Source of the DNA: an uncultured bacterium
GTDB taxonomy: Bacteria > Bacillota > Clostridia > Lachnospirales > Lachnospiraceae
Direction: 5' to 3'
DNA: 39,385 bases
Assembly (NCBI GenBank): GCA_947651225.1
Contig: CANSYK010000030.1
Span: 1 to 39,385 of the forward strand
In this document: positions 1-39,385 of the stretch, piece after piece
How the letters are laid out: the number at the start of each line of letters is the position of its first letter
Numbering within the stretch: the first letter of the stretch is position 1
The notes under the pieces: generated by a model
What the model saw: the letters and a program-made list of their open reading frames with translations, nothing else
Told to the model about the DNA's origin: nothing
Database searches by the model: none
Translations under genes and position numbers: made by a program

Positions 1-52
1 TAGCGCAAAGTGGGGAGTGCAGATTGTGAGAATGAATTTTCAAACACGCTCT
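1..52 (-). repeat. Partial copy of dispersed palindromic repeat (left contig end)
   Basis: The reverse complement begins AGAGCGTGTTTGAAAATT and reads into CTCCCCACTTTGCGC. It is identical over 50 bases to the right end of the window (39336-39385) and closely matches the first half of the full copy at 10119-10299. The copy is cut by the window edge, not by a visible deletion. Confidence 0.85.
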
Positions 53-114
53 AGCCGTTTCAGAATGATTTTTTTTTCATGCCCCGCTTGTTGTCGTAGA
101 AAATGCCATAGTCA

Positions 115-423
115 TTAAGCAACTGGCTGTTCACGCCCCATAATATCCATGACCGCCGTGTTGTCCGTGCGCTTTTTCTCGTGCATGATAAACGCCTCGT
201 CTGCCGCACCGAGAAGCCCGTTTGTGCCGGAAATCATATCGAAGCTGTCCTCTGACTCCAACTTGCGGGTGTGGTGAACCACCAACAGGCAGACACCGTA
301 TTTATCGCTGAATGATTTCAGCTTTGTCACAATCTCATAGTCACTGGAATAACTGTACCTGTCCCCGCCGGCCTCACGCACTTTTTGGAGCGTGTCAATA
401 GTAATCAGCCTTGCGAAAAATAT
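115..423 (-). pseudogene. Fragment of a RepA/AAA_25-type mobile-element ATPase
   Basis: Reading from 423 down to 115, the frame gives ARLITIDTLQKVRE followed by LLVVHHTRK, SGTNGLLGAADE and MDIMGREQ. These are the Walker B and downstream motifs of RecA-like ATPases (AAA_25, RepA-like) found on Firmicutes plasmids and integrative elements. The Walker A half is missing: a stop lies at 427-429 where homology ends. The C-terminal part is lost by 115, where the reading continues only in another frame. The only start codon is an internal GTG at 381, so this is a remnant, not a gene. It marks old mobile DNA at the left of the window. The family assignment is from motif recognition. Confidence 0.6.
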
Positions 424-581
424 TATCTAATATTCTTCATCAACAGATAGCGGCAGGACAGGAAACGGAGAAGATAAGGAAAGAGGGCGAAGCAAATGCT
501 TATATTAAAAGAACTATTAAGCGAAATAGATATATTTAATGATATGGATAGCAACAAAAACTAAAAGGAATAAGAGGGCAA
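424..581 (+). other. Junction region with an unrecognised open 3' fragment
   Basis: One frame is open from 411 to the TAA at 537-539 and ends in a charged stretch (IRKEGEANAYIKRTIKRNRY), which looks like the C-terminus of a lost protein. No start with a ribosome site is seen. It could be chance reading. The Mrr-type gene begins 43 bases later, preceded only by a weak AGAGGG ribosome site. Confidence 0.25.
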
Positions 582-1508
582 ATGGTTACATATGATTTTC
601 AAACTATAAAAATTGTTGATATTACGCTGCCAACGGTTGATAATTTGCCTAATTTAAAGAAGGTAACGTATGTTAAGTCTTCTGGAGAATATAAGGAATC
701 ATATCAGTCAAATGCTTTTATGAAAAAAATGTATGATAAAGCAATGTATGATATTGTTTTATTAACTTTAAAAGCAATATTTGATGCAAATAATCCAAAT
801 GTAGAAGCGATTGTACTTAATGGTAAAGTAAATACAATAGATAAATCAACAGGTAAGGCAATTTCACCATATATATTATCTGTAAATGTTTCAAGAGAAA
901 GTTTTAAAGATCTTAATTTAGAATATATTGATTCAAAGGAATGGTTTAAGAGTTCAAAAGGAATATCGGCTACAACATTTACGAAAATTACGCCAGTTGC
1001 TCCTGTGATAGAGATAAGCAGAGAAGATTCAAGATTTATTGATGGTTATGAAGTGGCTGATAAATTAGATGAGTCTGTAAACTTAGCTGCTATTGATTGG
1101 CAAGATTTTGAAAATTTCATTCGTGAGGTATTTGCTGAAGAATTTAATTCAAATGGTGGAGAGGTAAAAATTACTCAAGCAAGTAGAGATGGTGGTGTTG
1201 ATGCGATTGCATTTGATCCAGATCCAATTAGGGGTGGTAAAATTGTTATTCAAGCAAAACGTTATACAAATGTTGTAGGTGTATCGGCAGTTAGGGATTT
1301 ATATGGAACTGTAATGAATGAGGGTGCAACAAAAGGAATTCTTGTTACAACATCCAATTATGGAAATGATGTATATGAATTTGCAAAGGGAAAACCTTTA
1401 ACGTTAATGAATGGGGCAAATCTGTTGTTTTTGCTTGAAAAACACGGACATAAGGCTAAAATTGATCTAAAAGAAGCCAAAGAACTGAATAATCAAAATA
1501 ATTCTTAG
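582..1508 (+). CDS. Mrr-type restriction endonuclease (type IV-like)
   Basis: The protein has 308 residues. The C-terminal 140 residues form an Mrr_cat PD-(D/E)XK domain. IDWQDFENFIREVF carries the leading acidic residue near 177, SRDGGVDA gives the catalytic Asp near 207, and IQAKRY gives the Q-x-K motif at 224-226. After these comes the family's VRDLYG...KGILVTTSNYG...LMNGANLLFLL tail. Known Mrr family members cut DNA carrying foreign methylation. The N-terminal 165 residues are not recognised and may sense substrate. No methyltransferase is paired with it, which fits a stand-alone methyl-directed enzyme. The ribosome site is weak (AGAGGG, spacing about 5). It lies among mobile-element debris and is AT-rich, consistent with horizontal transfer. 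The catalytic fold is well supported; the target is unknown. Confidence 0.85.
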   Translation: MVTYDFQTIKIVDITLPTVDNLPNLKKVTYVKSSGEYKESYQSNAFMKKMYDKAMYDIVLLTLKAIFDANNPNVEAIVLNGKVNTIDKSTGKAISPYILSVNVSRESFKDLNLEYIDSKEWFKSSKGISATTFTKITPVAPVIEISREDSRFIDGYEVADKLDESVNLAAIDWQDFENFIREVFAEEFNSNGGEVKITQASRDGGVDAIAFDPDPIRGGKIVIQAKRYTNVVGVSAVRDLYGTVMNEGATKGILVTTSNYGNDVYEFAKGKPLTLMNGANLLFLLEKHGHKAKIDLKEAKELNNQNNS

Positions 1509-1721
1509 GCATTGATTTGTTACTGGTGCCAAAATTGCCATAAATGTTTGAAAAGTGTATATAAGAACGTGATTCTAATTACAAAAAAGGGAAGCAATAA
1601 AATTTAAGCATTTACAAACACTAAAGGTTAAAGAAAATTAGAAAAAATATATTGATATAGGACATAAATATATGCTATTTTCCTTGTTAGAAGAAACAGT
1701 TGCAGATGCTGTTATTGGTCA

Positions 1722-1979
1722 TTGATAAGCGCAAAAGCATATCGGGATAAAAAGGCTTTACCGCTTGTGGAGAAGTTGAAAGAGGTAGTAAAAAATCTGA
1801 CTATCAAATGCGTACAGCTTATGGGGTAGGGCAAGAAGTTGAACGCCAAAGTGGACGGGCAACAGAAACAGATTAGCCGCTTGACGGATAAGGTCATGGA
1901 GCAGATCAAGACGAATAATAATACAATCCGCAATCTGACTGGGGAATATAAAAAGATAGAGAAGACGTTGGAACGATAG
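1722..1979 (+). pseudogene. Remnant of a coiled-coil mobile-element protein
   Basis: In one frame this reads SAKAYRDKKALPLVEKLKEV, then a TAG stop at 1827-1829, then KKLNAKVDGQQKQISRL and DKVMEQIKTNNNTIRNL, ending at a TAG at 1977-1979. The heptad-like spacing of L, I and V suggests a coiled coil, as at the C-terminal end of some mobilisation proteins, but the parent family cannot be named with certainty. The in-frame stop and the missing N-terminus mark it as broken. The rest of the 560-base gap between 1509 and 2070 shows no other gene. Confidence 0.4.
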
Positions 1980-2041
1980 GAAATGTGGGGTGTGGCGGTT
2001 GCTATGCCCTATATTTTATAGTGGTAAACGGAGAATGAAAG

Positions 2042-2050
2042 TGGTATAAT
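2042..2050 (+). promoter_or_regulatory. Extended -10 promoter for the APH-like gene
   Basis: TGGTATAAT (TG at 2042-2043, TATAAT at 2045-2050) is a full extended -10 element about 39 bases before the chosen start at 2089. The matching -35 (TGGTAA, 2022-2027) is poor, as is common with an extended -10. Confidence 0.5.
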
Positions 2051-2088
2051 CAAATCTATAAATCGGGAATATGAATGGGAGAAAATAT

Positions 2089-2871
2089 ATGATTCAAAAA
2101 GAAGTTTTACATGGCGGAAGAAACGGTAAAATATCAAAAGAAGAAAATAAAGTAATTCGTCCAGGAAATAAATGGACTTCGCATGTACAGTCATTTTTAT
2201 CATTTATGCATGAAAACGGGTTTAATAATATTCCTAAACCATATGGAATTAACGAATCTGGAATGGAAATGGTTTCTTTTGTGGATGGAACTGTTTATAA
2301 TGACGGTTTACCGAATGAGATTCTAACAGATGAGATTTTGGTTGAAGTGGCAAAATTACTTCGCCGATATCATGATATTGGAGAAAAGTATGTTCAGCGA
2401 TTAACGGGAGAAGAAGTTTGGATGTTGCCTAAACAATTACCAGTAGAGGTTATGTGCCATGGGGATTTTGCACCTTATAACATAACTTTTGTTGACGGGT
2501 GTGTGCATGGGATAATCGATTTTGATACATTACATCCAGGACCAAGAATTTGGGATGTTGCATATGCAGTATATAGATGGATTCCGTTTGTTTCACCGAA
2601 AAATCCTGATTATTATTATAATTTATATGAACAGATTCGTAGATTAAAGTTATTTGCAGACGCCTATGATTTAAAGAATAATGAAAGAGAACAGTTGCCC
2701 AATATGATAATTCAACGGATAAACAGTCTTGTTGCATATATGAGAAATGAGGCAGATTCTGGAAATGAAGATGTTCGGAAAAATATAGAAGATGGACATT
2801 TGAATTTGTATTTGGATGATATTCAATATATAAAAGAGTCTCAAAAGAATATACTGGAAGGAATATTGTAG
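2089..2871 (+). CDS. Aminoglycoside phosphotransferase (APH) family kinase
   Basis: This is a protein of about 260 residues with the APH/choline-kinase catalytic signature MCHGDFAPYNI (Brenner motif, catalytic Asp) followed by HGIIDFDTLHPGPRIWDVAY (metal-binding IDFD). It is probably a cytoplasmic small-molecule kinase. The family includes antibiotic-resistance enzymes, but also many kinases of unknown substrate, and nothing here identifies the substrate. The start at 2089 is preferred over an in-frame ATG at 2071 because GGGAG sits eight bases before 2089. It has its own extended -10 promoter and no co-transcribed partner. The length is normal for the family. Its place in a decayed accessory region suggests acquisition with the island. 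Confidence 0.8.
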   Translation: MIQKEVLHGGRNGKISKEENKVIRPGNKWTSHVQSFLSFMHENGFNNIPKPYGINESGMEMVSFVDGTVYNDGLPNEILTDEILVEVAKLLRRYHDIGEKYVQRLTGEEVWMLPKQLPVEVMCHGDFAPYNITFVDGCVHGIIDFDTLHPGPRIWDVAYAVYRWIPFVSPKNPDYYYNLYEQIRRLKLFADAYDLKNNEREQLPNMIIQRINSLVAYMRNEADSGNEDVRKNIEDGHLNLYLDDIQYIKESQKNILEGIL

Positions 2872-2898
2872 CTTTGTTAATAAAAGATTAATTTGGGG

Positions 2899-3063
2899 GC
2901 GTATGAACCTAAGAAAGTCATTTTAGAACAGATAAGGATACAGCCGGAAGTGGATTATGAAAAATGTTCAGAACTGCTGTACAAATTTGTTACACAAGTA
3001 TGTGATTATTTTGAAATCAGATTCGGACAGAGTATAGAAAAGATGGAAGCCTGCAAAGATTGA
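2899..3063 (+). pseudogene. C-terminal fragment of a helicase/type III restriction-like protein
   Basis: The frame reads AYEPKKVILEQIRIQPEVDY, then a helical stretch (CSELLYKFVTQVCDYFEIRF), and stops at the TGA at 3061-3063. This resembles the tail of large DEAD/DEAH helicase-like restriction proteins of gut Firmicutes. No start codon, Walker motif or N-terminus remains. The identification is from memory of similar proteins and is tentative. It runs directly into the next fragment. Confidence 0.35.
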
Positions 3064-3653
3064 AAAAAGAAATTGTGATTGGAACAAATGAAAGATTAAC
3101 ATTTATGGAAATATGCGAGTTGGAGCTAGAGGGAAAGCGAATAGTTGCGTGACAAATACAGCGCTTATTCTTTTAGGGAGAGAGGAATCGCTATATTTGT
3201 TTGATGGATTTATTCCAAGAATAACGTGGACTTTATATAATGGAGATGGTTCTGTTAAAGCATACGAGCATTTTGATATGCCGCTTCTTTTGGCTGTTGA
3301 TAAAACCTATGCAAAGATTAGGAACGAAAAATATCGTTATATTGCGGGGCAGCAAACTCTATACTGGATGAGGTTGATCAGTATGATCCTGATGTAGTGG
3401 AAGAAATTTTGAACAATTGCATTGCTCATTCTAATTATCAACTACGAGGGAAAATCAATGTGGAAGAATTTGAGGATAGATTGGTATTTATCAATGAAGG
3501 TAACTTTATTCCAGAAACAGTAGAGCGGGCACTTGAAGAAGGATATAAGCCACCCTATTACAGGAGCGGATTTTATATCATGCAATGGTTAATCTTTATA
3601 TGATAGATACAAATGCAATGGGGATACCCATGATGTATTAGATTCAAAGGGAT
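3060..3653 (+). pseudogene. Frameshifted AlbA_2/ATP-binding transcriptional regulator
   Basis: Pieces of one protein lie in successive frames. IGTNERLTFMEICELELEGK (from 3060) is followed from about 3150 by ALILLGREESL, LFDGFIPRITWTLYNGDG and YAKIRNEKYRYIAGQQTL. After a frameshift near 3359 comes LDEVDQYDPDVVEEILNNC, then HSNYQLRGKINVEEFEDRLV and PETVERALEEGYKPPYYR. A second shift near 3562 leads to AMVNLYMIDTNAMGIPMMY and a TAG stop. The order matches the AlbA_2 (Schlafen-like) plus HATPase_c_4 family of DNA-binding regulators. At least three disruptions and missing segments show that it is dead. The longer intact stretches (3113-3397, 3397-3603) are not separate genes. Confidence 0.65.
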
Positions 3654-3654
3654 A

Positions 3655-3947
3655 TAGTTCGGACAGGATCCCCGCTTCTGTGGCTGCAAAAGGGACATCC
3701 GTAAGGCTGGTCTTGCATTTAAGTTTGGCGGCAACGGCAAGGCACAGAAGGATACCCAAAGGAATATGTTTGTTGTCACTGCGCTTGTCTGGGAGGGCAA
3801 GGGGAGGAGGTCTGTAAGCCCCTGCTTCTTCATTGTAAGGATAATATCACCGGTCAGATTGGGAAAGGACATTTCAGCTGCATCTATTTGTCCAGTGCGG
3901 ATTGCCTCAAAAACTTTCTCTTTATCTTTTTTACATATCTGTATCAT
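3655..3947 (-). pseudogene. N-terminal fragment of a transposase-like protein
   Basis: From an ATG at 3947 the minus strand reads MIQICKKDKEKVFEAIRTGQ, then IDAAEMSFPNLTGDIILTMK. A frameshift near 3790 changes frame to DKRSDNKHIPLGILLCLAVA and KLKCKTSLTDVPF, and the homology fades near 3655. This looks like the N-terminus of a transposase seen in Clostridia, but the insertion-sequence family cannot be named with confidence. No terminal inverted repeats were found. It abuts the broken regulator on the opposite strand and is probably the scar of an insertion. Confidence 0.45.
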
Positions 3948-4053
3948 AAGCCGCCTCTGTTTTGTTGTAATAATAGGGGAAATCCCCTGCTTATTATAGC
4001 AGATTTTTTTGGCTTTGCCCAAAAGACTAATTGAAGTATTCTTTTGAAATCAG

Positions 4054-4082
4054 TGGAAAAGTATATGCGGATGTGCTAAAAT
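4054..4082 (+). promoter_or_regulatory. Promoter of the nuclease/R-M cluster
   Basis: TGGAAA (4054-4059), 17 bases, TAAAAT (4077-4082), with a TG one base before the -10 hexamer (extended -10). It lies 91 bases before the TTG start at 4173 and is the only good candidate between the transposase scar and the cluster. Confidence 0.45.
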
Positions 4083-4172
4083 TAAAGAGTTTGACGAGAA
4101 GTAAGGTCTTTTAGGGAGCAGCTATAAAAATTTTATGGCAGTCATGTATCATTATGAAATGAGGTAAAAGTA

Positions 4173-5069
4173 TTGGCAGAGATAAAATTATTCTCTATAA
4201 ATGAAGGAGTAAAGGAATGTACATCATCTGAGGTGGTTTTGGAAAAAGAACTTCAGATGTTGATAGAGCAGAATATGGAAATATTCTTTGGAGTGCGGTT
4301 TTTAAAAAGTGAGTATGCTGTTACAAATGGGCGCATGGACAGTATTGGAATTGATGAAAATAACAGTCCTGTTATATTTGAATATAAGCGTAGCCAGAAT
4401 GAAAACGTAATTAATCAGGGATTGTTTTATCTTGATTGGCTGTTAGACCATAAGGCAGATTTTAAATTATTGGTTATTGATAAATTGGGAATGGAAGCGG
4501 CTGACAGTATAGACTGGTCTGTTCCATGTGTTATTTGTGTTGCACACGATTTTACAAAATATGATATGCACGCAGTCAATCAGATGCAGAGGAATATTAA
4601 ATTGGTAAGTTATCGCAGGTATGATAACGGTATGCTCCTTCTTGAACATTTAAATGCACCAAATGTAAAGCCGATTATGGAAAATGCGGGAGCTGAAAAT
4701 GGTACAAAAAATAGTAAGCAGAAAACCCATTTGGAAAAATTAGCGATGATTTCTGAAAATATGAAAAATCTTTACCATTCTATATGTGATTTTATTGAAT
4801 CTTTAGGGGATGATATTGTATCGAATCAACTTAAATTATATCTGGCATATAAGAAAGTTCAAAATATGGTATGTATCGAAATATACAACAAACAGATTAT
4901 ACTGTTTTTGAAGCTTAATCCAGAAACTGTCGAATTGGAAAACGGGTTTACGAGAGATATGCGCAGCATTGGACATTATGGCACGGGGGACTTGCAGATA
5001 ACGATTAAAAATGCTGCGGATTTTGAAAAGGCAAAGCCTCTATTGCAGAGAGCATATAATGAGATATAA
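4173..5069 (+). CDS. DUF5655 protein with PD-(D/E)XK nuclease-like N-terminus
   Basis: The protein has 298 residues and starts at TTG, supported by GAGG about nine bases upstream. Residues about 45-90 contain GRMDSIGIDENNSPVIFEYK, the D-x(n)-E-x-K layout of PD-(D/E)XK enzymes (compare DUF91/NucS). The C-terminal 110 residues (from about 195) match the DUF5655 pattern, ending RSIGHYGTGDLQITI with a closing helix. Family members are often annotated as hypothetical endonucleases next to restriction systems. It lies 57 bases before the methyltransferase on the same strand and is probably co-transcribed with the R-M pair. It may act as an accessory nuclease or be an independent passenger. The fold is fairly sure; the function is inferred. 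Confidence 0.65.
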   Translation: MAEIKLFSINEGVKECTSSEVVLEKELQMLIEQNMEIFFGVRFLKSEYAVTNGRMDSIGIDENNSPVIFEYKRSQNENVINQGLFYLDWLLDHKADFKLLVIDKLGMEAADSIDWSVPCVICVAHDFTKYDMHAVNQMQRNIKLVSYRRYDNGMLLLEHLNAPNVKPIMENAGAENGTKNSKQKTHLEKLAMISENMKNLYHSICDFIESLGDDIVSNQLKLYLAYKKVQNMVCIEIYNKQIILFLKLNPETVELENGFTRDMRSIGHYGTGDLQITIKNAADFEKAKPLLQRAYNEI

Positions 5070-5126
5070 GGGGTAGTTGTAGCAGAATGTATAAAGGGAT
5101 ATATTGCATGAAAGCAGAGGAAGAAG

Positions 5127-6614
5127 ATGTTAGATTGTGTTATTGAATGTACAAATAGATATATTGACGATATGCCTAAAAAAGAGCGTAAAATATACGG
5201 TCAGTTTTTTACAAGTAAAGAAACGGCACGTTTTATGGCAGAGTTATATACTATCCCTGAAAATTTGTCAAAGGTTCGTATTTTAGATGCAGGAGCAGGG
5301 TCAGGGATATTATCTTGTGCGCTTTTAGAACGATTGGAACAGTTTGATTCTGTTCATTCGATAGAATTAACCTGTTATGAGAATGATGATAATATTTTGG
5401 GATTGTTAAAGGAGAATTTGTATATTTGTCAGGCAAATTCAAAAAAAGATATTCGAATTAATATCATTACGGATAATTACATTACAAGCCAGTATTTAGA
5501 CTTCAATCATATGTTAGGCGGCAATCCCGAGCCTAAGAAGTATGATTTTGTAATTGGAAATCCTCCATATATGAAGATACCTAAAAATGCGCCGGAAGCA
5601 ACGGCTATGCCGGAAGTTTGTTACGGCGCCCCCAATTTATATTTCATCTTTGCCGCAATGGGATTATTCAATCTTGATGATGACGGCGCAATGGTATATA
5701 TTATCCCTCGTTCATGGACTTCTGGGGCATACTTTAAGCGGTTTAGACAGTATTTTCTGACAGAAGGAAAATTAGAACATATTCATTTATTTGTAAGCAG
5801 GAATAAGGTGTTTGATAAAGAAGATGTCTTGCAGGAAACGATCATAATAAAAGTAAAAAAGACAAATCAAACGCCAGAAGATGTTACAATCACTTCTTCA
5901 CAGTCAAATAATGATTTTGATAATCTGACTTCGCTGACTGTGCCGTATAGCCTTGTGGTTTCGGGAGATGATTATTACGTTTATTTAGTAACAGATGAAA
6001 AAGAAGTTTCTGTGTTGGAGCGACTACATAGATTTGATAAAACTTTGCCGGATATTGGACTGAAAATGAAAACGGGCTTGACAGTTGACTTTCGCAATCG
6101 TGAGATACTTCGTGATGATGCGGAGGAAGGTGCAATTCCACTCTTTTATTCGCAACATATCAAGCAGGGCGAAGTGCAGTTTCCTATTCAGAAAGAACAC
6201 GAGTATGTGGTGACAGATCAAAGGGGTTTGGTGCAGGACAATCGAAATTATTTGTTTGTCAAACGATTTACTGCAAAAGAAGAAAGGCGCAGACTACAGT
6301 GCGGGGTATATTTAGCAAAGAAGTATCCGCAGTATAAAAAAATCAGTACACAGAACAAGATAAATTTTGTAGATGGACTGACGACGGAAATGTCAGAGTG
6401 CCTTGTGTATGGATTGTATGTAATTTTTAATTCTACGCTTTACGATAAATATTATAGAATTCTGAATGGTTCAACGCAGGTAAATTCAACAGAAATAAAC
6501 GCAATGCCTGTGCCTGATTTAGAAAGCATACAGGAAATGGGCAGAAAACTGATGAAAAGCAAGGATATGTCAGAGAATAATTGTAATATGATATTGGAGG
6601 GATACTGTGGGTAA
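5127..6614 (+). CDS. N6-adenine DNA methyltransferase of BsuBI/PstI-type R-M system
   Basis: The protein has 495 residues. N-terminal YGQFFTSKETARFMAELY is motif X, DAGAGSG at 54-60 is the AdoMet-binding motif I, and NPPY at 145-148 is catalytic motif IV of adenine-N6 methylases. The C-terminal half is a target-recognition region with an Eco57I-like layout, ending with the INAMPVPDLESI segment typical of this group. It should methylate adenine in the site cut by the neighbouring nuclease. For characterised BsuBI/PstI relatives the site is CTGCAG; here that is inference. Its last eight bases overlap the GTG start of the endonuclease, implying translational coupling. GAGGAAG gives the ribosome site. 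Several CTGCAG sites occur elsewhere in the window, for example near 7931 and 14305. Confidence 0.88.
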   Translation: MLDCVIECTNRYIDDMPKKERKIYGQFFTSKETARFMAELYTIPENLSKVRILDAGAGSGILSCALLERLEQFDSVHSIELTCYENDDNILGLLKENLYICQANSKKDIRINIITDNYITSQYLDFNHMLGGNPEPKKYDFVIGNPPYMKIPKNAPEATAMPEVCYGAPNLYFIFAAMGLFNLDDDGAMVYIIPRSWTSGAYFKRFRQYFLTEGKLEHIHLFVSRNKVFDKEDVLQETIIIKVKKTNQTPEDVTITSSQSNNDFDNLTSLTVPYSLVVSGDDYYVYLVTDEKEVSVLERLHRFDKTLPDIGLKMKTGLTVDFRNREILRDDAEEGAIPLFYSQHIKQGEVQFPIQKEHEYVVTDQRGLVQDNRNYLFVKRFTAKEERRRLQCGVYLAKKYPQYKKISTQNKINFVDGLTTEMSECLVYGLYVIFNSTLYDKYYRILNGSTQVNSTEINAMPVPDLESIQEMGRKLMKSKDMSENNCNMILEGYCG

Positions 6615-7524
6615 AATTGATGAGGCAAGAGAACTTCTGAAAATGCTCGGAATGCCTAAAGCGCAGCAGGCGGATATTTGCTGCTATGTATTGTTGGCAA
6701 TGGCAGGGATAAAGCGGGATACATTATGGAAAAATGCCAGAAATGAGTGGATTCGTATCCATGATATTATCCAGTTTGCTAATACATATTATGGTTCGAC
6801 TTATGCGGAAAACAGCAGGGAGACTTTTCGTAAGCAGGCACTACATCATTTTCGTAATGCTGCGCTTGTAGAAGATAATGGAAAAGCCACAAACAGTCCT
6901 AATTATAGGTATAGGCTTACAGAAGAAACATTGCAGATGGTAAGGGCATTTCAAACATCAGAGTGGCAAAAAGCTATGCATCGGTTTTTGAAGTATCACG
7001 AAAAGCTGGTAGACATTTATGCTTCAAAAAAGAAAATGACGATGATGCCGGTGCGTATTAATGGAGCTGATTTTCAATTTTCTACAGGGAAGCACAATGA
7101 ATTGCAGAAAGCTATTATTGAGGGATTTGCGCCACGATTTGCACCTAATTCAGAATGTTTGTATGTTGGAGATACCATAGAGAAAGATTTGGTAAAAAAT
7201 GTTGATAAGCTGAAAGAATTAGGATTTGAAATAACTTTGCATGATAAGATGCCGGATGTGGTTTTATACAGAGAGGATAAGAACTGGATATATTTTGTAG
7301 AATCAGTGACTTCCGTAGGACCAATGGACGCTAAAAGAATATTGGAAATAGTGGAGATGACGAAGAATGTAACAGCAGGAAAAATCTTTGTGACGGCATT
7401 TCTTGATTTTAAGACATATAAGAGATTTTCGGAAACGTTGGCATGGGAAACAGAAGTCTGGATTGCCGAGATGCCGGAGCATATGATACATTTGAATGGG
7501 GATAAGTTTTTGGGACCGAGGTAA
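6607..7524 (+). CDS. BsuBI/PstI family restriction endonuclease
   Basis: The protein has 305 residues. The N-terminal part (about 1-130) looks helical with a winged-helix character. The C-terminal catalytic domain is clear: GKHNELQKAIIEGFAPRFAP (161-180), YVGDT (186-190), DKMPDVVLY (213-221), FVESVTSVGP (230-239), AWETEVWIAE (279-288) and the terminal NGDKFLGPR. These are the BsuBI_PstI_RE hallmarks. It is a type II enzyme expected to cut CTGCAG unless methylated. The start is GTG at 6607, preceded by GGAGG inside the methylase gene, giving an eight-base overlap. The order methylase then nuclease favours protection before cutting. The length is normal and no key motif is missing, so the system looks active. 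Confidence 0.92.
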   Translation: MGKIDEARELLKMLGMPKAQQADICCYVLLAMAGIKRDTLWKNARNEWIRIHDIIQFANTYYGSTYAENSRETFRKQALHHFRNAALVEDNGKATNSPNYRYRLTEETLQMVRAFQTSEWQKAMHRFLKYHEKLVDIYASKKKMTMMPVRINGADFQFSTGKHNELQKAIIEGFAPRFAPNSECLYVGDTIEKDLVKNVDKLKELGFEITLHDKMPDVVLYREDKNWIYFVESVTSVGPMDAKRILEIVEMTKNVTAGKIFVTAFLDFKTYKRFSETLAWETEVWIAEMPEHMIHLNGDKFLGPR

Positions 7525-7551
7525 AAGCGAGAGTAACTTAATGAAAGTAAT

Positions 7552-7580
7552 TTGATTTTTCGATATACATTGGCGATAAT
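7552..7580 (+). promoter_or_regulatory. Promoter of the P-loop ATPase gene
   Basis: TTGATT (7552-7557), exactly 17 bases, GATAAT (7575-7580). It lies between the endonuclease stop and the ATPase start at 7610, so the ATPase probably has its own transcript. Confidence 0.6.
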
Positions 7581-7609
7581 GTTTTCAAAGAACAAAAGGG
7601 AGATTAGAT

Positions 7610-9667
7610 ATGATGGAGACACAAAATGCTTTTTTAATGTTTGCAAATTCTTTGAAATTAATCAGGCGAGCTGAAATAGAACATGAGGGCGAAAATATTA
7701 TAGATGAAATTTATACAGATTTGCTTCCAAATGAAGGGATATTACAGCAGGTAAATTTACCGAGAACATCAATATTAAAAGGAAGAAAAGGAACTGGCAA
7801 GTCAACAATATTTCAAAAGTCGATTGCTGACATGAAGGGAAATAAAGATGTAATTACTGTTTATATTGATGTTAAAACATTGTTTGATAGTGCAACTCCT
7901 ACGCTTTCGGGGACTTTAACAACGGAGATGTCTGCAGAAATAAAAAAATATCTTATCTACAAAAATTTTTTGTTTGAAGTTATAAAATTGGCAACAGAAG
8001 GATTTAAGAGTTCAATAAAAAGTCAAAATTTTTTAAGTAGAATAGCACATTCTTTAACTGGAACAATTATTGAAGTTGAAGAGGAATTATCAGAAATTCT
8101 TGATAATATAAATGAAGTAGTTAAAGCTGTCGATGCGCAATTATATACGGTTATTAGTAAAACGGAAAGTAGTGGACAAAATGAGAAAGCAGAAATTGAT
8201 GTTAATATCTCAAGTACATCAATAGGAGCGAATACAGAAATTAGTAAAACAGAAGAAAATATTTGTAAAAGAGAATTTTCAAGTGCTGTATTACAATATT
8301 TTGATATTAAAAAATGCCTTATTGAGTCATTTTTAAAAATAAGAGATTCTTTAAATGTTAAATATATTTACATTTATCTTGATGATTATTCAGAAATGGA
8401 TCAGGAAGCGCAAGAAATTTTTATGGATTGGTTTGTTGCCCCATTAAATAATGTGTCGGATGATTTTGTTAAATTTAAAATTGCAACATATCCAAGTAGG
8501 TTTTATTATGGGCGTTTAGATAATCAAAAAATTGATGAAATCAATTTAGATTTTTATAGTGCGCTTTATGCATATAAAAATATCACGAAGATGGAAGAAT
8601 TATCAATAGACTATGTAAGGAGATTGCTTTGCAACAGATTCGAGGTGTTTCTTCCCGGTAAAAAAATATCAGATTATTTTGACATGAAGGATGAGGTACT
8701 TTTTGAGTTGCTGTTCGATATGTCTTTAAATACACCTAGAATAATCGGATATATATTAGGATACTGCTTTGCGACACATGTTACTATAGGGAAAAAAATA
8801 ACCAAAGCCGCTTTGAATATGGCTGCCCAGAAATATTTTGAAGATGTTACGGAACAATATTTTGAGAAAAATAAATTTGTTGTACAGTCATTTGACGAAA
8901 TGTCATCATTGGAAAATCTGAAATTTCTGATGGGAAAAATTATTAAAAAAGAAGAAGAAAATGATAAACAAGTAAATGAAGTGGAAAAGAGAAATTTGCC
9001 AACGAGCCATTTCATGGTTTCTAATTCCCTATGTAGTTTATTAGATTCATTAGAACTTAACGGCTATATTACAACATATAATAAAGTAAATGATAAAGAC
9101 AATAATCCATCTACATTATATGCAATGAATTATGGAATGTGTCAAAAAAATAATTTAAAGTATGGTAGACCAAAGGATACAGGGTTAAGAAAATATTATA
9201 GTGAAAGAAAATTTTTATTTAATGATTTGATAAAAGATCATTTTGATGAAAGTCAAGAGATTAGATGTCCTAATGGTCATATGTTTCCATTTGAGAATTA
9301 TGATGCAATGAAGGCATATGGGATGAGTTGTCCAACGTGTTCTATGCAGTTGCATCAATATGTGGAATGTAAATTGGAGATGACAAATAAATTTATATTA
9401 GATGTTATTAGGAATTATGTTGATAAGTCATTAAAGCTGAATGATGGGCTAGAATATGAAATTTTAAACTTTTTGGGGAATAATAGGGAAGGTGATTTTA
9501 AAGCAAGCATGATAGCAGGAGAATTAGATTGTACATATCAGTTGATTGCTAAGAGAACACAGAAATTAATTGATAGGGAGTTGGTTTATGTAAGTAGAAA
9601 TGATGGGCAACGGCGATATTACAAAATATCTCAGTATGGATTAAAAGAACTTGAAAAAAGAAAATGA
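7610..9667 (+). CDS. P-loop ATPase with zinc ribbon and C-terminal winged helix, candidate defence protein
   Basis: The protein has 685 residues. Walker A is GRKGTGKST (58-66). Walker B is IYIYLDDYSEMD (about 253-264) with adjacent acidic residues, in a STAND/KAP-like ATPase layout. A helical insert rich in E, S and T fills 150-220. Sensor-like TYPSRFYYGR lies near 292-301. After a helical region comes a zinc ribbon, RCPNGH (552-557) with CPTC (574-577). A winged-helix module closes the protein (about 612-685, MIAGELDCTYQLIAKRTQKL). Domain order ATPase, zinc ribbon, winged helix suggests a nucleotide-driven DNA-binding sensor or switch. I do not recognise it as a named defence family. It lies next to an R-M system, has its own promoter and an AAGGGAG ribosome site, and is more AT-rich than the housekeeping genes. 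The function is inferred only from context. Confidence 0.7.
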   Translation: MMETQNAFLMFANSLKLIRRAEIEHEGENIIDEIYTDLLPNEGILQQVNLPRTSILKGRKGTGKSTIFQKSIADMKGNKDVITVYIDVKTLFDSATPTLSGTLTTEMSAEIKKYLIYKNFLFEVIKLATEGFKSSIKSQNFLSRIAHSLTGTIIEVEEELSEILDNINEVVKAVDAQLYTVISKTESSGQNEKAEIDVNISSTSIGANTEISKTEENICKREFSSAVLQYFDIKKCLIESFLKIRDSLNVKYIYIYLDDYSEMDQEAQEIFMDWFVAPLNNVSDDFVKFKIATYPSRFYYGRLDNQKIDEINLDFYSALYAYKNITKMEELSIDYVRRLLCNRFEVFLPGKKISDYFDMKDEVLFELLFDMSLNTPRIIGYILGYCFATHVTIGKKITKAALNMAAQKYFEDVTEQYFEKNKFVVQSFDEMSSLENLKFLMGKIIKKEEENDKQVNEVEKRNLPTSHFMVSNSLCSLLDSLELNGYITTYNKVNDKDNNPSTLYAMNYGMCQKNNLKYGRPKDTGLRKYYSERKFLFNDLIKDHFDESQEIRCPNGHMFPFENYDAMKAYGMSCPTCSMQLHQYVECKLEMTNKFILDVIRNYVDKSLKLNDGLEYEILNFLGNNREGDFKASMIAGELDCTYQLIAKRTQKLIDRELVYVSRNDGQRRYYKISQYGLKELEKRK

Positions 9668-9902
9668 GTTTTAAACAAAAATATGTTTTTTGAAAATGAA
9701 ATAAAAATAGGACGCTTTTGGTGAAAAAGAAAAGATTAAGGATAGTAGAGAAGGTACTGAATTAAATAGTATCTATTATTAAAACCTTTTGGTGCCAAAA
9801 CGGTGCTAAGAAATCATGAAAATAAAAATACACCATATAAAAATAACGATTTTATGCTGTTTTCTACAATAAAAAGCATAGAAAACGCCACAAAAAACGC
9901 TA
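9668..9902 (+). other. Island end region with repeated GGTGC motifs
   Basis: There is no gene here. GGTGCCAAAA followed by CGGTGCTA (about 9791-9808) forms a short direct repeat, and GGTGCCAAAA also occurs near 1526. Such repeats are common as arm sites near tyrosine-recombinase attachment sites, but no integrase is in the window. The stretch lies immediately before the tuf fragment and is a candidate attachment region. Confidence 0.35.
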
Positions 9903-9965
9903 TTCAAATACCATGAGGGTGGTAGAACAGTAGGTTCAGGCAAGGTTGTAAGTATTGTTGAGTAA
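9903..9965 (+). pseudogene. tuf: 3' end of an EF-Tu gene (tuf fragment)
   Basis: The frame from 9903 reads FKYHEGGRTVGSGKVVSIVE and stops at a TAA at 9963-9965. EGGRTVGSG followed by a short V-x-x-I-x-E tail is the nearly invariant C-terminus of bacterial elongation factor Tu. Homology starts at about codon 9912; upstream the frame hits a stop at 9879-9881, so the rest of tuf is absent. A good terminator follows 23 bases later, as expected for the real 3' end of a tuf transcript. The simplest reading is a tuf 3' end cut off from its gene by an inserted island on its left. The intact gene is not in the window. Confidence 0.72.
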
Positions 9966-9988
9966 TTAGAATATTATTTGAAATTATG

Positions 9989-10020
9989 GGGCTTTCCAAG
10001 AGATAGGAGAGTCCTTTTTT
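9989..10020 (+). terminator. Rho-independent terminator after the tuf fragment
   Basis: A nine-pair stem, GGGCTTTCC with GGAGAGTCC (two G-U pairs), has an eight-base loop and is followed by six T at 10015-10020. Confidence 0.75.
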
Positions 10021-10118
10021 CGATGTTTGGTGGGATTGGTAAGTTGTGATAACAGAATGATAATAAAAATTCGCTAATTTTGAAGAAACGAGCTGTAGCG
10101 CAATGGTTATCAGATTCT

Positions 10119-10299
10119 AGAGCATGTTTGAAAATTCATTCCAGGAACTTTCAGTTCCTTACAATCTGCACACTCCCCACTTTGCGCTATATTCGGCTCA
10201 AATTTAGTCAATGTAGCCCGCTACACCTCCTAAATTTGAGCCAAATCTCCCACAAAGTGAGAAGCACATCTTACAAAAAGCAATTTTCAAACACGCCCT
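10119..10299 (+). repeat. Full copy of dispersed palindromic repeat (181 bp)
   Basis: The ends are inverted repeats: AGAGCATGTTTGAAAATT at the left and, reading inward from the right, AGGGCGTGTTTGAAAATT (16 of 18 identical). The centre is a second dyad, GGCTCAAATTTAG and CTAAATTTGAGCC, around TGTAGCCCGCTACA. The two halves also resemble each other (CCCACTTTGCGC against CTCACTTTGTGG), so the whole unit is one imperfect palindrome. It ends two bases from the stop codon of the hybrid kinase. It has no coding capacity. Partial copies occur at 1-52, 15484-15550, 19063-19080, 20689-20732 and 39336-39385. Confidence 0.85.
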
Positions 10300-10301
10300 A
10301 A

Positions 10302-13300
10302 TTACTTCAATATTTCCCCTAACAGTTCCAGCAATTTAGGGACATCAATAGGTTTTGCCGCATGTCCGTTCATTCCTGCCTCAAATGCTGCCTTCTTGTC
10401 TTCATCAAAGGCATTGGCAGTCATTGCAATAATAGGGATATTAGAAAGTTCCGAATTTTCCATTGCCCGGATCTGCCTTGTTGCCTCATAGCCATTCATG
10501 ACTGGCATCTGAATATCCATCAGAATAAGATCATACTGGCCAGGCTGAGCCGTCTTCATTCTCTCTACTGCGACAGATCCATCTTCTGCTACTTCCATAA
10601 TAAATCCTGCTGATTGTAAAATTTCTACAGCGATTTCCTGATTAATTTCATTATCTTCAACGAGAAGAATTTTCTTACCCGTAAAAGAAGTGGTATTTTC
10701 TGGATCCTCCTTTTTTGTTTCAGAAACCATAAAAGGCGATTCCAGGATTTCTCTAAGTTCTGACAGGAAAATCGGTTTTGAACAAAAAGCAGTGACTCCT
10801 GCATTTCTCGCTTCCTCTTCAATATCAGACCAATCATATGCAGTCAGAATGATGATTGGGGTATCCTCACCTATAATCCCCCGGATTCTCCTGACAACTT
10901 CAATACCGTTCATATCTGGCATCAGCCAGTCTATAATATACGCCGCATACCCGTCATTTTGTTCTGTTGCCAGTTTGGTACGGAGTACCGCCTCTTTGCC
11001 GGAAGTCGTCCAGTCTGGGCGCATTCCGATCGTAGAGAGCATTTTTGTCACGCTGGAACAGGTATTGAAATCGTCATCTGCCACAAGAGTCCGCAGTCCT
11101 TGCAGCTCTGGAATAATTTCCTGCCTGACTGGTCCGGAACAGGTCTTAAACTGTAATGAAACAGTAAAGGTTGTTCCTTTTCCCTCTTCACTGATAACAG
11201 CAATCGTACCACCCATCATATCCACAATATTTTTTGTGATTGCCATTCCCAGCCCGGTACCCTGGATTCCGCTGACAGTACTCGTCCTTTCACGCTCAAA
11301 TGGCTCAAATACATGTTCTATAAACTCTTTGCTCATACCGATGCCGGTATCCTTGATTTGAAAATCATAGGAAGCACAGCCATCTGGTGCATTTCCTTTT
11401 TGCAGGATACGGACGCTGACGATGCCGCCAGGCTTTGTGAATTTCATGGCATTGCTCAGCAGGTTCAGCAAAACCTGGTTCAGTCTCAGTTTATCGCATA
11501 AAATATGTTCATTTATGACGTCAGCAGTATCAATAAAAAACTCTAGCTGTTTTGATGTAATATCTGACTGCACGATAGTCTTTAAATCATGCATAATTTC
11601 AGGAAGCGATGTCTCTTTTTCCTCGATTTTTACCTTACCACTCTCTATGCGGCTCATATCCAGGACGTCATTGATCAGGCTAAGGAGGTGGTTGCTGGAT
11701 GTAGAAATTTTTGACAAATAACCCTGAACCTGATCTTTGCTGTCAATATGAGCTGCAGCAAGAGATGTGAATCCGATAATAGCATTCATTGGAGTCCGGA
11801 TGTCATGGGACATATTATTAAGGAATGTTGTTTTGGCACGGTTGGCATGCTGTGCCGCAGCCAGTGCATCCTGGAGATCCTTTGTCTGCTGTTCCAGTTT
11901 TTCTTCCATTTTTTTCTCATCATCGATATCCACAAATAAACCAACAAAAGTAATAGGTGAGCCGTCCTTCCGCCGGGACAGGCGGCCAGCTGCATGAAAC
12001 CATCTCAAACCTTTATTTTTGGTATAAAGCTGGTACTGTACATCATATGTTTTTTCGCCAGTATAATCCTTTACTGTCTCCCAGTATTCTTCAATAATCC
12101 GTTCTTTATCCTCTTCATGTAACAGATCAGACCATGACTCCAGTTTGTTAGGAAAATCCTCCTCATTTTTATATCCCAACATGTTTCTAAATACATCTGA
12201 CCATGTGCAGGATATTAGCTCTGACTTATCATTAAACTCCATACTCCAGAAGCCTGACTTCATTGCGGCATGGATATTGTCCATCGCCATCTGCTCTCGC
12301 TCAATCTGGGCAAAAGCAGCCCTGATTCGGTCTCCGTCTGCCTTTTCCTGATCCAGGAGGAATTTGGCATTTCTTCTGGATCGCCGGATTAATGCCAGAA
12401 ATACTAAAAGCATCACAACCATTGTAATGATGATCTGGATAATGCCCCGTCTCATCATCCCGGAACTGATAGAGCTAATCTGGCGGCTGATTACATTATC
12501 CAGAACCAGTATAGTCATCATCCAGTTCGTGCCCTCAACGGGAATATAACAAAGTGACTCATGTAAATCACAATACTTGAAAGAAACATGACCTGATTTT
12601 CCCTTTTCAAAGTCTTCCTTTACCAGATCAAAGTCGTAGCCTTGAGCGATATCGGCATCTTTCAGTGCAGAAAGAAGATTTTTTCCCGCTTTCACATTGC
12701 CAAAATCTTCATTGGTAAGGCTTTCACCGTTGTAGTAGTACAGGCTGCAAAAGGTTTCATTATTATTTGTCTGAAGCGTCAGCGAACTGAGCATCTCATC
12801 GATATTAAGTTGTATAAAGCAAGTTTTAATCCTTGCTTTCTGAAAGGTAATGTTTTTTACGGGAGTTGCCAGGACAACCTGTTTTTTTGCCCCATATAAA
12901 TTTGCTGTGGTAATTACAGGTTCTGGTAATTCACCTGATAGGAAACTATATTTGTTAAGACCGGATGTTGTATTGTGTTCTGTATAAACGATTTCGTTTT
13001 CATCAATCAGTGCAAACGTATCCAACCCATACAGTTTTTTGATCATCCCAAGAAATTTCCGCAATTCCGTCTGAGATTCTGGATTGGTATCTTGCAGTAT
13101 GGCCAGTGCATTGTCCATGTAGGCAAAATGATTTTTTAGTTCCTCTGAAACTACCTGGGCTCTTCGGCCTGCCAGTTCCTTCAGATAAAATTCACTGACC
13201 CTGTTTACCGCCTCATTGGTACCATTCCTTGCGCCATTTGATACCCAGACCGTTGTAATAAGAAGAATCATTGCAATGATGATCCCGCCCAATACAGCAG

Positions 13301-13358
13301 AAACAATAGTCTTTTTTCTCTGTTCTTTATTTATATTACTATATTGTGTTTGACTCAT
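10302..13358 (-). CDS. Membrane hybrid histidine kinase with two receiver domains
   Basis: The protein has about 1018 residues from the ATG at 13358, chosen because GTGAGGA lies six bases upstream; a TTG two codons earlier is less likely. In order: membrane segment (about 20-42), extracellular sensor region of Cache type (about 45-300), second membrane segment (306-328), PAS domain (365-485), HisKA with NMSHDIRTPMNAI (His near 520), HATPase with N, G1 (DTGIGM) and G2 (GTGLGMA) boxes, a first receiver with YIIDWLMPDMNG (Asp near 813), and a second receiver with LILMDIQMPVMNG (Asp near 950). All catalytic residues are present. No HPt domain is attached, so an external phosphotransfer partner or intramolecular use is likely. 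The ligand is unknown. It is transcribed alone, and a palindromic repeat abuts its stop. Confidence 0.92.
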   Translation of the reverse strand: MSQTQYSNINKEQRKKTIVSAVLGGIIIAMILLITTVWVSNGARNGTNEAVNRVSEFYLKELAGRRAQVVSEELKNHFAYMDNALAILQDTNPESQTELRKFLGMIKKLYGLDTFALIDENEIVYTEHNTTSGLNKYSFLSGELPEPVITTANLYGAKKQVVLATPVKNITFQKARIKTCFIQLNIDEMLSSLTLQTNNNETFCSLYYYNGESLTNEDFGNVKAGKNLLSALKDADIAQGYDFDLVKEDFEKGKSGHVSFKYCDLHESLCYIPVEGTNWMMTILVLDNVISRQISSISSGMMRRGIIQIIITMVVMLLVFLALIRRSRRNAKFLLDQEKADGDRIRAAFAQIEREQMAMDNIHAAMKSGFWSMEFNDKSELISCTWSDVFRNMLGYKNEEDFPNKLESWSDLLHEEDKERIIEEYWETVKDYTGEKTYDVQYQLYTKNKGLRWFHAAGRLSRRKDGSPITFVGLFVDIDDEKKMEEKLEQQTKDLQDALAAAQHANRAKTTFLNNMSHDIRTPMNAIIGFTSLAAAHIDSKDQVQGYLSKISTSSNHLLSLINDVLDMSRIESGKVKIEEKETSLPEIMHDLKTIVQSDITSKQLEFFIDTADVINEHILCDKLRLNQVLLNLLSNAMKFTKPGGIVSVRILQKGNAPDGCASYDFQIKDTGIGMSKEFIEHVFEPFERERTSTVSGIQGTGLGMAITKNIVDMMGGTIAVISEEGKGTTFTVSLQFKTCSGPVRQEIIPELQGLRTLVADDDFNTCSSVTKMLSTIGMRPDWTTSGKEAVLRTKLATEQNDGYAAYIIDWLMPDMNGIEVVRRIRGIIGEDTPIIILTAYDWSDIEEEARNAGVTAFCSKPIFLSELREILESPFMVSETKKEDPENTTSFTGKKILLVEDNEINQEIAVEILQSAGFIMEVAEDGSVAVERMKTAQPGQYDLILMDIQMPVMNGYEATRQIRAMENSELSNIPIIAMTANAFDEDKKAAFEAGMNGHAAKPIDVPKLLELLGEILK

Positions 13359-13379
13359 TTTCAATCCTCACATTTCTTA

Positions 13380-13544
13380 CTAACTCTTACCATACAGGGT
13401 TTGAAGCGTTGCTGCATAGAATAGCAGTCCTATATCCCCAGTGCGTAAATAATCTTGATTACGATCCAAAATAACAGTTTTAGAAATGGGTTCAGATTGG
13501 CACTGTTGAGGCAGCTCTATTATATCGCATACTAAGTCAGTCAT
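13380..13544 (-). CDS. Possible 54-residue small protein upstream of the hybrid kinase
   Basis: An ATG at 13544 opens a 54-codon frame ending IGLLFYAATLQTLYGKS at a TAG at 13380-13382, only 21 bases before the kinase start. The upstream codon frame meets a stop at once, and no clear ribosome site precedes the ATG. It may be a leader protein co-transcribed with the kinase, the tail of a lost gene, or chance. I do not recognise it. Confidence 0.25.
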   Translation of the reverse strand: MTDLVCDIIELPQQCQSEPISKTVILDRNQDYLRTGDIGLLFYAATLQTLYGKS

Positions 13545-13795
13545 TATTTACTTTTTATATCAATGTTATATACAGTTCCTTAGATAGGTTAGAATCATAT
13601 TTAATATAGCATAATATAGGGAAAATGTACAGAAAAGTGTTAAGTGGACTCTTTCTTAATAGGTTGAAACCCAAAGCTGCTGTTTTTGCAGTGCCAGACG
13701 GCATAGCCAGATGTTTTTTTGCATGAAATTGCTTTGTGACAAAATGTAAGCTGTTTTGAAGTAAGATTTAGGTGGTGTAGGATAAGTAAAAAGGT
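13545..13795. other. Intergenic stretch, no gene seen
   Basis: This AT-rich stretch between the kinase leader and the gdhA terminator shows no open frame with a ribosome site and no strong repeat. Confidence 0.4.
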
Positions 13796-13855
13796 AGGTG
13801 CGAAGTCTTTCCAGGCGAGATGTTTTTGAGCCTGAAAAGACTTCGCACCTTTTTA
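13796..13855 (-). terminator. Bidirectional terminator downstream of gdhA
   Basis: A long stem pairs AGGTGCGAAGTCTTTCCAGGC (13796-13816) with its near-perfect complement at 13830-13850. T runs leave it on both strands (13788-13792 as A on plus, 13850-13854 as T). It lies 29 bases after the gdhA stop. Confidence 0.85.
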
Positions 13856-13883
13856 TATCATGTATAACAGAAATAAAAAAATA

Positions 13884-15257
<1,374 letters not shown>

Positions 15258-15274
15258 TTATTTTACTATAGGAT

Positions 15275-15303
15275 AGTATCGCATGATTTTTGGAAAAATT
15301 CAA
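15275..15303 (-). promoter_or_regulatory. gdhA promoter
   Basis: On the minus strand TTGAAT (15298-15303), 17 bases, GATACT (15275-15280), with TG one base upstream of the -10. It implies a leader of only about 30 bases before the gdhA start, so the structured region at 15377-15475 is not part of the gdhA message. Confidence 0.6.
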
Positions 15304-15376
15304 TATTATTTTTCTTTAAATCAAAATATGAACAAAACATTAACAATTAGGACATATTTTTGACATACAGCACCAA

Positions 15377-15475
15377 TATAATAGGATTCAGAAAGTGAAA
15401 ACTTTCTACTCCCACCCTATTATACGCTGGATAACGAAAGTTATCCGACAAAAAGAGCCTTCCCGGGCTCTTTTT
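15377..15475 (+). ncRNA. Candidate structured small RNA with terminator
   Basis: Successive elements: TATAATAGG (15377-15385) pairs with CCTATTATA (15416-15424) and encloses GAAAGT-GAAA-ACTTTC (15391-15406). Next comes GGATAAC-GAAA-GTTATCC (15429-15446), then a terminator stem. Both small hairpins have GAAA loops only when read on the plus strand, a stable GNRA loop, which favours plus-strand transcription. TTGACA at 15359-15364 lies upstream; TAGGAT 16 bases later could be its -10, which would start the RNA inside the outer stem. No protein is encoded. It matches no RNA class I know. It could instead be only a promoter-terminator remnant. Confidence 0.45.
15450..15475 (+). terminator. Rho-independent terminator of the candidate small RNA
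   Basis: AAAAAGAGCC (15450-15459) pairs with GGCTCTTTTT (15466-15475), with further T after it. It is symmetric and could work both ways. Confidence 0.8.
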
Positions 15476-15483
15476 GTTTTTCT

Positions 15484-15550
15484 AAAGTGTGTTTGAAAAT
15501 TGCTTTTTGCAAGATGTGCTTCTCGCTTTGTGGGAGATTTGGTTCAAAAA
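15484..15550 (-). repeat. Half copy of the dispersed palindromic repeat
   Basis: GTGTGTTTGAAAATTGC, then TTTTTGCAAGATGTGCTTCT and a GTGGGAGATTTGG segment, match the inverted second half of the full copy at 10119-10299 with few changes. Similarity ends at the central dyad. An open frame running from 15487 into the HAD gene passes through this repeat and is not the real N-terminus. Confidence 0.8.
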
Positions 15551-15660
15551 ACGCACTATGTTTACCAGCGGAACCAGTGTGTTTTTTATGGAATCAGGAA
15601 ATTGTTGGGCAGAGTGGAAATAGATATCTAATAATGAAACGATTGCGATTGGAGGAAAGA

Positions 15661-16314
15661 ATGGCCTGGAAATATTTATTGTTTGATTTAGATGGAACCT
15701 TGACAGATTCTAAGGAGGGGATTATAAAGTGTGTCAGACATGCATTGGAGGAAATGAAGAAGCCAATTCCACCAGAAGAGGAGTTACTGGAAATGCTTGG
15801 CCCGCCATTACGGGATGGCTTTCATAAAGTTGCCGGCTTAAGTTATGAGGAGGCAGGGGAAGCGGTAAAAAGATACCGTAAAAGATATAGTGTTGTTGGT
15901 CTTTTTGAAAATAAGCTGTATAACGGGATGGAGCAGGTGCTTGACACGCTTCAAAAAAGGGGTTATTTGCTTGCCGTTGCGACATCAAAACTGGAAGAAT
16001 ATACGATCAGGATATTAGAGCATTTTGGAATAAAGAAATATTTTACAGAGATTGTGGGAAGCATGATGGATGGCTCCAGAAATGAAAAGGCAGATATTAT
16101 CCGGGAGGTATTTGCCCGTCTGGAGATTACAGAAGAGCAAAAAAAAGAAGTTATTATGATTGGAGACCGAAAATATGATATTTTAAGTGCGAAGGAATGT
16201 AATATAGCTGCATTGGGGGTTTCTTATGGCTTTGCGCAAGAGAATGAATTAGAAGAATGTAAGGCAGACTACATATTAAATGAGGTATCGGAGCTGCTTT
16301 CTTTTTTTTCGTAG
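15661..16314 (+). CDS. HAD-superfamily phosphatase (phosphoglycolate phosphatase-like)
   Basis: The protein has 217 residues. Motif I is DLDGTLTDS near the N-terminus, the small helical cap follows (KKPIPPEEELLEMLGPPLRD), motif II is VATSK, and motifs III/IV are the conserved lysine region and MIGDRKYDILSAKE. This is the HAD-IA group that includes Gph- and PpaX-type phosphatases; the substrate is not predictable. The start at 15661 is chosen because GGAGGAAAGA directly precedes it; the frame is open upstream but runs through a repeat. It is followed by a promoter for the next gene, so it is likely monocistronic. Confidence 0.85.
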   Translation: MAWKYLLFDLDGTLTDSKEGIIKCVRHALEEMKKPIPPEEELLEMLGPPLRDGFHKVAGLSYEEAGEAVKRYRKRYSVVGLFENKLYNGMEQVLDTLQKRGYLLAVATSKLEEYTIRILEHFGIKKYFTEIVGSMMDGSRNEKADIIREVFARLEITEEQKKEVIMIGDRKYDILSAKECNIAALGVSYGFAQENELEECKADYILNEVSELLSFFS

Positions 16315-16320
16315 ATTTCA

Positions 16321-16348
16321 TTGTTTTGTCAAAAATATATGGTAAAAT
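16321..16348 (+). promoter_or_regulatory. Promoter of the foldase operon
   Basis: TTGTTT (16321-16326), 16 bases, TAAAAT (16343-16348), with TGG before the -10 (extended). It lies 55 bases before the start at 16403. Confidence 0.55.
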
Positions 16349-16402
16349 AGTTTAGCAGAGTAACGGGCATACAGAGGGATGATTAGGATGGAGGTAACTA
16401 GG

Positions 16403-17509
16403 ATGACAAAAGACAGAAAAAAAATGCTAGTACTGCTTGCCTTAGTTTTGGTAGCAGGAATTGTGATAGGGGTTGTTGCGGTAAATGGATACCAGGCGGT
16501 GGAAAAACGGCAGGCAGAGAAGAAGCAGGAGAAGGCAGATGCTGATTATGCAGCAGAAGAATGTGTAACGCTTGGAAAATATAAAGGGCTTGAAGTTTCC
16601 CTGATACCGACAGAGGAAGATATTCAGATAGAAGTAGACAGTCTTTTGGAAGAGCATACCGAATATGAGCAGAAAAAAGGAATTGCGGAAGAATATGATA
16701 TGGTATATGCTGAATTTGACGGATACGTTGATGGAAAAAAGCAGGAGAGTACTTGTGGCAAGGAACTGATTTCGCTTGGTTCTGGTGAGTGGCTGCCGGG
16801 CTTTGAGGAGGCATTTATCGGGGTCAAGACAGGGACTAAGATTGAGTTTTCGGTTGAGGTGCCAGAGGGACAGTATGGTGATGATGAGCTTGATGGAAAG
16901 ACGATTACATTCAAGGCAAAACTTCTTTATATCTGTGGAGATTCTATTATTCCAGAATATAATGATGAATTTGTGGAAGCTATCTCAGAATATAAAACGG
17001 TTGAGGAATATAATGAATATTTAGCAAAGAAGATAGAAAAAGATTATAAAGAAGATAAACTGGAACTTGCCTGGTCAGAAGTGTATGATAGCAGTGAAGT
17101 GACACATTATCCTGAGCCATTGTTGAAGTCAGCGCAGACAGAAGTTTTAAATGGATATTATGATATGGCTGATATTTATGGCGTTAGCCATGATGAAATT
17201 TTTCAGCAGTTTGGGTGTGATGATGAGGAGGACTTTAAAGAAACACAGCTTGAAGAACTGGCACAGGATACAGCAAAAGATACTCTGGTGGCAGAAGCGA
17301 TTGCCAATAAGGAGGGAATTAGTTATACAGAACAGGAATACAATGACGTTGTAAAGGATGAATATGAGTATAATACAGATACGTATGACAGTAAAAAAGA
17401 GTATGAAAAGGACAACAAAGAATACTTGGAGCGTATTGCCCTGATGAATGTGGTAAAAGAATGGCTTGGAGAAAATACGACATTTATTACTTCAAAGGAT
17501 AAAAAGTAG
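16403..17509 (+). CDS. Membrane-anchored trigger-factor-like peptidyl-prolyl isomerase
   Basis: The protein has about 368 residues from the ATG at 16403, preceded by GGAGGTAA; two upstream in-frame ATGs lack this. An N-terminal lysine-rich start and hydrophobic segment (MLVLLALVLVAGIVIGVVAV) anchor it, with the rest outside. Residues about 70-190 form an FKBP-type domain of the trigger-factor kind (DMVYAEFDGYVDGK, SGEWLPGFEEAFIGVKTG, FSVEVPEGQYG, KTITFKAKL). The remaining 170 residues are helical and acidic like the trigger-factor C-terminal arms. The ribosome-binding N-domain of true trigger factor is absent. It is probably an extracytoplasmic foldase. The next gene starts 13 bases after its stop, indicating an operon. 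Confidence 0.75.
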   Translation: MTKDRKKMLVLLALVLVAGIVIGVVAVNGYQAVEKRQAEKKQEKADADYAAEECVTLGKYKGLEVSLIPTEEDIQIEVDSLLEEHTEYEQKKGIAEEYDMVYAEFDGYVDGKKQESTCGKELISLGSGEWLPGFEEAFIGVKTGTKIEFSVEVPEGQYGDDELDGKTITFKAKLLYICGDSIIPEYNDEFVEAISEYKTVEEYNEYLAKKIEKDYKEDKLELAWSEVYDSSEVTHYPEPLLKSAQTEVLNGYYDMADIYGVSHDEIFQQFGCDDEEDFKETQLEELAQDTAKDTLVAEAIANKEGISYTEQEYNDVVKDEYEYNTDTYDSKKEYEKDNKEYLERIALMNVVKEWLGENTTFITSKDKK

Positions 17510-17522
17510 AATGGAGATTAAG

Positions 17523-18128
17523 ATGGAGAAGAAATATGTATTGGATGGTTACTCTTTTCCGACAGCAACAGAATATGAACGGGCAAAAAAGGAAAAAGAA
17601 ACGATTGCTTATTTAACAGCAAATACAGACATGAGCAATATGAAAGAGGTTTATAAGGTCTATAAGCTTGCGATTGAGAAAAAATCTTTTCAGACGGTTT
17701 TTGGCTTGTCGTATATGCAGGAGCTGCGTACACGTCTGGTTGGTTCCGGGATTGTGTCCGCAGATGTGATTGAGCCGGTTCCGGTAAGCAGGAGTTTTGA
17801 AGTTATCCGGAGGAGTGGTGATAAAAGAGTTGAATCTGGCAAGGATGCAGGAAAAATGAGTTCTGCAGCGGTGGAAAAAGAGGTAAAGAAGTATCAGGAG
17901 GCATATCAAAAGGCAAAGGCGGGCAGTGTGATTAAGAACTTTTTGATTGTTGTTTTGGTTGTGGTGGTTGGGGGAATGTTATATATTACCAGCAAATACC
18001 AGTATTCGTTTTTGACGTATTTTACCAATTATGAGGAGAAAATCCGGGAAGAGATTGTGAATGAGTATGAGGAATGGGAAACTCAGCTTGAAGAGCGTGA
18101 AAAAGAGTTGAATGAACAACAAAAATAG
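17523..18128 (+). CDS. Unknown single-pass membrane protein with coiled-coil tail
   Basis: The protein has 201 residues from the ATG at 17523, supported by GGAG seven bases upstream. I do not recognise the family. The N-terminal 130 residues are charged and soluble (FPTATEYERAKKEKETIAYL, then SFQTVFGLSYMQELRTRLVG). One strong membrane segment follows (NFLIVVLVVVVGGMLYIT), then a short acidic coiled coil (REEIVNEYEEWETQLEEREK). The N-terminal part is probably cytoplasmic. It starts 13 bases after the foldase gene, so the two may act together at the membrane, but that is only inference from spacing. Confidence 0.7.
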   Translation: MEKKYVLDGYSFPTATEYERAKKEKETIAYLTANTDMSNMKEVYKVYKLAIEKKSFQTVFGLSYMQELRTRLVGSGIVSADVIEPVPVSRSFEVIRRSGDKRVESGKDAGKMSSAAVEKEVKKYQEAYQKAKAGSVIKNFLIVVLVVVVGGMLYITSKYQYSFLTYFTNYEEKIREEIVNEYEEWETQLEEREKELNEQQK

Positions 18129-18188
18129 GAAACTGCTGATAGGGACGGAAACAGTGCTTATGTGAATTTGGTATACAGGAGGCAGCTT

Positions 18189-18860
18189 ATGGACAAATTG
18201 AAGATTTTAGTAGTAGATGATGAGGCAAGGATGCGGAAGCTGGTCAGGGACTTTCTGGTAAAACAGGATTTTGAAGTCTTAGAGGCTGGTGATGGTGAAA
18301 AAGCGGTGGAGCTTTTTTATGACAATAAGGATATTGCTCTGATTATACTGGATGTTATGATGCCTAAAATGGATGGCTGGGAAGTATGCCGTGAAATCCG
18401 CCATTATTCGCAGGTGCCAATTATAATGCTGACAGCGAAAAGTGATGAAAAGGATGAACTGCTGGGGTTCGAGCTTGGCGTGGATGAATATATTTCAAAA
18501 CCGTTCAGCCCGAAGATTCTGGTGGCAAGAGTAGAAGCGATTTTGCGCCGAACCAATGCAATCGGTGAGGATAAAAAAGAAATTGGAGGAATTGTGCTTG
18601 ATCAGGCGGCGCATGAAGTAACGATTGATGGGAAGCAGGTTGAGCTTAGTTTTAAGGAATTTGAATTATTGACGTATTTTATTGAGAACCAGGGAATTGC
18701 ATTGTCCAGGGAGAGGATCTTAAATAACGTTTGGGATTATGATTATTTTGGGGACGCACGGACGATCGATACCCATGTAAAAAAGCTTCGCAGCAAGCTG
18801 GGAGAGAAGGGGGCGTATATTAAAACAATCTGGGGAATGGGGTATAAGTTTGACTTATAA
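18189..18860 (+). CDS. OmpR/PhoB-family response regulator
   Basis: The protein has 224 residues. The receiver domain has KILVVDDEARMRKLV at the N-terminus, the phospho-acceptor Asp in LIILDVMMPKMDGWEV, and K in YISKPFSPKIL. The DNA-binding winged helix has ELSFKEFELLTYFIENQG and RTIDTHVKKLRSKLG, ending TIWGMGYKFD. All residues needed for activity are present. The start at 18189 follows AGGAGG by five bases; an upstream in-frame ATG at 18162 lacks one. No histidine kinase follows: the next features are hairpins and a terminator. It is an orphan regulator here, with its partner elsewhere. Confidence 0.92.
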   Translation: MDKLKILVVDDEARMRKLVRDFLVKQDFEVLEAGDGEKAVELFYDNKDIALIILDVMMPKMDGWEVCREIRHYSQVPIIMLTAKSDEKDELLGFELGVDEYISKPFSPKILVARVEAILRRTNAIGEDKKEIGGIVLDQAAHEVTIDGKQVELSFKEFELLTYFIENQGIALSRERILNNVWDYDYFGDARTIDTHVKKLRSKLGEKGAYIKTIWGMGYKFDL

Positions 18861-18881
18861 GTGAAAGATATAAAGTAATTC

Positions 18882-19018
18882 TTATAGTAAACGAAAAAAA
18901 CGCTTGCGTTTTGCTTCGTTTACAGCGCCGGATACACGCTGCAAAGCAGCATAACTTCCTATGTGTATCCGTGCGCATCCATTATAGTTAACGCATGTAT
19001 TTTATGCGTTTACTATAA
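18882..19018. repeat. Nested hairpin element with TTATAGTAAACG ends
   Basis: TTATAGTAAACG (18882-18893) is the inverted complement of CGTTTACTATAA (19007-19018). Inside are three stem-loops: AAACG...CGTTT with an inner AAACGC-TT-GCGTTT (18889-18922), GGATACAC...GTGTATCC enclosing GCTGC-AAA-GCAGC (about 18930-18971), and TTATAGTTAACGCAT pairing with ATGCGTTTACTATAA (18982-19018). It is a compact palindromic unit without coding capacity, lying between a regulator stop and a terminator. It may be a MITE or a structured 3' region. Confidence 0.7.
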
Positions 19019-19025
19019 CAAAAAA

Positions 19026-19057
19026 GGGGCATCAGCACAGGCTGATGCCCCTTTTTT
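19026..19057 (+). terminator. Strong terminator after the response regulator
   Basis: GGGGCATCAGC-ACAG-GCTGATGCCCC followed by TTTTTT, with an A run on the other side, so it is usable in both directions. Confidence 0.92.
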
Positions 19058-19062
19058 GTTAT

Positions 19063-19080
19063 AGCGTGTTTGAAAATTGC
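19063..19080 (-). repeat. Terminal fragment of the dispersed palindromic repeat
   Basis: AGCGTGTTTGAAAATTGC is the repeat's outer end with nothing of its interior. Confidence 0.6.
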
Positions 19081-19189
19081 GATAAAGGAAGAAGGATACT
19101 AAAAAAGAGAGGTTTTTGTATATTCTGCATAAAAATGGGGATAATAAATTGTGCAAAAGGCCGAATTGGGAAAAAAAGAAAAAAAGTGA

Positions 19190-19239
19190 TTGAAAACGTT
19201 TCCGATACGTGTTATTATCTGAACATAGGAAACGTTTCC
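19190..19239 (+). promoter_or_regulatory. Promoter with two LacI-type operators
   Basis: TTGAAA (19190-19195), 17 bases, TATTAT (19213-19218). Operator 1, GAAAACGTTTCC (19192-19203), overlaps the -35 and spacer. Operator 2, GGAAACGTTTCC (19228-19239), is a perfect 12-bp palindrome near the expected transcription start. Their centres are 36 bp apart. LacI-family repressors bind such central-CG palindromes, so a repressor should block both polymerase binding and clearance. The LacI gene at 24142 is the obvious candidate; CcpA is another possibility. Confidence 0.8.
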
Positions 19240-19327
19240 AATACATATTATCCTAAGGTTAGAGGAATTATATGATTGGATATGGAAGCACTGAAAACCA
19301 ATATTTTAAAGAAAAGGAGAAAAGACG

Positions 19328-20656
19328 ATGAGAAAAAAACTATTAAGTGCAGCATTATGTTTAACAATGACTGCAACCTTATTTTCAGGTTGCGGGAGCG
19401 ACAGCGGTTCTAAGAAAGGCGGTGATGATTCCAAGGGTAAGGTTTATTATCTAAACTTTAAGCCGGAGCAGGGAGATGACTGGAAGGCGCTGGCAGAGGA
19501 GTACACAAAGGAGACTGGTGTTGAGGTCAAGGTAGTAACAGCAGCATCAGGAACGTATGAGCAGACTTTAAAGTCAGAAATAGCAAAGACGGATGCGCCT
19601 ACCATGTTTCAGGTAAACGGACCTGTTGGTCTGGCTACATGGAAGGATTACTGCTATGACCTGAAAGATTCCGATCTTTACAAGCAGGTAAAGAGTGATG
19701 ATTTTGTGTTAAAAGAGGGCGACAAGGTTTCTGGTATTGCGTATGTTATTGAGACATATGGCATTATCTACAATAAGACATTGCTTGCAAAGTATTGTGA
19801 AATGGATGGCGCAAAGATCAAGGATGCTTCTGAAATCAATAGTTTTGCAAAGTTAAAAGAAGTAGCGGATGATATTCAGGCAAAGAAGAAAGATTTAGGT
19901 GTTGATGGTGCATTTACATCTGCAGGTATGGATTCTTCTTCTGACTGGAGATTTAAGACACATCTTGTAAACCTTCCAATCTACTATGAGTACAAGGCAG
20001 ATGGTATTGATTCAACAGAGGCAATTAAAGGAACATATCTTGAGCAGTACAAGCAGATATTTGACCTTTATTTAGAGGATTCTACCTGTGATCCAAAGCT
20101 GCTTGCAAGCAAGACAGGGGATGAGTCAGCAGCAGAATTTGCTACAAGCAAGGCAGTATTTTATCAGAACGGAACATGGGCATATGGTGATATTACAAAG
20201 AATGGCTTGAAGGATGAAGATCTGGGAATGCTTCCAATTTATATTGGCGTTGATGGTGAGGAAAATCAGGGGCTTTGCACTGGTTCCGAAAATTACTGGT
20301 GTGTAAACAGCAAAGCATCAGAAGCTGATATCAAGGCAACCTTAGACTTTATGAACTGGTGTGTGACAAGCGACAAAGGCCGTGACAAGATTGCCAATAA
20401 GATGGGATTTGTAACACCATTCAAATCATTTGATGATGGTTATTCAGCAAAGAACCCTCTGATTCAGGCAGATTCCGATTTGCTTGCAGCAGGAAAGACA
20501 CCTGTTTCATGGAACTTCTCAACAATTCCTTCTGAGGAATGGAAGAATAATGTAGGGGCAGCTTTAACAGAATATGCTCAGGGCACGGGCAAATGGGATG
20601 AAGTTCAGAAAGCATTTGTTGACGGCTGGGCAGAGCAGTATCAGGCTACACATTAA
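19328..20656 (+). CDS. Sugar ABC transporter substrate-binding lipoprotein (family 1)
   Basis: The protein has 442 residues. The signal peptide MRKKLLSAALCLTMTATLFS is followed by a lipobox Cys (LFSGC), so the protein is lipid-anchored outside the membrane. The mature part has the family 1 solute-binding layout: YLNFKPEQGDDWKALAEEYT near the start, TMFQVNGP, ETYGIIYNK, and a C-terminal region ending PSEEWKNNVGAALTEYAQGT. It is followed by two permeases and a 4-alpha-glucanotransferase, so malto-oligosaccharide is the likely ligand. It starts about 100 bases after the LacI-controlled promoter and is the first gene of the operon. Its codon use suggests high expression. The ligand is inferred from context. 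Confidence 0.92.
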   Translation: MRKKLLSAALCLTMTATLFSGCGSDSGSKKGGDDSKGKVYYLNFKPEQGDDWKALAEEYTKETGVEVKVVTAASGTYEQTLKSEIAKTDAPTMFQVNGPVGLATWKDYCYDLKDSDLYKQVKSDDFVLKEGDKVSGIAYVIETYGIIYNKTLLAKYCEMDGAKIKDASEINSFAKLKEVADDIQAKKKDLGVDGAFTSAGMDSSSDWRFKTHLVNLPIYYEYKADGIDSTEAIKGTYLEQYKQIFDLYLEDSTCDPKLLASKTGDESAAEFATSKAVFYQNGTWAYGDITKNGLKDEDLGMLPIYIGVDGEENQGLCTGSENYWCVNSKASEADIKATLDFMNWCVTSDKGRDKIANKMGFVTPFKSFDDGYSAKNPLIQADSDLLAAGKTPVSWNFSTIPSEEWKNNVGAALTEYAQGTGKWDEVQKAFVDGWAEQYQATH

Positions 20657-20688
20657 TATAACCAGAATGTTATATTAAAAGGAATGAC

Positions 20689-20732
20689 AGGGCGTGTTTG
20701 CAGATTGCAGAAATGAATTTCAAACACGCTCT
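20689..20732. repeat. Minimal copy of the dispersed palindromic repeat (44 bp)
   Basis: AGGGCGTGTTTG at one end and CAAACACGCTCT at the other are inverted repeats around GCAGATTGCAGAAATG. Only the ends of the 181-bp unit remain. It lies between the binding-protein and first permease genes, where an RNA hairpin could lower read-through or protect the upstream message. Confidence 0.75.
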
Positions 20733-20778
20733 GTTTGACAAAAGACCTGACCACTTCTGAGAAAGGGAGGAGGAAATA

Positions 20779-21621
20779 ATGAATCATTCGATTAAAAAAT
20801 ATTTTCCTATTTTTGTTTTGCCGACATTGGCAGCATTTGTGATTGGATTTATTGTTCCTTTTATATTGGGGATCTATTTATCTTTTTGCAAGTTTACGAC
20901 GGTAACAGATGCAGAATTTGTGGGGATTAGCAACTATATAAAGATATTTGGGGATAAAAACTTTTTACATTCTATCTGGTTTACGGCATTGTTTACCGTA
21001 GTTTCTGTTGTAACAATTAACCTGCTTGCCTTTATTGTTGCAATGCTTTTGACAAAAGGCTTTAAGGGAACCAATATTTTCCGTACTGTATTTTTTATGC
21101 CGAATCTGATTGGCGGTATCGTTTTAGGATACATCTGGCAGATTATTTTAAATGGTATTCTGGCACATTTTGGTGTGACAATGCAGTATAGTGCTACTTA
21201 TGGGTTCTGGGGATTGATTATCCTGATGAACTGGCAGCAGATTGGTTATATGATGATTATCTATATTGCAGGTATTCAGAATATTCCAACAGAATTAATT
21301 GAGGCAGCTAAAATTGATGGGGCAACCTCATGGCAGGCTTTAAAGAACGTGACATTGCCTATGGTAATGCCTTCTATTACAATTTGTACATTTTTAACAC
21401 TGACAAATGGCTTTAAGCTTTTTGACCAGAACTTGGCATTGACTGGCGGCGGTCCTTCCCATCAGTCAGAGATGATGGCTCTTAATATTTTCGATACGTT
21501 CTATGCGAAGATGGGATATGAAGGGGTAGGCCGGGCAAAAGCAGTTATTTTCTTTATTTTGGTTGCATTAATTGCTTTTGTTCAGCTTAGGGCAACAAGG
21601 AGTAAGGAGGTGCAGCAGTAA
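20779..21621 (+). CDS. Sugar ABC transporter permease (MalF-like)
   Basis: The protein has 280 residues with six hydrophobic segments. The cytoplasmic EAA loop that contacts the ATPase is TELIEAAKIDGATSWQALKN followed by VTLPMVMP. TGGGPSHQSEMMALNIFD is typical of the MalF/LacF group. GGGAGGAGG gives the ribosome site. The stop overlaps the start of the next permease by one base (TAATG), so the two are translationally coupled. It is an inner-membrane subunit for malto-oligosaccharide import. No ATPase gene is nearby; a shared MsmK/MalK-type ATPase elsewhere is expected, as is common in Firmicutes. Confidence 0.92.
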   Translation: MNHSIKKYFPIFVLPTLAAFVIGFIVPFILGIYLSFCKFTTVTDAEFVGISNYIKIFGDKNFLHSIWFTALFTVVSVVTINLLAFIVAMLLTKGFKGTNIFRTVFFMPNLIGGIVLGYIWQIILNGILAHFGVTMQYSATYGFWGLIILMNWQQIGYMMIIYIAGIQNIPTELIEAAKIDGATSWQALKNVTLPMVMPSITICTFLTLTNGFKLFDQNLALTGGGPSHQSEMMALNIFDTFYAKMGYEGVGRAKAVIFFILVALIAFVQLRATRSKEVQQ

Positions 21622-22499
21622 TGAATACGAAAAAACGAACCAGTAAAGAAGAGCAGTTTGGAGATACCAGCAAATTGAAGCATGGCTGGCTTTTAACTCT
21701 TATTTTTTCAATCTTTTCTGTGGTATTTATCAGTCCGATTTTTATTGTGCTGATGAATTCCTTTAAACAAAAGTCATTTATCAATCTGCAGCCTTTTTCT
21801 CTTCCAACAGGGGAAACTTTTGTGAAGCTGGAAAATTATGCAAGGGGACTTGAGCAGACGGGATTTTTTGATGCATTTAAGAATTCCCTGATAATAACGG
21901 TACTGTCTGTAGCGCTGATTATTCTTTGTACCTCCATGTGTGCATGGTATATTGCAAGGGTAAACAGTAAGGGGACGAATTTTTTGTATACGCTCTGTCT
22001 GTTTTCTATGATTGTGCCATTCCAGATGGTTATGTTTACCTTGTCAAAGGTTGCAGATATGTTAGGGCTTACGACACCGCTTGGAATTGTAATTGTATAT
22101 CTGGGATTTGGTGCGGGCCTGTCAGTATTTATGTTTGTCGGTTTTGTAAAGTCAATTCCTTTGGAAATTGAAGAAGCGGCAATGATTGATGGCTGTAACC
22201 CAATCCAGACATATTTTCAGGTGGTATTTCCAATCTTAAAGCCTACCTGTATTACTGTTGCAATTTTACAGGCTATGTGGGTATGGAACGATTACCTTCT
22301 TCCATATCTTGTACTTGATATTACAGAATATAAGACAATTCCGATTGCAATTCAGTACCTGAAGGGCGGATATGGTTCCGTTGACTGGGGCGCTATGATG
22401 GCGATGTTAGTATTAGCAATTATTCCAATTGTTATTTTCTACATGGCATGCCAGAAGCACATTATCAAGGGTGTGATTGCAGGTGCGGTGAAAGGATAG
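21621..22499 (+). CDS. Sugar ABC transporter permease (MalG-like)
   Basis: The protein has 292 residues with six membrane segments and a long first loop. The EAA motif is PLEIEEAAMIDGCNPIQTYF followed by QVVFPILKP. WVWNDYLLPYLVL and the end KHIIKGVIAGAVKG are characteristic of MalG-type permeases. It pairs with the preceding MalF-like subunit and overlaps it by one base. The glucanotransferase starts seven bases after its stop, so binding protein, permeases and enzyme form one operon. Confidence 0.92.
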   Translation: MNTKKRTSKEEQFGDTSKLKHGWLLTLIFSIFSVVFISPIFIVLMNSFKQKSFINLQPFSLPTGETFVKLENYARGLEQTGFFDAFKNSLIITVLSVALIILCTSMCAWYIARVNSKGTNFLYTLCLFSMIVPFQMVMFTLSKVADMLGLTTPLGIVIVYLGFGAGLSVFMFVGFVKSIPLEIEEAAMIDGCNPIQTYFQVVFPILKPTCITVAILQAMWVWNDYLLPYLVLDITEYKTIPIAIQYLKGGYGSVDWGAMMAMLVLAIIPIVIFYMACQKHIIKGVIAGAVKG

Positions 22500-22506
22500 G
22501 GACATT

Positions 22507-23997
22507 ATGAGAGCCAGTGGAGTTTTATTACCTGTTTCCGGCCTGCCGGGTGAATATGGTATTGGATGCTTTTCAAAAGAGGCATATAAGTTTGTGGACT
22601 TTTTAAAGAAAGCAGGGCAAAAGTACTGGCAGATATTGCCTGTCGGGCCGACGAGCTATGGGGATTCCCCATATCAGTCTTTTTCGACCTTTGCGGGGAA
22701 TCCTTACTTTATTAGCTTGGAAGATCTGATCGAGCAGGGACTTTTAACAAAGAATGAGTGTGACCAGGCTGATTTTGGGGAGTCTGATGACTCGATAGAT
22801 TATCATAAGCTGTATCTGGAACGATTTCAGCTTCTCAGAAAAGCTTATGAGCGAAGCAATATTACACAAAAAGAAGATTTTCTCAGATTCAGGGAAGAGA
22901 ATGCTTACTGGTTAAAGGACTATGCGATTTTCATGGCGGTCAAGACATTTTTTGGCGGGAAAAGCTTTGAGGAGTGGCCGGAGGATATCAGGCGCAGATG
23001 GGCATACGCAATGGATTATTACCAGAGGGAGCTTTATTTTGAAATAGAGTTTTATGAATACATTCAGTATGAATTTTACAGGGGATGGTTTCAGTTAAAG
23101 AAATATGCCAACGATAAAGGTATTAAGATTATAGGGGATATTCCGATTTATGTGGCATATGACAGTGCGGATGTATGGGCTCATCCAGAATTATTTCAAA
23201 TGGGGGCAAAAGGGACGCCGGTTGCGGTTGCAGGCTGCCCACCGGATGGGTTTTCTGCTACTGGCCAGTTATGGGGAAATCCACTGTATCGGTGGGATTA
23301 TCACAGGGATACCGGCTATGATTGGTGGATTCGGCGTATGGAAAAATGTACCCATTTATATGATGTGACTCGGATTGACCATTTCAGGGGGTTTGACCAG
23401 TATTTTTCCATTCCTGCAGGTGCTAAGGATGCCACAGAAGGACATTGGGAGCAAGGCCCGGGTATTGGCCTGTTCCATGCAATTAGGGCAAGGCTTGGCG
23501 ATGTACGAATTATAGCAGAAGATTTGGGGTATATTACAGACAGTGTGAGGAGACTGGTGTGGGAATCTGGGTTCCCCAATATGAAAATACTGGAGTTTGC
23601 CTTTGATTCGAGGGATTCCAGTGGCCCAGGAGAATATCTTCCTCATAATTACAATAAGAACTGTGTAGTATATACTGGGACACATGATAATGAAACCTTA
23701 TTTGGTTGGATTGACAATATATTGCCAGAAGAAGTAGAAATGGTTAGAAAATATATTGGAAGGGAAGTTGAAGGAAAAAGGGTGCTGGTTTCCGAATTAG
23801 TCAGACTGGCGCAGGCATCGGTTGCAGATTATTGTATTATCCCGATTCAGGATTATCTCTGCCTGGATAATACAGCGAGAATGAATACGCCTTCTACTGT
23901 GGGAACGAATTGGAAATGGCGTGTTTTAGCTGGTCAGTTAAGTGATAAACTGGCGGAACGAATGAAAGGGTATGCTGTAACATATGGCAGGATATAG
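22507..23997 (+). CDS. malQ: 4-alpha-glucanotransferase (amylomaltase, GH77)
   Basis: The protein has 496 residues, the usual length of bacterial MalQ. It transfers alpha-1,4-glucan segments between malto-oligosaccharides, releasing glucose, in the cytoplasm. GH77 motifs: LLPVSGLPGEYGIGCFSKEA at the start, GDSPYQSFSTFAGNP, DIPIYVAYDSADVW, nucleophile Asp near 291 in TRIDHFRGF, acid/base Glu near 338 in IIAEDLG, and the third carboxylate near 394 in GTHDNETLFGW. The C-terminus has MNTPSTVGTNWKWR. All catalytic residues are intact. It lies seven bases after the MalG-like gene and defines the operon as malto-oligosaccharide uptake and use. Confidence 0.96.
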   Translation: MRASGVLLPVSGLPGEYGIGCFSKEAYKFVDFLKKAGQKYWQILPVGPTSYGDSPYQSFSTFAGNPYFISLEDLIEQGLLTKNECDQADFGESDDSIDYHKLYLERFQLLRKAYERSNITQKEDFLRFREENAYWLKDYAIFMAVKTFFGGKSFEEWPEDIRRRWAYAMDYYQRELYFEIEFYEYIQYEFYRGWFQLKKYANDKGIKIIGDIPIYVAYDSADVWAHPELFQMGAKGTPVAVAGCPPDGFSATGQLWGNPLYRWDYHRDTGYDWWIRRMEKCTHLYDVTRIDHFRGFDQYFSIPAGAKDATEGHWEQGPGIGLFHAIRARLGDVRIIAEDLGYITDSVRRLVWESGFPNMKILEFAFDSRDSSGPGEYLPHNYNKNCVVYTGTHDNETLFGWIDNILPEEVEMVRKYIGREVEGKRVLVSELVRLAQASVADYCIIPIQDYLCLDNTARMNTPSTVGTNWKWRVLAGQLSDKLAERMKGYAVTYGRI

Positions 23998-24051
23998 TAA
24001 CAGCATAAGTTGCTATTCGCACATTGACCAAAACAGCAACCAGCATAAAGG

Positions 24052-24080
24052 CAAGGGCACTGGTATGACCAGTGCCCTTG
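24052..24080 (+). terminator. Hairpin after malQ, possible terminator
   Basis: A perfect 13-pair stem, CAAGGGCACTGGT and ACCAGTGCCCTTG, with an ATG loop. The tail (TTGACTTTAAT) is only weakly T-rich, and the next promoter's -35 starts at its last base. Termination of the malQ operon is likely but may be partial. Confidence 0.6.
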
Positions 24081-24110
24081 TTGACTTTAATATAATGCTT
24101 GTGATATGGT
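24081..24110 (+). promoter_or_regulatory. Promoter of the LacI-type regulator and DUF624 gene
   Basis: TTGACT (24081-24086), 18 bases, TATGGT (24105-24110), 31 bases before the start at 24142. No operator palindrome like those at 19192 and 19228 is visible here, so autoregulation is not evident. Confidence 0.45.
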
Positions 24111-24141
24111 ATAGGAAAATGAATGAAAAGAGGGCAACAGG

Positions 24142-25176
24142 ATGTCTGCTATTACAATTAAAGATATAGCGAAAATATGCAATGTAGGAATTAGTACAGT
24201 GTCAAGAGCGATTAATGATGATCCGGGGATTAATAAAAATACGCAGGAACGTATTTTGAAGGTGATTGAAGAGTATCATTATGTGCCAAACAACAGCGCA
24301 AGAAACTTGAAAATGACAGAGTCAAATACGATTGCACTGTTAATCAAGGGGATAGATAATCAGTTTTTTCAGGGAATGCTAAAAATCTATGAGGCAGAAT
24401 TAAAAAAGATAGAATATTCTTTTCTGATTCATGCAATAGGGGAAGATCAGGATGATGCAAGTGTGGCTTTGGAGTTGACAAAGGAAAAAAGGCTGAAGGG
24501 AATTATTTTTTTGGGTGGACTTATGCGGTATTCCAAGGAAAAGCTGAGTATGCTTGGAATTCCGTATGTATTGTGTACGGTTGCTGTCAATATGGAGCAG
24601 CCAAGGCATAATAGTTTGTCTGTTTCGATTAATGACGAAAAGGAAAGCTACAAGGCAGTTGATTATCTGTGCAAAAAGGGACACAGAAAAATTGCGATTA
24701 TAACAGGAAAGCAAAATGATTATGCTGTTGGAAAACTACGTCTGGATGGTTATAAAAGGGCGCTGCAGGACAATGGAATCCAATATGATTCCGGGTTAGT
24801 GAGGTATATGAAATCCGACCTTGCAGAATATTCGGTGGCAAATGGATATCAGGTAACAAAAGAGTTAATAGAGTCAGGAGTTGAATGTACCGCAATTTAT
24901 GCGATTTCTGATCTGATGGCGCTTGGAGTGTATAAGGCAGTATTTGAGGCAGGAAAGAGAATTCCAGAGGATTATTCGGTTATGGGGTTTGATGGCCTTG
25001 AGGTGGCGAAGTATTTTCATCCATCTCTTACTACAATGGAGCAGCCTTGCAGCCAGATGGTAAAACATTCGATTGAATTGCTGATGGAAGCGATTAATGG
25101 GGAAACAGAGGAAAAACAGATGATACTGGATGCTGCTTTACAGGAGCGGGATTCAGTTGCGGAAATAGTGAACTGA
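24142..25176 (+). CDS. LacI-family transcriptional regulator (probable maltodextrin repressor)
   Basis: The protein has 344 residues. The N-terminal helix-turn-helix is TIKDIAKICNVGISTVSRAI followed by a hinge helix (YVPNNSARNLKMTESNTIAL). The periplasmic-binding-protein-like effector domain follows (IALLIKGIDNQFFQGML, FDGLEVAKYFHPSLTTMEQP). The STVSRAI recognition helix is canonical. Adjacent to the maltodextrin operon, it is the best candidate for the operators at 19192 and 19228, released by a malto-oligosaccharide or a phosphorylated sugar. The gene has its own promoter and is followed 23 bases later by a DUF624 gene. Confidence 0.92.
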   Translation: MSAITIKDIAKICNVGISTVSRAINDDPGINKNTQERILKVIEEYHYVPNNSARNLKMTESNTIALLIKGIDNQFFQGMLKIYEAELKKIEYSFLIHAIGEDQDDASVALELTKEKRLKGIIFLGGLMRYSKEKLSMLGIPYVLCTVAVNMEQPRHNSLSVSINDEKESYKAVDYLCKKGHRKIAIITGKQNDYAVGKLRLDGYKRALQDNGIQYDSGLVRYMKSDLAEYSVANGYQVTKELIESGVECTAIYAISDLMALGVYKAVFEAGKRIPEDYSVMGFDGLEVAKYFHPSLTTMEQPCSQMVKHSIELLMEAINGETEEKQMILDAALQERDSVAEIVN

Positions 25177-25199
25177 CAGCGGATAAACGGAGGTTAGTG

Positions 25200-25814
25200 A
25201 TGTTTAGTATTGAAGGAAAGCTTTTTGGCGCATTGTCCCGTATGGCAGATTTGGTGATTCTGAATGTGCTGTTTTTGTTATGCTGTGTTCCTGTAATTAC
25301 AACAGGCGCAGCAATAACCGCAATGTATTATGTTGCCGGAAAGATGGCAGAAAATAAGGAAGGCTATATTTTTAAAAGCTTTTTTAAGGCATTTAAGGAA
25401 AACTTTAAGAAGTCTACAGCAATCTGGCTGATTCTTTTGATTCCTTTTCTGGTGGCATCAGTAGATCTTTATATCATGAATTTTATGTCTGCGGGACTTG
25501 GCAAAACATTTTTAAAGGGATTTATGTTACTGGCATTACTGCTTGTTTTTTTCGTGATGATTTATGCTCTGACGCTGCAAGGTACCTTTGAGAATACCAT
25601 AAAAAATACGATAAAAAATGCAGTTCTTATTTCTTTAGGAAATGTGCCGTGGTCACTGTTGGTGACGTTTTTGGCGCTGTCTCCGTTTATTGCGATTTTG
25701 TATGTAGGGGAATATTTCAGCATGGAGCTGTTAGCAATGTTATTATTCTGGTTTTCTGGTGCGGCATATATCAATTCTTTTATCTTAAAAAGAATCTATA
25801 AAAAATTTATGTAA
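25200..25814 (+). CDS. DUF624 (YesL-like) membrane protein
   Basis: The protein has 204 residues with about five membrane segments (VILNVLFLLCCVPVITTGAA, WLILLIPFLVASVDLYIM, and others). The opening FGALSRMADLVILNVLFLLC is the DUF624/YesL signature. YesL-like genes commonly sit beside carbohydrate ABC importer genes, but their function is not established. ATG at 25200 is preferred over GTG at 25197 because GGAGG lies six bases upstream. It is co-transcribed with the preceding LacI gene. Confidence 0.85.
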   Translation: MFSIEGKLFGALSRMADLVILNVLFLLCCVPVITTGAAITAMYYVAGKMAENKEGYIFKSFFKAFKENFKKSTAIWLILLIPFLVASVDLYIMNFMSAGLGKTFLKGFMLLALLLVFFVMIYALTLQGTFENTIKNTIKNAVLISLGNVPWSLLVTFLALSPFIAILYVGEYFSMELLAMLLFWFSGAAYINSFILKRIYKKFM

Positions 25815-25826
25815 TAAGAAAATCCT

Positions 25827-25880
25827 TTGACATTTCTAGTGCAATTAGTTAAAATTAACGTACAATTAAGTTAAAACTTA
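25827..25880 (+). promoter_or_regulatory. Alpha-galactosidase promoter with triple 11-bp repeat
   Basis: TTGACA (25827-25832), 17 bases, TAAAAT (25850-25855). Overlapping the -10, 25848-25880 holds GTTAAAATTAA, CGTACAATTAA and GTTAAAACTTA, three 11-bp units on one face of the helix. The 33-bp motif is 28/33 identical to one at the phosphoglucomutase promoter (33519-33551). A shared DNA-binding regulator is inferred. Confidence 0.65.
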
Positions 25881-25951
25881 TGTGGCTTTTGTGTCGGTGC
25901 GTATTCGAAAGTTCATTGCATAGATTATGAAGAAAAAACAGGAGGTTGTCT

Positions 25952-28147
25952 ATGGGAATTTATTTTGAGGAAGAGAAGAAAATTTTTAAATTGGATACAG
26001 AAAATACCAGCTATTTGATTGGGGTAACAGAAGAGGGCTATGTAGGGCACATTTATTATGGAAAACGCTTGTCTGCTGCTGGGGGCGGCTATCTGCTGCG
26101 CACAGGTGAGTATCCGTTTACACCATCTGTATTAAAACGGGAAAAAGGAGCTTTTCTGGACACGTTTCCAATGGAATATTCGACAGGGGGAGTCGGGGAT
26201 TACCGGGAGAGTTGTCTTGATGTAAAAAATTTTATGGGTCAGACAGGATGTGAGTTTTTTTACCGCAGTCATGAAATAGTGGAGGGGAAACCTGTTCTAA
26301 AGGGGCTTCCTGCTTCTTTTGGAGAGTCAGGTGAGGTAGAAACTCTTTTTATTTACTGTGAGGACCCAGTGCTGGATCTTTGGGTAACGCTTTCTTATTC
26401 TGTGTTTTTCCGGGAAGATGTGATTACAAGAAATGTAAAGCTTGAAAATAAAGGGACAAGCCGAATGTTTCTGGAAAAGGTTTACAGTGCATGCCTTGAT
26501 ATGGACAACCGTGATTTTGAAATGGTTTCCCTTCATGGGTCGTGGGTGCGGGAGCGTCATATACAACGTTGTGCTTTGTCCTATGGAAGGCAGAATATGT
26601 CTTCTGTAAGGGGAGAGTCAAGCCATCAGGAGCATCCGTTTTTGGCACTGGTGACTCCAGAAACGACACAGGAGCAGGGAGAGGTCTATGGAATGCATTT
26701 TGTGTATTCTGGCAACTTTATAGCACAGGCAGAGCTTAACCAGTTTGATCAGGTGCGGGCAGTCATGGGAATCAATCCATCACAGTTTTCCTGGCTGCTT
26801 GCTCCACGGGCGGTTTTTCAGGCGCCGGAAACGGTTCTGGTGTATTCCGATGAAGGGTTTGGCAAGATGAGCCGGTGCCTGCATGATTTTTATCGGAATC
26901 ATATGATTCGCAGCCCGTATGTATTGAAAAAGAGACCGATATTAATAAATAATTGGGAGGCCACATATTTTGATTTTAATACGGAGAAGCTGTTAGATAT
27001 TGCGAGAGAGGCAAAAAAATCCGGAATTGAAATGCTGGTGATGGATGATGGATGGTTTGGGAAGAGAAATAATGATAACTGTTCCCTTGGAGACTGGGTG
27101 GTAAATGAAGAAAAACTTACGACAGGGTTAAAGGATCTTGTCGATCAGGTAAATGAAATTGGTCTGGAGTTTGGAATCTGGTTTGAGCCAGAAATGATTT
27201 CACCGGATTCGGATTTGTATCGCAAACATCCAGAATGGGCATTCCGAATTTTGGGCAGGGAAATAACGCAGAGCAGGGAACAGTATGTGTTGGATCTTTC
27301 CAGACAGGAGGCTGTGAATTATGCATATGAAAGTGTTGCAAAAATCCTGCGCAGTGCCAATATCGCATATGTAAAGTGGGATATGAACCGTCAGCTTTGT
27401 GATATAGGGACTGTTATGTATCCGTGTGACCGGCAGGGAGAGCTGCTTCACCGCTATGTGCTGGGGGTATATCAGTTACAGGAGCGTCTGGTGCAGGAAT
27501 TTCCAAATCTTTTATTGGAGAACTGTTCCGGCGGCGGTGCGCGGTTTGATCCAGGTATGCTGTATTACAGCCCGCAAATCTGGTGTTCAGATGATACCGA
27601 TGCAATTGAACGCCTGCGGATTCAGGAGGGGACAGCATTTCTTTATCCGTTGTCCTGCATTGGCGCTCATGTAAGTGACTGCCCAAATCATACGGTACAT
27701 CGTGTTACGCCGTTTTCTACAAGAGGAAATGTAGCCTTGGCGGGTACATTCGGATATGAACTGGATATTACCAAAATATCGGAGGAGGACAGAAAGCAGA
27801 TTCCAGAGCAGGTGAAACAGTATCATAAATACTCTCATCTGATACAAAATGGGGATTATTACAGAATTGCTTCATGGAGCGAAAAAAAGCCATATGACTG
27901 TTGGGCAGTCGTTTCTAAAGATAAGAAAGAAGTGCTGGTTACTTGTGTACAGGTTCTGGCCAGGCCAAATATGCATAGTTATTGCATCCGCCTGAAGGGA
28001 TTAGATCAGGGGCAGCAGTATTGTCTGGAGGAAACAGGAGAGAAATTTTATGGTGATGAGCTGATGCAATGTGGAATACTGGTATCTGGTCTGGAAGGAG
28101 ACTTCCAAAGTAAATTATATTATTTCAAAAGCTGTCTGGAAGGCTGA
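25952..28147 (+). CDS. Alpha-galactosidase, GH36
   Basis: The protein has 731 residues, matching AgaA-type GH36 enzymes (about 720-740). It hydrolyses terminal alpha-1,6-galactose from melibiose, raffinose-type sugars and galactomannan side chains; no signal peptide is seen, so it is cytoplasmic. Motifs: RPILINNWEATYFDFN, MLVMDDGWFGKRN, GIWFEPEMISPDSDLY, nucleophile Asp in AYVKWDMNR (near 477), ENCSGGGARFDPGMLYYSPQ and acid/base Asp in WCSDDTDAIERL (near 547). The start at 25952 follows GGAGG by six bases; a TTG at 25946 overlapping that site is rejected. It has its own promoter and is followed by a LacI regulator and an epimerase. Confidence 0.96.
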   Translation: MGIYFEEEKKIFKLDTENTSYLIGVTEEGYVGHIYYGKRLSAAGGGYLLRTGEYPFTPSVLKREKGAFLDTFPMEYSTGGVGDYRESCLDVKNFMGQTGCEFFYRSHEIVEGKPVLKGLPASFGESGEVETLFIYCEDPVLDLWVTLSYSVFFREDVITRNVKLENKGTSRMFLEKVYSACLDMDNRDFEMVSLHGSWVRERHIQRCALSYGRQNMSSVRGESSHQEHPFLALVTPETTQEQGEVYGMHFVYSGNFIAQAELNQFDQVRAVMGINPSQFSWLLAPRAVFQAPETVLVYSDEGFGKMSRCLHDFYRNHMIRSPYVLKKRPILINNWEATYFDFNTEKLLDIAREAKKSGIEMLVMDDGWFGKRNNDNCSLGDWVVNEEKLTTGLKDLVDQVNEIGLEFGIWFEPEMISPDSDLYRKHPEWAFRILGREITQSREQYVLDLSRQEAVNYAYESVAKILRSANIAYVKWDMNRQLCDIGTVMYPCDRQGELLHRYVLGVYQLQERLVQEFPNLLLENCSGGGARFDPGMLYYSPQIWCSDDTDAIERLRIQEGTAFLYPLSCIGAHVSDCPNHTVHRVTPFSTRGNVALAGTFGYELDITKISEEDRKQIPEQVKQYHKYSHLIQNGDYYRIASWSEKKPYDCWAVVSKDKKEVLVTCVQVLARPNMHSYCIRLKGLDQGQQYCLEETGEKFYGDELMQCGILVSGLEGDFQSKLYYFKSCLEG

Positions 28148-28237
28148 AATTCGACTGCAGAGTGTTTGCAGGTTGTGCAGGAGAATGTTTGGGCACACCT
28201 GCCATATTGGCTGAATGAAGAAAGGTAAGGAAAAGTT

Positions 28238-29275
28238 ATGGCAAAGGTTAGGTTGGCAGATATTGCGGAAAAGGTGGGCGTAAGCCAGGTTACCATACAC
28301 AATGCTTTGTCCGGGAATAAAGGCGTCAGTCCAGAGCTGCGGGAGAAGATACAGAAGGTGGCAGAGGAAATGGGTTATCAATCTCTGTCAAGACAGAAAA
28401 AGCAGATGCAGTATCAGGAAGAGCCGAAAAAGATTGGCGTTATGATAGCAGAACATTATCTGGCAGAATATACTACGTATTATTGGAAAATCTATCAGGA
28501 GCTGGCGTTGAATGCGACAGAAAAAAGGTGTTTTACGATTGTAGAGGTATTAACAAGGGAAATGGAAAAAAGAACTTTTGTGATGCCACAGTTTATAACA
28601 GATGAAAGTGTAGATGGGCTGATTATTATTGGCGAGATTGATAGGAGGTATATTGTCAAGCTGAAAGAATTAACCAATATCCCGGTGATTTATCTGGATT
28701 TTTATGATAAGGACCTGGCAAAGGATGCTGTTGTCGCAGATAATTTCTATGGGATGTATCTGATGACAGAGCTGCTTTTTGCACATGGGATGGAACAGCT
28801 TGGTTTTGTTGGTTCGATTTACGCAACAAGCAGTATTATGGACCGCTACTGCGGTTTTAGCAAGTCTATGTTAGAACACCATAAGGTGATACAGCCGGAG
28901 TGGGTTGTTGAGGACAGGGATGAGGCAGGGAAGATTGTTCTGGAATTGCCAGAGCGCCTGCCACAGGCATTTGTCTGCAATTGTGATAATTCAGCAGGGA
29001 TTTTGATTCATAAGCTCTGGGAGCGGGGACTGCGCGTACCAGAAGATATTTCTGTTGTAGGGTTTGATAACTATCTGGCCTCAGGGGGTGTAGATTATGT
29101 CTATCCGTTTGGTGATGTGAAGATAACTACATATGAGGTCAATACGAAAATGATGACAAGGGTTGCGTTAAATAAGGTGCTAAAGAGAATTACAAATCCA
29201 GGCTACAGTCCAAATCTGGAAGTGGTATCTGGGCATATTGTAATGAAAAAAACGGTGAAAAGAAGAGAGGCGTAG
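28238..29275 (+). CDS. LacI-family transcriptional regulator (probable galactoside regulator)
   Basis: The protein has 345 residues. The helix-turn-helix is RLADIAEKVGVSQVTIHNAL with SGNKGVSPELREKIQKVAEE. The recognition helix reads SQVTIHNALSG instead of the usual STVSRALNG, so its operator should differ from the canonical one. The effector-binding domain follows (IGVMIAEHYLAEYTTYYW, VVGFDNYLASGGVDY). The gene lies 90 bases after the alpha-galactosidase and 32 bases before the epimerase start. Regulation of this cluster, perhaps through the 11-bp repeat motif, is possible but unproven. Confidence 0.88.
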   Translation: MAKVRLADIAEKVGVSQVTIHNALSGNKGVSPELREKIQKVAEEMGYQSLSRQKKQMQYQEEPKKIGVMIAEHYLAEYTTYYWKIYQELALNATEKRCFTIVEVLTREMEKRTFVMPQFITDESVDGLIIIGEIDRRYIVKLKELTNIPVIYLDFYDKDLAKDAVVADNFYGMYLMTELLFAHGMEQLGFVGSIYATSSIMDRYCGFSKSMLEHHKVIQPEWVVEDRDEAGKIVLELPERLPQAFVCNCDNSAGILIHKLWERGLRVPEDISVVGFDNYLASGGVDYVYPFGDVKITTYEVNTKMMTRVALNKVLKRITNPGYSPNLEVVSGHIVMKKTVKRREA

Positions 29276-29307
29276 TTCTGAAAACAGATTTGAAAAGGAG
29301 GCAGTTT

Positions 29308-30198
29308 ATGTTTGATTATAAAATTTCTAATGAATGGCTGGAAGCTGGAGTTAATGCAAAGGGAGCAGAGTTAGTTCATTTGCAGGATTTGAAAAAAAAG
29401 CAGGAATATATGTGGTCAGGTGATGAGACATACTGGAACAGGGTATCTCCGGTTTTATTTCCATTCGTTGGAAAACTGAACAGGCAGCGGTATCAGTATA
29501 AAGAACAGTGGTATGAAAATATTCCGCAGCATGCTTTTGCAAGGGATCAGGTTTTTCAGGTTTTGGAGCAGTCGCAGGATGAAATCTGGTTCGAATTGCA
29601 AAATAATGAGAATACAGAAAAAATCTATCCGTTTGCTTTTTCGCTGATGATTGGGTATCGTTTGGAAAAGAAGAAGCTTCATGTTATGTGGGAAGTTCAT
29701 AACCGTAATGATAGGAAAATGTATTTTTCTATTGGTGCCCATCCGGGATTTCTCTGTCCGCAACCGGGAAGCCAGGATTCGGATATGGAAGGCTATTCGA
29801 TTGATTTGGGAATGAAGGAAGAAACAATATGCAGCGGGATTCTGACCAGCGAGGGGGTGCTTGGCAGTACGACAAAGGAACTGGCACTAAAAAGGGGAAG
29901 CCTGTTTCTTTCGGAGCAGCTTTTTACAGAAGACGCATTGATTTTGGATGCTACTGATATTCAAAGTGCTACAATAAAAAATCCGTCAGGAGAGGCATAT
30001 TTGCGGATGGAATTTGATGCTCCGTTATTGGGAATCTGGTCACCGCCTGGAAAGCATGCTCCGTTTGTGTGTATTGAGCCGTGGTATGGAAGATGTGACA
30101 GGGAAGGGTTTAGCGGCACTTTACAGGAGCGGGAGTATGGTAATGTGCTTGGCTGTGGAGAGGTTTTTGAACGGGAATATACCATTGAAATTTTATAA
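29308..30198 (+). CDS. Aldose 1-epimerase family protein (GalM/LacX-like)
   Basis: The protein has 296 residues from the ATG at 29308, preceded by AAGGAGG; an in-frame ATG at 29290 is less likely. The galactose-mutarotase-like fold is shown by NAKGAELVHLQD, RVSPVLFPFVGKL, HAFARDQVF (catalytic His region), FSIGAHPGFLCP (second His) and CIEPWYGRCDREGF (catalytic Glu region). It interconverts alpha and beta anomers of aldoses, consistent with processing of galactose released by the upstream enzyme. The LacX-like branch has broad or unknown specificity. It ends the alpha-galactosidase gene group, which contains no galactokinase. Confidence 0.88.
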   Translation: MFDYKISNEWLEAGVNAKGAELVHLQDLKKKQEYMWSGDETYWNRVSPVLFPFVGKLNRQRYQYKEQWYENIPQHAFARDQVFQVLEQSQDEIWFELQNNENTEKIYPFAFSLMIGYRLEKKKLHVMWEVHNRNDRKMYFSIGAHPGFLCPQPGSQDSDMEGYSIDLGMKEETICSGILTSEGVLGSTTKELALKRGSLFLSEQLFTEDALILDATDIQSATIKNPSGEAYLRMEFDAPLLGIWSPPGKHAPFVCIEPWYGRCDREGFSGTLQEREYGNVLGCGEVFEREYTIEIL

Positions 30199-30205
30199 TA
30201 TGAAA

Positions 30206-30238
30206 AACAGAGGCACCATTTGCATTGGTGCCTCTGTT
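30206..30238 (-). terminator. Terminator between epimerase and heptad-repeat genes
   Basis: AACAGAGGCACCA pairs with TGGTGCCTCTGTT. On the minus strand the stem is followed by TTTTTC, so it mainly ends the 30249-30698 gene; on the plus strand the tail is poor in T. Confidence 0.75.
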
Positions 30239-30248
30239 AGAGTTATGT

Positions 30249-30698
30249 TTATGATATGCTTTGCAATTGTATACTGTGCTCTGATACAACTTTTTTGAGT
30301 AAGGTAATATCGTCAAAAGCATTTTCCATTCTGTCTGCATAATTTCTGTAGCGGTCATATGTATCTTTGTAGCAGGATGTAATTGTGTTTAGTTGTGGCA
30401 GGATTTCCGTTTCCTGACATAATTCGATTTTTTGCACTCTGATTTCCAGGTTTTTGACGCTTTCTTCCAGGTTTTTGACATTTTCTTTGAGATTTTCGAC
30501 GTCTTCTTTGAGATTTTCGACGTCTTCTTTGAGATTTTTAACATCTTCTTTGAGATTTTTGACGTCTATTTTGAGAATTTTAACGTCTTCTTTGAGATTT
30601 TTAACATCTTCTTTGATCTCTCGGATATCATTAGTGATTGGTTCCAGTTTTTTGTCCATCATATTTGATATGGCAAGAAGTAATTCGTTATCTGACAT
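30249..30698 (-). CDS. Heptad-repeat coiled-coil protein of unknown function
   Basis: The protein has 149 residues and starts after AAGGAGGGG on the minus strand. Residues about 27-92 are roughly nine copies of a seven-residue unit, mostly VKNLKED or VENLKED, which predicts a long parallel coiled coil. The flanks are MSDNELLLAISNMMDKKLEP at the N-terminus and a helical C-terminus (YDRYRNYADRMENAFDDITL). No enzyme motif or membrane segment is present. At DNA level the units are near-identical 21-bp repeats, so copy number should vary by slippage. Similar proteins are common in Lachnospiraceae, but no function is known to me. It is convergent with the epimerase gene. Confidence 0.75.
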   Translation of the reverse strand: MSDNELLLAISNMMDKKLEPITNDIREIKEDVKNLKEDVKILKIDVKNLKEDVKNLKEDVENLKEDVENLKENVKNLEESVKNLEIRVQKIELCQETEILPQLNTITSCYKDTYDRYRNYADRMENAFDDITLLKKVVSEHSIQLQSIS

Positions 30699-30833
30699 TA
30701 TTTTCCCCTCCTTATGAATGCTTTTTTATAGTGATTGCATTGTATCATATACGGGATGCAAAGTCTATTTAAATTTGAAATATATCCTTAGTAAGATTTA
30801 TATGTATTTTTTAAGATCTAATGATATTAATAC

Positions 30834-30862
30834 TTGAATAAACATACAAATTGTGTTAAAGT
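30834..30862 (+). promoter_or_regulatory. Promoter of the chemoreceptor gene
   Basis: TTGAAT (30834-30839), 17 bases, TAAAGT (30857-30862). It gives a leader of about 125 bases before the receptor start. Confidence 0.5.
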
Positions 30863-30945
30863 GATTTTAATTAAAATTTTAAGCAAAATGGGCGGAGTTA
30901 AGGAACTAGTAATTAAGGCGGCAACTGTTGTAAAGGAGGATAACA

Positions 30946-31005
30946 TTGTTATCTGATACAGCGGGAACAGTATCGTGGAAGGAGAGAAGATATGGCGAAA
31001 GTTAG
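30946..31005 (+). CDS. Possible 19-residue leader peptide overlapping the chemoreceptor start
   Basis: A strong ribosome site, AAAGGAGGA (30932-30940), precedes a TTG at 30946 that opens 19 codons ([18 protein letters not shown] after the start) and stops at 31003-31005, just past the receptor ATG at 30992. The receptor has its own AAGGAGAG site. Translational coupling is possible; an unused ribosome site is the alternative. Confidence 0.25.
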
Positions 31006-33481
31006 GCAAAAACAGGGTCAAAGTTATAGGGATGGGAAAGGGAACTTTTTAACAAGTATTAAGGGAAAGATTGTCTTGATGGGAACCGTTGCAATTGCGG
31101 CTTCTGGTATTCTTGGATATGTGGGGATGTCATCACTGAACAGGAGTAGCCGAAACAATGAGGTTTCTACGGATATTAACAGAATTAATCTGTATCAGTA
31201 TGAAAACCAGAGTTTGGACACTTCTTATCTCTATTTTTTGGAGAGTTCTTATCTGGATAATATTGTAGAGAATCTCGGGAAGATGGTATCGCTTGCGGAT
31301 TCCGCTGAAGATCAGGGAGGAAGCAGTGTAAAAAAGGATATTTCCGCAATGGGAGATACCATAAAGAACTGTAAAGATAATTATGAGGAAATTCGTACAT
31401 TAAGTGGGGAACGTGGCTTTGATGTTGAAACAGGGCAGTATGCGGAATTTCTGTCACAGGATGAAGAGATTGACAATACTTTTGCACAAATCAGAGATGA
31501 TAAGTCATGGATGGACGGTTCATGGAAAACGATTAGCGATAGTGGCAGGACGGTGCGGATTGGAGGAAAAAGCTATTATAAATATACCTATAGCTGTCCC
31601 GTCCCGAATGTTGGGAAAAGGGAAAATTTTCTGGCGAGAATTGGTGGAACGGCAGTGCAGTACAGTGGCAAGGTTTATTTGAATAATATTTCTTTCCGGG
31701 TAGGAGGAAAAAGTAAGAAAGTAGACATTGCTGCTTTTACAGAGGAAGATTTGAGTGGTACATATGGCGATGCGTTTAAGGGAATGAAAGTTGGGACGCT
31801 TGACGGAAAAGACACATTAATTGCGGATGCGCAGTATACCAAGGCAAATGATTCCTGGGAGGAGATTTCGTTTAAGCTTCCGATGTCAGATTTTAATATG
31901 CAAAATTATGACAGCGTATCCTATGATGTATATTTTAAGGCAGGAGGCGGAAGGACGCTTCAGGCTGCCAGTGCATTTGCTGACAAATATGATTTTAACG
32001 GTGCCCTAACAAAGATAAATTCTGATTTTGCAGTATACAGCAAACATGTGGTAGAGGGCGGTGAAGTGGCAGAAGAGGTTCAGGCGCTTCAGGCACTGTT
32101 TGAGGAGGTTATTGCAAACCTGGAAGTTTATGTAACAGATGATACATTAAAGAGCGGTATTCTGGAAAAGGTAAATGCAAAGCTTTCTGTCTTTAACAGT
32201 ATGTCAGAAAAGGACAGTGAAGTGCTTACTTTGAAGGGGGAGAACATTAAGCTTTCCAACCAGCTTACAAAGTATACGGATGAAGTGCGTGATATTATGG
32301 AGGAAAATACAGAATCGACAAAGAGCCGGTTATTTGTAATGATTTTACTGATTCTGCTTGTCAGCGCTGCTGTTATTGTTTTGAGTACAACATATATTGG
32401 GTATAGCATGAACCGAAGCGTGACAAAATTTCGTGATACGCTTTCTGGCATGATGCGTGGTGATTTGACTGTACGGGCAGATGAGTCAGGGAAAGATGAA
32501 TTTTCTGTTTTTGGAAAATATGTCAATGACTTTTTAGGCAAGATTTCTGGGGTAATCCATGTTGCACAGGATATTTCGGAGAAAGTGAAAAATTCTGGCG
32601 ATGCGCTTGATGTAATGGCAAAGGGGAGCAATGCTACTTCGGAAGAGATTAGTAAAGCGGTTGAGGACATTTCAAGTGGTGCGGTAACACAGGCAGAAGA
32701 GGTGGAAACTGCTTCTGCACAGATTACGGAGATGGGAAGTGCATTTGGGAACATTGTTGATAATGTAGAGGATTTGGGCGGTGTAACAGACCGGATGAAG
32801 CGGGTCAGCGATGAGTCCTCTGTATTTATGCGGGAGTTAAGCGATACGAATGGTAAGACGTCTGGGGCGTTTTCCAAGGTGGTAGAGCAGATTCATATTA
32901 CAAATGAATCGGTGAAAAAAATCAGGGAGGTTACGGAGTTAATTACTTCGATTGCAAGTCAGACAAATCTTCTGTCTTTGAATGCGAGTATTGAGGCAGC
33001 CAGGGCCGGGGAAGCTGGCAAGGGCTTTGCAGTCGTTGCTACGGAGATATCACAACTTGCGGCACAGTCAGGTTCTTCAGCAAATACAATTCGTGGAATT
33101 ATTGAGGAATTGGTGCGTGAATCAGAGCTTACGGTTGGTATTGTAGATGAGGTTTCAGAGATTATAGTTGGCCAGCAGGATAAAATTCGCCAGACAAGTG
33201 AGCATTTTGAGGCTTTGGAAGAAGGGATTGGAAAATCGGATGATGAAATGTCACAGATTCGTCAGAGTACAACAGCGTGCGAAAATGCCCGTAAGAGTGT
33301 TGATGAGATTATTATGAGCCTTTCTGCGATTTCTGAGCAAAACGCTGCTTCTGCGGAAGAAACAACAGCCTCTATGGCGGAATTAAATGAAACGATTGCA
33401 AATCTTGTGGAAACATCAAAGGAATTAAATAATCTGGCAGGTGAACTTGACAGCAATCTTAAATTCTTTCAGATTGTGTAA
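30992..33481 (+). CDS. Methyl-accepting chemotaxis protein with carbohydrate-binding-like sensor
   Basis: The protein has 829 residues. First membrane segment about 27-47 ([20 protein letters not shown]), extracellular region 50-445, second membrane segment about 447-470 ([20 protein letters not shown]), HAMP 470-523, then the cytoplasmic signalling rod. Its hairpin tip near 650-690 contains [20 protein letters not shown] and [12 protein letters not shown]. The extracellular part is a helical bundle interrupted at about 170-325 by beta-rich sequence with [18 protein letters not shown] and [14 protein letters not shown], resembling carbohydrate-binding jelly rolls. No C-terminal CheR-binding pentapeptide is present. 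The gene lies between sugar genes, so chemotaxis to a carbohydrate is likely. The receptor identity is certain; the binding domain is inferred. Confidence 0.95.
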
Positions 33482-33508
33482 TGGTCATTGATATTTTGTG
33501 AATAGTTC

Positions 33509-33551
33509 TTGACAGATGGTTAAAATTAATATAAAATTAAGTTAAAATTAA
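33509..33551 (+). promoter_or_regulatory. Phosphoglucomutase promoter with triple 11-bp repeat
   Basis: TTGACA (33509-33514), 17 bases, TAAAAT (33532-33537). The region 33519-33551 is GTTAAAATTAA, TATAAAATTAA, GTTAAAATTAA: three tandem 11-bp units, nearly the same as those at 25848-25880. Relative to the -35 box the motif sits 11 bp closer than in the alpha-galactosidase promoter, that is, one helical turn. Confidence 0.65.
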
Positions 33552-33608
33552 TTTAACTTTTGAAAGGAACTTGGAGGTTTTTTCAAACCAGGAAAGGAAG
33601 GTATTAAG

Positions 33609-35327
33609 ATGGATTACAAAGAGGTGTATGAAACATGGTGTACGGATTCCTATTTTGATGAGGAAACAAAAAAGGAATTAAAGGATTTAGCGGGGAATGA
33701 AGAAGAAATCAAAGACCGTTTTTATCGTCAGCTTGAATTTGGAACCGGGGGGCTTCGCGGTGTAATCGGTGCAGGGACAAACAGGATGAATATTTATACT
33801 GTACGTCAGGCGACACAGGGTCTGGCAAATTATATTCTGAGTGAAAATGGGCAGGACAAGGGTGTGGCAATTGCGTATGATTCCAGAAGAATGTCACCGG
33901 AATTTGCAAAAGAGGCAGCACTTTGCCTGAATGCAAATGGAATCAAGGCATATTTGTTTGATTCTCTTCGTCCGACACCAGAGCTTTCCTTTGCGGTGCG
34001 CCGTTTAGGCTGCATTGCGGGAATTGTTGTCACAGCAAGCCATAATCCAAGGGAATATAATGGTTATAAGGTGTATTGGGAGGATGGCGCACAGATTACG
34101 CCGCCGCATGACAAGAATATTCTGGCAGAAGTTGCTAAGGTTACAGACTTTGGAATGATTCATACGATGGCAGAAGAGGATGCGTTACAGAAGGGGCTTC
34201 TGAACATGATTGACAGTTCAGTAGATGATGCGTATATGGCAGAACTGAAAAAGCAGAGCATTCATCCAGAGATGATTGAAAAGGTATCAAAGGATATTAA
34301 GATTGTTTATACACCGCTCCATGGAACAGGAAATGTTCCGGTTAGACGTGTTTTAAAGGAACTTGGATTCGAGAATGTATATGTGGTAAAAGAACAGGAA
34401 AAACCAGATGGGGCATTCCCAACAGTTGCTTATCCAAATCCGGAAGATGCCAAGGCATGGGAGTTGGCATTAAAGCTTGCAAAAGAGGTGGATGCGGATA
34501 TTGTGCTTGCGACTGACCCAGATGCCGACCGCCTTGGTGTTTATGCAAAGGATGTAAAAACGGGTGAATATGTCAGCTTCACGGGAAATATGTCTGGCTC
34601 CCTGATTGCGGAATATATCCTGCGTGAAAAGACAGCGAAGAATGAAATGCCACAGAATCCTGCTATTATTGAAACAATTGTTACAACGGATATGTTAAAA
34701 GCAGTTGCGGAAGAATATAATGCTGCATTAATTGAAGTGCTGACAGGCTTTAAGTATATTGGAGAGCAGATTAAACTGTTTGAGCAGAATAACAGCCACA
34801 ATTATGTGTTCGGTATGGAAGAAAGCTATGGCTGCCTTGCTGGAACATATGCACGTGACAAGGATGCCTGTGTTGCCGTGATGATGCTTTGTGAAGTGGC
34901 AGCTTATTATAAGCTGCAGGGTAAGACGCTTTGTGATGCGATGGAAGAAATGTATCAGAAATATGGTTATTATCAGGAGGGGCTTGCGACCTTGACGAAA
35001 AAAGGCATGGATGGCGCACAGCAGATTCAGAACCTGATGGCAGAGCAGAGAAAGAATCCACCAAAAGAGCTTGGGGGATATCAGGTGCTTTATGTCAGGG
35101 ATTATCAGGAGGATAAGGTTACAGATATGCGGACAGGTGAGGAGTCTCCAACAGGGCTTCCGGCTTCCAATGTTCTTTATTATGAATTGGAAAATAATGC
35201 ATGGTGCTGTGTGCGCCCTTCTGGTACAGAACCAAAAATTAAGTATTATTTTGGTGTAAAAGGCGAATCTGTTGCAGATGCAAAAGAGAAGCTTGCAGCG
35301 TTGAAAAAGGATATTATGGGAGAATAG
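33609..35327 (+). CDS. Phosphoglucomutase/phosphomannomutase (alpha-D-phosphohexomutase)
   Basis: The protein has 572 residues, the size of Firmicutes PgcA-type enzymes. It interconverts glucose-1-phosphate and glucose-6-phosphate (or the mannose equivalents). Motifs: FGTGGLRGVIGAGTNRMN near the start, active-site Ser near 144 in VVTASHNPREYNGYKVYW, metal loop ATDPDADRLG (Asp 303, 305, 307), sugar-binding GMEESYG and phosphate-binding RPSGTEPKIKYY. Everything needed is present. It has a private promoter and terminator, with a ribosome site AAGGAAGG. It joins glucose-1-phosphate from glucan breakdown, and possibly galactose metabolism, to glycolysis, so its place here is sensible. Confidence 0.95.
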   Translation: MDYKEVYETWCTDSYFDEETKKELKDLAGNEEEIKDRFYRQLEFGTGGLRGVIGAGTNRMNIYTVRQATQGLANYILSENGQDKGVAIAYDSRRMSPEFAKEAALCLNANGIKAYLFDSLRPTPELSFAVRRLGCIAGIVVTASHNPREYNGYKVYWEDGAQITPPHDKNILAEVAKVTDFGMIHTMAEEDALQKGLLNMIDSSVDDAYMAELKKQSIHPEMIEKVSKDIKIVYTPLHGTGNVPVRRVLKELGFENVYVVKEQEKPDGAFPTVAYPNPEDAKAWELALKLAKEVDADIVLATDPDADRLGVYAKDVKTGEYVSFTGNMSGSLIAEYILREKTAKNEMPQNPAIIETIVTTDMLKAVAEEYNAALIEVLTGFKYIGEQIKLFEQNNSHNYVFGMEESYGCLAGTYARDKDACVAVMMLCEVAAYYKLQGKTLCDAMEEMYQKYGYYQEGLATLTKKGMDGAQQIQNLMAEQRKNPPKELGGYQVLYVRDYQEDKVTDMRTGEESPTGLPASNVLYYELENNAWCCVRPSGTEPKIKYYFGVKGESVADAKEKLAALKKDIMGE

Positions 35328-35361
35328 GGATAGTATAACAAGGGATTTGCAATAAGAAAAG

Positions 35362-35406
35362 AGGACATCCAGAGCATGTTGAAGCATGTTCCGGATGTCC
35401 TTTTTT
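35362..35406 (+). terminator. Terminator after phosphoglucomutase
   Basis: AGGACATCC (35362-35370) pairs with GGATGTCCT (35393-35401), with an inner GCATG repeat region as loop and six T at 35401-35406. Confidence 0.88.
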
Positions 35407-35484
35407 GATTATGAAATATTGTTAAGAACAGTCGTGAATAGTAACGAAATATTTAGTGGAATAGAATTGTTCATCAGGAAGAAA

Positions 35485-35513
35485 TTGCTTTCAGCAGGCA
35501 ATATTAGTATAAT
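35485..35513 (+). promoter_or_regulatory. Promoter of the AAA-ATPase-like gene
   Basis: TTGCTT (35485-35490), 17 bases, TATAAT (35508-35513). Confidence 0.55.
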
Positions 35514-35596
35514 AGGCATAGAAAATGCTTCTTTGCGGCTATAGTTTAAATGGAATGTTTTTATATGAGGAGTATATGGGTGAAAGGATGGTGCAT

Positions 35597-37279
35597 ATGG
35601 CAAGAACAGTGGCGATAGGGGTACAGGATTTTGAAACGTTGATTTCCAATGATTATTTTTATATAGATAAAACTGATTTTATACGGGAGTGGTGGGAAAA
35701 TGGTGATAGCGTGACTTTGATTACCCGCCCGAGACGTTTTGGGAAAACACTTAATATGAGTATGTTGGAGCATTTTTTTTCGCTTGATTATAAAAAACAG
35801 GGTGGCCTGTTTGAGAAAACAAATATATGGAAAGAGGAAAAGTACTGCAGCCTGCAAGGGACAATGCCCGTAATCAGCCTGAGTTTTGCAAACGTGAAAG
35901 AAACTACATTTGAAAATACTAAGATAAGAATCTGCCAAATTCTTTCTGATTTGTATATTAAACGGGAATTTTTAAAAGAAAAAGATATCTTTACAGAAAG
36001 GGATATCAGATATTTCGACAGGGTTTCGGAAAATATGGCAGAAACGGATGCAGTGATTTCATTGCAGAAGCTATGTGATTTTATGAAGCGTTATTATGGT
36101 AAAAAAGTAATTATCCTGTTGGATGAATATGATACGCCAATGCAGGAAGCATATATCAATGGGTTTTGGGAGGAAATGGTATCTTTTATGAGGAATCTGT
36201 TTAATTCCACATTTAAGACAAACCCATATCTTGACAGGGCGATTATGACAGGAATTACAAGAGTTAGTAAAGAGAGTATTTTTTCAGATTTAAATAATCT
36301 GGATGTGGTAACAACGACTTCTGACAAATATGCAGATGCATTTGGTTTTACGCAGGAGGAAGTATCGGCTGCCCTGTATGAATTTGGATTATCAGATCAG
36401 GAAGAATGTGTCAGAGACTGGTATGATGGATTTACGTTTGGGAAAAAAACAAATATTTATAACCCTTGGTCCATTATTAAATTTCTCGATGAAGGAAAAC
36501 TGAAAACTTATTGGGCAAATACCAGCAGTAACAGCCTTGTTGGGAGGCTGATACGGGAAGGGAGTAAGGATATCAAGATTACGATGGAGGATTTGATAAA
36601 TGGCGGCATTCTTCACATAAGGATTGATGAGCAGATTGTTTTTAACCATCTTGACCATAATGAGTATGCAATCTGGAGCCTGTTGCTTGCAAGCGGTTAT
36701 CTAAGGGTTGAAAACTATACATTAGAAGAAGGAATCGAGGAATATGACTTAAAACTTACCAATAAAGAAGTTACAGTGATGTTTAAAAATATGATTGAGG
36801 GCTGGTTTAAGAATTATTCTCCGGCATATAACGATTTTATTAAGGCATTGCTTCTTCATGACAAGAAGGCAATGAATTATTACATGAATAAGGTAGCCCT
36901 TGCAACATTTAGCAGTTTTGATACTGGTAATAAGCCATCGGAGGCAGAACCGGAACGTTTTTATCATGGGTTTGTGCTGGGGCTTATGGTGGATTTGGCA
37001 GACAGGTATATGATTACTTCAAACCGTGAGAGCGGTTTTGGGCGTTATGATGTGATGCTTGAGCCGTTAAAGGGAAATGAAAAGGATGACGCCATTATTA
37101 TGGAGTTTAAGGTACATGATTCAGGAGATGAAGAAACATTAAAAGATACGGTTGATGCAGCATTATTGCAGATTGAGGAAAAGAAATATGCGGCTTCCTT
37201 GGAAGCAAGGGGGATTCCGGCTGACCATATCAGAAAGTATGGCTTTGCGTTTGAAGGGAAGAATGTGTTGATTGGCTGA
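35597..37279 (+). CDS. AAA-ATPase-like protein with PD-(D/E)XK nuclease domain (DUF1703 family)
   Basis: The protein has about 560 residues. The start at 35597 ([15 protein letters not shown]) has GAAAGGA upstream; an earlier ATG at 35576 with GAGGAG is a real alternative. The N-terminal AAA-ATPase_like domain begins [20 protein letters not shown] in family style, with [15 protein letters not shown] as the Walker A-like loop and [20 protein letters not shown] as Walker B. The C-terminal PDDEXK_9 domain has [11 protein letters not shown] and IIMEFKVHD (the D and E-x-K residues). Such proteins occur in many copies in gut anaerobes, and no physiological role is established. It is a single gene. 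No relation to the sugar locus is evident. Confidence 0.88.
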
Positions 37280-37510
37280 AAGAATGGTTCACCTAGAAAT
37301 AATTGGGCAAATTTGGGGCAGATGATGATCATGCCTTTTTATTTATTTCCAAGAAGCAGCGGGCTAAAAATTGTAATATCAGTGTACGAAGTGCTATTAT
37401 ATTGCAAAGGATTCGGGGGAACAGGTGTGGGACTAGAAATGTTAGAAACTGTTAAAAAGTATCACGAGTTATTTCTTAACAGTTTCTTACAAAAGATGGG
37501 AGGTAGAAAT

Positions 37511-37881
37511 ATGCTTCGGATTGGGATATGCGATGATGATGAAAATTTTTTAAAGGAGTTGGAGGGGGAACTATCAAAATATGCAGATGGCAAAGATATT
37601 ATGGCAGAGATAGAGTTGTTCGCAGAAGTGCCGTTGCTTTTAGCTGCCTTGGAAAAACGTGGGCTGTTTGATATTTTATTTTTGGACATTGAACTAAAGC
37701 AGGGTACAGGGATTGAGGTAGGGAAAAGGATGCCTGCCAGGTACATAAATCTTTTTTGGTAAATAGCAGGTATGTCTTGGAGTTTAGAGCCAGGGTAGTG
37801 GAAATGGTAAACCATGAGATAATACCAATCAGCCAATCAATGAGAAAAGAAGTAAACCAATGGATACTTAAGAACAAATAG
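37511..37881 (+). pseudogene. Collapsed LytTR (AgrA-type) response regulator
   Basis: The gene opens at 37511 after GGGAGGTAG with MLRIGICDDDENFLKELEGE and the receiver phosphorylation site ILFLDIELKQGTGIEVGKRM. Right after this, in another frame, come QVHKSFLVNSRYVLEF (from about 37740) and HEIIPISQSMRKEVNQW, ending at a TAG at 37879-37881. Those are the last motifs of a LytTR DNA-binding domain. About 100 residues, the end of the receiver and start of LytTR, are missing and the frame is shifted, so the product would be a useless truncated receiver of about 83 residues. It is probably a recent internal deletion. Confidence 0.8.
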
Positions 37882-37889
37882 GGGGAAAG

Positions 37890-38252
37890 GTGGAAGCGGC
37901 AGAGGTATTGGGGCTGGTGATGGAAGATTTTGTATTGATTTTTATCAAGCATTTCTCATTCAGCATTGATAAAACGTTTGGTTTCCTTCTTTCCTCTGTA
38001 TTGTTTATGATTACTGTTCTTTTATTACAGAAGCTTTTTTACTATGGAAAAACAGATGAGGTTTCTGCAGAGAGCCAAATAAATATAATTGTTATATTGG
38101 TCGGGAGCATATTTATTGACAGTTCCTTGGTAACTTTTATTTTGGGGATTTTATCTATAGTTATTTCTGCAAGGAACAGCAAAAAATTAAAAGAAATGAA
38201 TAGTGAATGGTATTTATTCAGAGAAGGGGAAGATGAGAAAAAGAAATATTAG
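37890..38252 (+). CDS. Small two-segment membrane protein, possibly a sensor-kinase remnant
   Basis: The frame has 120 codons from GTG at 37890, or 110 from ATG at 37920. GGGGGAAAGG lies before the GTG. Hydrophobic segments are TFGFLLSSVLFMITVLLLQK and INIIVILVGSIFIDSSLVTF, with a charged C-terminus. I do not recognise the family. It directly follows the broken LytTR regulator, where a membrane histidine kinase of the AgrC type would be expected, so it may be the membrane part of a decayed kinase. No His or ATPase motif is present. Confidence 0.4.
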   Translation: MEAAEVLGLVMEDFVLIFIKHFSFSIDKTFGFLLSSVLFMITVLLLQKLFYYGKTDEVSAESQINIIVILVGSIFIDSSLVTFILGILSIVISARNSKKLKEMNSEWYLFREGEDEKKKY

Positions 38253-38336
38253 AATTTGAGGAAAAAGCCCTTGATATATAGAGAGAGAATACAAAATGAT
38301 AATGAACAAATTATTGAGAATTAATACTTAAAACTG

Positions 38337-38365
38337 TTGAGTAGATGTGTAATATAACCTATAAT
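38337..38365 (+). promoter_or_regulatory. Promoter of the Uma2 gene
   Basis: TTGAGT (38337-38342), 17 bases, TATAAT (38360-38365), 25 bases before the start at 38390. Confidence 0.65.
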
Positions 38366-38389
38366 ACTTATAGATAGGAGGTGCAAGCA

Positions 38390-38929
38390 ATGAACGTAGT
38401 ACGGGAAGAAAAAACTTATACAATAGATGATGTTTATACACTGCCAGAAGGACAACGTGCGGAATTGATTGATGGTCAGATTTATGATATGGCTCCACCA
38501 AGCCGTCTGCATCAAAGGCTGCTTAATTTTATCAATACAGAAATAAATCTGTATATCCGCAATAATAATGGAAACTGTGAAGTTTATCCCGCTCCATTTG
38601 CAGTGTTTTTGAATGAAGACAATATAAATTATGTTGAGCCGGATATTTCTGTTATTTGTGATCAGTCTAAGCTTACGGATAAAGGCTGTAATGGAGCACC
38701 TGATTGGATTATTGAGATTGTTTCACCAAGCAGCAAGCGGATGGATTATTTGATAAAGCTTTTTAAATATCGAAATGCTGATGTTAAAGAATATTGGATT
38801 GTTGATCCTGAGAAAAATCGGATCACGGCTTATAATTTTGTACATGATACTATAGAGGAATATGCTTTCGGAGATGATGTGCCTGTCGGAATATATGAGG
38901 ATTTTTCAATAAAGGTGTCAGAGACATAA
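38390..38929 (+). CDS. Uma2 family PD-(D/E)XK protein (DUF820)
   Basis: The protein has about 180 residues from the ATG at 38390, which follows AGGAGG. The Uma2/DUF820 signature is complete: YTIDDVYTLPEGQRAELIDG at the N-terminus, HQRLLNFINTEI, VEPDISVICDQ (catalytic Asp), PDWIIEIVSPSS (Glu) and KLFKYRNADVKEYWIVDPEK. The fold is of restriction-endonuclease type. Family members are numerous in cyanobacteria and some Firmicutes, often near mobile DNA, and their role is uncertain. It has its own good promoter and lies next to a MITE-like element. Confidence 0.88.
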   Translation: MNVVREEKTYTIDDVYTLPEGQRAELIDGQIYDMAPPSRLHQRLLNFINTEINLYIRNNNGNCEVYPAPFAVFLNEDNINYVEPDISVICDQSKLTDKGCNGAPDWIIEIVSPSSKRMDYLIKLFKYRNADVKEYWIVDPEKNRITAYNFVHDTIEEYAFGDDVPVGIYEDFSIKVSET

Positions 38930-39037
38930 ATGCACCTTAATGGTGCTAAATAGGAAACACAGGGTATTTTTCGCTGTATATATGGAAGTAGTAGAAGTAA
39001 GCCTTGCAGGAAGAGCTAAAACCGTTCGTCAATGATT

Positions 39038-39194
39038 AGGAACTGTCAATAAATAACTTTGCAATTTACTTGCCTTTTTCTCCGATAGCACAGGGCAAAA
39101 ATCAGTTATATAACTCGCTATGCGCCTGATTTTTGTCCTGCACTTTCTAAAAAAATTCTGCATAACTTGCTAAAGTTATTTATTGACAGTTCCT
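39038..39194. mobile_element. MITE-like element with 23-bp terminal inverted repeats
   Basis: The 23 bases at 39038-39060 (AGGAACTGTCAATAAATAA...) are the exact inverted complement of 39172-39194. Inside, GGGCAAAAATCAG and CTGATTTTTGTCC form a second dyad. The unit is 157 bp, has no coding capacity and no clear target-site duplication. It looks like a non-autonomous element of an unidentified transposon. The rest of 38930-39335 shows no gene. Confidence 0.75.
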
Positions 39195-39335
39195 TACCAC
39201 ATGAATTTGATGGAGAGGAGGAAAACGAATATGTGTGAAGTGTTGAATTGCATAGAGAACAGGGGGCTACAGTAAAGCTTGTAGAAAGGGCAGGATATAA
39301 TTCTTTCATTGAATCATTATCTGTTTGCCAATACT

Positions 39336-39385
39336 AGAGCGTGTTTGAAAATTCATTCTCACAATCTGCACTCCCCACTTTGCGC
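39336..39385 (+). repeat. Partial copy of dispersed palindromic repeat (right contig end)
   Basis: This is identical over its 50 bases to the reverse complement of 3-52. Both contig ends therefore enter the same repeat from opposite sides. Confidence 0.88.

Follow-up and report, generated by a model that had tools for sequence, protein, structure and literature searches.

The end of a tuf gene in the window

Why should the last codons of tuf stand by themselves to the right of a group of restriction genes? EF-Tu, the product of tuf, ranks with the most abundant and best conserved proteins of bacteria. The question is raised by the window analysed here, which is the whole of contig C30 (39,385 bp) from a genome assembly of 167 contigs. 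The original prediction, made from the letters of this contig, was that a defence island had been inserted at the 3' end of tuf. Features of the window that bear on the question are given in Table 1.

The EF-Tu tail EGGRTVGSGKVVSIVE is encoded in frame, with its stop codon at 9963-9965, and no other tuf sequence was found upstream of it in the window. The hairpin that follows is similar to those found 3' of intact tuf in relatives. The description of a tail and terminator lacking the remainder of tuf was borne out. The fragment aligned with the end of the genome's own tuf gene on contig C18 at 91% identity over 65 columns (E 1.7e-18), and its likeness to tuf is therefore not due to chance. Its first codon is CAT, compared to CGT in the intact gene, which ends 198 bp short of the end of C18.

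One explanation without any mobile element is that the fragment is a decayed second copy of tuf from which most of the gene was deleted. Some bacteria carry two tuf genes, and the window does retain nothing of the gene except its end. Against this, a search of the window's genome for the EF-Tu domain 3 family gave a single match (C18:53493-53774), which lies within the intact gene.

Table 1. Features of the window, with positions, strands and the evidence for each.
Feature	Position	Strand	Evidence
Possible AAA_25-type ATPase remnant	115..381	-	E 8e-4, 19.5 bits, Pfam cut-off 27
Relaxase remnant	423..494	+	G187 protein residues 241-264; tblastn 92%, 24 aa
Mrr-type (type IV-like) restriction enzyme	582..1508	+	Mrr_cat E 2e-28; mREase_IV E 1e-44
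Relaxase remnant with one in-frame stop	1719..1913	+	G187 protein residues 341-405; tblastn 82%, 65 aa
APH-family phosphotransferase-like protein	2071..2871	+	Pfam PF01636 E 7e-16
NucS_C-like protein, candidate family PDC-S18	4173..5069	+	PADLOC E 1e-133
N6-adenine DNA methyltransferase, paired with the BsuBI/PstI enzyme	5127..6614	+	Eco57I family E 6e-18; PADLOC MTase_II E 3e-116
BsuBI/PstI-type restriction endonuclease	6607..7524	+	Pfam PF06616 E 5e-59
685-aa P-loop ATPase, weakly Sll1717-like	7610..9667	+	NCBIfam E 9e-10, 38 bits, cut-off 75
Putative integrase arm site GGTGCCAAAACGGTGCT	9791..9807	+	121 bp left of core
Element right end (proposed attP right arm)	9791..9911	+	Similarity to named right ends
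Displaced tuf 3' end (proposed)	9912..9965	+	Last 17 codons and the stop, beginning at the crossover site
Proposed attR core	9912..9919	+	CATGAGGG in the window, CGTGAGGG on C18; one-base difference
Hairpin followed by a T run; terminator of the displaced tuf end	9988..10021	+	Sequence

Accessory genes to the left of the fragment

The genes to the left of the fragment are accessory, as had been described, and include the Mrr-type enzyme, the BsuBI/PstI-type restriction-modification (R-M) system and the P-loop ATPase, for which no match was obtained at 0.001 in Pfam or PADLOC. The PDC-S18 gene, the R-M pair and the ATPase gene are read as cargo of the proposed element. Together with the PDC-S18 candidate, the Mrr-type enzyme and the R-M system form a cluster of defence genes. 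The "broken mobile genes" of the original prediction correspond to the two relaxase pieces and the weak AAA_25 match, and it is because of these that the mobility genes of the window look decayed. Both relaxase pieces match one reference protein of the Mob_Pre family from G187 (E 1e-20), and the Mrr-type gene sits between them. An AAA_25-type ATPase gene is located 3' of the integrase in several of the tuf-linked elements described below; the remnant in the window is on the opposite strand.

Relatives of the endonuclease, 82-90% identical, were obtained from the tuf-linked loci L202, L217, L246 and L049, and a partial one from a contig end in L044; the methyltransferase shows the same linkage. 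This search was limited to loci anchored on tuf or an integrase, and therefore does not establish that the R-M system is restricted to tuf. In L202 the endonuclease is 85% and the methyltransferase 84% identical to those of the window, with a helicase in place of the window's ATPase.

Fragments of tuf in the genus

A tuf-end DNA query against 28 genomes of the genus detected 12 fragments without an upstream tuf, distributed over 8 of the genomes, and one further match in G004 that covered just the terminator part; another 8 of the 28 gave no match of any kind to this query. All 12 fragments begin at the crossover point defined below or within four bases of it. Contig C48 of G019 has two such fragments separated by 11 kb. 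The interval contains a type I R-M system with genes of the HsdM, HsdR and specificity families, and the second fragment is followed by a BsuBI-type R-M system that is interrupted by the contig end. On C145 of G004, an intact tuf is followed by a RelB/ParE pair, by a tuf-end fragment at 1.4 kb and by the terminator-only match 3.0 kb from tuf. A gene for a MerR/TipAS-family regulator was also seen after the tuf-end fragment there (L125, 8423-11604), all within about 3 kb. The same BsuBI-type R-M system is found immediately 3' of an intact tuf on C4 of G026; past it, this locus (L049, 2031-3889) has genes for a ribosomal-RNA-adenine-dimethylase-family protein and an AadA_C-family nucleotidyltransferase. 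At L129 (G027:C45, 3594-9498) a tuf-end fragment directly precedes a Cas12a gene in two frames and Cas4-, Cas1- and Cas2-like genes.

An integrase clade linked to tuf

An integrase gene starts about 1.1 kb after tuf on C195 of G001 and runs off the contig. Its relatives in 200 genomes of the family led to loci with tuf ends, and an alignment of seven integrases was used as the query for a scan of named genomes, from which the best 80 loci are reported. A tuf end was present in 62 of these 80 loci, always on the integrase strand, as compared with 2 of 80 viral-contig loci. At 49% identity to the query or above, 62 of 69 loci had a tuf end, and below 49% none of 11 did. The seven loci at or above 49% that lacked one had only 311-2,178 bp of upstream sequence, while 7 of the 11 below it had more than 4 kb upstream, yet no tuf end. 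The tuf end was upstream of the integrase start in 58 of the best 80 loci, at a distance of 1,047-8,169 bp, and downstream only in 4.

The integrase tree was built from 84 rows, comprising 79 of the best 80 named loci (one was too short and was dropped) and five integrases from the window's own genome. A single branch with support 100/99 contained 68 rows, including all 62 that are tuf-linked, and the remaining 16 rows were the 11 unlinked loci and the five from the window's genome. Judged by record title, the hosts of the clade are mostly Lachnospiraceae, and its distribution is broad. Two of the loci with tuf-clade integrases beside tuf, L204 and L221, are from records named Clostridium sp. 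ASF356 and Eubacterium plexicaudatum ASF492. Both tuf ends are present in L204, with a second integrase match beyond the second of them, and the stretch covered for L221 has an intact tuf and the integrase.

The integrase of L182 has Phage_integrase (PF00589, E 9e-23), SAM-like and Arm-DNA-bind_4 domains. Residues R195, H294, R297, H320 and Y330/Y334 are invariant in the seven aligned integrases, and we take these to be the catalytic Arg, His-x-x-Arg, His and Tyr of tyrosine recombinases. Of 36 PF00589 matches in the window's genome, five close ones were placed in the tree; all five fell outside the clade, and the assembly yielded no integrase belonging to it. The element family has a site-specific integrase of its own, and none was found for the window's own element.

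These results bear on two points of the original prediction. It had named an intact tuf with a duplicated end beside an integrase gene as support: the intact gene whose end is duplicated in the window is on C18, and the adjoining integrase was seen in the named loci, with none of the tuf clade found in the window's assembly. It had also called tuf an unusual attachment site; the site itself was correctly recognized, and it is recurrent in Lachnospiraceae.

Elements bounded by tuf ends

Among the best 80 loci, 22 have successive tuf ends that bound 4.6-17.7 kb, and the left member of the pair is an intact tuf in 18 of the 22. The duplication begins at the same Arg codon in all 22 pairs, and the sequence preceding it is unrelated. 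This constant breakpoint, shared to within four bases by the genus fragments, speaks against the decay of a second tuf gene. Differences between the paired copies are chiefly at third codon positions, and the EF-Tu tail peptide is altered in 6 of 18 elements.

Among the genes seen in such elements are those for an xre-type regulator, on the opposite strand, for the integrase and, at the place of an excisionase, for a small HTH protein; others encode TnpV, a Mob_Pre relaxase and an AAA_25 ATPase or primase-like protein. Complete AAA_25 genes are present in L202 and L182. A relaxase match was obtained with one tblastn query in 15 of the 22 elements; Mob_Pre (MobV-type) proteins were identified in L191 (E 1e-20) and L182 (E 9e-13) and MobA_MobL in 2 of 96 cargo ORFs, and one ORF of the relaxase region in L202 had no Pfam match. 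The order in L202 is intact tuf, integrase, AAA_25, a relaxase-like stretch, the BsuBI-type R-M system, helicase, right end and tuf fragment. The largest element, L209 (17.7 kb), has more than one integrase match and may be composite.

It is unlikely that the window's element was a self-transmissible element (ICE) or a phage satellite and not an integrative and mobilizable element (IME), with the tuf-clade integrase using such other vehicles as well. The tuf-bounded segments are small, most of them have the relaxase match, and conjugation or capsid gene sets were not seen when the ORF lists were read by eye. What favours this alternative is that the window's element is incomplete and that two viral-contig loci do have a tuf end.

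Arm motif and element ends

The GGTGC-type direct repeats that had been noted just upstream of the fragment are present as sequence; they are one motif, the GGTGCCAAAACGGTGCT of Table 1. We regard this motif as a putative integrase arm site. In the form GGTGCCAAAACGGTGC(C/T) it starts 121 bp to the left of the core in the window; on C18 it is on the right side, starting 139 bp from the core. With at most one mismatch it occurred 10 times in the 28 genus genomes, and nine of these occurrences were beside tuf ends; the tenth, on C22 of G015, has masked sequence alongside. The reversed pattern, used as a control, gave 3 matches in the same genomes.

A second form, TGGyTCTAnnnTGGyTCTA, was found in named elements. 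Counting either form, the motif was at -121 in 13 and at -120 in 2 of the right ends of the 22 pairs, and it was present at 14 of the 22 left ends, at +137 to +151 (11), +195 (1) and +260 (2). Seven of the 22 pairs had the motif at neither end. The spacing in the window and on C18 is the same as at the right and left ends, respectively, of named elements, and the Arm-DNA-bind_4 domain of the integrase fits the putative arm-site role. A tuf fragment that stands behind a right end with this spacing is a further point against a decayed second gene.

When window positions 9791-9911 were compared with the named right ends, identity was 89% for L202, 88% for L250 and L209, 74% for L204 and 69% for L195 and L196. 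The other 16 of the 22 right ends are at most 60% identical to the window, a level that shuffled sequences also reach (200 shuffles, with a mean of 53.5% and a maximum of 61%). Matches of the C18 arm region extend over 22-25 bp in right ends and over 16-28 bp in left ends; since the region is alike to both, its nature as a left end is judged from the spacing. C18 ends 112 bp past the start of its arm motif, and its last 133 bases had no match elsewhere in the assembly, so a join of C18 to C30 through a shared end is unsupported.

An empty site in another genus

The right flank of the element in G079 was searched against 41 genomes. In G261, which belongs with G079 to another genus of the window's family, tuf directly joins this flank (98.3% over 2,041 bp). 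G261 is the same as the attL of G079 across 60 bp to the left of the core and the same as its attR across 130 bp to the right, and comparison of the filled with the empty site confines the crossover to the 8 bp CGTGAGGG, where G261, attL and attR all agree. An island-free relative with an empty site, as the original prediction proposed to look for, has thus been found: tuf of G261 continues straight into the sequence that follows attR in G079. The G079 element (L241) is among the seven of 22 without a recognized arm motif, so the crossover map and the arm spacing derive from different members of the family. Three other relatives of G079 depart from the simplest picture of empty and filled sites. 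In G255 tuf and the flank are adjacent, with a different stretch beyond the stop codon, and insertions of 1.2 kb and 6.2 kb lie between tuf and the flank in G267 and G264.

The 22 pairs and the comparison of empty G261 with filled G079 show that insertion is precise and site-specific, with direct repeats on either side. On the fixed breakpoint and the empty site we rejected a decayed second tuf gene, to which we give practically no chance.

The right flank of the window

The kinase locus to the right of the fragment had been expected to lie downstream of tuf in relatives without the island. This expectation was not supported in the genus, where relatives of the kinase and GDH genes were not found beside tuf, and the right flank is the weak point of the case. 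Among the matches listed, GDH was found in 24 of 27 relatives and shares a contig with tuf only in G012, where it lies some 21 kb upstream; in G014 the two genes are on different contigs, GDH on C1 and tuf on C5. In G007, G026, G020 and G025 the kinase relatives are on other contigs than tuf, where tuf was found. Most genus assemblies are fragmented, so adjacency of the kinase or GDH to tuf across contig ends is excluded only locally. As a downstream neighbour of tuf in relatives, the kinase/GDH locus is unsupported by the genus matches listed.

The tuf fragment is separated from the kinase by a dispersed, partly self-complementary repeat of about 185 bp (window 10117-10307, approximately). 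It has at least 10 further copies in the genome, 89-95% identical, and was also found in several genus relatives. The similarity of G007 and G026 to the kinase region starts inside this repeat. Because of its position, a later rearrangement or a misjoin at the repeat is possible.

This repeat, the start of the kinase similarity inside it and the 167 contigs of the assembly are what would suggest an assembly chimera, in which reads from a tuf end were joined to an unrelated island or right flank. We consider this very unlikely. The left junction, consisting of the right end plus the core, recurs in named contigs from many projects, including records titled complete genome (L204 and L207), and the objection leaves only the right junction exposed.

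A second repeat, of about 55 bp, is found at window positions 1-55 and 39334-39385 in mutually inverted orientation. The first 580 bases of the window gave 50 matches, mostly to this repeat at or near many contig ends, and it is therefore useless for ordering contigs. Elsewhere in the window, positions 30249-30698 on the minus strand encode a small protein that contains consecutive NLKEDVK-like heptads.

Defence genes across the element family

A cargo set of 96 ORFs (from 178, after removal of 69 backbone and 13 redundant ORFs) was compared with a control set of 66 flank ORFs (from 122, after removal of 22 and 34, respectively). No enrichment of defence genes in cargo over flanks was detected with PADLOC at 1e-15 (140 versus 137), a comparison that counts families and not genes and in which the flanks may contain further islands. 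The first 25 of 64 Pfam families matched by the cargo included the NgoBV, BsuBI/PstI and MmeI restriction families, Vsr, Abi_alpha and a CAP12-type TIR; many non-defence families appear in the same 25, which refer to the cargo alone.

A model for insertion at tuf

The fragment in the window is very probably the attR of an integrative and probably mobilizable element, whose attB would be the 3' end of tuf and whose tyrosine integrase would recombine this site with attP. Sequence comparison supplies both ends, the fixed breakpoint, the arm spacing, the linkage to one integrase clade and the empty site in another genus. Strand exchange would take place inside the 8 bp CGTGAGGG, which encodes Arg-Glu-Gly of EF-Tu, 17 codons from the end. 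The attP would bear its own in-frame copy of the tail codons, stop and terminator, so that after integration a full-length tuf would end in codons supplied by the element and the old chromosomal tail would be displaced to the element's far end. The regulator, excisionase-like and integrase genes adjoin tuf with the cargo toward the far end, and in several elements this cargo includes R-M or other defence genes. The re-formed site in tuf would be targeted again by new elements, and remnants without an integrase would accumulate in tandem between tuf ends. The window would represent a right end with decayed mobility genes, and C18 and C30, which are not joined in the assembly, presumably bound one element. 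We infer the recombination chemistry, excision, conjugative mobilization and anti-phage function.

The insertion at the 3' end of tuf that the original prediction proposed is supported by the duplicated end, the linkage to integrases and the empty site in a relative. One part of it is refined: on the simplest reading, the window's fragment is the older, displaced end, and the intact tuf would carry the end brought by the element.

A bolder reading, which we offer tentatively and think has only a minor chance of being right, is that the 3' end of tuf is a serial docking site for small cassettes of defence or toxin-antitoxin genes, each flanked by tuf ends, often integrase-less and putatively moved in trans by tuf-clade integrases, whether resident or incoming, giving a swappable immunity array that grows at one essential gene and, with every insertion, a rewritten EF-Tu tail. 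It is suggested by the type I R-M system between tuf ends in G019, whose second end precedes the BsuBI-type system, by the RelB/ParE pair in G004, by the Cas12a locus 3' of a tuf end in G027 and by the 6 of 18 changed tails.

Insertions of this kind would mean that the last codons of EF-Tu in Lachnospiraceae have been repeatedly swapped by mobile DNA, sometimes with a changed residue. They may explain contig breaks after tuf, and the site suggests where new accessory and defence genes could be sought in Lachnospiraceae. Given the conservation of the 8-bp core and of the codons around it, the integrase-attB pair could serve as an integration tool for gut anaerobes that are hard to engineer.

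Comparison with known systems

No report of tuf as an integrase target was found in the literature searched, and att-site catalogues in supplementary data may list it; passages of PMC12884075, PMC12904643, PMC10121019 and PMC6008420 do not name tuf as such a target, and the word "tuf" does not appear in PMC5704250, PMC5357655 and PMC4701971. The latter three describe how mobilizable and conjugative elements use tyrosine integrases to enter housekeeping genes at their 3' ends, and how such elements accrete with integrase-less remnants. Among the closest known systems are the streptococcal IMEs at rpsI, rplL, rpmG, rpmE and guaA (such as IMESag-rpsI), which, in these accounts, also use tyrosine integrases at housekeeping 3' ends. 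The likeness is one of description; here the target is tuf and the hosts are mostly Lachnospiraceae. The CIMEs and tandem accretion related to ICESt1, as outlined in part of PMC5704250, are att-bounded remnants stacked at one locus, as in G019 and G004, whereas some of the bounded segments here carry toxin-antitoxin or defence genes. The relatives of Salmonella genomic island 1, and that island itself (at trmE and dusA), are likewise mobilizable and target a conserved gene, according to PMC8409611, but differ in target genes and hosts. The esp pathogenicity island of Enterococcus faecium strain U0317 has also re-integrated downstream of tuf; the relevant passages of PMC2858755 present it as a rearranged copy of the island at the rpsI site and describe no tuf-specific integrase. 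Because elements at housekeeping 3' ends are known and, save for the E. faecium island downstream of tuf, no report of a tuf target was found, what is new here is the target gene, tuf, and its broad distribution, for a known type of IME.
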